A stretch of 64,000 bases of DNA, taken from contig NC_083579.1 of assembly GCF_027579695.1 (NCBI RefSeq), positions 68,725,871 to 68,789,870 of the forward strand, written 5' to 3'. Made by a program: the position numbers and the translations under genes. The notes beneath the pieces are model-generated. The model made no database searches. It worked only from the letters and a program-made list of their open reading frames with translations, and was not told the origin of the DNA. Source of the stretch: Neoarius graeffei. Its lineage: Eukaryota; Chordata; Actinopteri; Siluriformes; Ariidae. Below, in pieces: positions 1 through 64,000 of this stretch (within the stretch, counting starts at the first letter, position 1; every line of letters starts with the position of its first letter).

Positions 1-220
1 ACACTCACATTCACACCTACGGTCAATTTAGAGTCACCAGTTAACCTAACCTGCATGTCTTTGGACTGTGGGGGAAACCGGAGCACCCGGAGGAAACCCA
101 CGCGGACACAGGGAGAACATGCAAACTCCACACAGAAAGGCCCTCGCCGGCCACGGGGCTCGAACCCGGACCTTCTTGCTGTGAGGCGACAGTGCTAACC
201 ACTACACCACCGTGCCGCCC
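1..220 (-). mobile_element. Mermaid/V-SINE, minus strand, cut by window edge
   Basis: The reverse complement starts GGGCGGCACGGTGGTGTAG and holds a tRNA-like head with B-box GGTTCGAGCCC, then the conserved central block (TTTGCATGTTCTCCC ... CCAAAGACATGCAGGTTAG). The LINE-like tail lies left of the window. At least ten more copies occur in this window, which makes the family assignment firm. The SINE is an RNA polymerase III type, non-coding retroposon. Confidence 0.93.
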
Positions 221-257
221 CGCACAGACTTGCAATTTTATTTTATTAATAGAACAA

Positions 258-925
258 TTAAAGGAAAACTGAAGGCAAACTTATCATCAAAATTCTATTT
301 CTCATTTTATTAAATATCGGAATGCATTTTTGATCACTATTTTGTCGCTGCTATAGCAAGTTATGAGTGTTTGAAACATGCTCTGTAAATCAGTCCATAT
401 GTCAAAGCAATGGCCGTAAACGAGATTTGTTGAGACCTGTGCGAGACATCATAGGACCAGAGTAAAATGTACAGCGGAAATCAAAGTGACCAACATCTGC
501 CACCGCTGTCAAAAGACGCGCGCGCCTTCTTTCGAATGCTGACATAATCGAGCCGGAAGTTTTGTTTTGATAGCAATCAGGAAAGTTTGAAAAAAGTCAG
601 CAGTAATCGTCATTTAAACTCGTTTTTGTGCAATATTTCGTTTGGAAAACAGTTTTCAAAATGGAGGTGCTGACACTTCACGTTTCAAAGTCTCGCACAA
701 GTCTCGTGAAGATCGCGTGGATAAACGACGCCTGCCGTGGACCAAATGAACTAAATTCAACACGGCTAAAAAAACGAATAGGCCGATAAGTATAATATTT
801 AATTGCAATTAGTTGCCAATACGAGTCACAATAGACAGTAAGGTTACTAAAACCAAAAACATGTTATTCAATTACGTTTATTAAGAAATAAAGCAAGTTT
901 AAAAATGACTTCAGTTTTCCTTTAA
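258..925. mobile_element. TTAA-flanked MITE, intact copy
   Basis: The ends are inverted repeats, AGGAAAACTGAAGG at the left and its complement CTTCAGTTTTCCT at the right, each bordered by TTAA, which would be the target duplication. About 668 bp with no convincing coding sequence. A second copy, split by a large insertion, lies at 21867-24683. TTAA duplication is typical of piggyBac and Kolobok superfamilies; I cannot decide between them. Confidence 0.75.
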
Positions 926-1589
926 TAAATTTAGAGCCACGTGGCTCTAAATTCTCCGCTATCATTTCTTGCTTCACCGTGACGCAATTCAAGATACTAC
1001 GTCATGCATCATGTAGTGGGCTTTCCCCGTTCGCACAAGGCATTGTGGGATACAAATTTGAAACAGGAGAGGAAAACGGAGGACGCGAGTGTGCAAGTGA
1101 AGCATGGAAGACCGACTACAATAACGGAAAGCAAGAAGAAAAGATGTTAATGTTATACACGAAGGAAAGGAAACGCAGGACGAAACTAATAAATATCGGC
1201 GGTCAGCGAGCACCTCTGTGTGATCAGCTGTTTGTTTAGTGACAGAATGATGGAACGGTCAGTGCACGCTCAAAGTAAACTTGTAGATGGCAGTAATGCA
1301 ACACTGCGGATGCCGGCTGCTAGGTAAACCTGCGTACGCGCACACCGGACTTCCTCTGTTGGCACGAAGCGAGTAATTGCACGCACATTATTTGCTCAGG
1401 AATCTACTCAAATTAAATAACTTCCCAGTCACTGAATGGCCTGTGTTTTTTTTTTTTTATATTACATGAATAAACCTATCACAATGTCCAAATTTCAGAA
1501 GGAACTAAAATTTCGCCAGTTTTATGAAATCGAAAAGAAGAAACCTTTGTCACATGCACACTTCAAGCACAGTGAAATTCATCCTCTGC
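926..1589. other. No gene seen (probable VASH1 intron)
   Basis: AT-rich sequence with a T tract at 1447-1459. Two short open frames overlap on opposite strands but show no family resemblance or splice context, so I do not call them. Confidence 0.5.
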
Positions 1590-2010
1590 ATTTAACCCAT
1601 CTGAAACAGTGAAAACACCCAGAGCAGTGGGCAGCCACACTACAGCGCCCGCTTAGGTACCTTGCTCAAGGGCACTTCAGCCCAAGGCCGCCCCACGTTA
1701 ACCTAACTGCATGTCTTTGAACTGTGAGGGAAACTGGAGCACCCGGAGGAAACCCACACGGACACAGGGAGAACATGCAAACTCCGCACAGAAAGGTCCT
1801 CACCAGCCGCTGGGTTCGAACCCGGAACCTTCTTGCTGTGAGGCGGCCGTGCTAACCACTACACCACCGTGCCGCCCAAAGCCATCTACTTTTAAGGGGC
1901 AAATGAGGTGTACATGCACACGTCTGGGAGGTAGAAGGAAACCAGAAAACCCACACGGGCGGACATAAGGAGAACATGCAAAACTCTGCCCAGACAGTAA
2001 CCCAAGCTGA
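1590..2010 (-). mobile_element. Composite of diverged SINE fragments
   Basis: 1690-1877 is a minus-strand Mermaid head plus central block. 1590-1690 resembles another fish repeat (GAGCAGTGGGCAGCCA, CTTGCTCAAGGGCAC). 1878-2010 is a more diverged central block (GAAACCAGAAAACCCACAC ... GGAGAACATGCAAA). All are old and truncated. Confidence 0.7.
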
Positions 2011-2135
2011 ATCAAACGAGGAAAGAACATGTCAAGAAACTGCAGTTTATTTAAGTAATAACGTAGACGAAGCGGTTAAAAAGAAAGAAAAGTTTAATAC
2101 ATTATACATATACTGAACGGTAGGAGAATATGGAC

Positions 2136-2486
2136 CTTGGGCAGGTCACTGGCTCCCCGGATCCTCTTCTCTACCTCCTCTCCTTGTGGGTGAATCCGGG
2201 TCACGTGTCTCCACATCTGCTCCCAGGTTTCTTCGTTGACCGGCAACCCTCCCCGATTGACGATGAACATGATCCCTCCATCTCGCAGATCTTCCTCTCC
2301 ATCGTCCTCCTGCTCCTCGTCCCTCTCCTCCACGCCCTCCAGACTCGGGGCAGGCCGCAGCATCGGGACCCCGCTGACCTTTGACTTGGACTGGGGCTGG
2401 CTGAGGCAGATGCCAATTCCAGCTTTGTCCATCAGTCTCCGTGGAGACGCACAGTGATGGACACGCCCACAGCACGTGACTGGCAT
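2136..2486 (-). CDS. vash1: Vasohibin-1, first coding exon
   Basis: The frame encodes an acidic N-terminal stretch followed by GEEDLRDGG, NRGGLPV, ETWEQMWRHV, HPQGEEVEKRIRGASDLPK, matching the start of vertebrate VASH1 more closely than VASH2. The exon ends CCCAAG with donor GTCCAT at 2135-2130, where the family continues with a proline-rich segment in the next exon. VASH1 is a tubulin tyrosine carboxypeptidase that works with SVBP; its catalytic Cys-His-Ser exons are outside the window. Two starts are possible: Met1 at 2486, directly after an in-frame TAG, or Met19 at 2432. Met19 gives a leader about as long as the human one and has G at +4, so I favour it. Family assignment is firm, exact start is not. 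Confidence 0.9.
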
Positions 2487-2588
2487 CTAGGGCTCATAAC
2501 CACACACCTGGAGGAATTACCTGGATCAGTTAGCCGATTTAAACCAAGGGCTGGAGAAACTGTCCGCCATGTTGTTTCAAAAGTACAC

Positions 2589-2621
<33 letters not shown>
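2589..2621. repeat. (AAT)n microsatellite
   Basis: Uninterrupted AAT repeat upstream of the vash1 exon. Confidence 0.95.
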
Positions 2622-2626
<5 letters not shown>

Positions 2627-2949
2627 ATTTGGTGTACTTAGGGACTATGTGGCGAAAGCCTACACCTCTGAGGAAATTTTCCAGACACTAGACAAAAATA
2701 GCAAGAGATTCAGGATTTCACTTTCGTTAATTTTAACCATTTTGTTCTGTAATTAGCGTTAATGAGACAACACGGTTATTCCGAGTCTAGGACACACAAA
2801 CACACGACACTCAGCCGAGGCTCTGCTGTAGTTATTTTCCTCCAAAAACAGGCCAAAACAACGCAAATAAAAGCGATATAAAAACTCAGCAGTGTTATTC
2901 TGAGGTAAAAAAGCAGAAAGTGTGTGAAAGCGAAGACAAAAAGCGACAC

Positions 2950-3200
2950 TAGAACCGATAAACACCGCTCTGTCTGTCCCCGAGGTTGCTCCGAGCTGCT
3001 CAATAAATAATTCGGTACCGTTTTTCCCTCACACACGCGTCTCGGTACCGCCGCAGCTCCGTATTTCTCCCCGGTCCTCTGGAAACCCGTTAACCGCCAC
3101 TGATGCTGCTCTAACGCCGGCTACAGTCACTGAACGCTGCCTCGGCACTCCCTGCGCATGCGCGGTTTAAACAGATTACAACGAGCCGAGTCTTAATCGG
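2950..3200 (-). promoter_or_regulatory. Probable vash1 promoter / 5' UTR region with NRF1 site
   Basis: A local CpG- and GC-rich stretch in AT-rich surroundings, upstream of the vash1 exon on the minus strand. It contains the palindrome TGCGCATGCGC at 3153-3163, a full NRF1 consensus. No TATA box is evident. Transcription start and any non-coding first exon cannot be fixed from sequence. Confidence 0.5.
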
Positions 3201-3620
3201 CTCCCTTCTGCCCTGACTAGGCGCCCTATCTAGGGTGTCAAATAACGGTCTCTGCACCCCGAATAGTGCATGATAAATCTAACCGGACTCGATTCGGAGT
3301 TCAGCCCAGGCTTGGGCTTGGCCAAATCCTGCAGGCTGCACTGGGCTTCAGCAGCTCATTATCATCAACTCTCTGTATCAGATGTCTCCACTCAGTCTTA
3401 TTAACAACTATATCAATTTACTTATTAACACATGATAATCATCATCATTATTATGCTTCTTTGCACTTGATTACATACTTCAGGAGAGTATGTTTAAATA
3501 ATATTGGCTGGCGTTGAGTGGAATATCAGATATATTCCATTCGGCTAGCATGATATTGAATGAATCGAAGGCGAGTAGCTGAACGGAATGTATCTGAGAG
3601 ACCATGAAAAAAAAGCCAGA

Positions 3621-3654
<34 letters not shown>

Positions 3655-3689
3655 CATACACACTATCAGCATTCTCGAAGGCTGACACG
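3201..3689. other. No gene seen; includes (ATT)n
   Basis: Intergenic sequence with an ATT microsatellite at about 3622-3652. The ORFs here look fortuitous. Confidence 0.5.
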
Positions 3690-3886
3690 AGCTTACCAGC
3701 GACTCGGTGCTGTTAGTGCGGCAGTCCAGTTACCTTCCAGCCAGTGTAGCAGTGGTGTTAGCAAAGGCTGACGCTAACTTACCCATAACTCGGTGCTGTT
3801 AGCGCAGCAGTCCAGTTACCTTCCAGCAGCGTAGCAGTAGTGTTAGCAAAGTCTGACACTAGCTTACCCATGACTCGGTGCTGTTA

Positions 3887-4513
3887 GGCAGCTGGGCCAT
3901 AGAAGGTTCACGCTGCACGCTGCATGCTGCACGCTACACGCGTGTAAAGAAAAGTGGACAAACGTAGCATGACTTGCTCTGGGCCATAGAACGGCGTTCA
4001 CGTTGCACGCTGCACACTTCACGCGTGAAGCGTGAAATGAACATGCACACTTTTTTCTAGGCGTGAAGATGGAAATTCCAGTCAATGCATGCGGTCACCG
4101 CCGCGCCAGCCAATCAGAACCGGTCTAGGGAGATAACTCTATGCTTTCAGGGGAAAACTTCAGAAAAAATATAATTGAATGGTATAATTGAAAAATAGTT
4201 CTTCATCGGGATTGTCAAGCAGATTATAGAATGTTCGGTGAAATTCACCACGGGTTTCTCTCAGAAGGAAGTGTTCTCGGCTCCAAATTCTGTTCCTTTT
4301 TCTCTTCCTCTGTCTCAGTAAAAGCAGAATGAGGCAATCGTCGTCATCCGAAGAGTCCATATTGTTGGTTACTCGGTCAAAGTAGAACAGACGCAACACG
4401 TGAACATCCAAGCATGAAGTTTAATGGCCCAGGGTCCGGTTCTTCACGTGAACGTGTAGCGTGTAGCGTGCAGCATGCAGCGTGCAGCGTGAACCTTCTA
4501 TGGCCCAGCTGCC
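3887..4513. mobile_element. Harbinger-like MITE inside the minisatellite
   Basis: Perfect ends GGCAGCTGGGCCATAGAAGG and its complement, followed by subterminal GCTGCACGC repeats on both sides. Flanked by TTA at 3884-3886 and 4514-4516, a three-base duplication typical of PIF/Harbinger. The minisatellite unit resumes in register on the right. The interior keeps a transposase remnant on the minus strand. Confidence 0.85.
4160..4411 (-). pseudogene. Harbinger transposase N-terminal remnant
   Basis: The frame contains MDSSDDDDCLIL, a basic run RQRKRKRNRIW, and then HFLLRETRGEFHRTFYNLL. This layout resembles the N-terminus of HARBI1-type transposases, which lies before the nuclease domain. The DDE nuclease is absent, so the element can only be moved by a related full copy. 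Likely start is the internal Met at about 4360. Assignment rests on motif resemblance and on the TTA-flanked host element. Confidence 0.55.
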
Positions 4514-6256
4514 TTAGCGCGGCAGTCCTTCCAGCCAGTGTAGCAGTAGTGTTAGCAAAGGCTGACGCTAACTTACCAGCGACCCGGTGCTGTTAGCGCG
4601 GCAGTCCAGTTACCTTCCAGCAGTGTAGCAGTAGTGTTAGCAAAGTCTGACACTAGCTTACCCATGACTCGGTGCTGTTAGCGTGGCAGTCCAGTTACCT
4701 TCCAGCAGCGTAGCAGTAGCGTTAGCAAAGTCTGACACTAGCTTACCCGCAACTCAGTGCTGTTAGCGTGGCAGTCCAGTTACCTTCCAGTCGGTGTAGC
4801 AGTAGTGTTAGCAAAGGCTGACACTAAATTACCCATGACTCGGTGCTGTTAGTGTGGCAGTCCAGTTACCTTCCAGTCGGTGTAGCAGTAGTGTTAGCAA
4901 AGGCTGACGCTAACTTACCAGCGACCCAGTGCTGTTAGCGCAGCAGTCCAGTTACCTTCCAGCAGCGTAGCAGTAGCGTTAGCGAAGTCTGACACTAGCT
5001 TACCCGCAACTCAGTGCTGTTAGCGTGGCAGTCCAGTTACCTTCCAGTCGGTGTAGCAGTAGTGTTAGCAAAGGCTGACGCTAAATTACCCATGACTCGG
5101 TGCTGTTAGCATGGCAGTCCAGTTACCTTCCAGCCAGTGTAGCAGTAGTGTTAGCAAAGGCTGATGCTAACTTACCCATGACTCGGTGCTGTTAGCGCGG
5201 CAGTCCAGTTACCTTCCAGCAGCGTAGCAGTAGTGTTAGCGAAGTCTGACACTAGCTTACCCGCGACTCAGTGCTGTTAGCATGGCAGTCCAGTTACCTT
5301 CCAGTGGCATAGCAGTAGCATTAGTGAAGGCCGACGCTAGCTTACCAGCGACTCGGTGCTGTTAGCGCAGCAGTCCAGTTACCTTCCAGCAGCGTAGCAG
5401 TAGCGTTAGCGAAGTCTGACACTAGCTTACCCGCAACTCAGTGCTGTTAGCGTGGCAGTCCAGTTACCTTCCAGTCGGTGTAGCAGTAGTGTTAGCAAAG
5501 GCTGACGCTAAATTACCCATGACTCGGTGCTGTTAGCATGGCAGTCCAGTTACCTTCCAGCCAGTGTAGCAGTAGTGTTAGCAAAGGCTGATGCTAACTT
5601 ACCCATGACTCGGTGCTGTTAGCGCGGCAGTCCAGTTACCTTCCAGCAGCGTAGCAGTAGTGTTAGCGAAGTCTGACACTAGCTTACCCGCGACTCAGTG
5701 CTGTTAGCATGGCAGTCCAGTTACCTTCCAGTGGCATAGCAGTAGCATTAGTGAAGGCCGACGCTAGCTTACCAGCGACTCGGTGCTGTTAGCGCGGCAG
5801 TCCTTCCAGCCAGTGTAGTAGTAGTGTTAGCAAAGGCTGACGCTAACTTACCAGCGACCCGGTGCTGTTAGCGCAGCAGTCCAGTTACCTTCCAGCAGCG
5901 TAGCAGTACCGTTAGCGAAGTCTGACACTAGCTTACCTATGACTCGGTGCTGTTAGCGCGGCAGTCCAGTTACCTTCCAGCCAGTGTAGCAGTAGTGTTA
6001 GCAAAGGCTGATGCTAACTTACCCATGACTCGGTGCTGTTAGCATGGCAGTCCAGTTACCTTCCAGCCAGTGTAGCAGTAGTGTTAGCAAAGGCTGATGC
6101 TAACTTACCCATGACTCGGTGCTGTTAGCGCGGCAGTCCAGTTACCTTCCAGCAGCGTAGCAGTAGTGTTAGCGAAGTCTGACACTAGCTTACCCGCGAC
6201 TCAGTGCTGTTAGCATGGCAGTCCAGTTACCTTCCAGTGGCATAGCAGTAGCATTA

Positions 6257-7448
6257 TGGCCCTTTTCCACTACCCTTTTTCAGCTCACTTCAGCTCGCTT
6301 CAGCTCACTTCAGCCCGACACGGCTCGCGTTTCGACTACCAAAAACCAGCACGACTCAGCTTGCTTCAGCCCTGCTTAGCCCCTAAAACTCGCACCGTTT
6401 TGGAGTGGGGCTGAAGCGAGCCAAGCCGTGCCGAGTGAGGTTGGGGGCGTGAGCAGACACTCCCCTGTGCACTGATTGGTGAGGAGGAGTGTCCTCACAT
6501 GCCCACACACGCCCCGCGAGCGCGCTGGGATCTGTAAACACCGCAAACCCGGAAGAAGAAGAATTACGAATTACGAGAATTTCTGAAGCCTTATGCGCCT
6601 CGCCTCATCTATACGCTCTTGCCAGTATCTGTTGGCGTTGTCGGTGACAACAAGCCACAGCACCAAGACCAGCAACACTAACGACTCCATGTCCTCCATG
6701 TTTATTGTTTACTATCCGGGTCGTGAGACTACTGCTTAAAAGCTCACTGAATCAGTGACATACAGAGCATCGTGGACGAGTTTGCAGAGCGCAAGGCTCG
6801 TCGTATGCCCTTCAAATAATGCGCGCAGTAGGCTATTGATGTTTTATTATGAGCCATGTACAGTATGTCGCCTAATGTTTTTTTGTTTCTGAGTTACATG
6901 TTCGTTTGAAGGACTTAATGTATAAAATAACATAGTTGCACCCCGTAGTGTTGAAATTGGTAAACACAGTGCATTCAGTGAGGTTTGCACCGCCCTCCTT
7001 TTATTTCTGACTCTTCCTGTCACCCTTGCAACCTCTGAGCGCTCATTCGTATGCCCTTCAAATAATGTGCGCAGTATAGGCTATTGATGTTTTATTATGA
7101 GCCATGTACAGTATCCTAATGTTTTTTGTTTCTGAGTTACATGTTCGTTTGAAGGACTTCGTTTTTGTAGCCTAAAATGATATGATAAGCTTTAATAAAG
7201 GGCCCGGTCATTTGCCCCGCCCCCGGCCCGGCTCTGACTTGTTCCGCCACTGTCACTGATGTCACTGTTTGCGCTGCTTAACGACACCACGTGACGTCCA
7301 CCCACTTTCGCTAACTCCACCCAATGTGTCCACCCACTTCCAGCCAGCACGGTTCAGCGCGGTTGTAGTCGAAATGCAACTCCAACAGCCCCGCTCAGCT
7401 CGACTCAGCACGGCACGGCTCAGCCGCGTTTGTAGTGGAAAAGCGGCA
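6257..7448. mobile_element. Harbinger-like element (TGGCCCTTTTCCACTAC ends)
   Basis: The left end TGGCCCTTTTCCACTAC pairs with right end GTAGTGGAAAAGCGGCA. TTA is duplicated at 6254-6256 and 7449-7451, and the minisatellite motif GCATTAGTGAAGG is split exactly there. The interior has CAGCTCACTTC subterminal repeats and two partial internal duplications (near 6800 and 7050) but no transposase. A shorter relative is at 17412-18106. Confidence 0.85.
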
Positions 7449-8480
7449 TTAGTGAAGGCCGACGCTAGCTTACCAGCGACTCGGTGCTGTTAGCGCGGCA
7501 GTCCTTCCAGCCGGTGTAGCAGTAGTGTTAGCAAAGGCTGACGCTAACTTACCAGCGACCCGGTGCTGTTAGCGCAGCAGTCCAGTTACCTTCCAGCAGC
7601 GTAGCAGTAGCTTTAGCGAAGTCTGATACTAGCTTACCCGCAACTCAGTGCTGTTAGCGTGGCAGTCCAGTTACCTTCCAGTCGGTGTAGCAGTAGTGTT
7701 AGCAAAGGCTGACGCTAAATTACCCATGACTCGGTGCTGTTAGCGCAGCAGTCCAGTTACCTTCCAGCAGGGTAGCAGTACCGTTAGCGAAGTCTGACAC
7801 TAGCTTACCTATGACTCGGTGCTGTTAGCGCGGCAGTCCAATTACCTTCCAGCCAGTGTAGCAGTAGTGTTAGCAAAGGCTGATGCTAACTTACCCATGA
7901 CTTGGTGCTGTTAGCGCGGCAGTCCAGTTACCTTCCAGCAGCGTAGCAGTAGTGTTAGCGAAGTCTGACACTAGCTTACCCGCGACTCAGTGCTGTTAGC
8001 ATGGCAGTCCAGTTACCTTCCAGTGGCATAGCAGTAGCATTAGTGAAGGCCGACGCTAGCTTACCAGCGACTCGGTGCTGTTAGCGCGGCAGTCCTTCCA
8101 GCCGGTGTAGCAGTAGTGTTAGCAAAGGCTGACATTAGCTTACCCATGACTCGGTGCTGTTAGCGCAGCAGTCCAGTTACCTTCCAGCAGCGTAGCAGTA
8201 GCATTAGCAAAGGCCGACGCTAGCTTACCCGTGACTCAGTGCTGTTAGTGCAGCAGTCCTGTTAGCTTCCAGCCAGCATAGCTTTATTTATTTATTTATT
8301 AGCTTTGCCATAGCAAGATCTATGTATGTGCATACATTATGGCTGGGAAACCACTACAGCTTGTGCCAATTAGTGGTAGCGAAGGCCGATGCTAGCTTAC
8401 CCGCGACTCGGTGCTGTTAGCACGGCAGTTCAGTTACCTTCTAGCTGGTGTAGTGTTAGCGCAGGCCAATGCTAGCACAG

Positions 8481-8843
8481 TCAAGCTGAATATTTTTATT
8501 ATTATTATTAATATTTTCCCTGTGTAATTTACGGAGTTACTTTTAAAATCAACATTGACAACTACACACAACAGAGCAACCTGGCAGCCAAAATTCTCTC
8601 AAAATCTTTCGCTTTTAACGAAGCAAACCTCTCGGCCATGTTTGTTTACAAACTGTCACAGTCACTCGCTAGCACAGAAGGTTTACATCTCCGATGTGTG
8701 TCTCTTCCAGTTTTTCAATGTCCGTTGGTATGTTTTTCTCTTGTAAATACGTGTGAAGAATATCTAATGAAGTTTTGGTAGCCTTTCGGGTGTTGAGCAT
8801 GTCTTCAGTTTCAATTTATTTATTTAGTGCTTAAACCTAGCAC
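8481..8843. other. No gene seen
   Basis: AT-rich sequence with a short ATT run at about 8503-8515. Confidence 0.5.
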
Positions 8844-9224
8844 GGGGCAGCACGGTGGTATAGTGGTTAGCGCTGTCGCCTCACAGCAAGAAGGTCCGGG
8901 TTCGAGCCCCGTGGCCGGCGAGGGCCTTTCTGTGCGGAGTTTGCATGTTCTCCCCGTGTCCGCGTGGGTTTCCTCCGGGTGCTCCGGTTTCCCCCACAGT
9001 CCAAAGACATGCAGGTTAGGTTAACTGGTGGCTCTAAATTGACCGTAAGTGTGAATGTGAGTGTGAATGGTTGTCTGTGTCTATGTGTCAGCCCTGTGAT
9101 GACCTGGCGACTTGTCCAGGGTGTACCCCGCCTTTCGCCCGTAGTCAGCTGGGATAGGCTCCAGCTTGCCTGCGACCCTGTAGAACAGGATAAAGCGGCT
9201 AGAGATAATGAGATGAGATGAGAT
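8844..9224 (+). mobile_element. Mermaid/V-SINE, full length
   Basis: tRNA-like head, central conserved block and a tail ending GATAATGAGATGAG. Target-site duplication AAACCTAGCAC at 8833-8843 and 9225-9235. Confidence 0.97.
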
Positions 9225-9909
9225 AAACCTAGCACTGGATTAGCCTCGTCTTCTGTCTTTCCCAGCCGACAAAGAAACGATTCTGTGCATGCGCAACAGA
9301 AAAGTTTTGTCATTGGATTTTCACATGAGCTCTGACATGTGACGTCGTGTTGGCTGCAATATTATAACAATACTCAACACTCATTCTCTATTGGGTAGAG
9401 TGGCGTAATACATGGAGGCGAAGCGATATGCTAACAGTATCGCATGCTATCAAACCAAATGAATGAAACCCGCTAGAAGGGAATAGAATACGTTTTCATT
9501 CCATCGAAAAAGTGTCCATTTGTTTACATGGTCCTCGTCTTTACATCGGCCTATTATATTCTTCCATGCAACACTCACTGCGGCATTATTTCAATACTAA
9601 TATTATTAATTTCCTTTACTTTTGTATTTCAATATTGATGTGCTTTTTATATATATTTTTTTCTCCTTTTAGCATAAGGGACAATTTTCAGTTGGGGCAC
9701 GAGCCCTGGTATTGTCCCTTGCTACCATGTTTATTGTTTTGTATTTGGTTGTGTTTAATTCTTTTTAAAATTTTAATCATTGTAATTATTTCTCTCTTTG
9801 TGGTGAACTGCAATAAAATAAACTAATGAAAGTTTTTTTTTTTAAATATACATAAATTTATTGAATATTTTTTTCAGACTTAAAGATTTAAGTGCCATAC
9901 TCAATTAGT
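9225..9909. other. No gene seen; possible retroposon 3' end
   Basis: Contains GCAATAAAATAAACTAATG near 9810 followed by a T tract, suggesting the polyadenylated end of an old retroposon. No recognisable protein. Confidence 0.35.
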
Positions 9910-10036
9910 GAGCCCTGTGATGACCTGGCGACTTGTCCAGGGTGTACCCCGCCTTTCGCCCGTAGTCAGCTGGGATAGGCTCCAGCTTGCCTGCGGCCCT
10001 GTAGAAGGATAAAGCGGCTAGAGATAATGAGATGAG
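9910..10036 (+). mobile_element. 5'-truncated Mermaid SINE tail
   Basis: Only the LINE-derived tail is present (CCTGTGATGACCTGGCGAC to GATAATGAGATGAG). Confidence 0.92.
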
Positions 10037-10212
10037 ACTTAATTAGTGTTCATTCCCATGTCAACATTTAATGCAAGAACAATTTCATTGTCCAAATGTT
10101 CTCCAGGCCATTAAGTCGAAGTAGCTTATAAATGTCACAGTGTTAAATTTCTCATGAGCTCATTGTAGACCCCACACAGCATGTTAATATGATTTCATAA
10201 AACACACAATAC

Positions 10213-10355
10213 AGGGCAGTACGCTGGCTATCACTGCTGCCTCGCAGCAAGTGTGGTTCTGGGTTCAAACCTGCCCGTAAACCGGGACCTTTCTGTATGG
10301 GTTTGTATGTTCTCCTCATACCTGAGTGGGTTTCCTCCCACCGTCCAAAGACATG
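10213..10355 (+). mobile_element. Diverged SINE head and central block
   Basis: Resembles the Mermaid head (GGGCAGTACGCTGGCTATC, CTCGCAGCAAG, GGTTCAAACC) and central block (TTTGTATGTTCTCC), but is much diverged. Confidence 0.7.
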
Positions 10356-10575
10356 TGGATAGCGAAGACAGCCAGCAGGATCATTGGTGCCCCTCTCCGT
10401 TCTCTGATGGAGATCTACCAGAAGCGCTGCACCTGCAGGGCTATCTCCATCATTAAGGACCATTCCCACCCTTCTTCTCCCTCCTACCATCAGGGAAGAG
10501 GTACAGAAGCATCAGCTGCAGAACCAGCAGGATACTAATCAGCTTCTTCCCACAAGGTGTAAGAATAATCAACGG
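10356..10575 (+). pseudogene. L2/CR1-like LINE reverse transcriptase, C-terminal fragment
   Basis: One frame reads KTASRIIGAPLRSLMEIYQK, RCTCRAISIIKDHSHP, then, after a frame change, a segment like the SFFPQ-type end. This matches the C-terminal part of L2/CR1-clade ORF2. A C tract follows at about 10581-10597. Old, truncated and frameshifted. Confidence 0.7.
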
Positions 10576-10765
10576 ACTGTGTCCCCCCCCCCCCCCACCC
10601 GCGCCCACATCCAGCCCCTCCCCCTCTCAACAGCTTGACCTTGACCTGTCAAGGTGATACAACCTCATTAAAACTGAAACGGCCCTGAAACACAAACCGT
10701 TGTGAGCTTGGCTGCTAAAGGGTGTCTGAATATCAGATATATTTTAAGAGATTGATAATTTATAA

Positions 10766-11138
10766 TGGGCGGCACGGTGGTGTAGTGGTTAGCGCTGTCG
10801 CCTCACAGCAAGAAGGTCCTGGGTTCGAGCCCCGGGGCCGGCGAGGGCCTTTCTGTGTGGAGTTTGCATGTTCTCCCCATGTCCGCGTGGGTTTCCTCCG
10901 GGTGCTCCGGTTTCCCCCACAGTCCAAAGACATGCAGGTTAGGTTAACTGGTGACTCTAAATTGACCGTAGGTGTGAATGTGAGTGTGAATGGTTGTCTG
11001 TGTCTATGTGTCAGCCCTGTGATGACCTGGCGACTTGTCCAGGGTGTACCCCGCCTTTCACCCGTAGTCAGCTGGGATAGGCTCCAGCTTGCCTGCGACC
11101 CTGTAGAAGGATAAAGCGGCTAGAGATAATGAGATGAG
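10766..11138 (+). mobile_element. Mermaid/V-SINE, full length
   Basis: Full structure, with target duplication ATAATTTATAA at 10755-10765 and 11139-11149. Confidence 0.97.
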
Positions 11139-11200
11139 ATAATTTATAACTGATCATTTAAATTTCAATTGATAATTTAGTTTTTAATGGACAATTTAAA

Positions 11201-11366
11201 TTTTTTTTCGGGCCTCTCCACCTCCACTGGATAGGACAGTGCAGAGACAGGAAACAAGTGGGAAAGAGAGACGGGGAGGGATCGGGAAACGACCCCGGGC
11301 CGGAACCGAACCCGGGTCCCCGGACCCACGGCACGACGCCCCATCCACCTGAACCACGACGCCCCC
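11201..11366 (-). mobile_element. Second tRNA-derived SINE family
   Basis: The reverse complement starts GGGGGCGTCGTGGTTCAGG (A-box-like), has a GGGTTCGGTTCC B-box, a pyrimidine-rich body and a poly-A tail. The AT-rich flanks ACAATTTAAATTTTT and ACAATTAAATTTTTT look like an imperfect target duplication. The same family occurs at 25634-25820. Confidence 0.85.
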
Positions 11367-11524
11367 ACAATTAAATTTTTTAATTGATAATTTAACTTTT
11401 TCAAAATAATCTAACTGTTTAAATTGCTAACTTTTTAATTGCACCGCATTATGAGAGACGAGAAACTCTTTCGTTTCTTTCTGTGTATGTAAATACTCAG
11501 GAAAACGACAAATAAAGTGAATCT

Positions 11525-11710
11525 GAATCAGGTTAACTGGCTCCTCTAAATTGTCCACAGTAGTGAATGTGAGTGTGAATAGCTGTTTGTCTTTCTGTGT
11601 TAGCCCTGTGATAGACTGGTGACCCGTCCAGGGTGTGCCCCGCCTCTCACCCAGCCGGGACTGGCTCCAGCTCACCCGCAATGAATCCGCAGCACAGATA
11701 ACGAACGAAT
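11525..11710 (+). mobile_element. Diverged Mermaid-type SINE tail
   Basis: Follows the Mermaid tail (GGTTAACTGGC, TAGTGAATGTGAGTGTGAAT, GTCCAGGGTGTGCCCCGCC) with many substitutions and a different terminal repeat. Confidence 0.8.
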
Positions 11711-11744
11711 GAAAGAAAACACACAAACCACTTATTCACATTAC

Positions 11745-11750
11745 TTTATT
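11745..11750 (-). terminator. FCF1 polyadenylation signal
   Basis: AATAAA on the minus strand, about 165 bases after the FCF1 stop codon. It fits the end of a short 3' UTR. Confidence 0.6.
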
Positions 11751-11913
11751 TTCATTTAGCCAAATAACTGTATTTTGTTGTATAAATGAAAAAAAAGGCA
11801 TTGAGAAAGCCAAATGTGCAAAAATGTTAAATTACTTGAGAAAACAATGCTCTGATTTTATTATGGAATCCAAAACAAGACTGAAACGTTAGATCACTTT
11901 CATCATGATGGTA

Positions 11914-11962
11914 CTATAATCTTGGTGCACCGTAATCATCCGGCATTCGTTCAATGTTATAC
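11914..11962 (-). CDS. fcf1: FCF1 last coding exon
   Basis: Acceptor CAACAG precedes the exon, which starts with the G completing Arg182 and encodes [15 protein letters not shown] and TAG. Human ends in F rather than L. Confidence 0.96.
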
Positions 11963-14900
11963 CTGTTGGGTAAAAGAAATGAAAAAAGTTACAATTTAAT
12001 ATAAATTCGTCTAAAAATCCAAGTAATTATTTGTAACAAGAGTACTCCGAGAGCACAATATCCCCCACTGGTAACTCTGCCATAACTCTGGTAAAATGTG
12101 ACTGAATTGAACGAAACTGCAATATGCGTATTACCGACATATAACAAAGAATCCTGTCAAGTTTCATGAAACTCCTCCAAAAATCGTGAGAGGAGTTGAT
12201 TTCAGAAGGTGAGTACCCTTCCCGGGAAAGATGGACGGACAGATCTCGCCACGACATAATCCCCCTTCAGGCCTTTTGGCCAGCGGGGGATAATAAAAAT
12301 TGTGAGGGAAGTTGATTTCAGAAAGCAAGAACACCTTGATGAAATTGCCAAAGTACAAGTTTGTTAATAATCAAGGGTAAAATTTGCCCATATTAAAGCG
12401 CATATACTCATCCAGAAGGGTAATTTTGCACAAGGTCATCTGTCTACAGCAGAAAAAAAATAACAAAACGCGTCTGGAAAATTCCCAAGGGAGTCTGGAG
12501 CCAGATTCGTGACATCACCTGTGGAAGCGCCAGCAGGCTGCGCGAGCTTTGCACGGTTTCAGTGCACAGCCTGTGTAGACCAAGCGCTCCCATTTCTCTC
12601 TCATTGTCCGGTCTTTTGGGAAACGATGAGTACTAATCCCATCATGATTGGTGTTGCTACACCCTCCTACGATACATCTGTTAACCATTTTAATAATTAC
12701 GCGATAACGTTGAAGAAATTTGCAGAAAACCACCAGGTCGTTTTCTCATAAACAAACCAGCGCTGGCGTAGGATTCAGAGGGAGGCGTCCCGCACGCGAC
12801 GTCACGAAAATCAATGTTTGCCGGGAAATCCAAACGCCAAGTTTTTTCAGAGGCGGACCAATTCGCCTCAAATGGCTTGATTTCAACTGAATTTTTCTGG
12901 TATTGCGCAAGGTAAAAAAAATTGCACAAAATGCAGAATATGACAGATATTTGACCAAAGTTTAATATAAAATAGGAGAATTACATTGATCTTGCTCCTG
13001 AATTTACCCGTGATATGCACTTTAGAGGAAATTTCAATAGGCGTATAACTGTCATATAACAAAGCCTTTTGCCATGTTTGGTGAAATTCCTCCACAAATT
13101 GTGAGAGGAGTTGATTTCAGAAGAACGTACACCCTCATGAAATCGTCAAAGTTATTTAATCAAGGGTCAAAACTCCGGGAAAATTTTCACAAACGAAATT
13201 AAATCGCAATACGCGTACTACAGTCATATAACAAAGCCTTTTGCCAAGCTTCGAGAAATTTGTCCAAAATTTGAAAGAGGAGTTGATGTCAGAACGCAAG
13301 CACACCTTCATGAAATTGTGAAAGTACCAGGTTGTTAATCAAGGGCTGTAACTCTGGTAAAATGCGACCGCATTGAACAAAATAACAACATGCGTACTAC
13401 CGACATACAAAAAGGCCTTTTGCCAAGTTTGGTGAAATTCCTCCAAAAACTGTGAGAGGAGTTGATTTCAGAAGGAAAAAACACACACTCATGAAATTGT
13501 CAAAGTATATTTTTGTTAATCAAGGGCTGTAACTCTGGTAAAATGTGACCGAATTTAATGAAATTACAATATGCGTATTACCGACATATAACAAAGAATC
13601 CTGCCAAGTTTGGTGAAATTCCTCTGAAAATTGTGAGAGGAGCCGATTTCAGAAGAACGTACACCATCATGAAATTGTTAAAGTTATTTAATCAAGGGTC
13701 AAAACTTTCACAAACGAAATTAAATCACAGTACGCGTATTATCGTCATATAACAAGGCCTTTAGCAGGTTTCGTGAAATTCCTCCATAAACCGTGAGAGG
13801 AGTTGATTTCAGAAAGTGAGCGCCCTTCCTGGGACGGACGGATGGACTGAAATCGCCACGACATAATCCTCTTTCGGGCCTTCTGGCCAGCGGGGGATAA
13901 AAACAGCACTTCAGCATCCTGAGAGTGTCTACTGAATATTTGACAAGGGCAGTGTGTGTCTAGGGCGGCACGGTGGTGTAGTGGTTAGCGCTGTCGCCTC
14001 ACAACAAGAAGGTCCGGGTTCGAGCCCCGTGGCCGGCGAGGGCCTTTCTGTGCGGAGTTTGCATGTTCTCCCCGTGTCCGCGTGGGTTTCCTCCGGGTGC
14101 TCCGGTTTCCCCCACAGTCCAAAGACATGCAGGTTAGGTTAACTGGTGACTCTAAATTGAGCGTAGGTGTGAATGTGAGTGTGAATGGTTGTCTGTGTCT
14201 ATGTGTCAGCCCTGTGATGACCTGGCGACTTGTCCAGGGTGTACCCCGCCTTTCGCCCATAGTCAGCTGGGATAGGCTCCAGCTTGCCTGCGACCCTGTA
14301 GAACAGGATAAAGCGGCTAGAGATAATGAGATGAGATGAGTGTGTGTCTATCTTTCTTTTTTTTTTAAAGGTTCACTGGTTATGAATTCTTATTGTACTC
14401 GTAAAATTTTCCCAAACCTGTTTCTGTAAAATTGTATTTCTCATTGTTCAGAATCAGTGGTACACTTATGAACTGTGCGCCCTCTACTGACCAACTGCAA
14501 CAACTGCTTTAATGTATTTTAGTTTTTTTTTTTTTGGTAAAATCAGACAATTCATGCTCAAGGGAAAAAGAAAAACGTTGAAATGATGCTGTGCGAGTAT
14601 TTGTTTGCTTGATTACCTGTGATTAGAGATGTACATGATCGGGACTCCTGGGATTTTCCGAATTCTCCTTTTCAGGTCTCTGTCCACTGTGGCCACGATG
14701 TAACACTTATGCTAGTCAGGAAGGTGAAGTAAGCGTATTAAATGTCACTCTTCGATTTAGGTAATGTCTTTCTAACTTACAATGGAGATCAACTGACAGA
14801 TGGCAGTGCTGTCTTACCTGAGTTACTCTTTGGACCAAGCAGTCATCAGCATATGTTCCCTTATGTGAGCATGGCATGCGTTCAAAACGAGGGTCCTTGG

Positions 14901-17900
14901 CTATTCTATAAAGAAAAGACCAATGCTCATGAAATGCCAGTTATGTGAAATTACATTACATTACATTAAAATGTATTATATTTTATAGAAAGTTAACATT
15001 CTAATGTCATTTCGCTTCTAGTTTTGGTCCTCACTGCTGTACTTGGGGGGGGGGGGGGAGGGGGGGGGTTCATTTCGTAGTGAGGATGGGTATTATAAAT
15101 ATTCTTTCGAAACAGCCATCTGTAAACGACACAAACTGCTCTTGAATTTCTCATCTCATCTCATTATCTCTAGCCGCTTTATCCTTCTACAGGGTCGCAG
15201 GCAAGCTGGAGCCTATCCCAGCTGACTACAGGCGAAAGGCGGGGTACACCCTGGACAAGTCGCCAGGTCATCACAGGGCTGACACATAGACACAGACAAC
15301 CATTCACACCTACGGTCAATTTAGAGTCACCAGTTAACCTAACCTGCATGTCTTTGGATTGTGGGGGAAACCGGAGCACCCGGAGGAAACCCACGCGGAC
15401 ACGGGGAGAACATGCAAACTCCGCACAGAAAGGCCCTCGCCGGCCACGGGGCTCGAACCCGGACCTTCTTGCTGTGAGGCGACAGCGCTAACCACTACAC
15501 CACCGTGCCGCCCGCTCTTGAATTTATTCCTGTAAAAATTTTTTTCATAGGTGAGAGTCGGAACGTAGATCGACTGGTAAATTGAGAGCTTCGCCTTTTG
15601 GCTCAGCTCCTTCTTCACCACGACGGACCGGTAAAGCGACCGCATCGCTGCGGAGGCTGCACCGATCCGCCTGTCGATCTCACGCTCCACCCTTCCCTCA
15701 CTCGTGAACAAGATCCCGAGATACTTAAACTCCTCCACTTGAGGCAGGACTTCTCCACCAACCTGGAGAGGGCAAGCCACCCTTTTCCGGTGGAGAACCA
15801 TGGCCTCGGACTTGGGAGGTGCTGATTCTCAATCCCTAAGGTCATGAGCTTTGGGTAATGACCGAAAGAACAAGATCACGGATACAAGCGGCCGAAATGA
15901 GTTTCCTTCGCAGGGTGGCTGGGCACTCCCTTAGAGATAGGGTGAGAAGCACAATCACTCGGGAGGAGTTTGGAGTAGAGCCGCTGCTCCTCCACATCGA
16001 GAGGAATCAGCTGAGGTGGCTCGGGCATCTTTTTCGGATGCAGAGATGCCAACCACTATGAAATTTTCGTATTTTATACGATTTTCTGCCACTTTTGCAC
16101 CACTACGACCAGTTAATTCGAAACTATGAATTTCGCAGTGATCGGAAAAAAAATCAGTTTGTTCCGCATTTTTGTTTGGTTCGTTGAACTCCGCCATGAT
16201 CGAAGAAAATCCAGTCCGTTCCGCATTTTCGGAAGGATGAAATCCGCGGGAATCATTCAACGCTTTCGTGATACGTCGTCGCTGATTGGTTGATATTCGC
16301 TTCCGGGTTTGAACTCGACCAATCAAAATTCGTGATAGTGCTGTCCGACAATGGAGAAGCCGAGCAAGAATATATGGTTAGTTATAAAGTAAAAAAGGAC
16401 AGATCTGAATTTTATTTTATTGAAATTGTTATAACCATTGCTACAAACCATACAAGCAGGTTTAATGATAATATGTAATATCTCATCTCATCTCATTATC
16501 TCTAGCCGCTTTATCCTTCTACAGGGTCGCAGGCAAGCTGGAGCCTATCCCAGCTGACTACGGGTGAAAGGCGGGGTACACCCTGGACAAGTCGCCAGGT
16601 CATCACAGGGCTGACACATAGACACAGACAACCATTCACACTCACATTCACACCTACGGTCAATTTAGAGTCACCAGTTAACCTAACCTGCATGTCTTTG
16701 GACTGTGGGGGAAACCGGAGCACCCGGAGGAAACCCACGCGGACACGGGGAGAACATGCAAACTCCACACAGAAAGGCCCTCGCCAGCCACGGGGCTCGA
16801 ACCCAGGACCTTCTTGCTGTGAGGCGACAGCGCTAACCACTACACCACCGTGCCGCCAATATGTAATATGCTTTAGATTAACAAAATCATGACATATGAT
16901 AATATTAACAGTAGTTCTAAGTCCTCAGAAATGGTTCCAGTGCTAAAGCTAGATAAGGTTTGGGTTCAAACTTTCAGTTGACATATTCTTAAAACTACTT
17001 TGAATGAAATAAGTTTTCATGACTGTGATCTAGAATCAACTTAATAAAAAAAATTCAAAGTCTGCAGTTGGAACCAAGAAAAAAATGTGATTTGGCATGA
17101 AATGACCCATGTCAGAAATATATCTGTGAATAAAACACATTTCATAAGGATTGACTTGTCTAAGCTTCATTTTTTCACTGTGCATTCTATACTCATGAAA
17201 ACATTACAATATATCGTAGTGTGTGCATATATATATGAATACAGTTTGCAACCGAAAACTACAGATTCTTCGGCCCCGGACTACAGATCTGTTTATTGAA
17301 AGGTTGGCATCTCTGCGGATGCCTCCTGGACGCCTCCCTGGGGAGGTGTTCCAGGCATGTCCCCCCGGGAGGAGGCCCCGGGGAAGACCCAGGACACGCT
17401 GGAGGGACTATTGGCCCTTTTCCACTACCCTTTTTCAGCTCACTTCAGCTCGCTTCAGCTCACTTCAGCCCGACATGACTCGCGTTTCGACTACCAAAAA
17501 ACAGCACGACTCAGCTCGTTTCAGCCCTGCTTAGCCCCTAAAACTCGCACGGTTTTGGAGTAGGGCTGAAGCGAGCCAAAGCGTGCCGAGTGAGGCTGGG
17601 GGCATGAGGAGACACTCCCCTGTGCACTGATTGGTGAGGAGGAGTGTCCTCACATGCCCACACACGCCCCGCGAGCACGCTGGGATCTGTAAACACCGTA
17701 AACCCGGAAGAAGGAGAATTACGAATTACGAGAATTATGAAGCCTTATGCGCCTCGCCTCATCTATACGCTCTTGCCAGTATCTGTTGGTGTTGTCGGTG
17801 ACAACAAGCCACAGCACCAAGACCAGCAACACTAACGACTCCATGTCCTCCATGTTTATTGTTTACTATTCGGGTCGTGAGACTACCGCTTAAAAGATCA

Positions 17901-20900
17901 CTGATGTCACTGTTTGCGCTGCTTAACGACATCACGTAACGTCCATCCACTTTCGCTAACTCCACCCAATGTGTCCACCCACTTCCAGCCAGCACGGTTC
18001 AGCGCGGTTGTAATGCACGAAATGCAACTCCAACAGCCCCACTCAGCTCGACTCAGCCCAACTCAGCACGGCACGGAAAAGCGGCATAAGTAGTGGAAAA
18101 GCGGCATAAGTCTCTCGGCTGGCCTGGGAACGCCTCCGTGTTCTTCCCGAGGAGCTGGCCGAGGTGTCTGGCGAGAGGGAAGTTTGGGCTTCCATGCTCA
18201 GACTGCTGCCTCCGCGACCCGGCTCCAGATAAAGCGGAAGACGACGAGACGAGAAAATTTTTTTTCAAAGTTTTCTTTTATCAGTTTATCAAAAATGAAA
18301 ACCGGAAAGGACAGAGTGGGACAGTATATTTTTTTCAAAATCAGAGGACCTGAGCTTCTTAAACGGCATGATGGTCCAAAACAAAGGGAGAGTGGGCCAA
18401 ACGTGGCCCCCAACTTGCGTGTTCAAAATTAAAATTCTTTTCATTAGCTTGCGTATTTTGCGGATGTGTCCAGATAATATAAAGAACATCATACGGCTGC
18501 ATGAAGATATGAAGGTTATCTTCTCATGCTGAAAATATTTTTCACTCGTGATACAGTGTCTTGCAAAAGTATTCATCCCCCTTGGTGTTTGTCCTGTTTT
18601 GTCGCATTACAAGCTGGAACTAAAATGGATTTTCGGAGGGTTAGCTCCATTTGATTTACACAACATGCCGACCACTTTAAAGGTGCGAATTGTTGTTTTA
18701 TTGTGACACAAACAATAATTGAGATGAAAAAACAGAAATCTGGAGTGTGCATGGGTATTCACACCCCCCTCCCCAAAGTCAATACTTTATAGAGCCACCT
18801 TATGCTGCAATTACAGCTGTGAGTCTCTTGGGGTATGTCTCTATTAGCTTAGCACATCTAGCCACTGGGATTTTTGCCCATTCGTCAAGGCAAAACTGCT
18901 CCAACTCCTTCAAGTTAGATGGGTTGCGTTGGTGTACAGCAATCTTCAAGTTATACCACAGATTCTCAACTGGATTGAGGTCTGGGCTTTGACTAGGCCA
19001 TTCCAAGACATTTAAATGTTTCCCTTTAAACCACTCCAGTGTAGCTTTAGCAGTACGTTTAGGGTCATTGTCCTGCTAGACCGTGAACCTTCGTCCCAGT
19101 CTCAAACCTCTGGCTGACTCAAACAGGTTTTCCTCCAGAATTGTCCTGTATTTAGTGCCATCCATTTTTCCTTCAGTCCTGACCAGCTTTCCTGTCCCTG
19201 CAGATGAAAAATATCCCCACAGCATGATGCTGCCACCACCATGCTTCACTGTAGGAATGGTGTTCTCAGGGTGTTGGGTTTGCGCTGCACATGGCGTTTC
19301 CCACGATGGCCAAAAAGATCAAATTTTGTCTCATTTGACCAGAGACTCTTCTTCCATGTGTTTGGGGAGTCTGCCACATGCTGCTGGGCAAATTCCAAAC
19401 GTGTTTTCTTAAGCAATGACTTTTTTCTGGCCACTCTTCCATAAAGCCCCACTCTGTGGAGTGTACGGCTTAAAGTGGTCCTATGGACAGATACTCCCAT
19501 CTCCACTGTGGATCTTTGCAGCTCCTTCAGTGTTATCACTGGTGTCTTTGTTGCATCTCTGATTAATGCCCTCCTTGCCCGGTCTGTGAGTTTTGGTGGG
19601 TGGCCTTCTCTTGTCAGGTTTGTAGTGGTGCCATATTCTTTCCATTTTGCTATAATGGATTTAATGGTGCGCCGTGAGATATTCAAAGTTTGGGATATTT
19701 TTTATAACCCAACCCTGAGCTATACTTCTCCACAACTTTGTCTCTGACCTGTTTGGAGGCTCCTTGGTTTTCATGTTGCTTGCTTAGTAGTGTAGCAGAG
19801 TCAGGGTCCTTCCAGAACAGGTTGATTTATACAGACATCATGTGACAGATCATGTGACACTTTGCACCAGGGCTTTGAACCGGTTCAAGGAATGAAAACG
19901 AATACCGGGAACTTTTTCTATTTCACATGGAACAGAAACAAAACCAGAAACTATTATTTTTTATGTTCCGGAACAGAAACGCTTATTAAAAATAACGGTA
20001 ACCGGTTAATACCGGTTTTTATTTCGTTCCTCAAAGTTTCCGTAGCCTACAAATAAAAAAGTCATTCTTCTCCTGCGCAAGTTTCTATGACCCGCTGGGG
20101 TTCACTTCCTGTGTGACGTTCGCTGACTGAATGGAGAGAGTGGGAGGGTGGACTACTATCACGTCTCCACATCTTAAATAAGAGGTAAATATTGCAGTCT
20201 ATCGTTATTCAAAAACGTCAATTTCAAACACGATATCAATATATTTGTCCACGTTAATGAGAGGCTTGCGAACATTAAATGACGGTAACCTCTGTTAGCC
20301 TATCAATGCATAGGGCCTGACTAGCCTTTGGTAACACACTAAACGAATTATCTTTCATTGTTGGCACTTTTTCTGTTTGTGTAGATGGGAAAAGACATAC
20401 TGAGAATCCAAATCGCCAACATTTGAAATAATAATTGTTTTGAATTATTTCTTGTCTTATTTAATGAAGGTTGTAATAGAATTAGCCTACATTTGGCTTA
20501 AGCTGGATGAGACAGAGACGTAATTTTATAGCCATTTGTTAAACAGCTGACAGGGAACGTAATTAACCGTTCCGGGAATGAAATTTTTTTGTTCTAACCG
20601 GTTCGGGAACGTCTATTTAATGGTGGAACCCAAAACCGGAAACGTTAAAATTCCGTTTCTGTTCGGAACGAACCAATAGGAAAAAAATTCTGGTTCAAAG
20701 CCCTGCTTTGCACACAGGTGGCTCTTAATCAACTAATTACGTGACTTATGAAATGAATTGGTTGGACCAGCTCTTATTTAGGGGTTTCATACGAAACGGG
20801 GTGAACACTTACTGTATGCACACTCCAGATTTCTGTTTTTTTTCCCCCCATCTTAATTATTGTTTGTGTCACAATAAAACAACAATGTGCACCTTTAAAG

Positions 20901-23900
20901 TGGTCGGCATGTTGTGTAAATCAAATGGTGCTAACCCTCCAAAAATCCATTTTAATTCCAGCTTGTAATGCGACAAAACGGGACAAACACCAAGGGGGAT
21001 GAATACTTTTGCAAGACACTGTACATACACAGTGTGTGACCATGGTCTTGGTTACGTCTATCTTGTAGTTACACTTTTGTCCAATTTATAAATCTACAAT
21101 GACAGACTGCAGCACATTTGTTGCTATGCACAATCCTGGTGATCTCAAAGAACGATTTACATACAAAGTCCTTCATTACGGCAGGTTTGATCTATAAAGT
21201 GTAATGAAATGTGCGGTGAATAAAGACAAGCGGCCGCAGGATGCATACACACACATTCTAAATATAAAATTATATAAAATGTGACTGGGGCGGCACGGTG
21301 GTGTAGTGGTTAGCGCTGTCGCCTCACAGCAAGAAGGTCCGGGTTCGAGCCCCGTGGCCGGCGAGGGCCTTTCTGTGTGGAGTTTGCATGTTCTCCCCGT
21401 GTCCGCGTGGGTTTCCTCCGGGTGCTCCGGTTTCCCCCACAGTCCAAAGACATGCAGGTTAGGTTAACTGGTGACTCTAAATTGACCGTAGGTGTGAATG
21501 TGAGTGTGAATGGTTGTCTGTGTCTATGTGTCAGCCCTGTGATGACCTGGCGACTTGTCCAGGGTGTACCCCGCCTTTCGCCCGTAGTCAGCTGGGATAG
21601 GCTCCAGCTTGCCTGCGACCCTGTAGAACAGGATAAAGCGGCTAGAGATAATGAGATGAGATGAGATAAAATGTGACTGTGATATTTTGTTACGTAAAGG
21701 GATTTAACCATGTGTGATTGCATATTGTTACCTCAAAGCAACTCTGTATTTCATCCCAAGTTTCTCCAGCTCAGCCATGACACAGTCTGTGATGCAGGGA
21801 ATACCTGAAGCACACAAACCCGACATAATCAGTCCAGTGCAGCCAGCGATACAAAACCAGTCAGTTAAAGGGGAACAGAAGGCTAATTTTTTTATCATCA
21901 AAATTCTGTCATTTTATTAAATATCGGAATGCATTTTTGATCGCTATTTTGTCGTTGCTGTAGCAAGTTATGAGTGTTTGAAATATGCTCTGCAATATAT
22001 CAGTCCGTATGTCAAAGCAATGGCCGTAAACGACATTCGTTGAGACCTGTGCGAGACATCGTAAGACGGAAGTAAAACGTACAGCGGAAATCAAAGCGGC
22101 CGACATCTGCCAACGCTGTCAAAAGACACGCGCGCCGTCTTTCGAATGCTGATGTAATCAAGCCGGAAGTTTTCCCTGTGTCCGAAATCGCTCCCTGCTC
22201 ACTATACAGTGTGGACGCCATTTTGTAGCGCTGTCCGAAACCTTAGTGAGGATTATGTGGGAAATGCGCTCAGTATAATATGTATTTATCACAAAAATCC
22301 ATGCATGTATTTATTAACTTTGAAAACCCACCAGCCGCCTGATCGGGCACGTTTTAATTGTGCGACAGTAATGACGTACATACCAGCGCGACGGACTCGT
22401 CCTCATCCTGTCGTCTTTCCAACTCTTCTCAGTTGGTTCGAAGTCGTATGGAATAATCTCCAGGTCACGTACGCGAGCGAGGCGGATCCATGTGCAGAAG
22501 TTTAATAAAGTGCAGAATATACTAGTGCATCTCAAAAAATTAAAATACCATGAAAAAGTTCCTTTTTTTCATAATTTAATTCAAAAAGGTAAACTTTCAT
22601 ATATTCTATATTCATTACATGTAAAGTGAAATATTTAAAGCCTTTTTTGTTTTAATTTTGATGATTATGGCTTATAGCTCATGAAAATCAGAAATCCAGT
22701 ATCTCAAATTATTAGAATATTCCCTAAGATCAATCAAAAAAAGGATTTACAATACAGAAATGTCCAACTTCTGAAAAGTATATTCATTTATACACTCAGT
22801 ACTTGGTTGGGGCTCCTTTACCATGAATTACTGTATCAGTGCGGTGTGGCATGGAGGTGATCAGTCTGTGGCACTGCTGAGGTGTTATTGAAGCCCAGGT
22901 TGCTTTGATAGTGGCCTTCAGTGTATCTGTATTTTTGGGTCGGGTGTTTCTCATCTTCCTCTTGACAATACCCCATAGATTCTCTATGGGGTTCAGGTCA
23001 GGCAAGTTGGCTGGCCAATCAAACACAGTAATATCCTGGTCAGCAAACCATTTGATAGTAGTTTTGGCACTGTGGGTAGGTGCTAAGTCCTGCTGGAAAA
23101 GGAAATCAGCATCTCCAAAAAGCTCGTCAGCAGATGGAAGCATGAAGTGCTCTAAAATCTCCTGGTAGATGGCTGTGTTGACTTTGGACTTGATAAAATA
23201 CAGTGGACCAACACCAGCAGATGACATGGCACCTCAAATCATCACAGACTGTGGAAACTTCACACTGGGCTTCAAACACCTGATTCTGTGCCTCTCCACT
23301 CTTCCTCCAGACTCTAGAACCATGATTTCCAAATTAAATGCAAAATGTACTTTCATCTGAAAAGAGGACTTTGGACCACTGAGCAACAGTCCATTTCTTT
23401 CTCTCCTTAGCCCAGATAAGACACTTCTGACATTGTCTCTGGCTCAGGAGTAGCTTGATATTAGGAATGCGAAAGTTGTATCCTCTTTCTTGAAGATGTC
23501 TGTTCGTGATGGGTCTTGATACACTGACGCCAGCCTCAGTCCACTCCTTGTGAAGCTCTCCCAGGTTCTTGAATCGACTTTTCTTGACAATCCTCTCAAG
23601 ACTGCGGCCATCCCTGTTGCTTGTGCACCTTTTCCAGCCACCCTTTTCAGCAATGACCTTTTGTGGCTTACCCTCCTTGTGGAGGGCATCAGTGATCATC
23701 TTCTGGACAACAGTCAAGTCAGCAGTCTTCCCCGTGATTGTGGTTGTGTGTGCTGAACTAGACCGAGAGATACACTGTGTTCATACTGTTTTACTCAGAC
23801 TCGAAATGAAATATTCTAATATTTTGAGATGGGTTTTTTATGTTTTTGTACTGTATGCCATACTGATTAAAATTAAAATAGAAAAATGCTTGAAACATTT

Positions 23901-26900
23901 TAGTTTATGTGTAATGAGCCTATAATATATAACATTTTCATTTTCTTAAATAACTGATGGAAAATATTGAACTTTTTCACAATATTCAAATTTTTTGAGA
24001 TGCACTAGTATATACAGTGAGACGATATATACACAGGCGAACAATCCAAAATGGCAGGCTAGATCAAAAACGAAAATACGGGCAAAAGGGTCGGTTGAGG
24101 CGCAAACAGTACATCAAAGGCTAAGCGAAGACAAGGACGAGAAACAGGCACAAGGATCATGAAACAGGAAATCAAGACAACGGGTAGAAAGGCTCGGTAA
24201 TGCGTACATGCGTATCGTAATACAGTCCTTGAATAGGCAAACACATAGTTCCTTAATTGAGCTCAGGTGCGCCTTGCTCACGGCGTGCGTGCTGGAGTCC
24301 ACTCGGTGCGCCTTCAGGTGTACGTGCCACAGCGCGCAGGACGGACACTCCATCACTGATGAAGCTGGCAAATCTCGAAATTAATCTAAATCGGAATGAT
24401 ATGGCGATCGGGCCGCTGTGTAAACAGTTTTCAAAATGGTGGCGCTGACACTTCACGTTTGAAGTCTCGCACAAGTCTCGTGAAGATCGCGAGGATAAGC
24501 GACGCCTGCTGTGGACCAAACGAACTACATTCAACACGGCTAAAAAACCGAAAAGGCCGATAAGTGTAATAAAATATGCCAATACGAGTCACGATATAAG
24601 GTTAACAAAACCGAAAACGTAATTGAATAACACGTTAATTAAGAAATAAAGCAAGTTTAAAAATGACTTCAGTTCCCCTTTAATGAGACCCAATTAAAAA
24701 AAAAAAAAAAAGATCACTCACATTTAGCATAGAGGCAGTCCATCATTGACTGAACTACATCCAGTTTGGCCTTGATGGAGAAATTGATGAAGTTTGTGTC
24801 CACGAGAATGTGATAGGGAGGACCGAGCTGAGTGTTGTACTGGAAGAACATACACGATGGATACTTTGGCCTGCGGTGAGAAAGACAGTGTCTCATCACA
24901 CACAATCATCAAAGTCAAGTCAGTCGCCAATTTGGAGAATATTTTCAAGTGTATATAATGCCTTATTGTCATGCTTTAAAATGAAATGTATATACACACG
25001 CACATCATTAGTAACGACCAAAATGAATTAATAAAGCGGGGGGGAAATAATATTAATTATTTTTTTCGTGGTCCGGTTTCCATCAAATCCTGCGCTCTGA
25101 TTGGCTGGCGAGCGGGTCCGTATCCTACGATACGGACCCCAGTTACGGACCTCTGGCGACTCGCTCGTTCACAACAACAACAAACATAGTAGCATTTTTT
25201 GTCAACATTTATCTTTTTTTTTATAAGATTTATTTATAAGATTATCAAAAATCTTATAAATTTTTGCCAGCATTTCTCAGGAGAATAGCATTAATTTTAC
25301 AGCATGGATAGCGATGGCGACAGTGTTCACAGCGAAAGCGAGTTTTACTACCCTGAGGAAGAAGAAATAAAAGAAAACATTTCAGGAGAAAGCTAAAAAC
25401 CTGTAACTGCTGCCAACGCCGAGCAAAAACATGGCTGAATCCTGAATGACCCCTATTTGTATAAATAGGGGACTACATAGGCGGCAAAATGTAGTTTTTC
25501 CCTGCCGTGGAAGTGCACTTGTATACCGAGGAGGAAGACATTTGCATTACAGCCGTGAATGAGGATTCAAAATGGCGCTACGGCTCGGTTTTCCCTTTCG
25601 GGTGCTTTCGTTTTCTGTTAGAATTTGGTAAAGGGGGCGTCGTGGTTCAGGTGGATGGGGCGCCATACCATAAATCCAGGGACCCGGGTTCGATTCCGAC
25701 CCGAGGTAATTTCCCGATCCCTCCCCGTCTCTCTCTCTCCCACTCATTTCCTGTCTCTACACTGTTCTATCCAATAAAGGTGAAAAAAGCCCCCCAAAAA
25801 ATCTAAAAAAAAAAAAAAAAGAATTTGGTAAAGAAAAAAATAAATATATTATTTACCAGCTTAAGGTCGGTCCGTATGGTGAAATACCGTGACCTCGGCC
25901 TTGAATACTGACCTCGGTCACGGTATTTCACAATACGGACCTCCCAGCTGGTAAATAACATATTTATTTGTTATTTTATCATCAAGCACAAAACTATCGA
26001 TAAAATCTTGGCGTCCGGATCCCGGAAAAAGGCGGCCTTGCCTTAGGGCTAATCTCGCATGACGTCACGCGTGGAACCCCGATTATCCGGGTCATTTCGG
26101 TTTATCTGACTCTGTGCTTGTTTAATCACTGAAATTTGAAACTGTTGTAAGCATCTTACAAAAATAACGATGGGAAAGTGCTGCATTGTGTTTGGATGTT
26201 CAAATCCATTTACAACAGGACATTCAGTTCATCAATTTCCGAGAAATGACACTAATCTAAAGCGACAGTGGGTGAGGTTTGTGCAAACGAAGCGGGCAGA
26301 TTTCGCGTCGCCTGCTAATAATAAATCTGATTCATCACCACCAGAACAACCACATGGGAATTATTGGAGCAAAAAAGAAACCCATCTGATCTGACATTTC
26401 GTCAATTCCCCTATTATCGCCCACTTCATATTTTCTTTCAATAATTACACTGAATAAGTGTACGCTTTAAAGATTATATTTCTGCATTTATTGAGGTATA
26501 TGTAAATATTTTCCTTATATTTTGCAGCCGCCAGCTTAGAATAAAAATCCACAAACCAATCTGTGTTTCCAATTCTCTCTGGCTGGTGGTGCACTATCGG
26601 CGGTGAGCGGGACTGTCGTGAACTGGCATCTGTTTCTTGTCTTAGGGGCTCGAAAAGATAACCATTTACTCCGGAATATCCTTGATAACCATCTGCCCCT
26701 TCATCCGACATATAAGAATCCCAATCAGGATCAGAATTCTCTCAAAAACATGATTCCATACCGAGACCGGTCTAACCACTGCTGCGCACGGGAACGAAAT
26801 TGATACCGGGATCTTTGTTAGACGTATGACATCACGCACCCCTTCAGGATTTTCCGGTTCAGTCTCGGCAGATTCCGTGAAAATGGGCTGATCTTATTGA

Positions 26901-29900
26901 TTCTCCGTTAATCTATGGCCTTTTGGATCAGCTATGGTTCGAAAACACATGGTCAGTCAACATAATGACTGTTGCTTTGTACAAGGAAAACAGTAGGGTT
27001 TAGGGACATGACAGTCACTTTAAGCAACATGGAAAGAAATAAACCTCAACGATTCTTACACTTCTTCTTCTTTGATGGCTGCTGGATCTACTTTCTTCTT
27101 TTTCTCTGTTTTTTGTCGATCCTTCTCCTTTCTTGGTAATAAAGAAAAAAAATCAGAGTGAAATGTTAGATTTGGCACGCACAGTACGCTTTCATATCGC
27201 ATATGAGAGTTTGTGCGCAGAACACACTTTAACTGAATTACTTACATTCTGTGATCTCTTAAACTTATCATCCTTTTCACTGCAGCATATTTCTGCTTCT
27301 TCTGTTTCCCCTGATCATTAAAAAAAACAAGTCCAAAAGGTTACCATTGAAATAATTTTCACCTTAACATCTCTAAAACCACGGAGTTGATTACAGTTCC
27401 TTTTTAAATCACAAACAGACCATTAGTGTTGGCAAACAACTGATCAAGGGATCAATCAAATCAATCACACAACCAATAACTGCCACAGACTTAGGTGGTG
27501 TTTACATTAGACCGTATCCGTCTCGTTTTCGTCGCGGATGCACTGTCCGTTCACATTAAAACGCCGGGAAACGACTCCACAGGCGGAACAACTTGAATCC
27601 GCCAGGGCCCACGTATTCAATCCATTACGTATCTGATCCGGTGCTGTGTAAACATTGAGGAACGAGGATACGCTGTGCTGAGCTCTAGCTGACATCGTCA
27701 TTGGACAACGTCACTGTGACATCCACCTTCATGATTCGCTGGCGTTGGTCATGCCACGTTGGTCATGTGATGCGACTGCTGAAAAACGGCGCGGACTTTC
27801 ACTTCCTGCTATTTGTCCCGAATCACTGCTCGTGCGCTTCACTCGCGCGCTCTGTGAGCTGCGCAGGGCCGGAGTGCGCACCCTCCAGAGGGCACTCGCT
27901 GTTCAGGGCGGAGTGATTTGGAGCGCAGGATGCCTGCAGAGCCGAGCGTATCCGTGTATTGGCGTTGCTGTGTGCACGCGAATCGTGTATTGGCGTTGCT
28001 GTGTGCACGCGAATCGTTTTAAAAACGTTAATCTGATGATCCGCTGATACGGTCTAATGTAAACACCACCTTAATGGGCACACGTGGCAGCTCACGTTCG
28101 TGCCAAATAAGAAAACGAGACACCATCCTCTTAATCTAGAAAGTACAACAGAAACTCCACTTCCTCGTTAATCTGGTGAGGCGCAGAGCTGCTACAGTTC
28201 GACTCAACAATCATCCAAAGCACTCTTACCCCTTTTCCACCAAATCAGTTCCAGGGCTGGTTCGGGGCCAGTGCTGGTGCTGGTTCACAACTTATTCAAC
28301 TTGCGAGCCAGCTGAGAACCAGTTTGCTTTTCCATAGCTCGCGGTGCTAAGGGGAGCCACGTCATTACGTCGCTGTATACGTCAGTTACATCATTGTATA
28401 CATCATTACGTCGCTGTATACGTCAGTTACGTCGCTACGTTTGCATAAACCTTGGCGCGAATATCGAAGCAAAAACAACAAGGAAGAAGCAGCAGCAACA
28501 ACAATAATAATAATAATGGATGACTTCGCGTTTGTACAGCTGCGGCTTCTCGTCGCTTAAAAATGGCGATCTTTCGCGGTCTTGTTATTGTTGTTGGTCT
28601 TAACAACTCCGCCCCCCTGCTGACGTAAGCGGTTCTTTCCTCTGGCCCAGCAGAGAGTTGGTGCTAGCCTGGAACCGGTTTTTCTGGCCCCAGAGCCAGT
28701 TCTTTGTCAGTGGAAACAGAAAACCCGGTTCCAAACTAAGCACTGGCCCCGAACCAGCCCTGGAACTGCTTTGGTGGAAAAGGGGCATTTGACAGCCTAC
28801 TTCATTATCTGGTACACCAATACCCGCTCACAGGCCAACAGGAAACGAACAGATTGTGCACAAAGCCTCAAAAATAATCAGATAATAATATAACCACACA
28901 TTAGCGTACACCAAATACATTCAGAGAAGAGAGTAAAATAACCTCCGACTCCCAATTGCTGGGTTTCAGTCACATGACTTTTCTCAGCGGTTTTAACCGG
29001 AAGTGAAATAGTCGGTGGTCTAAACAGCTAGCGATAACTTATCAGAGTACAGTGGATATAAAAAGTGTACACACCCTGTTAAAATGATAGGTTATTCTGA
29101 TTTTAAAAAATGAGACCACAAGAAATCATTTCAAAACTTTCCCCACCTTTAAAGTGCATATCACGGGTAAATTAAGGAGCAAGATCAATGCAATTCTCCT
29201 ATTTTAGATTAAACTTTGGTCAAATATCTGTAACATTCTGCATTTTGTGCAATTTTTTTTCCCTTGCGCAATACCAGAAAAATTCAGCTGAAATCGAGCC
29301 ATTTGAGGTGAATTGGTCCGCCTCTGAAAAAACTTGGCATTTGGATTTCCCGGCAAACATTGATTTTCGTGACGTCGCGTGCGGGACGCCTCCCTCTGAA
29401 TCCTACGTCAGCGCTGGTTTGTTTATGGGTTGTTTTACAATCAGGGTACAAAGTTTGTGTCACAGGGGTCCAAAATTCAAATTGATTCAAACTGGTTCTT
29501 GTACCAGCGGCACAGTGGTGTAGTGGTTAGCGCTGTCGCCTCACAGCAAGAAGGTCCTGGGTTTGAGCCCCGTGGCCGGCGAGGGCCTTTCTGTGCGGAG
29601 TTTGCATGTTCTCCCCGTGTCCACGTGGGTTTCCTCCGGGTGCTCCGGTTTCCCCCACAGTCCAAAGACATGCAGGTTAGGTTAACTGGTGACTCTAAAT
29701 TGACCGTAGGTGTGAATGTGAGTGTGAATGGTTGTCTGTGTCTATGTGTCAGCCCTGTGATGACCTGGCGACTTGTCCAGGGTGTACCCCGCCTTTCGCC
29801 CGTAGTCAGCTGGGATAGGCTCCAGCTTGCCTGCGACCCTGTAGAACAGGATAAAGCGGCTAGAGATAATGAGATGAGATGGTTCTTGTACCAGTTTTTA

Positions 29901-32698
29901 AGTGAAGGACAAGTTAAAGAACAGATTTCAGGTAATTTTTTGACGTGTGTATGGTAGTTTTGCGTAATCTGCTATAAGATGGGAGAAACAAATGAGGATG
30001 GGTTCCCTTTTGAGTCTGGTTCCTCTCAAGGTTTCTTCCTCATGTCGTCTGGGGGAGTTTTTCCTTGCCACCGTCGCCACAGGCTTGCTCATTGGGGATA
30101 GATTAGGGATAAAATTAGCTCATGTTTTAAGTCGTTCAAATTCTGTAAAGCTGCTTTGCGACAATGTTTATTGTTAAAAGCGCTGTACAAATAAACTTGA
30201 TTTGAAACTTGAAACAAATGAAGTGATTCTCGGAGAGGACATTTTTTTTTTTGACAATTCCGAATCCACTACTTCCATAGTGCTTTTAAATATAAGGCTG
30301 TAAGCTTTGTGTTAGTTGTCTCTAATATTTATGTCCCAATATCTTGACCACATTTTAGGATGAAAATAATCATTTTAGATATGTTATTTTATATTGAAAA
30401 ATTAGCTGTCTCGGAGAGGACATTTTTTTGACACAATTACATACTAATTTGATCAAAATAGTCTGAAAACTTACTGGCATTCAACATTAAAACTTAACTA
30501 TAAGTTTTAAACTTATAAACTTATAAGTTTAAGTTTTATCCCGCCTCTCGCCCATAGTCAGCTCTAGCTTGCCTGCGACCCTGTACAGGATAAGCGGCTA
30601 CAGATAATGGATGGATGGACGGATTTTGATCTTTCCAGTATTAATCTGTATGTTAAGTCTTAATTTACATTGTTATCAAGCATGTGACAAACTTGAAGCT
30701 TGGCTCCTTCAGATGGATCCGTTTTGCTGTTTGGACAGACTATAGCCTATTACTCTGTTAAAGCTGCACTCTTTATTCTGATGATATTAAAGTGCATATT
30801 CTGGACCAATTTTGTTTTTTTATATGAAAGTATGTCCCTTTACACACTCATCCAGAAAGATAATTTTGCACAAGGCCATCTGTCTACAGCAGAAAAAAAA
30901 AAAAAAACATCTGGAAAATTCCCAAGGGAGTCTGGAGCCAGATTCGTGACGTCACCTGCGGAAGCGCCAGCAGGCTGCGCGAGCTTTGCACGGTTTCAGT
31001 GCACAGCCTGTGTAGACCAAACGCTCCCATTTCTCTCTCATTGTCCAGTCTTTTGGGAAACGATGAGTACTAATCCCAGCAAGATTGGTGTTGCTACACC
31101 CTCCTACGATACATCTGTTAACCATTTTAATAATTACTCGATAACGTTGAAGAAATTTGCAGAAAACCACCAGGTCGTTTTCTCATAAACAAACCAGCGC
31201 TGACGTAGGATTCAGAGGGAGGCGTCCCGCACGCGACGTCACCAAAATCAATGTTTGCCGGGAAATCCAAATGCCAAGTTTTTTCAGAGGCGGACCAATT
31301 CACCTCAAATGGCTTGATTTCAACTGAATTTTTCTGGTATTGCGCAAGGGAAAAAAAATTGCACAAAATGCAGAATGTGACAGATATTTGACCAAAGTTT
31401 AATCTAAAATAGGAGAATTGCATTGATCTTGCTTCTGAATTTACCCGTGATATGCACTTTAAAGGTGGGGAAAGTTTTGAAATGATTTCTTGTGGTCTCA
31501 TTTTTTTTAAAATCAGAATAACCTATCATTTTAATGGGGTGTGTACACTTTTTATATCCACTATACTCTGATAAGTTATCGCTAAAAAAATTGCACAAAA
31601 TGCAGAATGTTACAGATATTTGTCCAAAGTTTAATCTAAAATAGGAGAATTGCATTGATCTTGCTCCTGAATTTACCCATGATATGCACTTTAATCTGTT
31701 AATGTACAAGTCATTAGGGGCGGCACGGTGGTGTAGTGGTTAGCGCTGTCGCCTCACAGCAAGAAGGTCCGGGTTCGAGCCCCGTGGCCGGTGAGGGCCT
31801 TTCTGTGCGGAGTTTGCATGTTCTCCCCGTGTCCGCGTGGGTTTCCTCCGGGTGCTCCGGTTTCCCCCACAGTCCAAAGACATGCAGGTTAGGTTAACTG
31901 GTGACTCTAAATTGACTGTAGGTGTGAATGTGAGTGTGAATGGTTGTCTGTGTCTATGTGTCAGCCCTGTGATGACCTGGCGACTTGTCCAGGGTGTACC
32001 CCGCCTTTCGCCCGTAGTCAGCTGGGATAGGCTCCAGCTTGCCTGCGACCCTGTAGGACAGGATAAAGCGGCTAGAGATAATGAGATGAGATGAGTACAA
32101 GTCATTACTGTTACACATCTATTTCGATCACGATTACTGATACCGGTTTAAGTCCATCCATACAGTTATTCTCGTCCATCCTCTTCTCCTATATCTGTAC
32201 CTACTAGATTAACACACATTACTGGCACTTCATTGTTTGTTGATTGATTATTGAACTGTACTGAACTGAACTCAGTCACCACCAGCATTGATGTGTGACA
32301 ATAAAAGAATCCTGAATCATTTAACAAACAAACAAACAAACAAACATTAATGTCTTTAACCATTTAGCAAAACACAGCTAGCTAGCAAAGTTCACTTCGC
32401 TCTCAATGGAAACTCATTGGCACTCAGAACTCAACCATTTTTGAGAAATAGTCCAGCTATAAATTAGTATTTATTTATTTAATTGATATGCTGCTGTGAT
32501 CTGAGTCCTCAAACAGTGTTCCGTTGTATAGTAATGTATAATGATAATAAATTATCTATCTATCTATCTATGGAAACTCACTGGCACTCAGAACTCAACC
32601 ATTTTTGACAAATAACCCAGCTATTAATTCGTATCATGTTGTGGAGCAAATATTTATGTAAATCTGTTTCATAATTAAATTAAATAAACCCTTACCAT
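11914..32698 (-). CDS. fcf1: FCF1, rRNA-processing PIN-domain protein (whole gene span)
   Basis: Eight coding exons join in phase to 197 codons, next to 198 in human FCF1: 32696-32698, 27246-27310, 27060-27131, 24722-24870, 21732-21804, 14818-14905, 14617-14711 and 11914-11962. FCF1 (yeast Fcf1/Utp24) is the PIN endonuclease of the nucleolar small-subunit processome, acting in 18S rRNA maturation. PIN acidic residues are visible: Asp71 in HILVDTNF, Asp103 and Glu108 in ITDCVMAEL, Asp141-142 in TYADDCL, Asp160 and Asp162 in ATVDRDL. The C-terminus is [15 protein letters not shown]. All introns have GT/AG borders, and no frameshift or stop is seen, so the gene looks intact. The introns hold Kolobok-like, hAT, Tc1, LINE and SINE insertions. 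The 5' end is head-to-head with the plus-strand gene at 35.2 kb. Confidence 0.96.
12393..13024 (-). mobile_element. Kolobok-like non-autonomous element, copy A
   Basis: The ends TTAAAGCGCATATA and GATATGCACTTTAG correspond to AGTGCATAT inverted repeats bordered by TTAA (right border mutated to TTAG). It sits within the tandem array, whose sequence resumes on both sides. The TTAA borders and the retained THAP exon together point to the Kolobok superfamily. Confidence 0.75.
12515..12688 (-). pseudogene. THAP-domain 5' exon of a Kolobok-like transposase (copy A)
   Basis: The frame encodes [35 protein letters not shown]. It has the first two cysteines, the HRFPKD motif and the tryptophan of a THAP zinc finger. 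The later Cys-x2-His pair is missing, because coding stops at what would be the end of exon 1. It cannot form a complete finger. Confidence 0.7.
13963..14338 (+). mobile_element. Mermaid/V-SINE, full length
   Basis: Full structure, with target duplication AGTGTGTGTCTA at 13951-13962 and 14339-14350. Confidence 0.97.
14617..14711 (-). CDS. fcf1: FCF1 exon 7
   Basis: Encodes [17 protein letters not shown] and [14 protein letters not shown], then AG of Arg182. Acceptor CTGACTAG, donor GTAATC. The VDRD motif gives acidic PIN residues. Confidence 0.96.
14818..14905 (-). CDS. fcf1: FCF1 exon 6
   Basis: Encodes [16 protein letters not shown] and [13 protein letters not shown]. Acceptor TTTATAG, donor GTAAGA. 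Only 106 bp of intron separates it from exon 7. Confidence 0.96.
15150..15513 (-). mobile_element. Mermaid/V-SINE, minus strand
   Basis: Full structure with target duplication GCTCTTGAATTT at 15138-15149 and 15514-15525. It lacks one copy of the short GTGAATGTGA repeat seen in its relatives. A G tract lies just upstream (15045-15068). Confidence 0.97.
16041..17315. mobile_element. hAT-like element inside the LINE
   Basis: Ends CAGAGATGCCAACC and GGTTGGCATCTCTG are perfect inverted repeats, flanked by CGGATG at 16035-16040 and 17316-17321. The LINE reading frame continues across the gap. hAT duplications are usually eight bases; six are visible. The interior holds a Mermaid SINE and no transposase. 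Confidence 0.8.
16482..16857 (-). mobile_element. Mermaid/V-SINE nested in the hAT element
   Basis: Full structure, with target duplication AATATGTAATAT at 16470-16481 and 16858-16869. This is the third layer: SINE in hAT in LINE. Confidence 0.97.
17412..18106. mobile_element. Harbinger-like element, shorter relative of 6257-7448
   Basis: It starts TGGCCCTTTTCCACTAC and ends GTGGAAAAGCGGCA. The right end is partly duplicated: GGAAAAGCGGCATAAG occurs twice, 22 bp apart. Flanks TAT and TAA fit a mutated three-base target duplication. The LINE sequence GGACTAT/GTCTCTCGG is split here. Confidence 0.8.
18800..19686 (-). pseudogene. Tc1-like transposase, inactive
   Basis: 19686-19246 encodes the helix-turn-helix half ([33 protein letters not shown]) and the start of the DDE domain. 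The first catalytic motif reads [12 protein letters not shown], with Asn where the family has Asp. 19006-18800 encodes [15 protein letters not shown] with the final Glu. Frame changes and a stop lie between, so this copy cannot make active enzyme. Confidence 0.88.
19868..20705. mobile_element. hAT-like non-autonomous element
   Basis: It begins CAGGGCTTTGAACCGG and ends GGTTCAAAGCCCTG. A perfect eight-base target duplication, CTTTGCAC, is present at 19860-19867 and 20706-20713. The interior repeats CCGGTTC/GAACCGG motifs and carries no transposase. Confidence 0.93.
21022..21286. other. FCF1 intron, no feature recognised
   Basis: AT-rich, mostly unique-looking sequence between two mobile elements. 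Confidence 0.5.
21287..21665 (+). mobile_element. Mermaid/V-SINE, full length
   Basis: Full structure, with target duplication ATAAAATGTGACT at 21274-21286 and 21666-21678. It sits 66 bp from an FCF1 exon. Confidence 0.97.
21732..21804 (-). CDS. fcf1: FCF1 exon 5
   Basis: Completes Cys97 and encodes [15 protein letters not shown] and GMKYRVAL. Acceptor GCTTCAG, donor GTAACA. Carries PIN residues Asp103 and Glu108. Confidence 0.96.
22522..24008 (-). mobile_element. Tc1-like transposon, CTAGTGCATCTC family
   Basis: Ends CTAGTGCATCTCAAAAAATT and its near-complement, with TA borders at 22520-22521 and 24009-24010. At 1,487 bp it is standard Tc1 size. The coding region is on the minus strand and degraded. 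Confidence 0.95.
22796..23717 (-). pseudogene. Tc1-like transposase, frameshifted
   Basis: 23717-23334 gives the N-terminal half ([33 protein letters not shown] with the first Asp). 23227-22796 gives the C-terminal half ([19 protein letters not shown] with the second Asp, [13 protein letters not shown] with Glu). All three catalytic residues survive, but the halves are in different frames. Confidence 0.92.
24722..24870 (-). CDS. fcf1: FCF1 exon 4
   Basis: Encodes [40 protein letters not shown] and SMMDCLYAK. Acceptor CTCACCGCAG, donor GTGAGT. It begins the PIN domain with Asp71. Confidence 0.97.
25634..25820 (+). mobile_element. tRNA-derived SINE (same family as 11201-11366)
   Basis: Starts GGGGCGTCGTGGTTCAGG, B-box GGGTTCGATTCC, pyrimidine-rich body, CCAATAAAGG and a poly-A tail. 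Perfect target duplication GAATTTGGTAAAG at 25621-25633 and 25821-25833. Confidence 0.95.
25840..25969. repeat. ~60-bp inverted repeat (hairpin)
   Basis: The arm from AAATAAATATATTATTTACC through GTGAAATACCGTGACC is followed after about 13 bases by its near-complement. Confidence 0.85.
26170..26394 (+). pseudogene. THAP-domain exon of a DNA transposon
   Basis: [37 protein letters not shown] has the THAP C-x4-C pattern, the FPR motif and Trp. The distal Cys-x2-His and AVPTIF-type motif are absent, and the frame runs into unrelated residues and stops. It differs clearly from the two THAP exons at 12.5 and 31.0 kb. A possible element end is CAGTCACT before TTAA near 27015. Confidence 0.7.
27060..27131 (-). 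CDS. fcf1: FCF1 exon 3
   Basis: Encodes [19 protein letters not shown] and KEEE with the GT of Val47. A lysine-rich linker matching human KEKDRLKPKKKEKKDPSALK. Acceptor TTACCAAG, donor GTAAGA. Confidence 0.94.
27246..27310 (-). CDS. fcf1: FCF1 exon 2
   Basis: Encodes [20 protein letters not shown] and R, then AT of Ile23, after ATG in exon 1. Acceptor TGATCAG, donor GTAAGT. Human reads MGKQKKTRKYATMKRMLSL. Confidence 0.95.
27494..28070. mobile_element. Harbinger-like MITE (GGTGGTGTTTACATTAGACC ends)
   Basis: Perfect terminal inverted repeats of at least 24 bp, with TTA at 27491-27493 and 28071-28073. The interior has a duplicated segment (CGTGTATTGGCGTTGCTGTG twice near 27950-28000). Confidence 0.9.
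28227..28786. mobile_element. MITE with CCCCTTTTCCACC ends
   Basis: Inverted repeats of about 45 bp (CCAGGGCTGGTTCGGGGCCA and complement). Contains an (AAT)n run near 28500 and no ORF. Target duplication unclear. Confidence 0.85.
29149..29428 (-). mobile_element. Kolobok-like element, copy C, truncated and inverted
   Basis: The AGTGCATATC terminus after TTAA is on the left. It matches the right half of copies A and B in reverse and breaks off at GTTTGTTTATG. Left flank 29053-29148 is a Tc1-type terminus (CAGTGGATATAAAAAGTGTA) shared with copy B. Confidence 0.85.
29508..29879 (+). mobile_element. Mermaid/V-SINE, full length
   Basis: Full structure, with target duplication TGGTTCTTGTACCAG at 29493-29507 and 29880-29894. 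Confidence 0.97.
29995..30205 (+). mobile_element. Fish LINE 3'-tail-like repeat
   Basis: GGTTCCTCTCAAGGTTTCTT, GGGAGTTTTTCCTTGCCACC, AAAGCTGCTTTGCGACAAT and GCGCTGTACAAATAAACTTG form a widespread fish retroposon 3' end. No coding part remains. Confidence 0.65.
30543..30622 (+). mobile_element. SINE tail fragment, GATGGATGG-ending subtype
   Basis: Short tail (CCGCCTCTCGCCCATAGTC ... GATAAGCGGCTACAGATAAT) ending in GGATGG repeats rather than ATGAG. Confidence 0.75.
30787..31462 (-). mobile_element. Kolobok-like non-autonomous element, copy B
   Basis: Most complete copy: TTAA-AGTGCATATTC at the left and GATATGCACT-TTAA at the right. Contains an A tract at 30892-30907 and the THAP exon. It lies within a Tc1-type sequence shared, inverted, with copy C. 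Confidence 0.85.
30952..31125 (-). pseudogene. THAP-domain 5' exon of a Kolobok-like transposase (copy B)
   Basis: [37 protein letters not shown], nearly identical to copy A. Ends before the second half of the zinc finger. Confidence 0.7.
31583..31694 (-). mobile_element. Kolobok-like element, right-end fragment (copy D)
   Basis: About 110 bp of the right terminus (TTGCACAAAATGCAGAATG ... GATATGCACTTTAA), joined directly to the Tc1-type flank of copy B. Confidence 0.85.
31717..32094 (+). mobile_element. Mermaid/V-SINE, full length
   Basis: Full structure, with target duplication GTACAAGTCATTA at 31704-31716 and 32095-32107. Confidence 0.97.
32696..32698 (-). CDS. fcf1: FCF1 exon 1: start codon only
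   Basis: The minus strand reads AGAAATG followed by donor GTAAGG, and exon 2 begins with the codon after Met in FCF1. The 5' UTR would extend toward about 32770. In the other promoter units the site reads ATG-GTCAGG (about 33250 and 34360) or ACG-GTCCGG (about 33607), so only this copy keeps the consensus donor. The transcript was not observed; this start is inferred. Confidence 0.75.
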
Positions 32699-32770
32699 TT
32701 CTATTTTCTGTAGAAATAAAACACAGTAGACCAAACCCCTCGTGTCAAGGCGACGAAACAAGTCAACGTT

Positions 32771-32778
32771 TGACGTCA
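32771..32778. promoter_or_regulatory. CRE palindrome TGACGTCA, unit 1
   Basis: Full CREB/ATF consensus about 75 bp upstream of the FCF1 ATG. Equivalent sites lie at 33331-33338, 33683-33690 and 35147-35154. Confidence 0.6.
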
Positions 32779-33330
32779 TCAAAAAGCGACGTCGCACTTC
32801 TTCAGCTTGCTTTTTTTTTTTAAATTAAATTCAAAAATAAACAGAATTATTTTATATTATAACATAAAATCATACCTCCTCTGAAAATATAATCTGAAAA
32901 GAAAACTTATCAAATACATATATATACAATATATGTAAAATGGGAAAAAAACCCCAAGGGGTTTATGAAAGGTTAACTTCTGCTATGAATGTGTACAGTA
33001 TATTTGCATGGGGATTGTTTATATATTTCAGACATTTTTGTAACAAGGACAGTTCATTCTTAAGAGCAGGCCATGAAGGGGGGGATTTGGCATATCGACA
33101 CTTGTGTATGTAATATTTTGTAGAAAATAATGAGATTATTCACCAAAAACTCAACCATTTTTGACAAATAGCCCAGTTATTAATTCGTATCATGATGCGG
33201 AGCAAAGATGTTATGTAAATCTGTTTCATAATTAAATTAAATAAACCCTGACCATTTTTTCTATTTTCTGTAGAAATAAAACACAGTAGACTAAACCCCT
33301 CGTGTCAAGGCGACGAAACAAGTCAACGTT

Positions 33331-33338
33331 TGACGTCA
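33331..33338. promoter_or_regulatory. CRE palindrome, unit 2
   Basis: TGACGTCA in the same context as unit 1. Confidence 0.5.
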
Positions 33339-33425
33339 TCAAAAAGCGACGTTGCACTTCTTCAGCTTGCTAACGGATATCAGCCCTCAAACAGTGTTCC
33401 GCTGTATAGTAATGTGTAATGACAA

Positions 33426-33427
<2 letters not shown>

Positions 33428-33480
<53 letters not shown>
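33428..33480. repeat. (TCTA)n microsatellite
   Basis: About 13 uninterrupted tetranucleotides within promoter unit 3; shorter versions occur at 32548-32571 and 34229-34239. Confidence 0.97.
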
Positions 33481-33682
33481 CTGGAAACTCACTGGCACTC
33501 AGAGCTCAACCATTTTTTGAGAAATAATCCAGCTATTAATTTGTATCATGATTCGGAGCAAATATTTATGTAAATCTGTTTCATAATTAAATTAAATAAG
33601 CCCGGACCGTTTCTATTTTCTGTAGAAATAAAACACAGTAGACCAAAACCCTCGTGTCAAGGCGAAGAAACGAGTCAACGTA

Positions 33683-33690
33683 TGACGTCA
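33683..33690. promoter_or_regulatory. CRE palindrome, unit 3
   Basis: TGACGTCA in promoter unit 3. Confidence 0.5.
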
Positions 33691-33757
33691 TCAAAAAGGC
33701 GCCGTCGCACTTCTTCAGCTTGCTAACGGATATCAGACCTCAAACAGTGTTTCGTTG

Positions 33758-34199
33758 TCAAGTCAACTTTATTGTCAAATATGCTATACATGCTCGACAT
33801 ACAGCACAGATGAAATATCAGTCCTCTCTGACCCACGGTGCAAACAGGCAATGCAATAAATAAGGCAAGGCAAGTTTATTTATATAGCAGTGGCAGTTCA
33901 ATGTGCTTTACAGAAGTAAAAGCAAAACAGTAAAACAATAGAAAATAAAATTACATAAAATAAATGGGGAAGAAAATTAATAAGAATTAAACAATAGTAG
34001 AAATAAAATAAAATGAGAAAAATAAAAATAGAAGAATTAAAAAAAAAAACCAATATAAACAGTATAAACACTCTAGATAGGAACTAGACATAGACTAAAC
34101 ACTCAGACAATATAAACAGTATAAATAAACAGTATAAGCACTAGATAAGAACAAGACACAGACTAAACACTCAAACAGACAATATAAACAGTATAATAT
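33758..34199 (-). mobile_element. Retroposon fragment in promoter unit
   Basis: Contains CAAGGCAAGTTTATTTATAT and GTGCTTTACAGAAGTAAAAG, as in the LINE 3' end at 38850-39430, followed by A-rich sequence with imperfect ATAAACAGTATAAACA repeats. Confidence 0.7.
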
Positions 34200-34435
34200 A
34201 GTTGTATAGTAATGTGTAATGACAGATTATCTATCTATGGAAACTCACTGGCACTCAGAACTCAACTATTTTTGACAAATAACCCAGCTATTAATTCGTA
34301 TCATGATGCGGAGCAAATATTTATGTAAATCTATTTCATAATTAAATTAAATAAACCCTGACCATTTCTATTTTCTGTAGAGATAAAACGCAGTAGACCA
34401 AACCCCTCGTGTCAAGGCGAAGAAACAAGTCAACC

Positions 34436-35135
34436 AGATTTAATATAGAGCTGAAGAATTGCATATTTTGTTGTGAAAATGTTGAAACTACAGATCATTT
34501 ATTTTTCTTATGTTTATACAGTAACACCTTTTGGGACGATGTATGTGACTGGCTCTGTGAAAACATTCCTACCGTTCCTTTTTTAAACTTGAATCTACTC
34601 AAATATGGGTGTATACACAAAGACAAAAACATAGAACATTGGAAAAGCCAACTTTATGTTGGCCTATCTTAAATGTTTTTTTTTTTTGTAAGTGTGTATT
34701 TTTATATGTATTATTTGGACCTTTGAGTCTGTAACAATAAAGTGTATATAGAGCTTTTAATAAATGTGGTGACGTGTTTAGGAAAATATTATATTCACAA
34801 ATGCAAATGCATAAAGACAATCCCCATTTTCCCTTCCTTTAAAAACGAGTTATGTTTGTACAGTAAATCCGTCAGATATTTAAAAACTAAGAGGAGTAAC
34901 GAACTTATATCAATAATAGACAGCTTCAATTTGTTATAATGTACCCCCCTCCATTACTTTCTTTCGAGTGTCTTTTTTTCCTCTTTTTATCATTTTATTT
35001 ATTTTTTTCCTCTTATGTTTTATAATTTCTTGATATGTGTACTATGTGTGCTATGTTCCTACAAGGTTCTGTAAAAAAGACATACATTTGCCTTAATGCT
35101 CTGTAAACCTTTGAAACTTCCAATTAAAAAAAAAA
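34436..35135 (+). mobile_element. L1-type LINE, 5'-truncated 3' end
   Basis: Encodes an ORF2 C-terminal zinc-knuckle-like part (NCIFCCENVETTDHLFFLC) and, after a frameshift, FPSFKNELCLYSKSVRYL to the ORF end, then a 3' UTR and poly-A. Target duplication AAGTCAACC at 34427-34435 and 35136-35144 splits the promoter unit. Confidence 0.85.
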
Positions 35136-35146
35136 AAGTCAACCTT

Positions 35147-35154
35147 TGACGTCA
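35147..35154. promoter_or_regulatory. CRE palindrome, unit 4 (nearest the plus-strand gene)
   Basis: TGACGTCA about 100 bp upstream of the candidate first-exon donor at 35248. Confidence 0.55.
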
Positions 35155-35159
35155 TCAAA

Positions 35160-35247
35160 AAGCGACGTCGCACTTCTTTAGCTTGTCAACGGAGCGCTAA
35201 GGGATACTAAGGCAAGAAGAAGTAAAGCTGGACTCTTCGGCTATTAG
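35160..35247 (+). other. Candidate non-coding first exon of the plus-strand gene
   Basis: It follows the last promoter unit directly and ends CTATTAG with donor GTATGA. The next good acceptor, TTTCTCTTACAG, is at 36420-36431, before the coding exon. The exon start is unknown. Confidence 0.45.
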
Positions 35248-36419
35248 GTATGAATTAAAGTCACGGGGTTTGCTCTTTCGGGTTGTTTTACAGCTCCAGA
35301 CAGTAAAAAATATCTGGTAAATGTTTTATTTCTTGTCGTATTTGAACACTCCGCCATTATATTTCTAATAAGGCTCGGTTTAGCTAGCTGCCTGGCTAAG
35401 TTGTCTCAATAAACATTGGCATTTCTGCCTAATTAACGGCAACCAGCTTCACTTATTAGCATCTGAGTGGAGTTTATTTACAGCTAGTATTTAAAAAATG
35501 GTGTTTATCAGGGTTTAATGTCTCTGACCCTGTAGTAGAAGCCAATGCTGGGCGAGCAGGTAAAGTGCCACCTTGGTTTTGTTTAACCAACCAAATGACC
35601 AGACACACCTGGCTCCTGACACTCAGCTCTCACACACACTGCAAAGCTTATAATCATTTCTTGACTGTTTACAATTATAATAAGTAGATAGTATTTAAAA
35701 AAAAAAAACCAATACTACTTTAACTGTGTGCTAAATCAGGAGCTTGATTTTCAATAATGGAAGCCAGCTTCATGCTGGAAATAAACACTTTTTTTGTGGG
35801 GGGGCATCTCTCATATTTCTGACAGTGGCCTAAAATGCTAGATTAGATTTAAAACCCACAAATTTGTTGTAGTATACTGACCGACAGAACACACACATCA
35901 TGAACGTGAACATACAACCCAACCAGGCTTTAATTTCGCTGCCATTTGTGGTTCTGATGTTTTGCATAACATGGCAGTAAAAGCTGAGCCCAGTATCTCA
36001 TATCGGGTATTGGGTATCAGCCGATACCCAGAGCTCTGATGAAACCTTTGTCAGTTGCAGCGTGTCTTTTAGCACACAAGGTCTGCCATATGTGCAGGCT
36101 CAAGGGCACAAGATTAATTGATTTGTCAGGAAAAATATCAGTTGCTGCATCTCCAGTTCCAGGGCCCGGCTGTATTTAAGATGTGTTGTAACTGTGCACT
36201 GGTGTGATGGCAGATAATTATAACTAAGTATTCTGCTCATTGGGGGAGCTCATGCATAATGAATACATCTGGATTACACCCTTCACCCACCCCTGTGTGC
36301 TTTTTAAATATTTACATTACTTTGGTCACCTGTCTATAAGCCACAGGCTTGGATTTGCATCGTGTAATATAATTATTATTATTCATACATCAGAAGATTG
36401 CTCAGTTTGAAGTATTGTG
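35248..36419 (+). other. Intron 1 of the plus-strand gene, no other gene seen
   Basis: Mostly unique-looking sequence. Near 35995-36035 a short TATCGGGTATTGGGTATCAG / CCGATACCC foldback resembles the end of an old DNA element. Confidence 0.45.
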
Positions 36420-36431
36420 TTTCTCTTACAG

Positions 36432-36758
36432 AGATACTCAAGTGCTAAAGACATCATGGGACGAACATTGAGAAGAAAACGAATCATCTGAGAGTGCTGA
36501 GACTACAAATATTGAAAGTGAGCGAGCAAGCGAGAGAGGCTCCATTTTACGTGAAGTTCACTGTAATTCTCTGAGCACACAGACGTCTGATCAAGGCTGA
36601 AGATGGTCTGATGGACCGGCGCTTCTTGCTGACATTAATCTTCTGTTCAGTCTCATGGATTTTCTTTTGGGAACTGCGCTGGAAGAAGAGCAAGGAAAGT
36701 CAGATTGAAGAATGGCTGCAAGGCCATAGCCTGTCCGAATACAAGCATTTATTTGAAG
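36432..36758 (+). CDS. Unidentified SAM-like membrane protein, first coding exon
   Basis: Coding begins at 36611: MDRRFLLTLIFCSVSWIFFW, then ELRWKKSKESQIEEWLQGHS, LSEYKHLFE, with donor GTCAGG at 36759 (phase 1). Residues 5-20 form a hydrophobic signal-anchor followed by a basic stretch, so a single-pass membrane protein is likely. Residues 31-49 look like helix 1-2 of a SAM domain (IEEWLQGHSL-EYKHLF). The 179-base leader has two upstream ORFs: 36456-36491 and a two-codon ATG-GTC-TGA at 36603-36611 whose stop overlaps the main ATG by one base. I do not recognise the gene. In human, FCF1 is head-to-head with AREL1, but this sequence does not match the AREL1 N-terminus I know. Confidence 0.75.
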
Positions 36759-37372
36759 GTCAGGAATGTTTCGTTTTTGATGTCATTTGATTGTATGTAT
36801 CGGAAATTGAAGTTACCAAACTCTACTATTTCCTTTTAGATACCGTGGTATGGATGGTACGATAGCATTAACGGTAGATCTTTTTGTATTTTTAGTATAC
36901 AGTATATCTTTTACCTGAAAGTGCATATAGCAGCCTGTAAATTTACAAATAAATTGCATCTTCCTGCAGAAAAAGATACACAATACATATCCACAACATG
37001 TACTCTTGGTCGTACCGCTAAAGTGGCAAGGAAAAGTAGAGTTTGGTACCTTTTTTTTTTTTTTTTTTTTTAATTTCTGAAAATGGAGGAAATTAGAGCT
37101 TGTTTGACCTCAAATAAAAAAAAAAAAAAAAGGCAGCACTGGAAGTAAATAGCACTTACAGGAACTTGCGCCGATTTATAATCACATTCTCTGCAACGAT
37201 CTCAAATGATTGCAGTATTTAAAGTTTTCATTTAAAAAAAAGCTGATGTAAATGGGTGAGGTTTTTGTTTATCATGATGAACGGGGATATTAAAGCAAAA
37301 GAAACCAGTATTCAGTCCTAGATTTTTCTTGAATAGGAGCACTGCTGTGTTACTTTGCCCTCTTTTCGCCAG

Positions 37373-37584
37373 CATGTGACTGACTCTGTATATGTGCGGA
37401 CGTTTGATCGTACAGATGTGCAGTCTCTGGAAGAGTTGAGTCTGAGCGTGCTGACTCGTTTGGAGGAGGTGGTGAAGGAACAGCGGCGCTGGAGGGACAT
37501 CGCTGAAGCCAACGTCCGTCTGCTCCGAGACTTTGCCTTTCAGGAGTGGCTGTGCTCCCAAAGCCTCGAGCACTACTACCACAC
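37373..37584 (+). CDS. Unidentified SAM-like membrane protein, second main coding exon
   Basis: Acceptor CTCTTTTCGCCAG, donor GTAAGA. The open frame reads HVTDSVYVRTFDRTDVQSLE, ELSLSVLTRLEEVVKEQRRW, RDIAEANVRLLRDFAFQEWL, CSQSLEHYYHT. It contains a helical, charged middle segment and what looks like a second SAM start (FQEWLCSQSLEHYYH). The frame is phase 0 at its start while the previous exon ends in phase 1, so a small exon of length 2 modulo 3 must lie between; candidates at 36841 are described under findings. The whole 212 bases stay open and the codons look constrained. Confidence 0.75.
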
Positions 37585-37709
37585 GTAAGACCAACCATAC
37601 ACACCACTGATGTTCAGATTCATGATTCGAGACATGCTGGACCTACTGCAGCACAGTAAGTTTGTCCTGATCAGGGAAAATTACATGGAAGTGGTGTGTG
37701 TGTGTGTGG

Positions 37710-37970
37710 GGTTTTTTTTTTTTTTTTTTGATTCTGCATGTTCTTGCTGTTTGCATTTTATTCCACGAGGGGGCAGTAGTGACCGCAGCCTGCTCCAGCT
37801 GAATGACATTGAGCTGTACCAGCTGCAGTAAACAGGAGGTCATTGCAGCAGTGACTGTTGGAGCGTTGTTCCGCTCAGTCCGTCTCTGCAGTGCTGCAGC
37901 GAGTGTCGCAACATTCTCTCTCTCTCTGTGTCTCTCTCTCTCTCACACACACAAACACACACCGAATACA
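37710..37970. repeat. T tract, (CT)n and (CA)n runs
   Basis: A T tract at 37711-37729 after (GT)n, then a CT-rich and CA-rich stretch at about 37914-37962 in the intron. Confidence 0.9.
37789..37827 (+). CDS. Probable next exon of the SAM-like gene
   Basis: Acceptor GACCGCAG. It joins in phase after CACAC to give T-LLQLNDIELYQLQ, continuing the second SAM-like segment. Either it ends at donor GTAAAC (37828), or translation stops at TAA 37829-37831. A truncated SAM makes the splice more likely; later exons were not found in the window. Confidence 0.5.
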
Positions 37971-38325
37971 CACGCCAGGCTTTATTTGAGAAATCGTTTC
38001 ACTCTGTGGGTAGCGTAGCTGTAAGGTACACAGTAGTAGTAATGTTGAGGTGTGTCTTACCCTGGTCGTTATATTATGTTTGACATGATGCTTAATCTGG
38101 TGTTTAGATGCGAGTAAATGAAAAATCAAACGGTTTATCACATTGTAGATTGTCTCAAACTGTTCCAGAAGTCCGAGTCTGCTTTCGTCATTCAGAATCT
38201 AGCCGGCGTTTTTGTTCTCATCCTTTAAGTATCAGTTCTGCTCAATGCCTCAATTATTCCTTCTACCACAGTGCTGCTGGATTCTCGAATCTGATTGGTC
38301 AGAAGGTGTTGATTGATTGATTTTT
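37971..38325. other. No exon recognised; old MITE end
   Basis: CTGGATTCTCGAATCTGATT, GGTCAGAAGGTGTTGATTG near 38275-38320 resembles the terminus of a common fish MITE, truncated by the SINE. Confidence 0.45.
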
Positions 38326-38696
38326 CTCATCTCATCTCATTATCTCTAGCCGCTTTATCTTGTTCTACAGGGTCGCAGGCAAGCTGGAGCCTATCCCAGC
38401 TGACTACGGGCGAAAGGCGGGGTACACCCTGGACAAGTCGCCAGGTCATCGCAGGGCTGACACATAGACACAGACAACCATTCACACTCACATTCACACC
38501 TACGGTCAATTTAGAGTCACCAGTTAACCTAACCTGCATGTCTTTGGACTGTGGGGGAAACCGGAGCACCCGGAGGAAACCCACGCAGAGAACATGCAAA
38601 CTCCGCACAGAAAGGTCCTCGCCGGCCACGGGGCTCGAACCCGGACCTTCTTGCTGTGAGGCGACAGCGCTAACCACTACACCGCCGTGCAGCCCC
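38326..38696 (-). mobile_element. Mermaid/V-SINE, minus strand
   Basis: Full structure with a small deletion in the central block. Target duplication TTGATTGATTTTT at 38313-38325 and 38697-38709. Confidence 0.96.
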
Positions 38697-38849
38697 TTGA
38701 TTGATTTTTATTATTATTTTTTTTCTTTGACCGTAGTGCCAGCTGTGATGTGATTTGACTTACAAGTCTATATTAAGGCACTTTCTCTGATATCTTTCTG
38801 TAATCAGACTATACAGGGACTGATATAGTGGATATTCTACATAAACAAG

Positions 38850-39430
38850 GCAAGTTTATTTATATAGTACATTTCATACGCAGTGGCAGTTCAGTGTGCT
38901 TTACAGAAGTAAAAGCAAAACAGTAAACAATAGAGAATAAAATTACATAAAATAAATGGGAAAAATATAATAAGAATTAAACAATAGTAGAAATAAAATG
39001 ATAAAATGAAGTAGAAGTTCAAATAGGGGGGGAAAAAAAACAGCAGAATAAAATAGAATAAAAGTTAAGTAAAATTTGAAACATGCAGAAACTGTAAAAG
39101 TACAGATTATAAAACATGTAAAGAAGACAATATTAATTATTGAACAGAAAGCATCTGGAAACAGCTTGGTCTTTAGTCTAGATTTGAAGCTGCCAACAGC
39201 AGGAGCATTTTTGATGTCCTCTGGCAGTTGGTTCCATAGCTGTACTGCATAGTAGCTAAAAGCTGCTTCACCACACTTTGTTTTAACAACAGGTTTTACC
39301 AGTAAATTTTGCTGCTGCGATCTGGTAGATCTGATTGGGTTAGGCCGCTGCAACATATCAGAGAGGTAATTGGGGCCTGTACCATTTAGAGATTTGATAA
39401 ACAGATTACAGAATGAGTGTAATCCTGGAT
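38850..39430 (-). pseudogene. LINE ORF2 C-terminus and 3' UTR (L2/CR1/Rex-like)
   Basis: The minus-strand frame 39356-38943 starts within ORF2: SRSQQQ-like text, then KTKCGEAAFSYYAVQLWNQL, PEDIKNAPAVGSFKSRLKTK, LFPDAF, the usual C-terminal end of these reverse transcriptases. The 3' UTR ends in CAAGGCAAGTTTATTTATAT (complement). Truncated. Confidence 0.75.
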
Positions 39431-39514
39431 ACGCTGCAGTTTTCTGCGAGAAAATGGTTATTTAGCATTTATGGAAGGAGTCTCCAGTGTCAACACTTTG
39501 TAACAGTCAGTAAG

Positions 39515-39958
39515 GCTACATCCACACGACAACGAGATTTTTTTTTTTTTTAGCGGGTAAAAAAAATATCGCGTCCACATGGGCAACGGATCAGTAAAAT
39601 ATCAGGTACATATGGCAACGCAACGCTTGCTGAAAACGATGCAATACACATGCCACACCTCTACGTGCGCTGTAAGACGGTCCCATCGGAGACACCAGAA
39701 CAATAGAAGAAGTAGGACGCATGCGCATAAACCCCTTCTTCTAGTCATGTGGTTGTGACGTCATCGTAAACAAATCCGTTCTACTCATCCAGACGACTTC
39801 GCGACGGCGCCGTTGCCAGATTTTTCCACTCTGGAAACCGTTCTCAAAAAATATCGTTTTGGGGCACCCAAAACGCCGGTGCCGTGTGGACGCCAGGCCG
39901 AAACGATAAACAATTTTATTGGATTCACCTGAATCTGTTGCGGTGTGGACAGGGCCTT
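39515..39958. mobile_element. MITE with GGCTACATCCACACGAC ends
   Basis: Left GGCTACATCCACACGACAAC and right GCGGTGTGGACAGGGCC are imperfect inverted repeats; CGTGTGGACGC-type subterminal repeats lie inside. No ORF. Confidence 0.65.
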
Positions 39959-40184
39959 AGAGTAAGCTGTTTGTTTGTTTTTCCTGTATTGCTGGGTTTC
40001 ACGTGACGTCACATCCGATCAGGGGCTTAGCCAGGATTGGGAAGGTTGGGAGTGTTTTCCTGGGGCAAATTTTGAAAATTTCATCTTTTTTTTTTTTTTT
40101 GGTGCAATCTGGTGACTAATGGAGCTGCAACTGAGCCTTAAAAAGAAATGAAAGAAAGCATTAATTTTACAGGGATGAGAATTT

Positions 40185-41560
40185 TCCGCCGATTGGCGGA
40201 TTTCCGACTTTTTCAGACCAAAATGATCGTTTTTGAGATCGATGTAAATCCGTTGAGAAATTTTTTTTTTTTTGGGGGGGGGGTATGATTAACGATCTGT
40301 GGTCACCTTATAACGCAGACATCCCAAGTCTCCCGGAAGTTCCGGGAGTCTCCTGCATATTGATAGAAGCGAGCAAGAGCGTGCGCGCGCAACATTAAGG
40401 TCTGCATCACACATCTTAGAATGTGCGTGCGCGAGGGAGACTGTGTGCAGTGTTGCCAGATACTGCTGACGTTTTCCAGCCCAACAGATGTTCAAATCCC
40501 GCCAAAATGCACTTAAAAGCACCCAATCTGGCAACACTGCCTGTGTGCCTGTTCATGTAGCGCATGCCAGACAAAGAGCATCTTGATTGGGTTACTCAGC
40601 AAAATAAGCCAATCAGCTTTCAGTGTGGGTGGGCTTTTATCTCTTTTCTCGAGGACCGGAGTTTGAGTCAGTGCAGCCTACAGGATCGGCATGGCAGAGA
40701 GAGAGTGCGCGCCCCAAAAAATATATATCAATTACATGTCATATATAAGTGTGTATCTTTTATAAATGGGGTTAGCTTATCTAATGTAGTATGTTGGGGA
40801 GAATCATAGTATCATATCTATATTTCTGATAAAATTTTAAGTATGATAGCATGTATAACTCTCCTACTTATTGCTCATTTCATAGGGGGACGGACTGGGG
40901 GGGGAATTGCTGGCATGTGCTGCGCGGGAGCGTCTGCCCAAATTTTTTAGGCCGAAATGAACTTATGGTTTTTGATTTAAAAAAAATTCCAGTATCTAAT
41001 GCCCATTGTACACGCCTGTTCTTTAATTCAAAATCACCATCTCGAGCTTCAGATTGACCGTATGGTATCTGCATTACATTACACAACATCCTGTCCAGAT
41101 AAAACCGAGTTAGTACACACAACAGTTGAAAGGGAAGTGATGAGTGATGTTGAATGTTGCCTGCTTAATATGCAAGAGCTCCTGCTACCATGATAACAAC
41201 AGAAGAAAGCTTCAGAGAATTATATGATAGAACTTTTTTCTGGTTTGCACTTCATTTTAAAGGATTAGAGTATTCAAAGACATGAATAGCTAAAATGCAG
41301 AAATATAATACTGTAGAGCTCGTTTATATTAAAAGGTGCATTGATTTTTTTGAAATCATCAAATGTGAATTGATTAAAAACAAGTCTCTTGTAACATATT
41401 AATCATTTTCACCTGGGAGTCCACCAAGAAGGGGAATTTATTTCCAAATAAATTGCAAATTTTTGCTGATAAAATTAATGGTTTTGGGGTAAAAAAAAAA
41501 AAAAATGGCCAAAAATCATTAGCCCCATCCCCCCGCCCCGGTTTTTTCAGACTTTTTAAT
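40185..41560. mobile_element. Old DNA-element remnant, unclassified
   Basis: Begins around GAGAATTTTCCGCCGATTGG and ends around CCCCGGTTTTTTCAGACTTT, which mirrors the TTTCCGACTTTTTCAGACC near the start in direct orientation. An open frame at 40999-41193 (plus) ends ...TTVEREVMSDVECCLLNMQE and could be an exon remnant, but I cannot place it. Confidence 0.35.
40448..40539. mobile_element. 92-bp hAT-type MITE
   Basis: Ends CAGTGTTGCCAGAT and ATCTGGCAACACTG. Flanks ACTGTGTG (40440-40447) and CCTGTGTG (40540-40547) are an eight-base duplication with one mismatch. Confidence 0.85.
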
Positions 41561-42280
41561 TAGGCATTTAACACGTTTTATTTACTAACTTAATGTTATA
41601 ACAAAGTTTAAATTCATTATTAACCAGAACTTTTACAAATCACTGTAAGCTCTCAAAACTCTTAGTATTTTGCTTCCATTCAGCCTCAGTTCGAAGTCCG
41701 ACCAATAAGAACGCTACGTTTATGGCGGTAAATCTGATTTTCTTGATTTAACGTCCATGTATGGAAAGCACATGCGCCAGGTACGTCCCGGGAAACCCGC
41801 TGAGCGTCGACGAAAACATCCACAGAAATGCACGAAATTACTTCACAAAACAATTTATTTACAAAGCAATAAAATCTTCTACAAATTCCTGCAATAAAAG
41901 TAGAAGCCTTAAATTATAGTTTCTAGTGCATTTAAGACAAAAAACAAAATACAAATTGCTGCAATCAAGTCTCATTACACAGAATACAGCTTTACTATAA
42001 ACAACGATAACAAATGAGATTCGTCCGTCTCTGAAGATTAATATTATGAATATATATTATACACACAACTGAAAATAATAGATACCTTGAACAAGTTTTG
42101 ATTTTACGAAATGTACTGTACATTAATGCAAATGTTACGTCACAAAATGTTAGGAATCATTTTGATTCTGTTAAAAAGTGCAATAAAGAGGAGGTGAAAT
42201 TAAGTTACAAATGAACGGAAATGTTCCTGTAGTTACTTGAAATGTAAATGCTGTAAACAATACAAAAAAATTCAATAATA
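41561..42280. other. No gene seen
   Basis: AT-rich sequence without recognisable coding or repeat structure. Confidence 0.5.
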
Positions 42281-43773
42281 CAGTGGCATGCAAAAGTTTG
42301 GGCACCCTTGCTGAAAATGTCTGTTACTGTGAATAGTTCAGTGAGCAGAAGATGAACTGATCACCAAAAGGCATAAAGGTAAAGACGAGACATTTCTTTT
42401 CAGCGTTTTCTGCAAGATTTGCGTATTATTTTTGTTTTGTACAATTGGAGAGTGAAAAAAAGAAAAGGAACACCATGCGAAAGTTTGGGCACCCCAATAC
42501 ATTTGAGTTCTCGGGTAACTTTTACCAAGGTTCCAGACCTTAATCAGCTTATTGAGCTGTGGCTTTTTCAAATTCTTCGTTAGGAAAGGTCAGATGATGC
42601 AGATTTCAAAGCTGTATAAATTCTCTGACTCCTCAAACTTGTCCCTAAAATCAACAGCCATGGGCTCCTCTAAGCAACTCCCTCGCATTCTGAATAATAA
42701 AATAATTGATGCTCACAAAGCAGGAGAAGGCTACAAGAACGTAGCAAAGTGTTTTCAGGTAGCCGTTTCCTCAGATTGTAATGTTTATTAAGAAATGGCA
42801 GTTAACAGAAACAGTGGAGATCAAGGTGAGGTCTGGAAGAACTGCTCGTTGGATTGCTAGAAAGGCAAATAAAAACCCCTGTTTGACTGCAAAAGACCTT
42901 CAGAAAGATTTAGCAGACCCTGGAGTGGTGGTGCACTGCTCTACTATGCAGCGACACCTGAACAAATATGACCTTCATGAGAGAGTCATCGGAAGAAAAC
43001 CTTTCCTGCATCCGAGCCACAAAATTCAGCATCTGAAGTTTGCAAATGAACATCTAAATAAGCCTGATGCATTTTGGAAACAAGTCCTGTGGACTGATGA
43101 AATCAAAATAGAACTTTTTGGCCACAATGTGCAAAGGTATGTTTGGAGAAAAAAGGGTGCCAAATTCCCGGAAAAGAACACCTCTCCAACTCTGAAGCAT
43201 GGGTATGGATCGATCATGCTTTGGGGTTGTGTTGCAGCCAGTGGCACAGGGCACATTTCACTGGTCGAGGGAAGCATGGATTCGAATAAATACCAGCAAA
43301 TCCTGGAAGCAAACATCACACCATCTGTAAAAAAAAAAAGTTGAAGTTAAAAAGAGGACGGGTCCTACAATAAGACGATGATCCAAAACACACCTCAGAC
43401 TCTACAATGGAATACCTCGAGGCCCAAGCTGAAGGTTTTGCCCGGGCCCTCACAGTCCCCTGACCTAAACATCATTGAAAATCTGTGGATAGATCTCAAA
43501 AGAGCAGCGCATGCAAGACAGCCCAAGAAACTTGTAGAACTGGAAGCCTTTTGCAAGGACGAATGTGTGAAAATCCCCCAGGTAAGAACTGAAAGATTAT
43601 TATCTGGCTACAAAAAGTGTTTATAAGCTGTGATACTTGCCAAAGGGGATGTTACTAGGTACTAACCATGCAGGGTGCCCAAACTTTTGCTTCGGGCCCT
43701 TTTCCTTTGTCATTTTGAAAACGTAAAAGATGAAAATAAAAAAAAGTTTTTGCTTAAAATATAAATGGAAAGA
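42281..43773 (+). mobile_element. Tc1-like transposon, right end missing
   Basis: Starts CAGTGGCATGCAAAAGTTTG after TA (42279-42280); the inner inverted repeat GCGAAAGTTTGGGCACC recurs at 42478. The right side reaches GGGTGCCCAAACTTTTGCTTC near 43675, then is cut by a SINE at 43774, losing the outer right terminus. Confidence 0.92.
42552..43626 (+). pseudogene. Tc1-like transposase, frameshifted
   Basis: Three frames cover the protein: MGSSKQLPRILNNKIIDAHK..., then 42781-43344 (RTARWIARKANKNPCLTAKD, VLWTDEIKIELFGHN with the first Asp, LKHGYGSIMLWGCVAASGTG), then 43378-43626 ([20 protein letters not shown] with Glu). A run of A at 43328-43339 marks one frameshift. The second catalytic Asp region (about 43375) is also damaged. 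Confidence 0.92.
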
Positions 43774-44100
43774 AGGTCCGGGTTCGAGCCCCGGGGCCGG
43801 CGAGGGCCTTTCTGTGTGGAGTTTGCATGTTCTCCCCGTGTCCGTGTGGGTTTCCTCCGGGTGCTCCGGTTTCCCCCACAGTCCAAAGACATGCAGGTTA
43901 GGTTAACTGGTGACTCTAAATTGACCGTAGGTGTGAGTGTGAATGGTTGTCTGTGTCTATGTGTCAGCCCTGTGATGACCTGGCGACTTGTCCAGGGTGT
44001 ACCCCGCCTTTCGCCCGTAGTCAGCTGGGATAGGCTCCAGCTTGCCTGCGACCCTGTAGAACAGGATAAAGCGGCTACAGATAATGAGATGAGATGAGAT
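43774..44100 (+). mobile_element. Mermaid SINE, 5'-truncated at the B-box
   Basis: Starts at GAAGGTCCGGGTTCGAGCCC and runs to the ATGAG tail. The A-box part is missing. Confidence 0.93.
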
Positions 44101-44297
44101 AAACGCGCAAAGATATTTATCTAAATACATGACCTACTCATTCTAAACCTGTGAGAAATATGTGCAAGCGAAGAAACAATTGTTTTTTGTTTTTTTTTAA
44201 ATCCTATGTGCAGTCGCTGGATATGAGCAGTCGCATGCTCTGATTGGCTACTCTACTACTAGTCTATCAGCTCATATACTGTGAGTAGAGAAAAACA

Positions 44298-44416
44298 ATG
44301 TCGGCGCGTGTTGCTGAACCAACTGAGGACGAAATAAAAACTCTACTTGAAAACAAAACCCCAAAAAATACAAAAAAAAAAAACCTCCAACAAAATATAG
44401 AATACAAGTATTTTAT
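44298..44416 (+). pseudogene. Possible Crypton-like element, 5' exon
   Basis: MSARVAEPTEDEIKTLLENK, TPKNTKKKNLQQNIEYKYFM, then a donor-like GTAAGA. The pattern, acidic start followed by LLENK-x-KNTK, resembles the N-terminus of Crypton-derived DUF3504 proteins. The recombinase domain is absent. Assignment is tentative. Confidence 0.4.
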
Positions 44417-44450
44417 GGTAAGAACGTTTTTAAAATTTTCAAGAATATTA

Positions 44451-46260
44451 CAGTTTTTCTCGATTGCTAAGACACATTTCTTGAAAGCTGCTCTCCTTTT
44501 CTCTAAACTGTGAACACAAAACCCAATTTTCAAGCTACATTCACAAAACCTCAGACTAGAGGTCTGCACGGGACAGAATTTTCAGTCCCGCTTCCGCCCG
44601 CTCCCACAAAGAATTATGATTTTCAGTCCCGCTCCCGCCCACGCCTGCCATATTTTTTTCCCGCTCCCGCCTGCAAATCCCGCATGATGCAGACGTTCGC
44701 GTTATTTCTCACGAAAGTTCTTGTCATTGGCTTGGGGAATTATTACATGCTGAGCTCTCCACTGACCGATCCTTCACCTAGCGCACGTAGCGAGGGTGCG
44801 CGTTGCCAGGCGGCATGCGCAGCTGAGGCTTTACAGAGATGCCCAATAGGACTCTTGACTTTTTAATGGTAAATGTACTTCTTTTTAAAACAGCACTTAC
44901 TTCTGAAGCACTGTGAGCTTCACTAGAGGAGCTCTGCTCTTCTGCCATGATCAGAGATCTCAAACACGGAAGAGCAGAAAGGAATCGGAAACGTACGCGA
45001 GATTAGACCACATCCGCAAATTTAGGCATCTTAAAATGTTTTTATTAATGCCAAATAAAATATCCAGCACAAATTATACGATATACATAAATTAATAATT
45101 TATAAATTTTATTTTAAACACATTTTTAGTTAGCGGGACTGCAGCTTAGCTCATCACCTCTCCCGCCCGCTCCCGCATTGTGCACTTCCCCTCCCGCCCG
45201 CGCCCGCAATGAGCTTTCAAAATTTGTCCCGCGCCGCACTGCTTTGCGTCGGGTCCCGTGGAAGTGCAGGGCTGTACCTCAGACTCTTCTTGCAAAACCA
45301 AACTTTCACCTCAAAACAGTTCAATCTGTGCTCGAAACTGAACTATGTTGTCAAATCGTGCCCCGAGTCAGTCAAAATTAAAAACACTACTGAGCAGTCA
45401 CTAAACACTACATAGAAAAATAGAAAAACACAATGCTCAGGACATGAAGCTGGAGAAATAAATGTTTATTGTTCACTGTAGGCTAAATGCATGTTGCAAA
45501 ACAAAAAACGGTGCATTTAGCACTTGGACAAAAAACAGAAATCTTGTTTTTACAAGCGCTACATGTAAATGCACAAGCAGAAATCTTGTGCATTTGCCAC
45601 TTGTGTACAATAAGCCCATGTAAAAATAAAGTACAGAAATATACAAATAAGTGCATTACTCAGCCACGACATCATGTCTCCGTACTGGGTCAGGCCACAG
45701 GACTTCATCCACATCACAGGCCACATTCTGTCTGGCCAGGCAATGGGGGGAAAAAAAAAACCCTGGCATGCCGTATCCAGGCTTGGCATGTCACCACAGG
45801 CAAGTTCCATGGCTTGCAGGAGGTTTACCCTGGTGTAAGGTTGGCGTTCATATACCTTCCACCACCATGAGGAGAAGAATTCCTCAATGGGGTTTAGAAA
45901 AGGGGAGCACGGTAGAAGGCAAAGATTGATAAAACCTTGGTTCATATCGAACCACTCTCTCACCTGGAGGGCTCTGTGAAAACTCACATTGTCCCAAACA
46001 ACAACATCGATGGGATGCTCATCCTGCTGCCCTAATGGAGCATCTTGCATATGATTGAGGAAAATGAGGAGCTGGTGAGTGTTGTAGGGCCCCAGGTTGG
46101 CATGATGGTGGACAACCCCATGATTGCTGATGGCAGCACATAATGTGACATTGCCACCAATCTGCCCAGGGACACCAACAATGGCCTGATGGCCAATCAC
46201 ATTACGGCGCCTCCTTCTCCTTTTGGTGAGATTAAACCCAGCTTCATCCATGTAGATGTA
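44451..46260 (-). mobile_element. IS630/Tc1-mariner-type element, truncated
   Basis: Starts CAGTTTTTCTCGATTGCTAA after TA (44449-44450), is split by a hAT element (44558-45277), then carries a DDE transposase on the minus strand. Its other end has been replaced by a Tc1-type terminus at 46261. Confidence 0.75.
44558..45277. mobile_element. hAT-like element nested in the IS630-type element
   Basis: Left AGAGGTCTGCACGGGAC and right GTGCAGGGCTGTAC are imperfect inverted ends; CTCAGACT is duplicated at 44550-44557 and 45278-45285. The interior carries CCCGCTCCCGCC-type subterminal repeats. No transposase. Confidence 0.85.
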
Positions 46261-46263
46261 CAC
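45559..46263 (-). CDS. DDE transposase C-terminal domain, open over 234 codons
   Basis: The frame contains all three catalytic positions of the IS630/Tc1-mariner DDE fold: MDEAGFNL near the start, VVWDNVSFH near residue 92, and FLNPIEEFFSSWWW about 35 residues later. The N-terminal helix-turn-helix part is missing because the element is cut upstream. No internal stop. The product would be a nuclease domain without its DNA-binding domain, so it is probably non-functional, but the frame is unusually well kept among otherwise broken elements here. Confidence 0.8.
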   Translation of the reverse strand: MYIYMDEAGFNLTKRRRRRRNVIGHQAIVGVPGQIGGNVTLCAAISNHGVVHHHANLGPYNTHQLLIFLNHMQDAPLGQQDEHPIDVVVWDNVSFHRALQVREWFDMNQGFINLCLLPCSPFLNPIEEFFSSWWWKVYERQPYTRVNLLQAMELACGDMPSLDTACQGFFFPPIAWPDRMWPVMWMKSCGLTQYGDMMSWLSNALICIFLYFIFTWAYCTQVANAQDFCLCIYM

Positions 46264-46488
46264 TACCTACCGTTCAAAAGTTTGGGGTCACTTTGAAATG
46301 TCCTTATTTTTGAAAGAAAAGCACTGTTCTTTTCAATGAAGATCAATTTAAACTAATCAGAAATCCACTCTATACATTGCTAATGTGGTAAATGACTATT
46401 CTAGCTGCAAATGTCTGGTTTTTGGTGCAATATCTCCATAGGTGTATAGAGGCCCATTTCCAGCAACTCTCACTCCAGTGTTCTAATT
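46261..46488 (+). mobile_element. Tc1-type terminus, left part only
   Basis: CTACCGTTCAAAAGTTTGGG, GTCACTTTGAAATGTCC is a widespread fish Tc1 terminus. It is interrupted at GTGTTCTAATT by the first head of the nested array; the missing half should lie beyond the window if the nesting model holds. Confidence 0.75.
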
Positions 46489-46752
46489 GGGGGCCAAGCA
46501 GCGAAGCTGCGAAGGCACCCATAGTGATTCTACTGTTTCTTCTTCTTCTTCTTCTTATTGGGGGCCAAGCAGCAAAGCTGCGAAGGCACCCATAGGGATT
46601 CTACTGTTTCTTATTATTGGGGGCCAAGCAGCGAAGCTGCGAAGGCACCCATAGTGATTCTATTGTTTCTTCTTCTTATTATTATTATTATTATTATTAT
46701 TGGGGGCCAAGCAGCAAAGCTGCGAAGGCACCCATAGTGATTCTATTGTTTC

Positions 46753-46802
<50 letters not shown>
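46489..46802 (+). repeat. Four stacked element heads with (TTA)n
   Basis: Four heads in a row at 46489, 46560, 46619 and 46702, each ending in TTCTTATT before the next head; the last runs into a (TTA)n tract to 46802. Confidence 0.9.
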
Positions 46803-46805
<3 letters not shown>

Positions 46806-49800
46806 TCCACTTCCGCCTCTGCAAGTCTATGGCAGCCCATAGAACCGTCTGGTAAAAAGTTGTGAAATTTGGCACACTGATTCTAGACACTCTCAACATT
46901 CCTCTCACCAAATTTCAGGCCTCTACCTCAAACCCGTTAGCGCCACCAACAGGTCAAAGTCCCAGGTACATTTCTGCTTGTAACTTTTGAACCGTTGGTC
47001 TGATTTTCAAAAACTTGGTATCCCTGGAATCCTTGGGCCAAGACGAATCCAACGCACCCCATGACGTCATTTCTCGCCCATATATTTTTCCCGCCATTTT
47101 GATTTTTGTGAAAATCAATTAAAATGTTTCAACTCCCTCAATTTTTTACCAATTTCTCCCAAACTTGGAAGATAGCATAATTGGACCAACCTGCACAAAA
47201 GTTATACCCGGTGATTTGAATTTCACAAGCGTTTGGCCGTGGCAGCCAATCAAACTTGGCTGCAAAGATGCGAAACAGGAAGTGTGCTCATTTCTCGGCC
47301 ACCCTTTGGCGTATCTTAACGAAACTTGGTGCCTTTATGCAGCACCCCTCCCGAAAGGGCCCCAAAAAATTTGGAACAAATTGGCTGCTAGGGGGCGCTA
47401 TAACTAGGAAAAATGTCTTTTGGCTCATATCTCATGACTCGTTTTGGCTAGAAACAAAATTCCACTATGGCAGGAATCCTTGGCTCAAGCCGAATCCATC
47501 GCACCCTATGACGTCATATTCTGCCTTGAGGATTTTCCGCCATTTTGAATTTTGTTAAAATCAGTGAAATTCTATGGCAACGCATAGAACCGTCTGACTA
47601 GAGGTTTTTAAACTTGGCACACTGATTCTAGGCTCCCTCAAGGATCTTGTCACCAAATTTCAACTCAGCACCTCAAACTCTCTAGCGCCACCAACAGGTC
47701 AAAGTTGCAAGTACACTTCTGCTTGTTACTTTTGAACCATACGTCTGATCATCAAAATCTTAGTATCACTGGAATACTTGGGTCACCACGAATGCAGGGG
47801 CCCTGTCTCGTCATATTCCACCCAGGAGATTTTCCGCCATTTTGAATTATGTGAAAATCAATTAAAATGCTTCTCCTCCCACAATTTTTGAAGAATTTCT
47901 CCCAAACTTGGTACATGGCAACTGGGGACTAAGCTGCACAAGAAACATACCCGGTTTTTAGAATTTCTTAAGCGTTTGGCCGTGGCAGCCAATCAAATTT
48001 GGCGGGCAGATGCAAGACAGGAAGTGTGCTCATTTCTCGGCGAACCTTTGGCGTATCTTAACGAAACTTGGTGGCTTTATGCAACACCCCTCCCCAAAGG
48101 GCAGCAAAAAATTTGGAACAAATTGGCTGCTAGGGGGCGCTATAACTAGGAAAAATGTCTTTTGGCTCATATCTCATGATGCGTTTTGCCTAGAAACAAA
48201 ATTCCACTATGTCAGGAATCCTTGGCTCAAGCCGAATCCACCGCACCCTATGACGTCATATTCTGCCTTGAGGATTTTCCACCATTTTGAATTTTGTTAA
48301 AATCAATGAAATTCTATGGCAATGCATAGAACCGTCTGACTAGCGGTTTTTAAACTTGGCACACTGATTCTAGGCTCCCTCAAGGATCTTGTCACCAAAT
48401 TTCAACTCAGCACCTCAAAAACTCTAGCGCCACCAACAGGTCAAAATTGCAGGTACATTTATGCTTGTTACTTTTGAACCATACGTCTGATCATCAAATT
48501 CTTAGTGTGGCTGGAATGCTTGGGTCAAAAGGAATCCAATGGGCCCTGTCTCCTCATATTCCACCCAGTAGATTTTCCGCCATTTTGAATTATGTGAAAA
48601 TCAATTAAAATGCTTCTCCTCCCTCAATTTTTGGAAAATTTCTCCCAAACGTGGTACATGGCAACTGGGGCCTAACCTGCACAAGAAATATGCCCGGTTT
48701 TTAGAATTTCTTAAGCGTTTGGCCGTGGCAGCCAATCAAATTTGGCTGGCATATGCAAAACAGGAAGTTTGCTCATTTCTCGGCCACCCTTTGGCGTATC
48801 TTAACGAAACTGGGTGGCTTTATGCAGCACCCCTCCCCAAAGGGCAGCAAAAAATTTGGAACAAATTGGCTGCTAGGGGGCGCTATAACTAGGAAAAATG
48901 TCTTTAGGCTCATATCTCATGATGCGTTTTGGCTAGAAACAAAATTCCACTATGTCAGGAATCCTTGGCTCAAGCCGAACTCATCGCACCCTATGACGTC
49001 ATATTCTGCCTTGAGGATTTTCCGCCATTTTGAATTTTGTTAAAATCAATGAAATTCAATGGCAACGCATAGAACCGTCTGACTAGAGGTTTTTAAACTT
49101 GGCATACTGATTCTAGGCTGCCTCAAGGATCTTGTCACCAAATTTCAACTCAGCACCTCAAAAACTCTAGCGCCACCAACAGGTCAAAGTCGCAGGTACA
49201 TTTCTGCTTGTTACTTTTGAAACATTCGTCTGATCATCAAAATCTTAGTATCTCTAGAATGCTTGGGTCAAAAGGAATCCATCGCGCCCTGTCTCGTCAT
49301 ATTCTACCCAGTAGATTTTCCGGCATTTTGAATTATGTGAAAATCAATTAAAATGCTTCTCCTCCCTCAGTTTTTGACCAATTTCTCCCAAACGTGGTAG
49401 ATAGCAACTCTGAAGGAGCCTACACAAGTATCTTACACGGATTTTTGAATTTCATAAAGGTTTGGCCGTGGCAACCAATCAAATTTGGCTGAGCATATGC
49501 GAACCAGGAAGTGTGCTCATATCTCGGCCGCCCTTTGGCGTATCTAAATGAAACTTGGTGGCATTGTGCAAGACCTCTCCAAAAAGGGCCCCAACAAATT
49601 TGGAACACATTGGCGGCAAGGGGGCGCTATAACAAGGAAAAATGTCTTTTTGCTCATATCTCATGATGCGTTTTGGGTAGAAACAAAATTCCACTATCGC
49701 TGGAATCCTTGGGTCAAGCCGAATCCATCACAACCTATGACGTCATATTCAGACTTGAGGATTTTCCGCCATTTTGAATTTCGTGAAAATCAATTAAAAT

Positions 49801-49963
49801 GCTTCTCCTACCTCAATTTTTGACCAATTTCTCCCAAACTTGGTACATCGCAACTTTGCACTAGGCTGCACAAGGGCATTACATGGCGCAAATTCCTTCT
49901 ACTGGCCTGACATCTCGTCTCATAACCTGCTTGGCCCCCACATTGCTGCTTGCAGCTATATTT
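46803..49963 (+). mobile_element. Array body 1 (four units) and tail
   Basis: CTCF-like motif TGGCTGCTAGGGGGCGCTA at 47382, 48124 and 48867, and a variant (TGGCGGCAAGGGGGCGCTA) at 49611. Near-identical to 55009-58169 at an offset of 8206. Confidence 0.88.
47382..47400 (+). promoter_or_regulatory. CTCF-like core motif (first of 21)
   Basis: TGGCTGCTAGGGGGCGCTA agrees with the vertebrate CTCF core TGGCCACCAGGGGGCGCTA at 16 of 19 literal bases, and at 17 of 19 when degenerate positions are allowed. Binding is predicted from sequence only. Confidence 0.5.
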
Positions 49964-49975
49964 ATTATTATTATT

Positions 49976-52395
49976 CAGTCCACTTCCGCCTCTGCAAGTC
50001 TATGGCAGCCCATAGAACCGTCTGGTAAAAAGTTTTGAAATTTGGCACACTGATTCTAGACAGTCTCAACATTCCTCTCAGCAAATTTCAGGCCTCTGTC
50101 TCAAAGCCTCTAGCGCCACCAACAGGTCAAAGTTGCAGGTACATTTCTGCTTGTAACTTTTGAACCGTTGGTCTGATTTTCAAAACCTTGGTATCCCTGG
50201 AATCCTTGGGCCAAGACGAATCCAACGCACCCCATGACGTCATTTACCGCCCATATACTTTTCCCGCCATTTTGAATTTTGTGAAAATCAATTAAAATGT
50301 TTCAACTCCCTCAATTTTTTACCAATTTCTGCCAAACTTGGAAGATAGCATAATTGGACCAACCTGCACAAAAGTTATACCCGGTGATTTGAATTTCATA
50401 AGCGTTTGGCCGTGGCAGCCAATCAAATTTGGCTGCGCAGATGCAAAACAGGAAGTGCACTCATATCTCGGTGGCCCTTTGGCCTCTCTTGACGAAACTT
50501 GGTGGCATTATGCGAAACCCCTTCCCAAAGGGCCACAAAAAATTTGGCCCAAATTGGACGCTAGGGGGCGCTATAACTAGGAAAAATGTCTTTTGGCTCA
50601 TATCTCATGATGCGTTTTGGCTAGAAAGAAAATTCAACTATATCTGGAATCCATGGGTCAAGACGAATCCATCGCATCCTATGACGTCATATTCTGCCTT
50701 GAGGATTTTCCGCCATTTTGAATTTTGTTAAAATCAATGAAATTCTATGGCAACACATAGAACCATCTGACTAGAGGTTTTTAAACTTGGTAGACTGATT
50801 CTAGGCTGCCTCAAGGATCTTGTCACCAAATTTCAACTCAGCACCTCAAAGTCTCTAGCGCCACCAACAGGTCAAAGTCGCAGGTACATTTCTGCTTGTT
50901 ACTTTTGAACCATACGTCTGATCATCAAAATCTTAGTATCGCTGGAATGCTTGGGTCAGACCGACTACAACGCACCCTGTCTCGTCATATCACACCCAGT
51001 AGATTTTCCGCCATTTTGAATTATGTGAAAATCAATTAAAATGCTTCTCCTCCCTCAATTTTTGAACAATTTCTCCCAAACTTGGTAGCTGGCAACTGGG
51101 GACTAATCTGCACAAGAAACTTACCCGGTAATTAGAATTTCCTAAGCGTTTGGCTGTGGCAGCCAATCAAATTTGGCTTGCAGATGCAAAACAGGAAGTG
51201 TGCTCATTTCTCGGCCACCCTTTGGCCTATCTTAACAAAACTTGGTGGCCTTATGCAGCACCCCTCCCCAAAGGGCAGCAAAAAATTTGGAACAAATTGG
51301 CTGCTAGGGGGCGCTATAACTAGGAAAAATGTCTTTTGGCTCATATCTCATGATGCGTTTTGGGTAGAAACAAAATTCTACTATCTCTGGAATCCATGGG
51401 TCAAGACGAATGCATCGCACCCTATGCCGTCATATTCTGCCTTGAGGATTTTCCGCCATTTTGAAATTTGTTAAAATCAATGAAATTAGATGGCAACCCA
51501 TAGAACCGTATGACTAGAGGTTTTCAAATTTTTCAGACTGATTCTAGGCTCCCTCAAGGGTCTTGTCACCAAATTTCAACTCACCACCTCAAACTCTCTA
51601 GCGCCACCAACAGGTCAAATTCGCAGGTACATTTCTGGTTGTTACTTTTGGAACATACGTCTGATCGTCAAAATCTTAGTCTTTCTGGAATGCTTCCCTC
51701 AAAATGAATCCAACGCGCCCTGTTTCGTCATATTGCACCTGGTAGATTTTCCGCCATTTTGAATTATGTGAAAATCAATTAAAATGCTACTCCTCCCTCA
51801 GTTTTTGACCATTTTCTCCCAAATTTGGTCCATAGCAACTGTGGATGAACCTGCACAAGAGTCTTACACGGATTTTCGAATTTCATAAGCGTTTGGCCGT
51901 GGCAGCCAATCAAATTTGGCTGCACAGACGCGAAAGAGGATGTGTGCTCACATCTCGGCCGCACTTTGGCAGATCTTAACGAAACTTGGTGGCATTATGC
52001 TAGACACAACCAGAAAGGTCCCCAAAAAACTTGGACCAACTTGGCCGCTAGGGGGCGCTATAACTAGCAAAAACGAATTTTGGCTCATATCTCATGATAC
52101 GTTTGGGCTAGAAACAAAATTCCACTAGCTCTGGAATCCTTGGCTCAAGCCGAATCCATCGCACCCTATCACGTCATATTCACCCTTTAGGATTTTCCGC
52201 CATTTTGAATTTTGTAAAAATCAATTAAAATGCTTCTCCTCCCTCAATTTTTCACCAATTTCTCCCAAACTTGGTAGATAGCAACTTTGGACTAAGCTCC
52301 ACAAGGGCATTACCTGTCCCAAGTGCATTCTGCTGGCCTTACGACTCGGCCCATATGCTGCGTGGCCCCCACATTGCTGCTTGCAGCTATATTTA
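49976..52395 (+). mobile_element. Array body 2 (three units) and tail
   Basis: Follows the tail of body 1 after TTATTATTATT with no head of its own, as expected if body 1 was inserted in its (TTA)n. CTCF-like motifs at 50555, 51298 and 52042; the last, TGGCCGCTAGGGGGCGCTA, is the closest to consensus. Confidence 0.88.
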
Positions 52396-52403
52396 TTATT
52401 ATT

Positions 52404-52519
52404 GGGGGCCAAGCAGCAAAGCTGCGAAGGCACCCATAGTGATTCTATTGTTTCTTATTATTATTATTGGGGGCCAAGCAGCGAAGCTGCGAAGGCACCC
52501 ATAGTGATTCTATTGTTTC

Positions 52520-52563
<44 letters not shown>

Positions 52564-54973
52564 TCCACTTCCGCCTCTGCAAGTCTATGGCAGCCCATAG
52601 AACCGTCTGGTAAAAAGTTGTGAAATTTGGCACACTGATTCTAGACACTCTCAACATTCCTCTCAGCAAATTTCAGGCCTCTACCTCAAACCCTCTAGCG
52701 CCACCAACAGCTCAAAGTCGCAGGTACATTTCTGCTTGTAACTTTTGAACCGTTGGTCTGATTTTCAAAAACTTGGTATCCCTGGAATCCTTGGGCCAAG
52801 ACGAATCCAAGGCACCCCATGACGTCATTTTCCGCCATATACTTTTCCCGCCATTTTGAATTTTGTGAAAATCAATTAAAATGTTTCAACTCCCTCAATT
52901 TTTTACCAATTTCTCCCAAACTTGGAAGATAGCATAATTGGACTAACCTGCACAAAAGTTATACCCGGTGATTTGAATTTCACAAGCGTTTGGCCGTGGC
53001 AGCCAATCAAATTTGGCTGCGCAGACGCAAAACAGGAAGTGCACTCATATCTCGGTGGCCCTTTGGCCAATCTTGACGAAACTTGGTGGCATTATGCAAA
53101 ACCCCTTCCCAAAGGGCCACAACAAATTTGGACCAAATTGGACGCTAGGGGGCGCTATAACTAGGAAAAATGCCTTTTGGCTCATATCTCATGATGCGTT
53201 TTGGCTAGAAAGAAAATTCAACTATCTCTGGAATCCTTGGCTCAAGACGAATCCACCGCACCCTATGACGTCATATTCTGCCTTGAGGATTTTCCGCCAT
53301 TTTGAATTATGTTAAAATCAATGAAATTCTATGGCAACGCATAGAACCATCTGACTAGAGGTTTTTAAACTTGGCAAACTGATTCTAGGCTGCCTCAAGG
53401 ATCTTGTCACCAAATTTCAACTCACCACCTCAAACTCTCTAGCGCCACCAACAGGTCAAAGTTGCAGGTACATTTCTGCTTGTTACTTTTGAACCATACG
53501 TCTGATCATCAAAATCTTAGTATCGCTGGAATGCTTGTGTCACAGCGACTCCAACGCGCCCTGTCTCGTCATATTCCACCCAGTAGATTTTCCGCCATTT
53601 TGAATTATGTGAAAATCAATTAAAATGCTTCTCCTCCCTCAATTTTTGAACAATTTCTCCCAAGCTTGGTAGATGGCAACTGGGGACTAATCTGCACAAG
53701 AATCTTACCCGGTAATTAGAATTTCCTAAGCGTTTGGCTGTGGCAGCCAATCAAATTTGGCTTGCAGATGCAAAACAGGAAGTGTGCTCATTTCTCGGCC
53801 ACCCTTTGGCCTATCTTAACGAAACTTGGTGGCTTTATGCAGCACCCCTCCCCAAAGGGCAACAAAAAATTTGGAACAAATTGGCTGCTAGGGGGCGCTA
53901 TAACTAGGAAAAATGTCTTTTGGCTCATATCTCATGATGCGTTTTGGGTAGAAACAAAATTCCACTATCTCTGGAATCCATGGGTCAAGACGAATGCATC
54001 GCACCCTATGCCGTCATATTCTGACTTGAGGATTTTCCGCCATTTTGAATTTTGTTAAAATCAAAGAAATTCGATGGCAACCCATAGAACCGTATGACTA
54101 GAGGTTTTCAAATTTGGCAGACTGATTCTAGGCACCCTCAAGGGTCTTGTGACCAAATTTCAACTCACCACCTCAAACTCTCTAGCGCCACCAACAGGTC
54201 AAATTCGCAGGTACATTTCTGCTTGTTACTTTTGAACCATACGTCTGATCGTCAAAATTTTAGGATCTCTGGAATGCCTTGGTGACATCGAATCCAACGC
54301 GCCCTGTCTCGTCATATTGCACTTGGTAGATTTTCCGCCATTTTGAATTATGTGAAAATCTATTAAAATGCTTCTTCTCCCTCAGTTTTTGACCAATTTC
54401 TCCCAAGCTTGGTACATAGTAACTGTGGACGAAGCTGCACAAGAATCTTACACGGATTTATGAATTTCATAAGCGTTTGGCAGTGGCAGCCAATCAAATT
54501 TGGCTCCTCAGACGCAAAAGAGGATGTGTGCTCACATCTCGGCTGCCCTTTGGCAGATCTTAATGAAACTTGGTGGCCTTTTGCCAGACGCCACCAGAAA
54601 GGTCCCCAAAAAACTTGGAACAACTTGGCAGCTAGGGGGCGCTATAACTAGGAAAAATTACTTTTGGCTCATATCTCATGATCTGTTTGGGCTAGAAACA
54701 AAATTCCACTATCTCTGGAATCCTTGGCTCAAGCCGAATCCATCGCAGCCTATGACGTCATATTTAGCCTTTACGATTTTCCGCCATTTTGAATTTTGAA
54801 AAAATCAATTAAAATGCTTGTCCTCCCTCAATTTTTCACCAATTTCTCCCAAACTTGGTAGATAGCAACTTTGGACTAAGCTGCACAAGGGCATTACCTG
54901 GCCCAAGTGCATTCTGCTGGCCTTCCGACTAGGCTCATATGTTGCTTGGCCCCCACATTGCTGCTTGCAGCTA

Positions 54974-54979
<6 letters not shown>
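52404..54979 (+). mobile_element. Two heads, array body 3 (three units) and tail
   Basis: Heads at 52404 and 52469, (TTA)n, body from 52561. CTCF-like motifs at 53139, 53882 and 54626. Confidence 0.88.
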
Positions 54980-55008
<29 letters not shown>

Positions 55009-55011
<3 letters not shown>

Positions 55012-58000
55012 TCCACTTCCGCCTCTGCAAGTCTATGGCAGCCCATAGAACCGTCTGGTAAAAAGTTGTGAAATTTGGCACACTGATTCTAGACACTCTC
55101 AACATTCCTCTCACCAAATTTCAGGCCTCTACCTCAAACCCGTTAGCGCCACCAACAGGTCAAAGTCCCAGGTACATTTCTGCTTGTAACTTTTGAACCG
55201 TTGGTCTGATTTTCAAAAACTTGGTATCCCTGGAATCCTTGGGCCAAGACGAATCCAACGCACCGCATGACGTCATTTCCCGCCCATATATTTTTCCCGC
55301 CATTTTGATTTTTGTGAAAATCAATTAAAATGTTTCAACTCCCTCAATTTTTTACCAATTTCTCCCAAACTTGGAAGATAGCATAATTGGACCAACCTGC
55401 ACAAAAGTTATACCCGGTGATTTGAATTTCACAAGCGTTTGGCCGTGGCAGCCAATCAAACTTGGCTGCAAAGATGCGAAACAGGAAGTGTGCTCATTTC
55501 TCGGCCACCCTTTGGCGTATCTTAACGAAACTTGGTGCCTTTATGCAGCACCCCTCCCGAAAGGGCCCCAAAAAATTTGGAACAAATTGGCTGCTAGGGG
55601 GCGCTATAACTAGGAAAAATGTCTTTTGGCTCATATCTCATGACTCGTTTTGGCTAGAAACAAAATTCCACTATGGCAGGAATCCTTGGCTCAAGCCGAA
55701 TCCATCGCACCCTATGACGTCATATTCTGCCTTGAAGATTTTCCGCCATTTTGAATTTTGTTAAAATCAGTGAAATTCTATGGCAACGCATAGAACCGTC
55801 TGACTAGAGGTTTTTAAACTTGGCACACTGATTCTAGGCTCCCTCAAGGATCTTGTCACCAAATTTCAACTCAGCACCTCAAACTCTCTAGCGCCACCAA
55901 CAGGTCAAAGTTGCAAGTACACTTCTGCTTGTTACTTTTGAACCATACGTCTGATCATCAAAATCTTAGTATCGCTGGAATACTTGGGTCACCACGAATG
56001 CAGGGGCCCTGTCTCGTCATATTCCACCCAGGAGATTTTCCGCCATTTTGAATTATGTGAAAATCAATTAAAATGCTTCTCCTCCCACAATTTTTGAAGA
56101 ATTTCTCCCAAACTTGGTACATGGCAACTGGGGACTAAGCTGCACAAGAAACATACCCGGATTTTAGAATTTCTTAAGCGTTTGGCCGTGGCAGCCAATC
56201 AAATTTGGCTGGCAGATGCAAGACAGGAAGTGTGCTCATTTCTCGGCGAACCTTTGGCGTATCTTAACGAAACTTGGTGGCTTTATGCAACACCCCTCCC
56301 CAAAGGGCAGCAAAAAATTTGGAACAAATTGGCTGCTAGGGGGCGCTATAACTAGGAAAAATGTCTTTTGGCTCATATCTCATGATGCGTTTTGCCTAGA
56401 AACAAAATTCCACTATGTCAGGAATCCTTGGCTCAAGCCGAATCCACCGCACCCTATGACGTCATATTCTGCCTTGAGGATTTTCCACCATTTTGAATTT
56501 TGTTAAAATCAATGAAATTCTATGGCAATGCATAGAACCGTCTGACTAGAGGTTTTTAAACTTGGCACACTGATTCTAGGCTCCCTCAAGGATCTTGTCA
56601 CCAAATTTCAACTCAGCACCTCAAAAACTCTAGCGCCACCAACAGGTCAAAATTGCAGGTACATTTCTGCTTGTTACTTTTGAACCATACGTCTGATCAT
56701 CAAATTCTTAGTGTGGCTGGAATGCTTGGGTCAAAAGGAATCCAATGGGCCCTGTCTCCTCATATTCCACCCAGTAGATTTTCCGCCATTTTGAATTATG
56801 TGAAAATCAATTAAAATGCTTCTCCTCCCTCAATTTTTGGAAAATTTCTCCCAAACGTGGTACATGGCAACTGGGGCCTAAGCTGCACAAGAAATATGCC
56901 CGGTTTTTAGAATTTCTTAAGCGTTTGGCCGTGGCAGTCAATCAAATTTGGCTGGCATATGCAAAACAGGAAGTTTGCTCATTTCTCGGCCACCCTTTGG
57001 CGTATCTTAACGAAACTGGGTGGCTTTATGCAGCACCCCTCCCCAAAGGGCAGCAAAAAATTTGGAACAAATTGGCTGCTAGGGGGCGCTATAACTAGGA
57101 AAAATGTCTTTAGGCTCATATCTCATGATGCGTTTTGGCTAGAAACAAAATTCCACTATGTCAGGAATCCTTGGCTCAAGCCGAACTCATCGCACCCTAT
57201 GACGTCATATTCTGCCTTGAGGATTTTCCGACATTTTGAATTTTGTTAAAATCAATGAAATTCAATGGCAACGCATAGAACCGTCTGACTAGAGGTTTTT
57301 AAACTTGGCATACTGATTCTAGGCTGCCTCAAGGATCTTGTCACCAAATTTCAACTCAGCACCTCAAAAACTCTAGCGCCACCAACAGGTCAAAGTCGCA
57401 GGTACATTTCTGCTTGTTACTTTTGAAACATTCGTCTGATCATCAAAATCTTAGTATCTCTAGAATGCTTGGGTCAAAAGGAATCCATCGCGCCCTGTCT
57501 CGTCATATTCTACCCAGTAGATTTTCCGGCATTTTGAATTATGTGAAAATCAATTAAAATGCTTCTCCTCCCTCAGTTTTTGACCAATTTCTCCCAAACG
57601 TGGTAGATAGCAACTCTGGAGGAGCCTACACAAGTATCTTACACGGATTTTTGAATTTCATAAACGTTTGGCCGTGGCAACCAATCAAATTTGGCTGAGC
57701 ATATGCGAACCAGGAAGTGTGCTCATATCTCGGCCGCCCTTTGGCGTATCTAAATGAAACTTGGTGGCATTGTGCAAGACCTCTCCAAAAAGGGCCCCAA
57801 CAAATTTGGAACACATTGGCGGCAAGGGGGCGCTATAACAAGGAAAAATGTCTTTTTGCTCATATCTCATGATGCGTTTTGGGTAGAAACAAAATTCCAC
57901 TATCGCTGGAATCCTTGGGTCAAGCCGAATCCATCACAACCTATGACGTCATATTCAGACTTGAGGATTTTCCGCCATTTTGAATTTCGTGAAAATCAAT

Positions 58001-58169
58001 TAAAATGCTTCTCCTACCTCAATTTTTGACCAATTTCTCCCAAACTTGGTACATCGCAACTTTGCACTAGGCTGCACAAGGGCATTACATGGCGCAAATT
58101 CCTTCTACTGGCCTGACATCTCGTCTCATATGCTGCTTGGCCCCCACATTGCTGCTTGCAGCTATATTT
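55009..58169 (+). mobile_element. Array body 4 (four units) and tail
   Basis: Headless, following the tail of body 3 and (TTA)n. CTCF-like motifs at 55588, 56330, 57073 and 57817. Almost base-for-base the same as body 1. Confidence 0.88.
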
Positions 58170-59637
58170 GGGGGCCAAGCAGCGAAGCTGCGAAGGCACC
58201 CATAGTGATTCTATTGTTTCTTCTTATTATTATTCAGTCCACTTCCGCCTCTGCAAGTCTATGGCAGCCCATAGAACCGTCTGGTAAAAAGTTGTGAAAT
58301 TTTGCACACTGATTCTAGACAGTCTCAACATTACTCTCAGCAAATTTCAGGCCTCTACCTCAAACCCTCTAGCGCCACCAACAGCTCAAATTCGCAGGTA
58401 CATTTCTGCTTGTAACTTTTGAACCGTTGGTCCGATTTTCAAAAACTTGGTATCCCTGGAATCCTTGGGCCAAGACGAATCCAACGCACCCTATGACGTC
58501 ATTTTCCGCCCATATAGTTTTCCCGCCATTTTGAATTTTGTGAAAATCAATTAAAATGCTTCAACTCCCTCAATTTTTGACCAATTTCTCCCAAACTTGG
58601 AAGATAGCATAATTGGACCAACCTGCACAAAAGTTATACCCAGTGTTTTGAATTTCAAAAGCGTTTGGCCGTGGCAGCCAATCAAATTTGGCTGCACAGA
58701 TGCAAAACAGGAAGTGCACTCATATCTCGGCGGCCCTTTGGGCTATCTTGACAAAACTTGGTGGGCTTATGCCCCACCCATCCACAAAGGCCCCCCAAAA
58801 ATTTGGAACATATTGGCAGCTAGGGGGCGCTATAACTAGGAAAAATGTCTTTTGGCTCATATCTCATGATGCGTTTTGGGTAGAAACAAAATTCAACTAT
58901 CTCTGGAATGCATGGTTCAAGCAGAATCCATCGCACCATATCACGTCATATTCTGCCTTGAGGATTTTCCGACATTTTGAATTTTGTTAAAATCAATGAA
59001 ATTCTATGGCAACCCATAGAACCATCTGACGAGAGGTTGAGAAATTTGGCACACTGATTCTAGGCTGCCTCAAGGTTCTTGTCAGCAAATTTCAGCTCAC
59101 CACCTCAAACTCTCTAGCGCCACAAACAGGTCAAAGTTGGAAGTACATTTCTGCTTGTTACTTTTGAATCGTATGGCTGATTGTCAAAATCTTAGTATCG
59201 CTGGAATCCATCGGTCAAACCGAATCCAACGCACCCTATGTCGTCATATTGCACCTGGTAGATTTTCCGCCATTTTTAATTTTGTTAAAATCATTTAAAT
59301 TGCTACTCCTCCCTCAATTTTTGACCAAATTTGCCCAGACTAGGTTGATACCATCATTGGACCAAGCCGCACAAAATTTATCCTCAGTGTTTTGAAATTT
59401 TAAAACTGTTTGGCCGCAGCAGCCAATGAAATGCAGCTGCGAAGACGTCAAACAGGAAGTGAGCTCATATCTCGGCAGCCCTTTGATGTTTCTTAACCAA
59501 TCTTGTTGGGATTATGCCACACCCCTCCCCAAGGGCCCCTACCAAATTTGGTGCACATTGGCCATAGGGGGCGCTATAACTATACAAAATATGTTTTGGC
59601 TCATATGTCATTGAGCTCATATCTCAGCAGTATTTTA

Positions 59638-59695
<58 letters not shown>

Positions 59696-59915
59696 TGTAC
59701 ACTTGAAGTAATTTCAGCCATCACAGTCAATCGAATTTGATGGTGAAGCCGCTGAACAGCAAATTGTCTTGTATCTCAGTCAAACGATGGTATAGTGACA
59801 TGAAACTTCTTGTGGGTGCTCGTGACCATCTGTCTGGCCCAAATGCATTCTGCGAGCCTGACGAGTAGGCTCATAGACTGCTTGGCCCCCACATTGCTGC
59901 TTGCAGCTATATTTA
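58170..59915 (+). mobile_element. Complete short element (two units)
   Basis: One head, short (TTA)n, body from 58235, CTCF-like motifs at 58814 and 59558, and tail. A (CA)n tract lies at 59640-59692. At 1,746 bp it is one of the two uninterrupted copies. Confidence 0.88.
59640..59692. repeat. (CA)n microsatellite
   Basis: Uninterrupted CA repeat within the 3' part of the element at 58170-59915. Confidence 0.97.
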
Positions 59916-59966
59916 GGGGCCAAGCAGCGAAGCTGGCGAAGGCCCCTAATGAGTTTGTCGGTTTTC

Positions 59967-59997
<31 letters not shown>

Positions 59998-61635
59998 ACT
60001 TTCTTCTCCTATGGGATGTCAATGGCAGCCCATAGAACCACACATAGGAAAATGCTCAAATTTGGCACACACATTCTAGACAGTCTCAGCATTCCCCACA
60101 ACAATTTTTAGGTCCCCACCCCCAACCCTCTAGCGCCACCAGCAGGTCAAAGTTGCAGGTACATTTCTGCTTGTAACTTTTGAACCATTGGTCCGATTTT
60201 CAAAAACTTGGTATCCCTGGAATCCTTGGGTCAAGACGAATCCAAAGCACCCCATGACGTCATTTTCCGCCCATATAGTTTTCCCGCCATTTTGAATTTT
60301 GTGAAAATCAATTAAAATGCTTCTCCTCCCTCAATTTTGGACCAATTTCTCCCAAACTTGGTAGATGGCAACTTTGGACTAAGCTCCACAAGAAACTTAC
60401 CCGGTTTTTAGAATTTCATAAGCGTTTGGCCGTGGCAGCCAATCAAAATTGGAGGCGCAGACGCCAAACAGGAAGTGTGCTCATATTTCGGCTGCCCTTT
60501 GGCGTATCTTAACGAAACTTGGTGGGTTTATGCCCCACCCCTCCATGAAGGACCCCAAAGAATTTGGAACAAATTGGCTGCTAGGGGGCGCTATAACTAG
60601 GAAAAATGTCTTTTGGCTCATATCTCATGATGCGTTTTGGCTAGAAACAAAATTCCACTGCCTATGGAATCCTTGGGTCAAGACGAATCTATCGCACCCT
60701 ATGACGTCATATTCTGCCTTGAGGATTTTCCGCCATTTTGAATTTTGTTAAAATCAATGAAATTCTATGGAAACCCATAGAACCGTCTGACAACAGGTTT
60801 TCAAATTTGGCACACTGATTCTAGGCTGGCTCAAGGTTCTTGTCAGCAAATTTCAACTCACCACCTCAAACTCTCTAGCGCCAACAACAGGCCAAAGTTG
60901 CATGTACATTTCTGCTTGTTACTTTTGAATCGTATGTCTGATCGTCAAAATCTGTGTATCGCTGGAATCCTTGGGTCAAAACGAATCCAACACATCCTAT
61001 GCCGTCATATTCCGCCTTGTATATTTTCCGCCATTTTGAATTATGTGAAAATCAATTAAAATGCTTCTCCTCCCTCAATTTTTGACCAATTCCTTCCAAA
61101 CTTGGTAGATGGCAACGTTGCACTAAGCTGCACAAAAAACTTACCCGGTTTTTCGAATTTCATAAGCGTTTGGCCGTGGCTGCCAATCAAACTTGGATGT
61201 GCAGACGCGAAACAGGACGTGTGCTCATATCTCGGCAGCCCTTTGATCTTTCTTAACCAAACTTGGTGGGATTATGCCCCACCCCTCCATAAGTGCCCAT
61301 ACCACATTTGGTGCACTTTGGCCATTAGGGGGCGCTATAACTTTCCAAAATGTGTTTTGGCTCATATATAATTGAGCTCATATCTCAGCAGTCTTTTAGC
61401 ACACACACACACACACACACCTAGTACACTTGAAGTAATTTCAGCCATCACAGTCAATCGAATTTGACGGTGAAGCCGTGCATGCCTCTAACCATCTGGT
61501 TGGAGGTACATTTCTGCTTGTAAACACTTCCTGTGCGTGCCTATGACCGTCTGCCTGGTCAGTTCTTTCTGTTGCCATGGCAACTTAGGCTGGGTCATCC
61601 TGCTTGGCCCCGCATTGCTGCTTGCAGCTATATTT
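59916..61635 (+). mobile_element. Complete short element, diverged subtype (two units)
   Basis: The head differs (GGGGCCAAGCAGCGAAGCTG, then GCGAAGGCCCC) and the body begins CAACTTTCTTC. CTCF-like motifs at 60575 and 61319. Short (CA)n at about 61401-61420. Confidence 0.87.
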
Positions 61636-61641
61636 ATTATT

Positions 61642-61822
61642 GGGGGCCAAGCAGCGAAGCTGCGAAGGCACCCATAGTGATTCTACTGTTTCTTATTATT
61701 GGGGGCCAAGCAGCGAAGCTGCGAAGGCACCCATAGTGATTCTACTGTTTCTTATTATTATTATTATTGGGGGCCAAGCAGCAAAGCTGCGAAGGCACCC
61801 ATAGTGATTCTATTGTTTCTTC

Positions 61823-61872
<50 letters not shown>

Positions 61873-64000
61873 TCCACTTCCGCCTCTGCAAGTCTATGGC
61901 AGCCCATAGAACCGTCTGGTAAAAAGTTGTGAAATTTGGCACACTGATTCTAGACAATCTCAACATTCCTCTCACCAAATTTCAGGCCTCTACCTCAAAC
62001 CCGTTAGCGCCACCAACAGGTCAAAGTCCCAGGTACATTTCTGCTTGTAACTTTTGAACCGTTGGTCTGATTTTCAAAAACTTGGTATCCCTGGAATCCT
62101 TGGGCCAAGACGAATCCAACGCACCCCATGACGTCATTTCCCGCCCATATATTTTTCCCGCCATTTTGAATTTTGTGAAAATCAATTAAAATGTTTCAAC
62201 TCCCTCAATTTTTTACCAATTTCTCCCAAACTTGGAAGATAGCATAATTGGACCAACCTGCACAAAAGTTATACCCGGTGATTTGAATTTCACAAGCGTT
62301 TGGCCGTGGCAGCCAATCAAACTTGGCTGCAAAGATGCGAAACAGGAAGTGTGCTCATTTCTCGGCCACCCTTTGGCGTATCTTAACGAAACTTGGTGGC
62401 TTTATGCAGCACCCCTCCCGAAAGGGCCCCAAAAAATTTGGAACAAATTGGCTGCTAGGGGGCGCTATAACTAGGAAAAATGTCTTTTGGGTCATATCTC
62501 ATGACTCGTTTTGGCTAGAAACAAAATTCCACTATGGCAGGAATCCTTGGCTCAAGACGAATCCATCGCACCCTATGACGTCATATTCTGCCTTGAGGAT
62601 TTTCCGCCATTTTGAATTTTGTTAAAATCAGTGAAATTCTATGGCAACGCATAGAACCGTTTGACTAGAGGTTTTTAAACTTGGCAAACTGATTCTAGGC
62701 TCCCTCAAGGATCTTGTCACCAAATTTCAACTCAGCACCTCAAACTCTCTAGCGCCACCAACAGGTCAAAGTTGCAAGTACACTTCTGCTTGTTACTTTT
62801 GAACCATACGACTGATCATCAAAATCTTAGTATCGCTGGAATACTTGGGTCACCACGAATCCAGGGGCCCTGTCTCGTCATATTCCACCCAGGAGATTTT
62901 CCGCCATTTTGAATTATGTGAAAATCAATTAAAATGCTTCTCCTCCCACAATTTTTGAAGAATTTCTCCCAAACTTGGTACATGGCAACTGGGGACTAAG
63001 CTGCACAAGAAACATACCCGGTTTTTAGAATTTCTTAAGCGTTTGGCCGTGGCAGCCAATCAAATTTGGCTGGCAGATGCAAGACAGGAAGTGTGCTCAT
63101 TTCTCGGCGAACCTTTGGCGTATCTTAACGAAACTTGGTGGCTTTATGCAACACCCCTCCCCAAAGGGCAGCAAAAAATTTGGAACAAATTGGCTGCTAG
63201 GGGGCGCTATAACTAGGAAAAATGTCTTTTGGCTCATATCTCATGATGCGTTTTGCCTAGAAACAAAATTCCACTATGTCAGGAATCCTTGGCTCAAGCC
63301 GAATCCACCGCACCCTATGACGTCATATTCTGCCTTGAGGATTTTCCACAATTTTGAATTTTGTTAAAATCAATGAAATTCTATGGCAATGCATAGAACC
63401 GTCTGACTAGAGGTTTTTAAACTTGGCCCACTGATTCTAGGCTGCCTCAAGGATCTTGTCACCAAATTTCAACTCAGCACCTCAAACTCTCTAGCGCCAC
63501 CAACAGGTCAAAATTGCAGGTACATTTCTGCTTGTTACTTTTGAACCATACGTCTGATCATCAAATTCTTAGTGTGGCTGGAATGCTTGGGTCAAAAGGA
63601 ATCCAATGGGCCCTGTCTCCTCATATTCCACCCAGTAGATTTTCCGCCATTTTGAATTATGTGAAAATCAATTAAAATGCTTCTCCTCCCTCAATTTTTG
63701 GAAAATTTCTCCCAATCGTGGTACATGGCAACTGGGGCCTAAGCTGCACAAGAAATATGCCCGGTTTTTAGAATTTCTTAAGCGTTTGGCCGTGGCAGCC
63801 AATCAAATTTGGCTGGCATATGCAAAACAGGAAGTTTGCTCATTTCTCGGCCACCCTTTGGCGTATCTTAACGAAACTGGGTGGCTTTATGCAGCACCCC
63901 TCCCCAAAGGGCAGCAAAAAATTTGGACCAAATTGGCTGCTAGGGGGCGCTATAACTAGGAAAAATGTCTTTAGGCTCATATCTCATGATGCGTTTTGGC
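61642..64000 (+). mobile_element. Three heads and array body 7 (at least three units), cut by window
   Basis: Heads at 61642, 61701 and 61769; body from 61870. CTCF-like motifs at 62449, 63191 and 63934. Matches body 4 at an offset of 6861. Confidence 0.88.

Follow-up and report, generated by a model that had tools for sequence, protein, structure and literature searches.

Copies of a putative non-autonomous Helentron of the HINE/DINE-1 type appear to have accumulated by balanced nesting within their own TTA tract, supplemented by the copying of multi-head blocks, a reading to which we assign a probability of about 0.86. The first-pass annotation of the window (the whole 64,000-nucleotide stretch analysed here) had read heads as opening and tails as closing parentheses and proposed that the element inserts into the (TTA)n that it carries. 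Our results support this proposal: the headless bodies of the window match open heads and their split tracts sum, and in two further arrays, C3:48470131-48485012 and C2:66901032-66907736 (the C3 and C2 arrays below), the open-head match, the equal numbers of heads, bodies and tails and the tract sums all hold.

Anatomy and class of the element

The element consists of a 5' head, a (TTC)a(TTA)b tract, a body of ∼745-base subrepeats and a 3' tail, the last carrying an inverted copy of the head start and a short palindrome. Canonical Helitrons have 5' TC and 3' CTRR ends and an A|T target; the termini found here, TGGGGG or TAGGGG at the 5' end and CTATATT(T) at the 3' end, fail both end motifs, and this class was rejected. 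By its anatomy, the element is predicted to be a non-autonomous Helentron of the HINE/DINE-1 type. Subterminal inverted repeats are present at the 5' end (GGGGGCCAAGCAG) and 24 bases before the 3' end (CTGCTTGGCCCCC), the first close to its terminus and the second deeper inside, as in HINEs, and the near-3' palindrome GCTGCTTGCAGC ends 7 bases before the tail end. As in HINE/DINE-1 elements, a 5' inverted repeat overlaps the subterminal repeat, and a microsatellite, the (TTA)n behind the head, is accompanied by central tandem repeats, the ∼745-base subrepeats. The head forms a DNA fold of −11.7 kcal/mol (z −3.11, matched by 2 of 200 shuffles); the fold energy of the GCTGCTTGCAGC palindrome is ordinary (z +0.95, matched by 168 of 200 shuffles). 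Mobilisation may occur in trans through a Helentron Rep/helicase.

Heads and bodies sort into four linked subfamilies (alpha, beta, gamma and delta), so that separated heads and bodies can be matched. Class agrees in 32 of 36 adjacent head–body pairs, with four unclassified by the script and none conflicting; since the class rules were fixed after the first pairs had been inspected, only the pairs retrieved afterwards are independent.

Probable nesting of the arrays and split tracts

Within the window we recover 11 heads and 6 tails, together with 7 body starts (Table 1), in the order H H H H B T B T H H B T B T H B T h B T H H H B (h, divergent head), the same order that had been claimed for the array. 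Ten heads, all of the alpha/beta/gamma type, match a 28-base pattern with 0 mismatches and the eleventh, at 59914, is divergent; five tails lie within ≤3 mismatches of the tail pattern, the sixth being that at 61604-61635. A chance origin of the head and tail matches was ruled out (0.00 expected in shuffles), and the head pattern had no match in the viral_contigs collection. With 11 heads against 6 tails, five heads are open at the window edge, as had been noted before. The claim that headless bodies stand behind a tail and a (TTA)n-type remnant likewise holds for the two in the window, those at 49976 and 55009.

Table 1. Components of the array and its left flank, in window coordinates
Feature	Class	Position	Strand	Remark
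Tc1-type terminus		46261..46488	+	ends at outermost head; probable target of outermost insertion
Head 1	gamma	46489..46539	+	open at window edge
Head 2	gamma	46560..46610	+	open at window edge
Head 3	beta	46619..46669	+	partner of headless body at 49976; tract 32+12=44
Head 4	alpha	46702..46752	+	own (TTA)n and own body
Body 1	alpha	46803..49930	+	subrepeats ∼745 bases
Tail 1		49931..49963	+	
Body 2	beta	49976..52361	+	no adjacent head; after tail and (ATT)4
Tail 2		52363..52394	+	
Head 5	alpha	52404..52454	+	partner of headless body at 55009; tract 14+30=44
Head 6	beta	52469..52519	+	
Body 3	beta	52561..54945	+	
Tail 3		54946..54978	+	
Body 4	alpha	55009..58136	+	no adjacent head; after tail and (ATT)10
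Tail 4		58137..58169	+	abuts head 7 without spacer
Head 7	beta	58170..58220	+	
Body 5	beta	58235..59881	+	short subtype with (CA)n
Tail 5		59882..59914	+	
Head 8	delta	59914..59966	+	first base is last base of tail 5
Body 6	delta	59996..61600	+	
Tail 6		61604..61635	+	
Head 9	gamma	61642..61692	+	open
Head 10	gamma	61701..61751	+	open
Head 11	alpha	61769..61819	+	open
Body 7	alpha	61870..64000	+	extends past window end

In the window, each headless body agrees in class with the innermost head still open (head 3 with body 2, beta; head 5 with body 4, alpha), and overall strict nesting fits nine of ten testable headless bodies, the ten being those not directly preceded by a mask, by unread DNA or by a stretch end (set aside on this ground were one in the window extension at 71846, two at C1:71.98 Mb, two in C29, one each in C8, L030 and L034, and those of L047 and L048). 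The C3 array comprises five heads, five bodies and five tails with mirrored subfamilies. Its heads read b b a b b; body 1 adjoins the final head, and the outer heads b b a b face headless bodies b a b b, an order that fits mirror pairing and fails parallel pairing; its flanks, as read, gave no family match. The C2 array, which lies between unrelated flanks, has three heads and three body starts, all delta, and three tails. Both arrays were read as slices and pattern positions, body interiors excepted, and an additional complete unit could still lie inside a body; the 3.17 kb steps of the C3 array fit one body each. A lone copy (L029) consists of one head and one tail between unrelated flanks.

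The tracts provide a second line of evidence. Intact alpha tracts measure 50 in five of six cases and 44 in the other, and the split alpha tracts give 38+12=50 in the C3 array and 44 for head 5 and body 4 of the window; the split beta tract of head 3 and body 2 also gives 44. The split delta tracts of the C2 array sum to 19+9=28 and 4+25=29, against 29 for the intact tract of that array, and pairing them in parallel instead of in mirror order yields 13 and 44.

Alternatively, an ordinary tandem repeat may have been remodelled by unequal exchange between TTA tracts within and between copies, losing heads at one site and body–tail pieces at another, which we regard as unlikely. Consistent with such exchange, TTA is common to all tracts, tail–head joints are common (28 in the sample, 13 of them without spacer), and a run of eight heads, with seven spacers that agree in length between the two sites, is common to C29 and C8. 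Among the matches listed, 62 of 100 delta tail–body joints retain a tract of exactly 6 bases, a constancy that tandem copying could also yield. The one misfit among the ten testable bodies would also suit such a deletion: at C11:65.15 Mb a beta-alpha-beta-beta head run leads to a single body of class beta and next to a delta unit, after which comes a headless body of class gamma in a position that strict nesting assigns to beta, and a search there for a hidden head or tail found none. However, unequal exchange gives no reason to expect the match to the innermost open head, the equality of heads and tails or the tract sums, all of which are found in the C3 and C2 arrays, and the window itself shows the open-head match and the sums. 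Balanced nesting within the TTA tract accommodates the shared run of C29 and C8 if multi-head runs are also duplicated as blocks between chromosomes, as the shared heads and spacer lengths indicate.

The suggestion that inner bodies could be dated as younger than outer ones led to no separation and counts neither for nor against nesting. Over ≤700 body bases, private substitutions amount to 0.00-0.43% in the alpha class, inner and outer copies being alike, and to 0.14, 0.00, 0.14 and 0.14% in window bodies 1, 2, 3 and 4; body 4 with its tail differs from body 1 with its tail at 15 of 3161 bases, and the lone copy L029 is old (10.4%).

The part of the first-pass annotation concerning a half-missing Tc1 terminus stands only to the extent that the plus-strand terminus halts at the first head. 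A second copy of the terminus 96 kb to the right (extended coordinate 142306-142523, minus strand, 99.5% over 218 bases) matches up to the head-1 boundary and enters other sequence at the same point. At this boundary the second copy reads AAT and then GG, and the outermost insertion of the window is without a clear T|T fit; judged by flank sequence, three insertions fit T|T (C3:23.18 Mb, C3:48.47 Mb and C2:66.90 Mb). In the 100 kb fetched to the right, the array can be followed at least as far as 86.5 kb (window scale), its closing part lying partly within masked N (64001-69000, 76501-81500 and 86501-99000), and from 99001 to 164000 there was no family match. Tc1 fragments used as queries gave no match directly right of the mask; on the plus strand they had one weak match, at 136344, and on the minus strand they matched at ∼141.2 and 142.5 kb.

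Genome-wide near-balance of heads and tails

As the sample was picked by head matches, head–head joints are over-represented in it (70, against 9 tail–body joints), and counts were therefore made genome-wide. Exact patterns on the assembly sequence, with its masked stretches, total 1519 alpha/beta/gamma heads and 861 delta heads, or 2380 heads against 2245 tails, a difference of 6%; the alpha/beta/gamma head pattern recalls 79 of 86 sampled heads and the tail 23-mer 31 of 34, and the longer head patterns tend towards an undercount of heads. Junction counts are only roughly equal, with 291 outer-delta head–head joints against 336 delta tail–body joints and 609 head–head joints among alpha/beta/gamma heads against 461 tail–body joints of those classes; the totals, confined to these joint types, are incomplete.

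The excess of alpha/beta/gamma head–head joints, and the L006 run with 26 heads within 3 kb, nine delta heads among them in succession, would suit a minisatellite of head plus TTA tract growing by slippage, its surplus heads being local duplications with no lost bodies. This is very unlikely given the small difference between exact head and tail totals, the frequent occurrence of different subfamilies in neighbouring heads (d g g g b a; g g b a) and the five bodies that accompany the five-head run of the C3 array. Least probable are head-to-tail concatemers made by rolling-circle read-through and inserted as a single block, which would explain the spacerless tail–head joints but yield no head–head or tail–body joints, and the neighbours across one spacerless joint of the window differ in subfamily (alpha for body 4, beta for body 5).

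Proposed mechanism, related systems and implications

For balanced nesting, we propose that the element inserts between two T's. A sense-strand TTA tract forms a series of TT sites and the opposite TAA strand has none, so that a resident tract could be targeted in one orientation only; TT choice may thus be the cause of self-targeting. An incoming copy entering the tract would part the resident head from its body and, because each insertion would deliver a new tract within the copy itself, the landing pad would be restored at every step. The predicted outcome is head-head-...-body-tail-(TTA)-body-tail, a balanced nesting. In a second process, multi-head blocks may be copied through segmental exchange, or through transposition that starts at an outer head and ends with the first tail, which would add head runs without strict balance.

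The lepidopteran superfamily of Coates et al. 2010 is reportedly Helitron-like and disrupts (GAAA)n; likened by title, it resembles the present element in being Helitron-like and in interrupting microsatellites. According to the available text on the HINEs of the mite Metaseiulus, subterminal inverted repeats lie near the 5' end and deeper from the 3' end, where the inverted repeat is 38-60 and the palindrome 8-35 bases away (PMC4067079). The element shares with them the subterminal repeats, the near-3' palindrome, microsatellites or tandem repeats (in some mite copies) and, putatively, a T-rich target and the absence of target duplication, but its 3' distances of 24 and 7 bases are shorter, and that text describes no repeated self-insertion into an internal microsatellite. 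The same text reports a TT preference and abundance in repeat-rich regions for DINE-1/INE-1 of Drosophila (PMC4067079). Compared by description, these elements and ours have in common a 5' inverted repeat with its first half inside the subterminal repeat, a microsatellite, a 3' stem-loop, the abundance in repeat-rich regions and, putatively, the TT preference; the host differs, and the portion available describes no balanced nesting. In oyster Helitron/Helentron loci, Helentron parts are similarly truncated, tandemised and inserted into each other, but the mosaics, as far as these sources are available, are irregular, without ordered nesting or matching subfamilies (PMC12628747, PMC8268682). 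Searches of an open-access library gave no title that names balanced self-nesting in an element's own microsatellite.

We consider it an even chance that the arrays combine a self-renewing landing pad, a head stack that is an ordered record of subfamilies and, possibly, mobile multi-headed stacks. If so, a single arrival would be a seed that takes up further copies, all in one orientation, and the head stack would be a stratigraphy of transposon activity; transposition of the segment between an outer head and the first tail may also make stacks into mobile multi-headed elements. Nesting order would give relative insertion times without a clock, and the split-tract sum rule would allow assembly and slippage to be checked internally. 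Since every nested insertion would sit in a known short target, the arrays may also lend themselves to studies of how Helentrons choose their targets. By targeting the microsatellite that it carries, an interspersed element would have a simple route to large satellite-like arrays without tandem duplication.

Element anatomy and head–body linkage

One repeat family fills the right-hand part of the window, and its succession of heads, bodies and tails (5′ ends, middles and 3′ ends of the element) exactly reproduces the order given in the first-pass annotation. The element opens with a head of ∼51 bases, beginning (T)GGGGGCCAAGCAGC; a (TTC)a(TTA)b tract comes next, then a body of ∼745-base subrepeats, and finally a tail that terminates CTGCTTGGCCCCC...ATTGCTGCTTGCAGCTATATTT. 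A subterminal inverted repeat, GGGGGCCAAGCAG, occurs both at the start of the head and in the tail. As DNA, the head has a strong fold (z −3.11); folding of the short 3′ palindrome is unremarkable (z +0.95). This anatomy (subterminal inverted repeat, 5′ microsatellite, repeats in the central part and probable TT targets) is of the HINE/DINE-1 type, described in PMC4067079 for these non-autonomous partners of Helentrons, although the 3′ distances of the catfish element are shorter than those of the mite HINE families covered there. L029 is a lone copy, flanked by unrelated sequence, that has a single head, a single body and a single tail, and head-to-tail is therefore taken as the mobile unit.

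Coordinates of the arrays, joints and copies discussed in the text
Feature	Location	Strand	Content
Array in the window	46489 to window end	+	11 heads, 7 body starts, 6 tails
Tail–head joint in the window	58137-58220		New head begins directly at the older tail's T-rich end
C3 array	C3:48470131-48485012		5 heads, 5 bodies, 5 tails
C2 array	C2:66901032-66907736		3 heads, 3 bodies, 3 tails
Delta tail–body joints, C2 array	66903640 and 66906038		
Region on C1, including locus L006	C1:90-93.5 Mb		Dense in these arrays
Orientation break inside array L005	1775-1895	− / +	Minus-strand head adjoins plus-strand body start
Identical bodies	12120 of L004+L037+L038 (C11:65.15 Mb); 4584 of L025 (C8)		Identical over 700 bases
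Tc1-type copy	About 141237-142523 (extended coordinates), 77-79 kb right of window end	−	Terminus same as at 46261, then other sequence

Heads were classed by two sites as alpha (A,T), beta (G,T) or gamma (C at the second site), with delta as a divergent head, and the same four classes were defined from body starts. Adjacent head–body pairs in the visible set agree in 32/36 cases, with head or body unclassified by script in 4/36 and no conflicts; since the class rules were fixed after the sequences had been inspected, this figure is descriptive more than an independent test. The linkage means that a distant head can be tested as the partner of a headless body, one that follows a tail and tract.

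Order and balance within arrays

With heads in lower case, bodies in capitals and tails as closing brackets, the window reads (g (g (b (a A ) B ) (a (b B ) A ) (b B ) (d D ) (g (g (a A ... Body 2 (beta) pairs with head 3 (beta), and body 4 (alpha) with head 5 (alpha). The next headless body visible past a masked stretch is gamma, as are the open heads 1, 2, 9 and 10, which is consistent with nesting but, because of the mask, is no strict test.

The C3 array was located by pattern positions and its sequence read as slices. It comprises heads b b a b b, body 1, four tail-(TTA)-body joints of classes b, a, b and b, spaced 3.17 kb apart (about one body length), and a fifth tail, after which the DNA is T-rich with no family matches. 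Body 1 was unclassified by script, and its sequence reads as beta with one change. The fifth head adjoins body 1, which leaves outer heads b b a b to be paired with headless bodies b a b b; in mirror order all four pairs agree, in parallel order two do not. In the C2 array, three heads and the first body start, all delta, precede two delta tail–body joints, and unrelated DNA lies beyond the final tail. As all pairs in this array are delta, its evidential weight rests on counts and tract sums. The balance in both arrays is drawn from slices and pattern positions outside body interiors, so that a body could strictly still hold an extra complete unit.

Altogether, 9/10 testable headless bodies (two in the window, four in C3, two in C2, one in C29 and one at C11:65.15 Mb) match the class of the innermost open head. 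The mismatch is at C11:65.15 Mb, with a gamma body found where beta was due; here a single tail seems to close all four heads of a run, a pattern that would arise if the element had moved as outer head to first tail, or from deletion.

A copy landing in a tract would leave two parts summing to the intact tract. Intact alpha tracts measure 50 bases in 5/6 and 44 in 1/6, and split alpha tracts sum to 38+12=50 in the C3 array and, in the window, to 14+30=44. In the C2 array the inner delta tract, which is intact, has 29 bases. The split ones sum to 19+9=28 and 4+25=29; paired in parallel order they would come to 13 and 44. Sums for split beta tracts (C3: 35, 53 and 17; window: 44) are compatible but uninformative, as beta tracts range from 14 to 53. 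The proposal that the element inserts into the (TTA)n it carries is thus supported by class linkage, by headless bodies matching open heads, by the balance in C3 and C2 and by the tract sums.

Block copying and other possible growth modes

Block copying occurs as well. Eight heads, with seven spacers whose lengths match between the two, are common to C29 (L019) and C8 (L024), with one mismatch and one gap in 929 upstream alignment columns and differing inner heads, and C29 itself carries a repeated segment, three heads plus a body over at least 1137 bases, whose copies show no differences. At the inner end the two stacks differ, a pattern suggestive of inner-tract insertions that continued after duplication. 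Comparison of private substitutions between inner and outer copies gave no ranking by age. The body identity between C11 and C8 indicates that the family recently moved or was exchanged.

Direct tail–head joints, found in the window and in 13/28 sampled cases, point to a possible second, end-to-end way of array growth. Beyond the window, another Tc1 fragment matches ∼1 kb further on from the minus-strand terminus copy.

Genome-wide occurrence and probable insertion preference

Genome-wide counts are exact pattern matches, for which reversed-pattern controls gave 0. There are 1519 alpha/beta/gamma and 861 delta heads and 2245 tails (heads/tails 1.06), 461 tail–body joints plus 336 for delta, and 609 head–head joints among alpha/beta/gamma plus 291 with an outer delta head (excluding alpha/beta/gamma into delta). 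Tails were counted with a 23-mer; an earlier pattern (861 matches) was dropped, being carried by only 18/34 sampled tails. The 100 alpha/beta/gamma and 100 delta heads among the matches listed, all on C1, are without exception on the minus strand, and 3 kb of L006 contain a run of 26 heads, to which pattern positions add about seven more.

Among the matches listed, 68/70 C1 tail–body joints of the alpha, beta and gamma classes retain at least 12 bases of tract ahead of the body, a hint that the final (ATT)4 is body sequence or that the choice of site is constrained. Delta tail–body joints keep exactly 6 bases in 62/100 of the matches listed; this mode is not expected from uniform insertion and reflects either site preference or the copying of delta units in tandem.

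Flanks are compatible with T|T at three insertions, and DINE-1 prefers TT targets according to PMC4067079. With such a preference, (TTA)n would offer dense targets on its sense strand but none on the antisense strand, and this would account for the near-uniform orientation within arrays; L005 and L034 contain opposite-orientation exceptions. Mobilisation may be provided in trans by a Helentron. The HINE/DINE-1 class is already known; what is new, as far as the open-access literature searched extends, is self-nesting in a carried microsatellite with a readable order.
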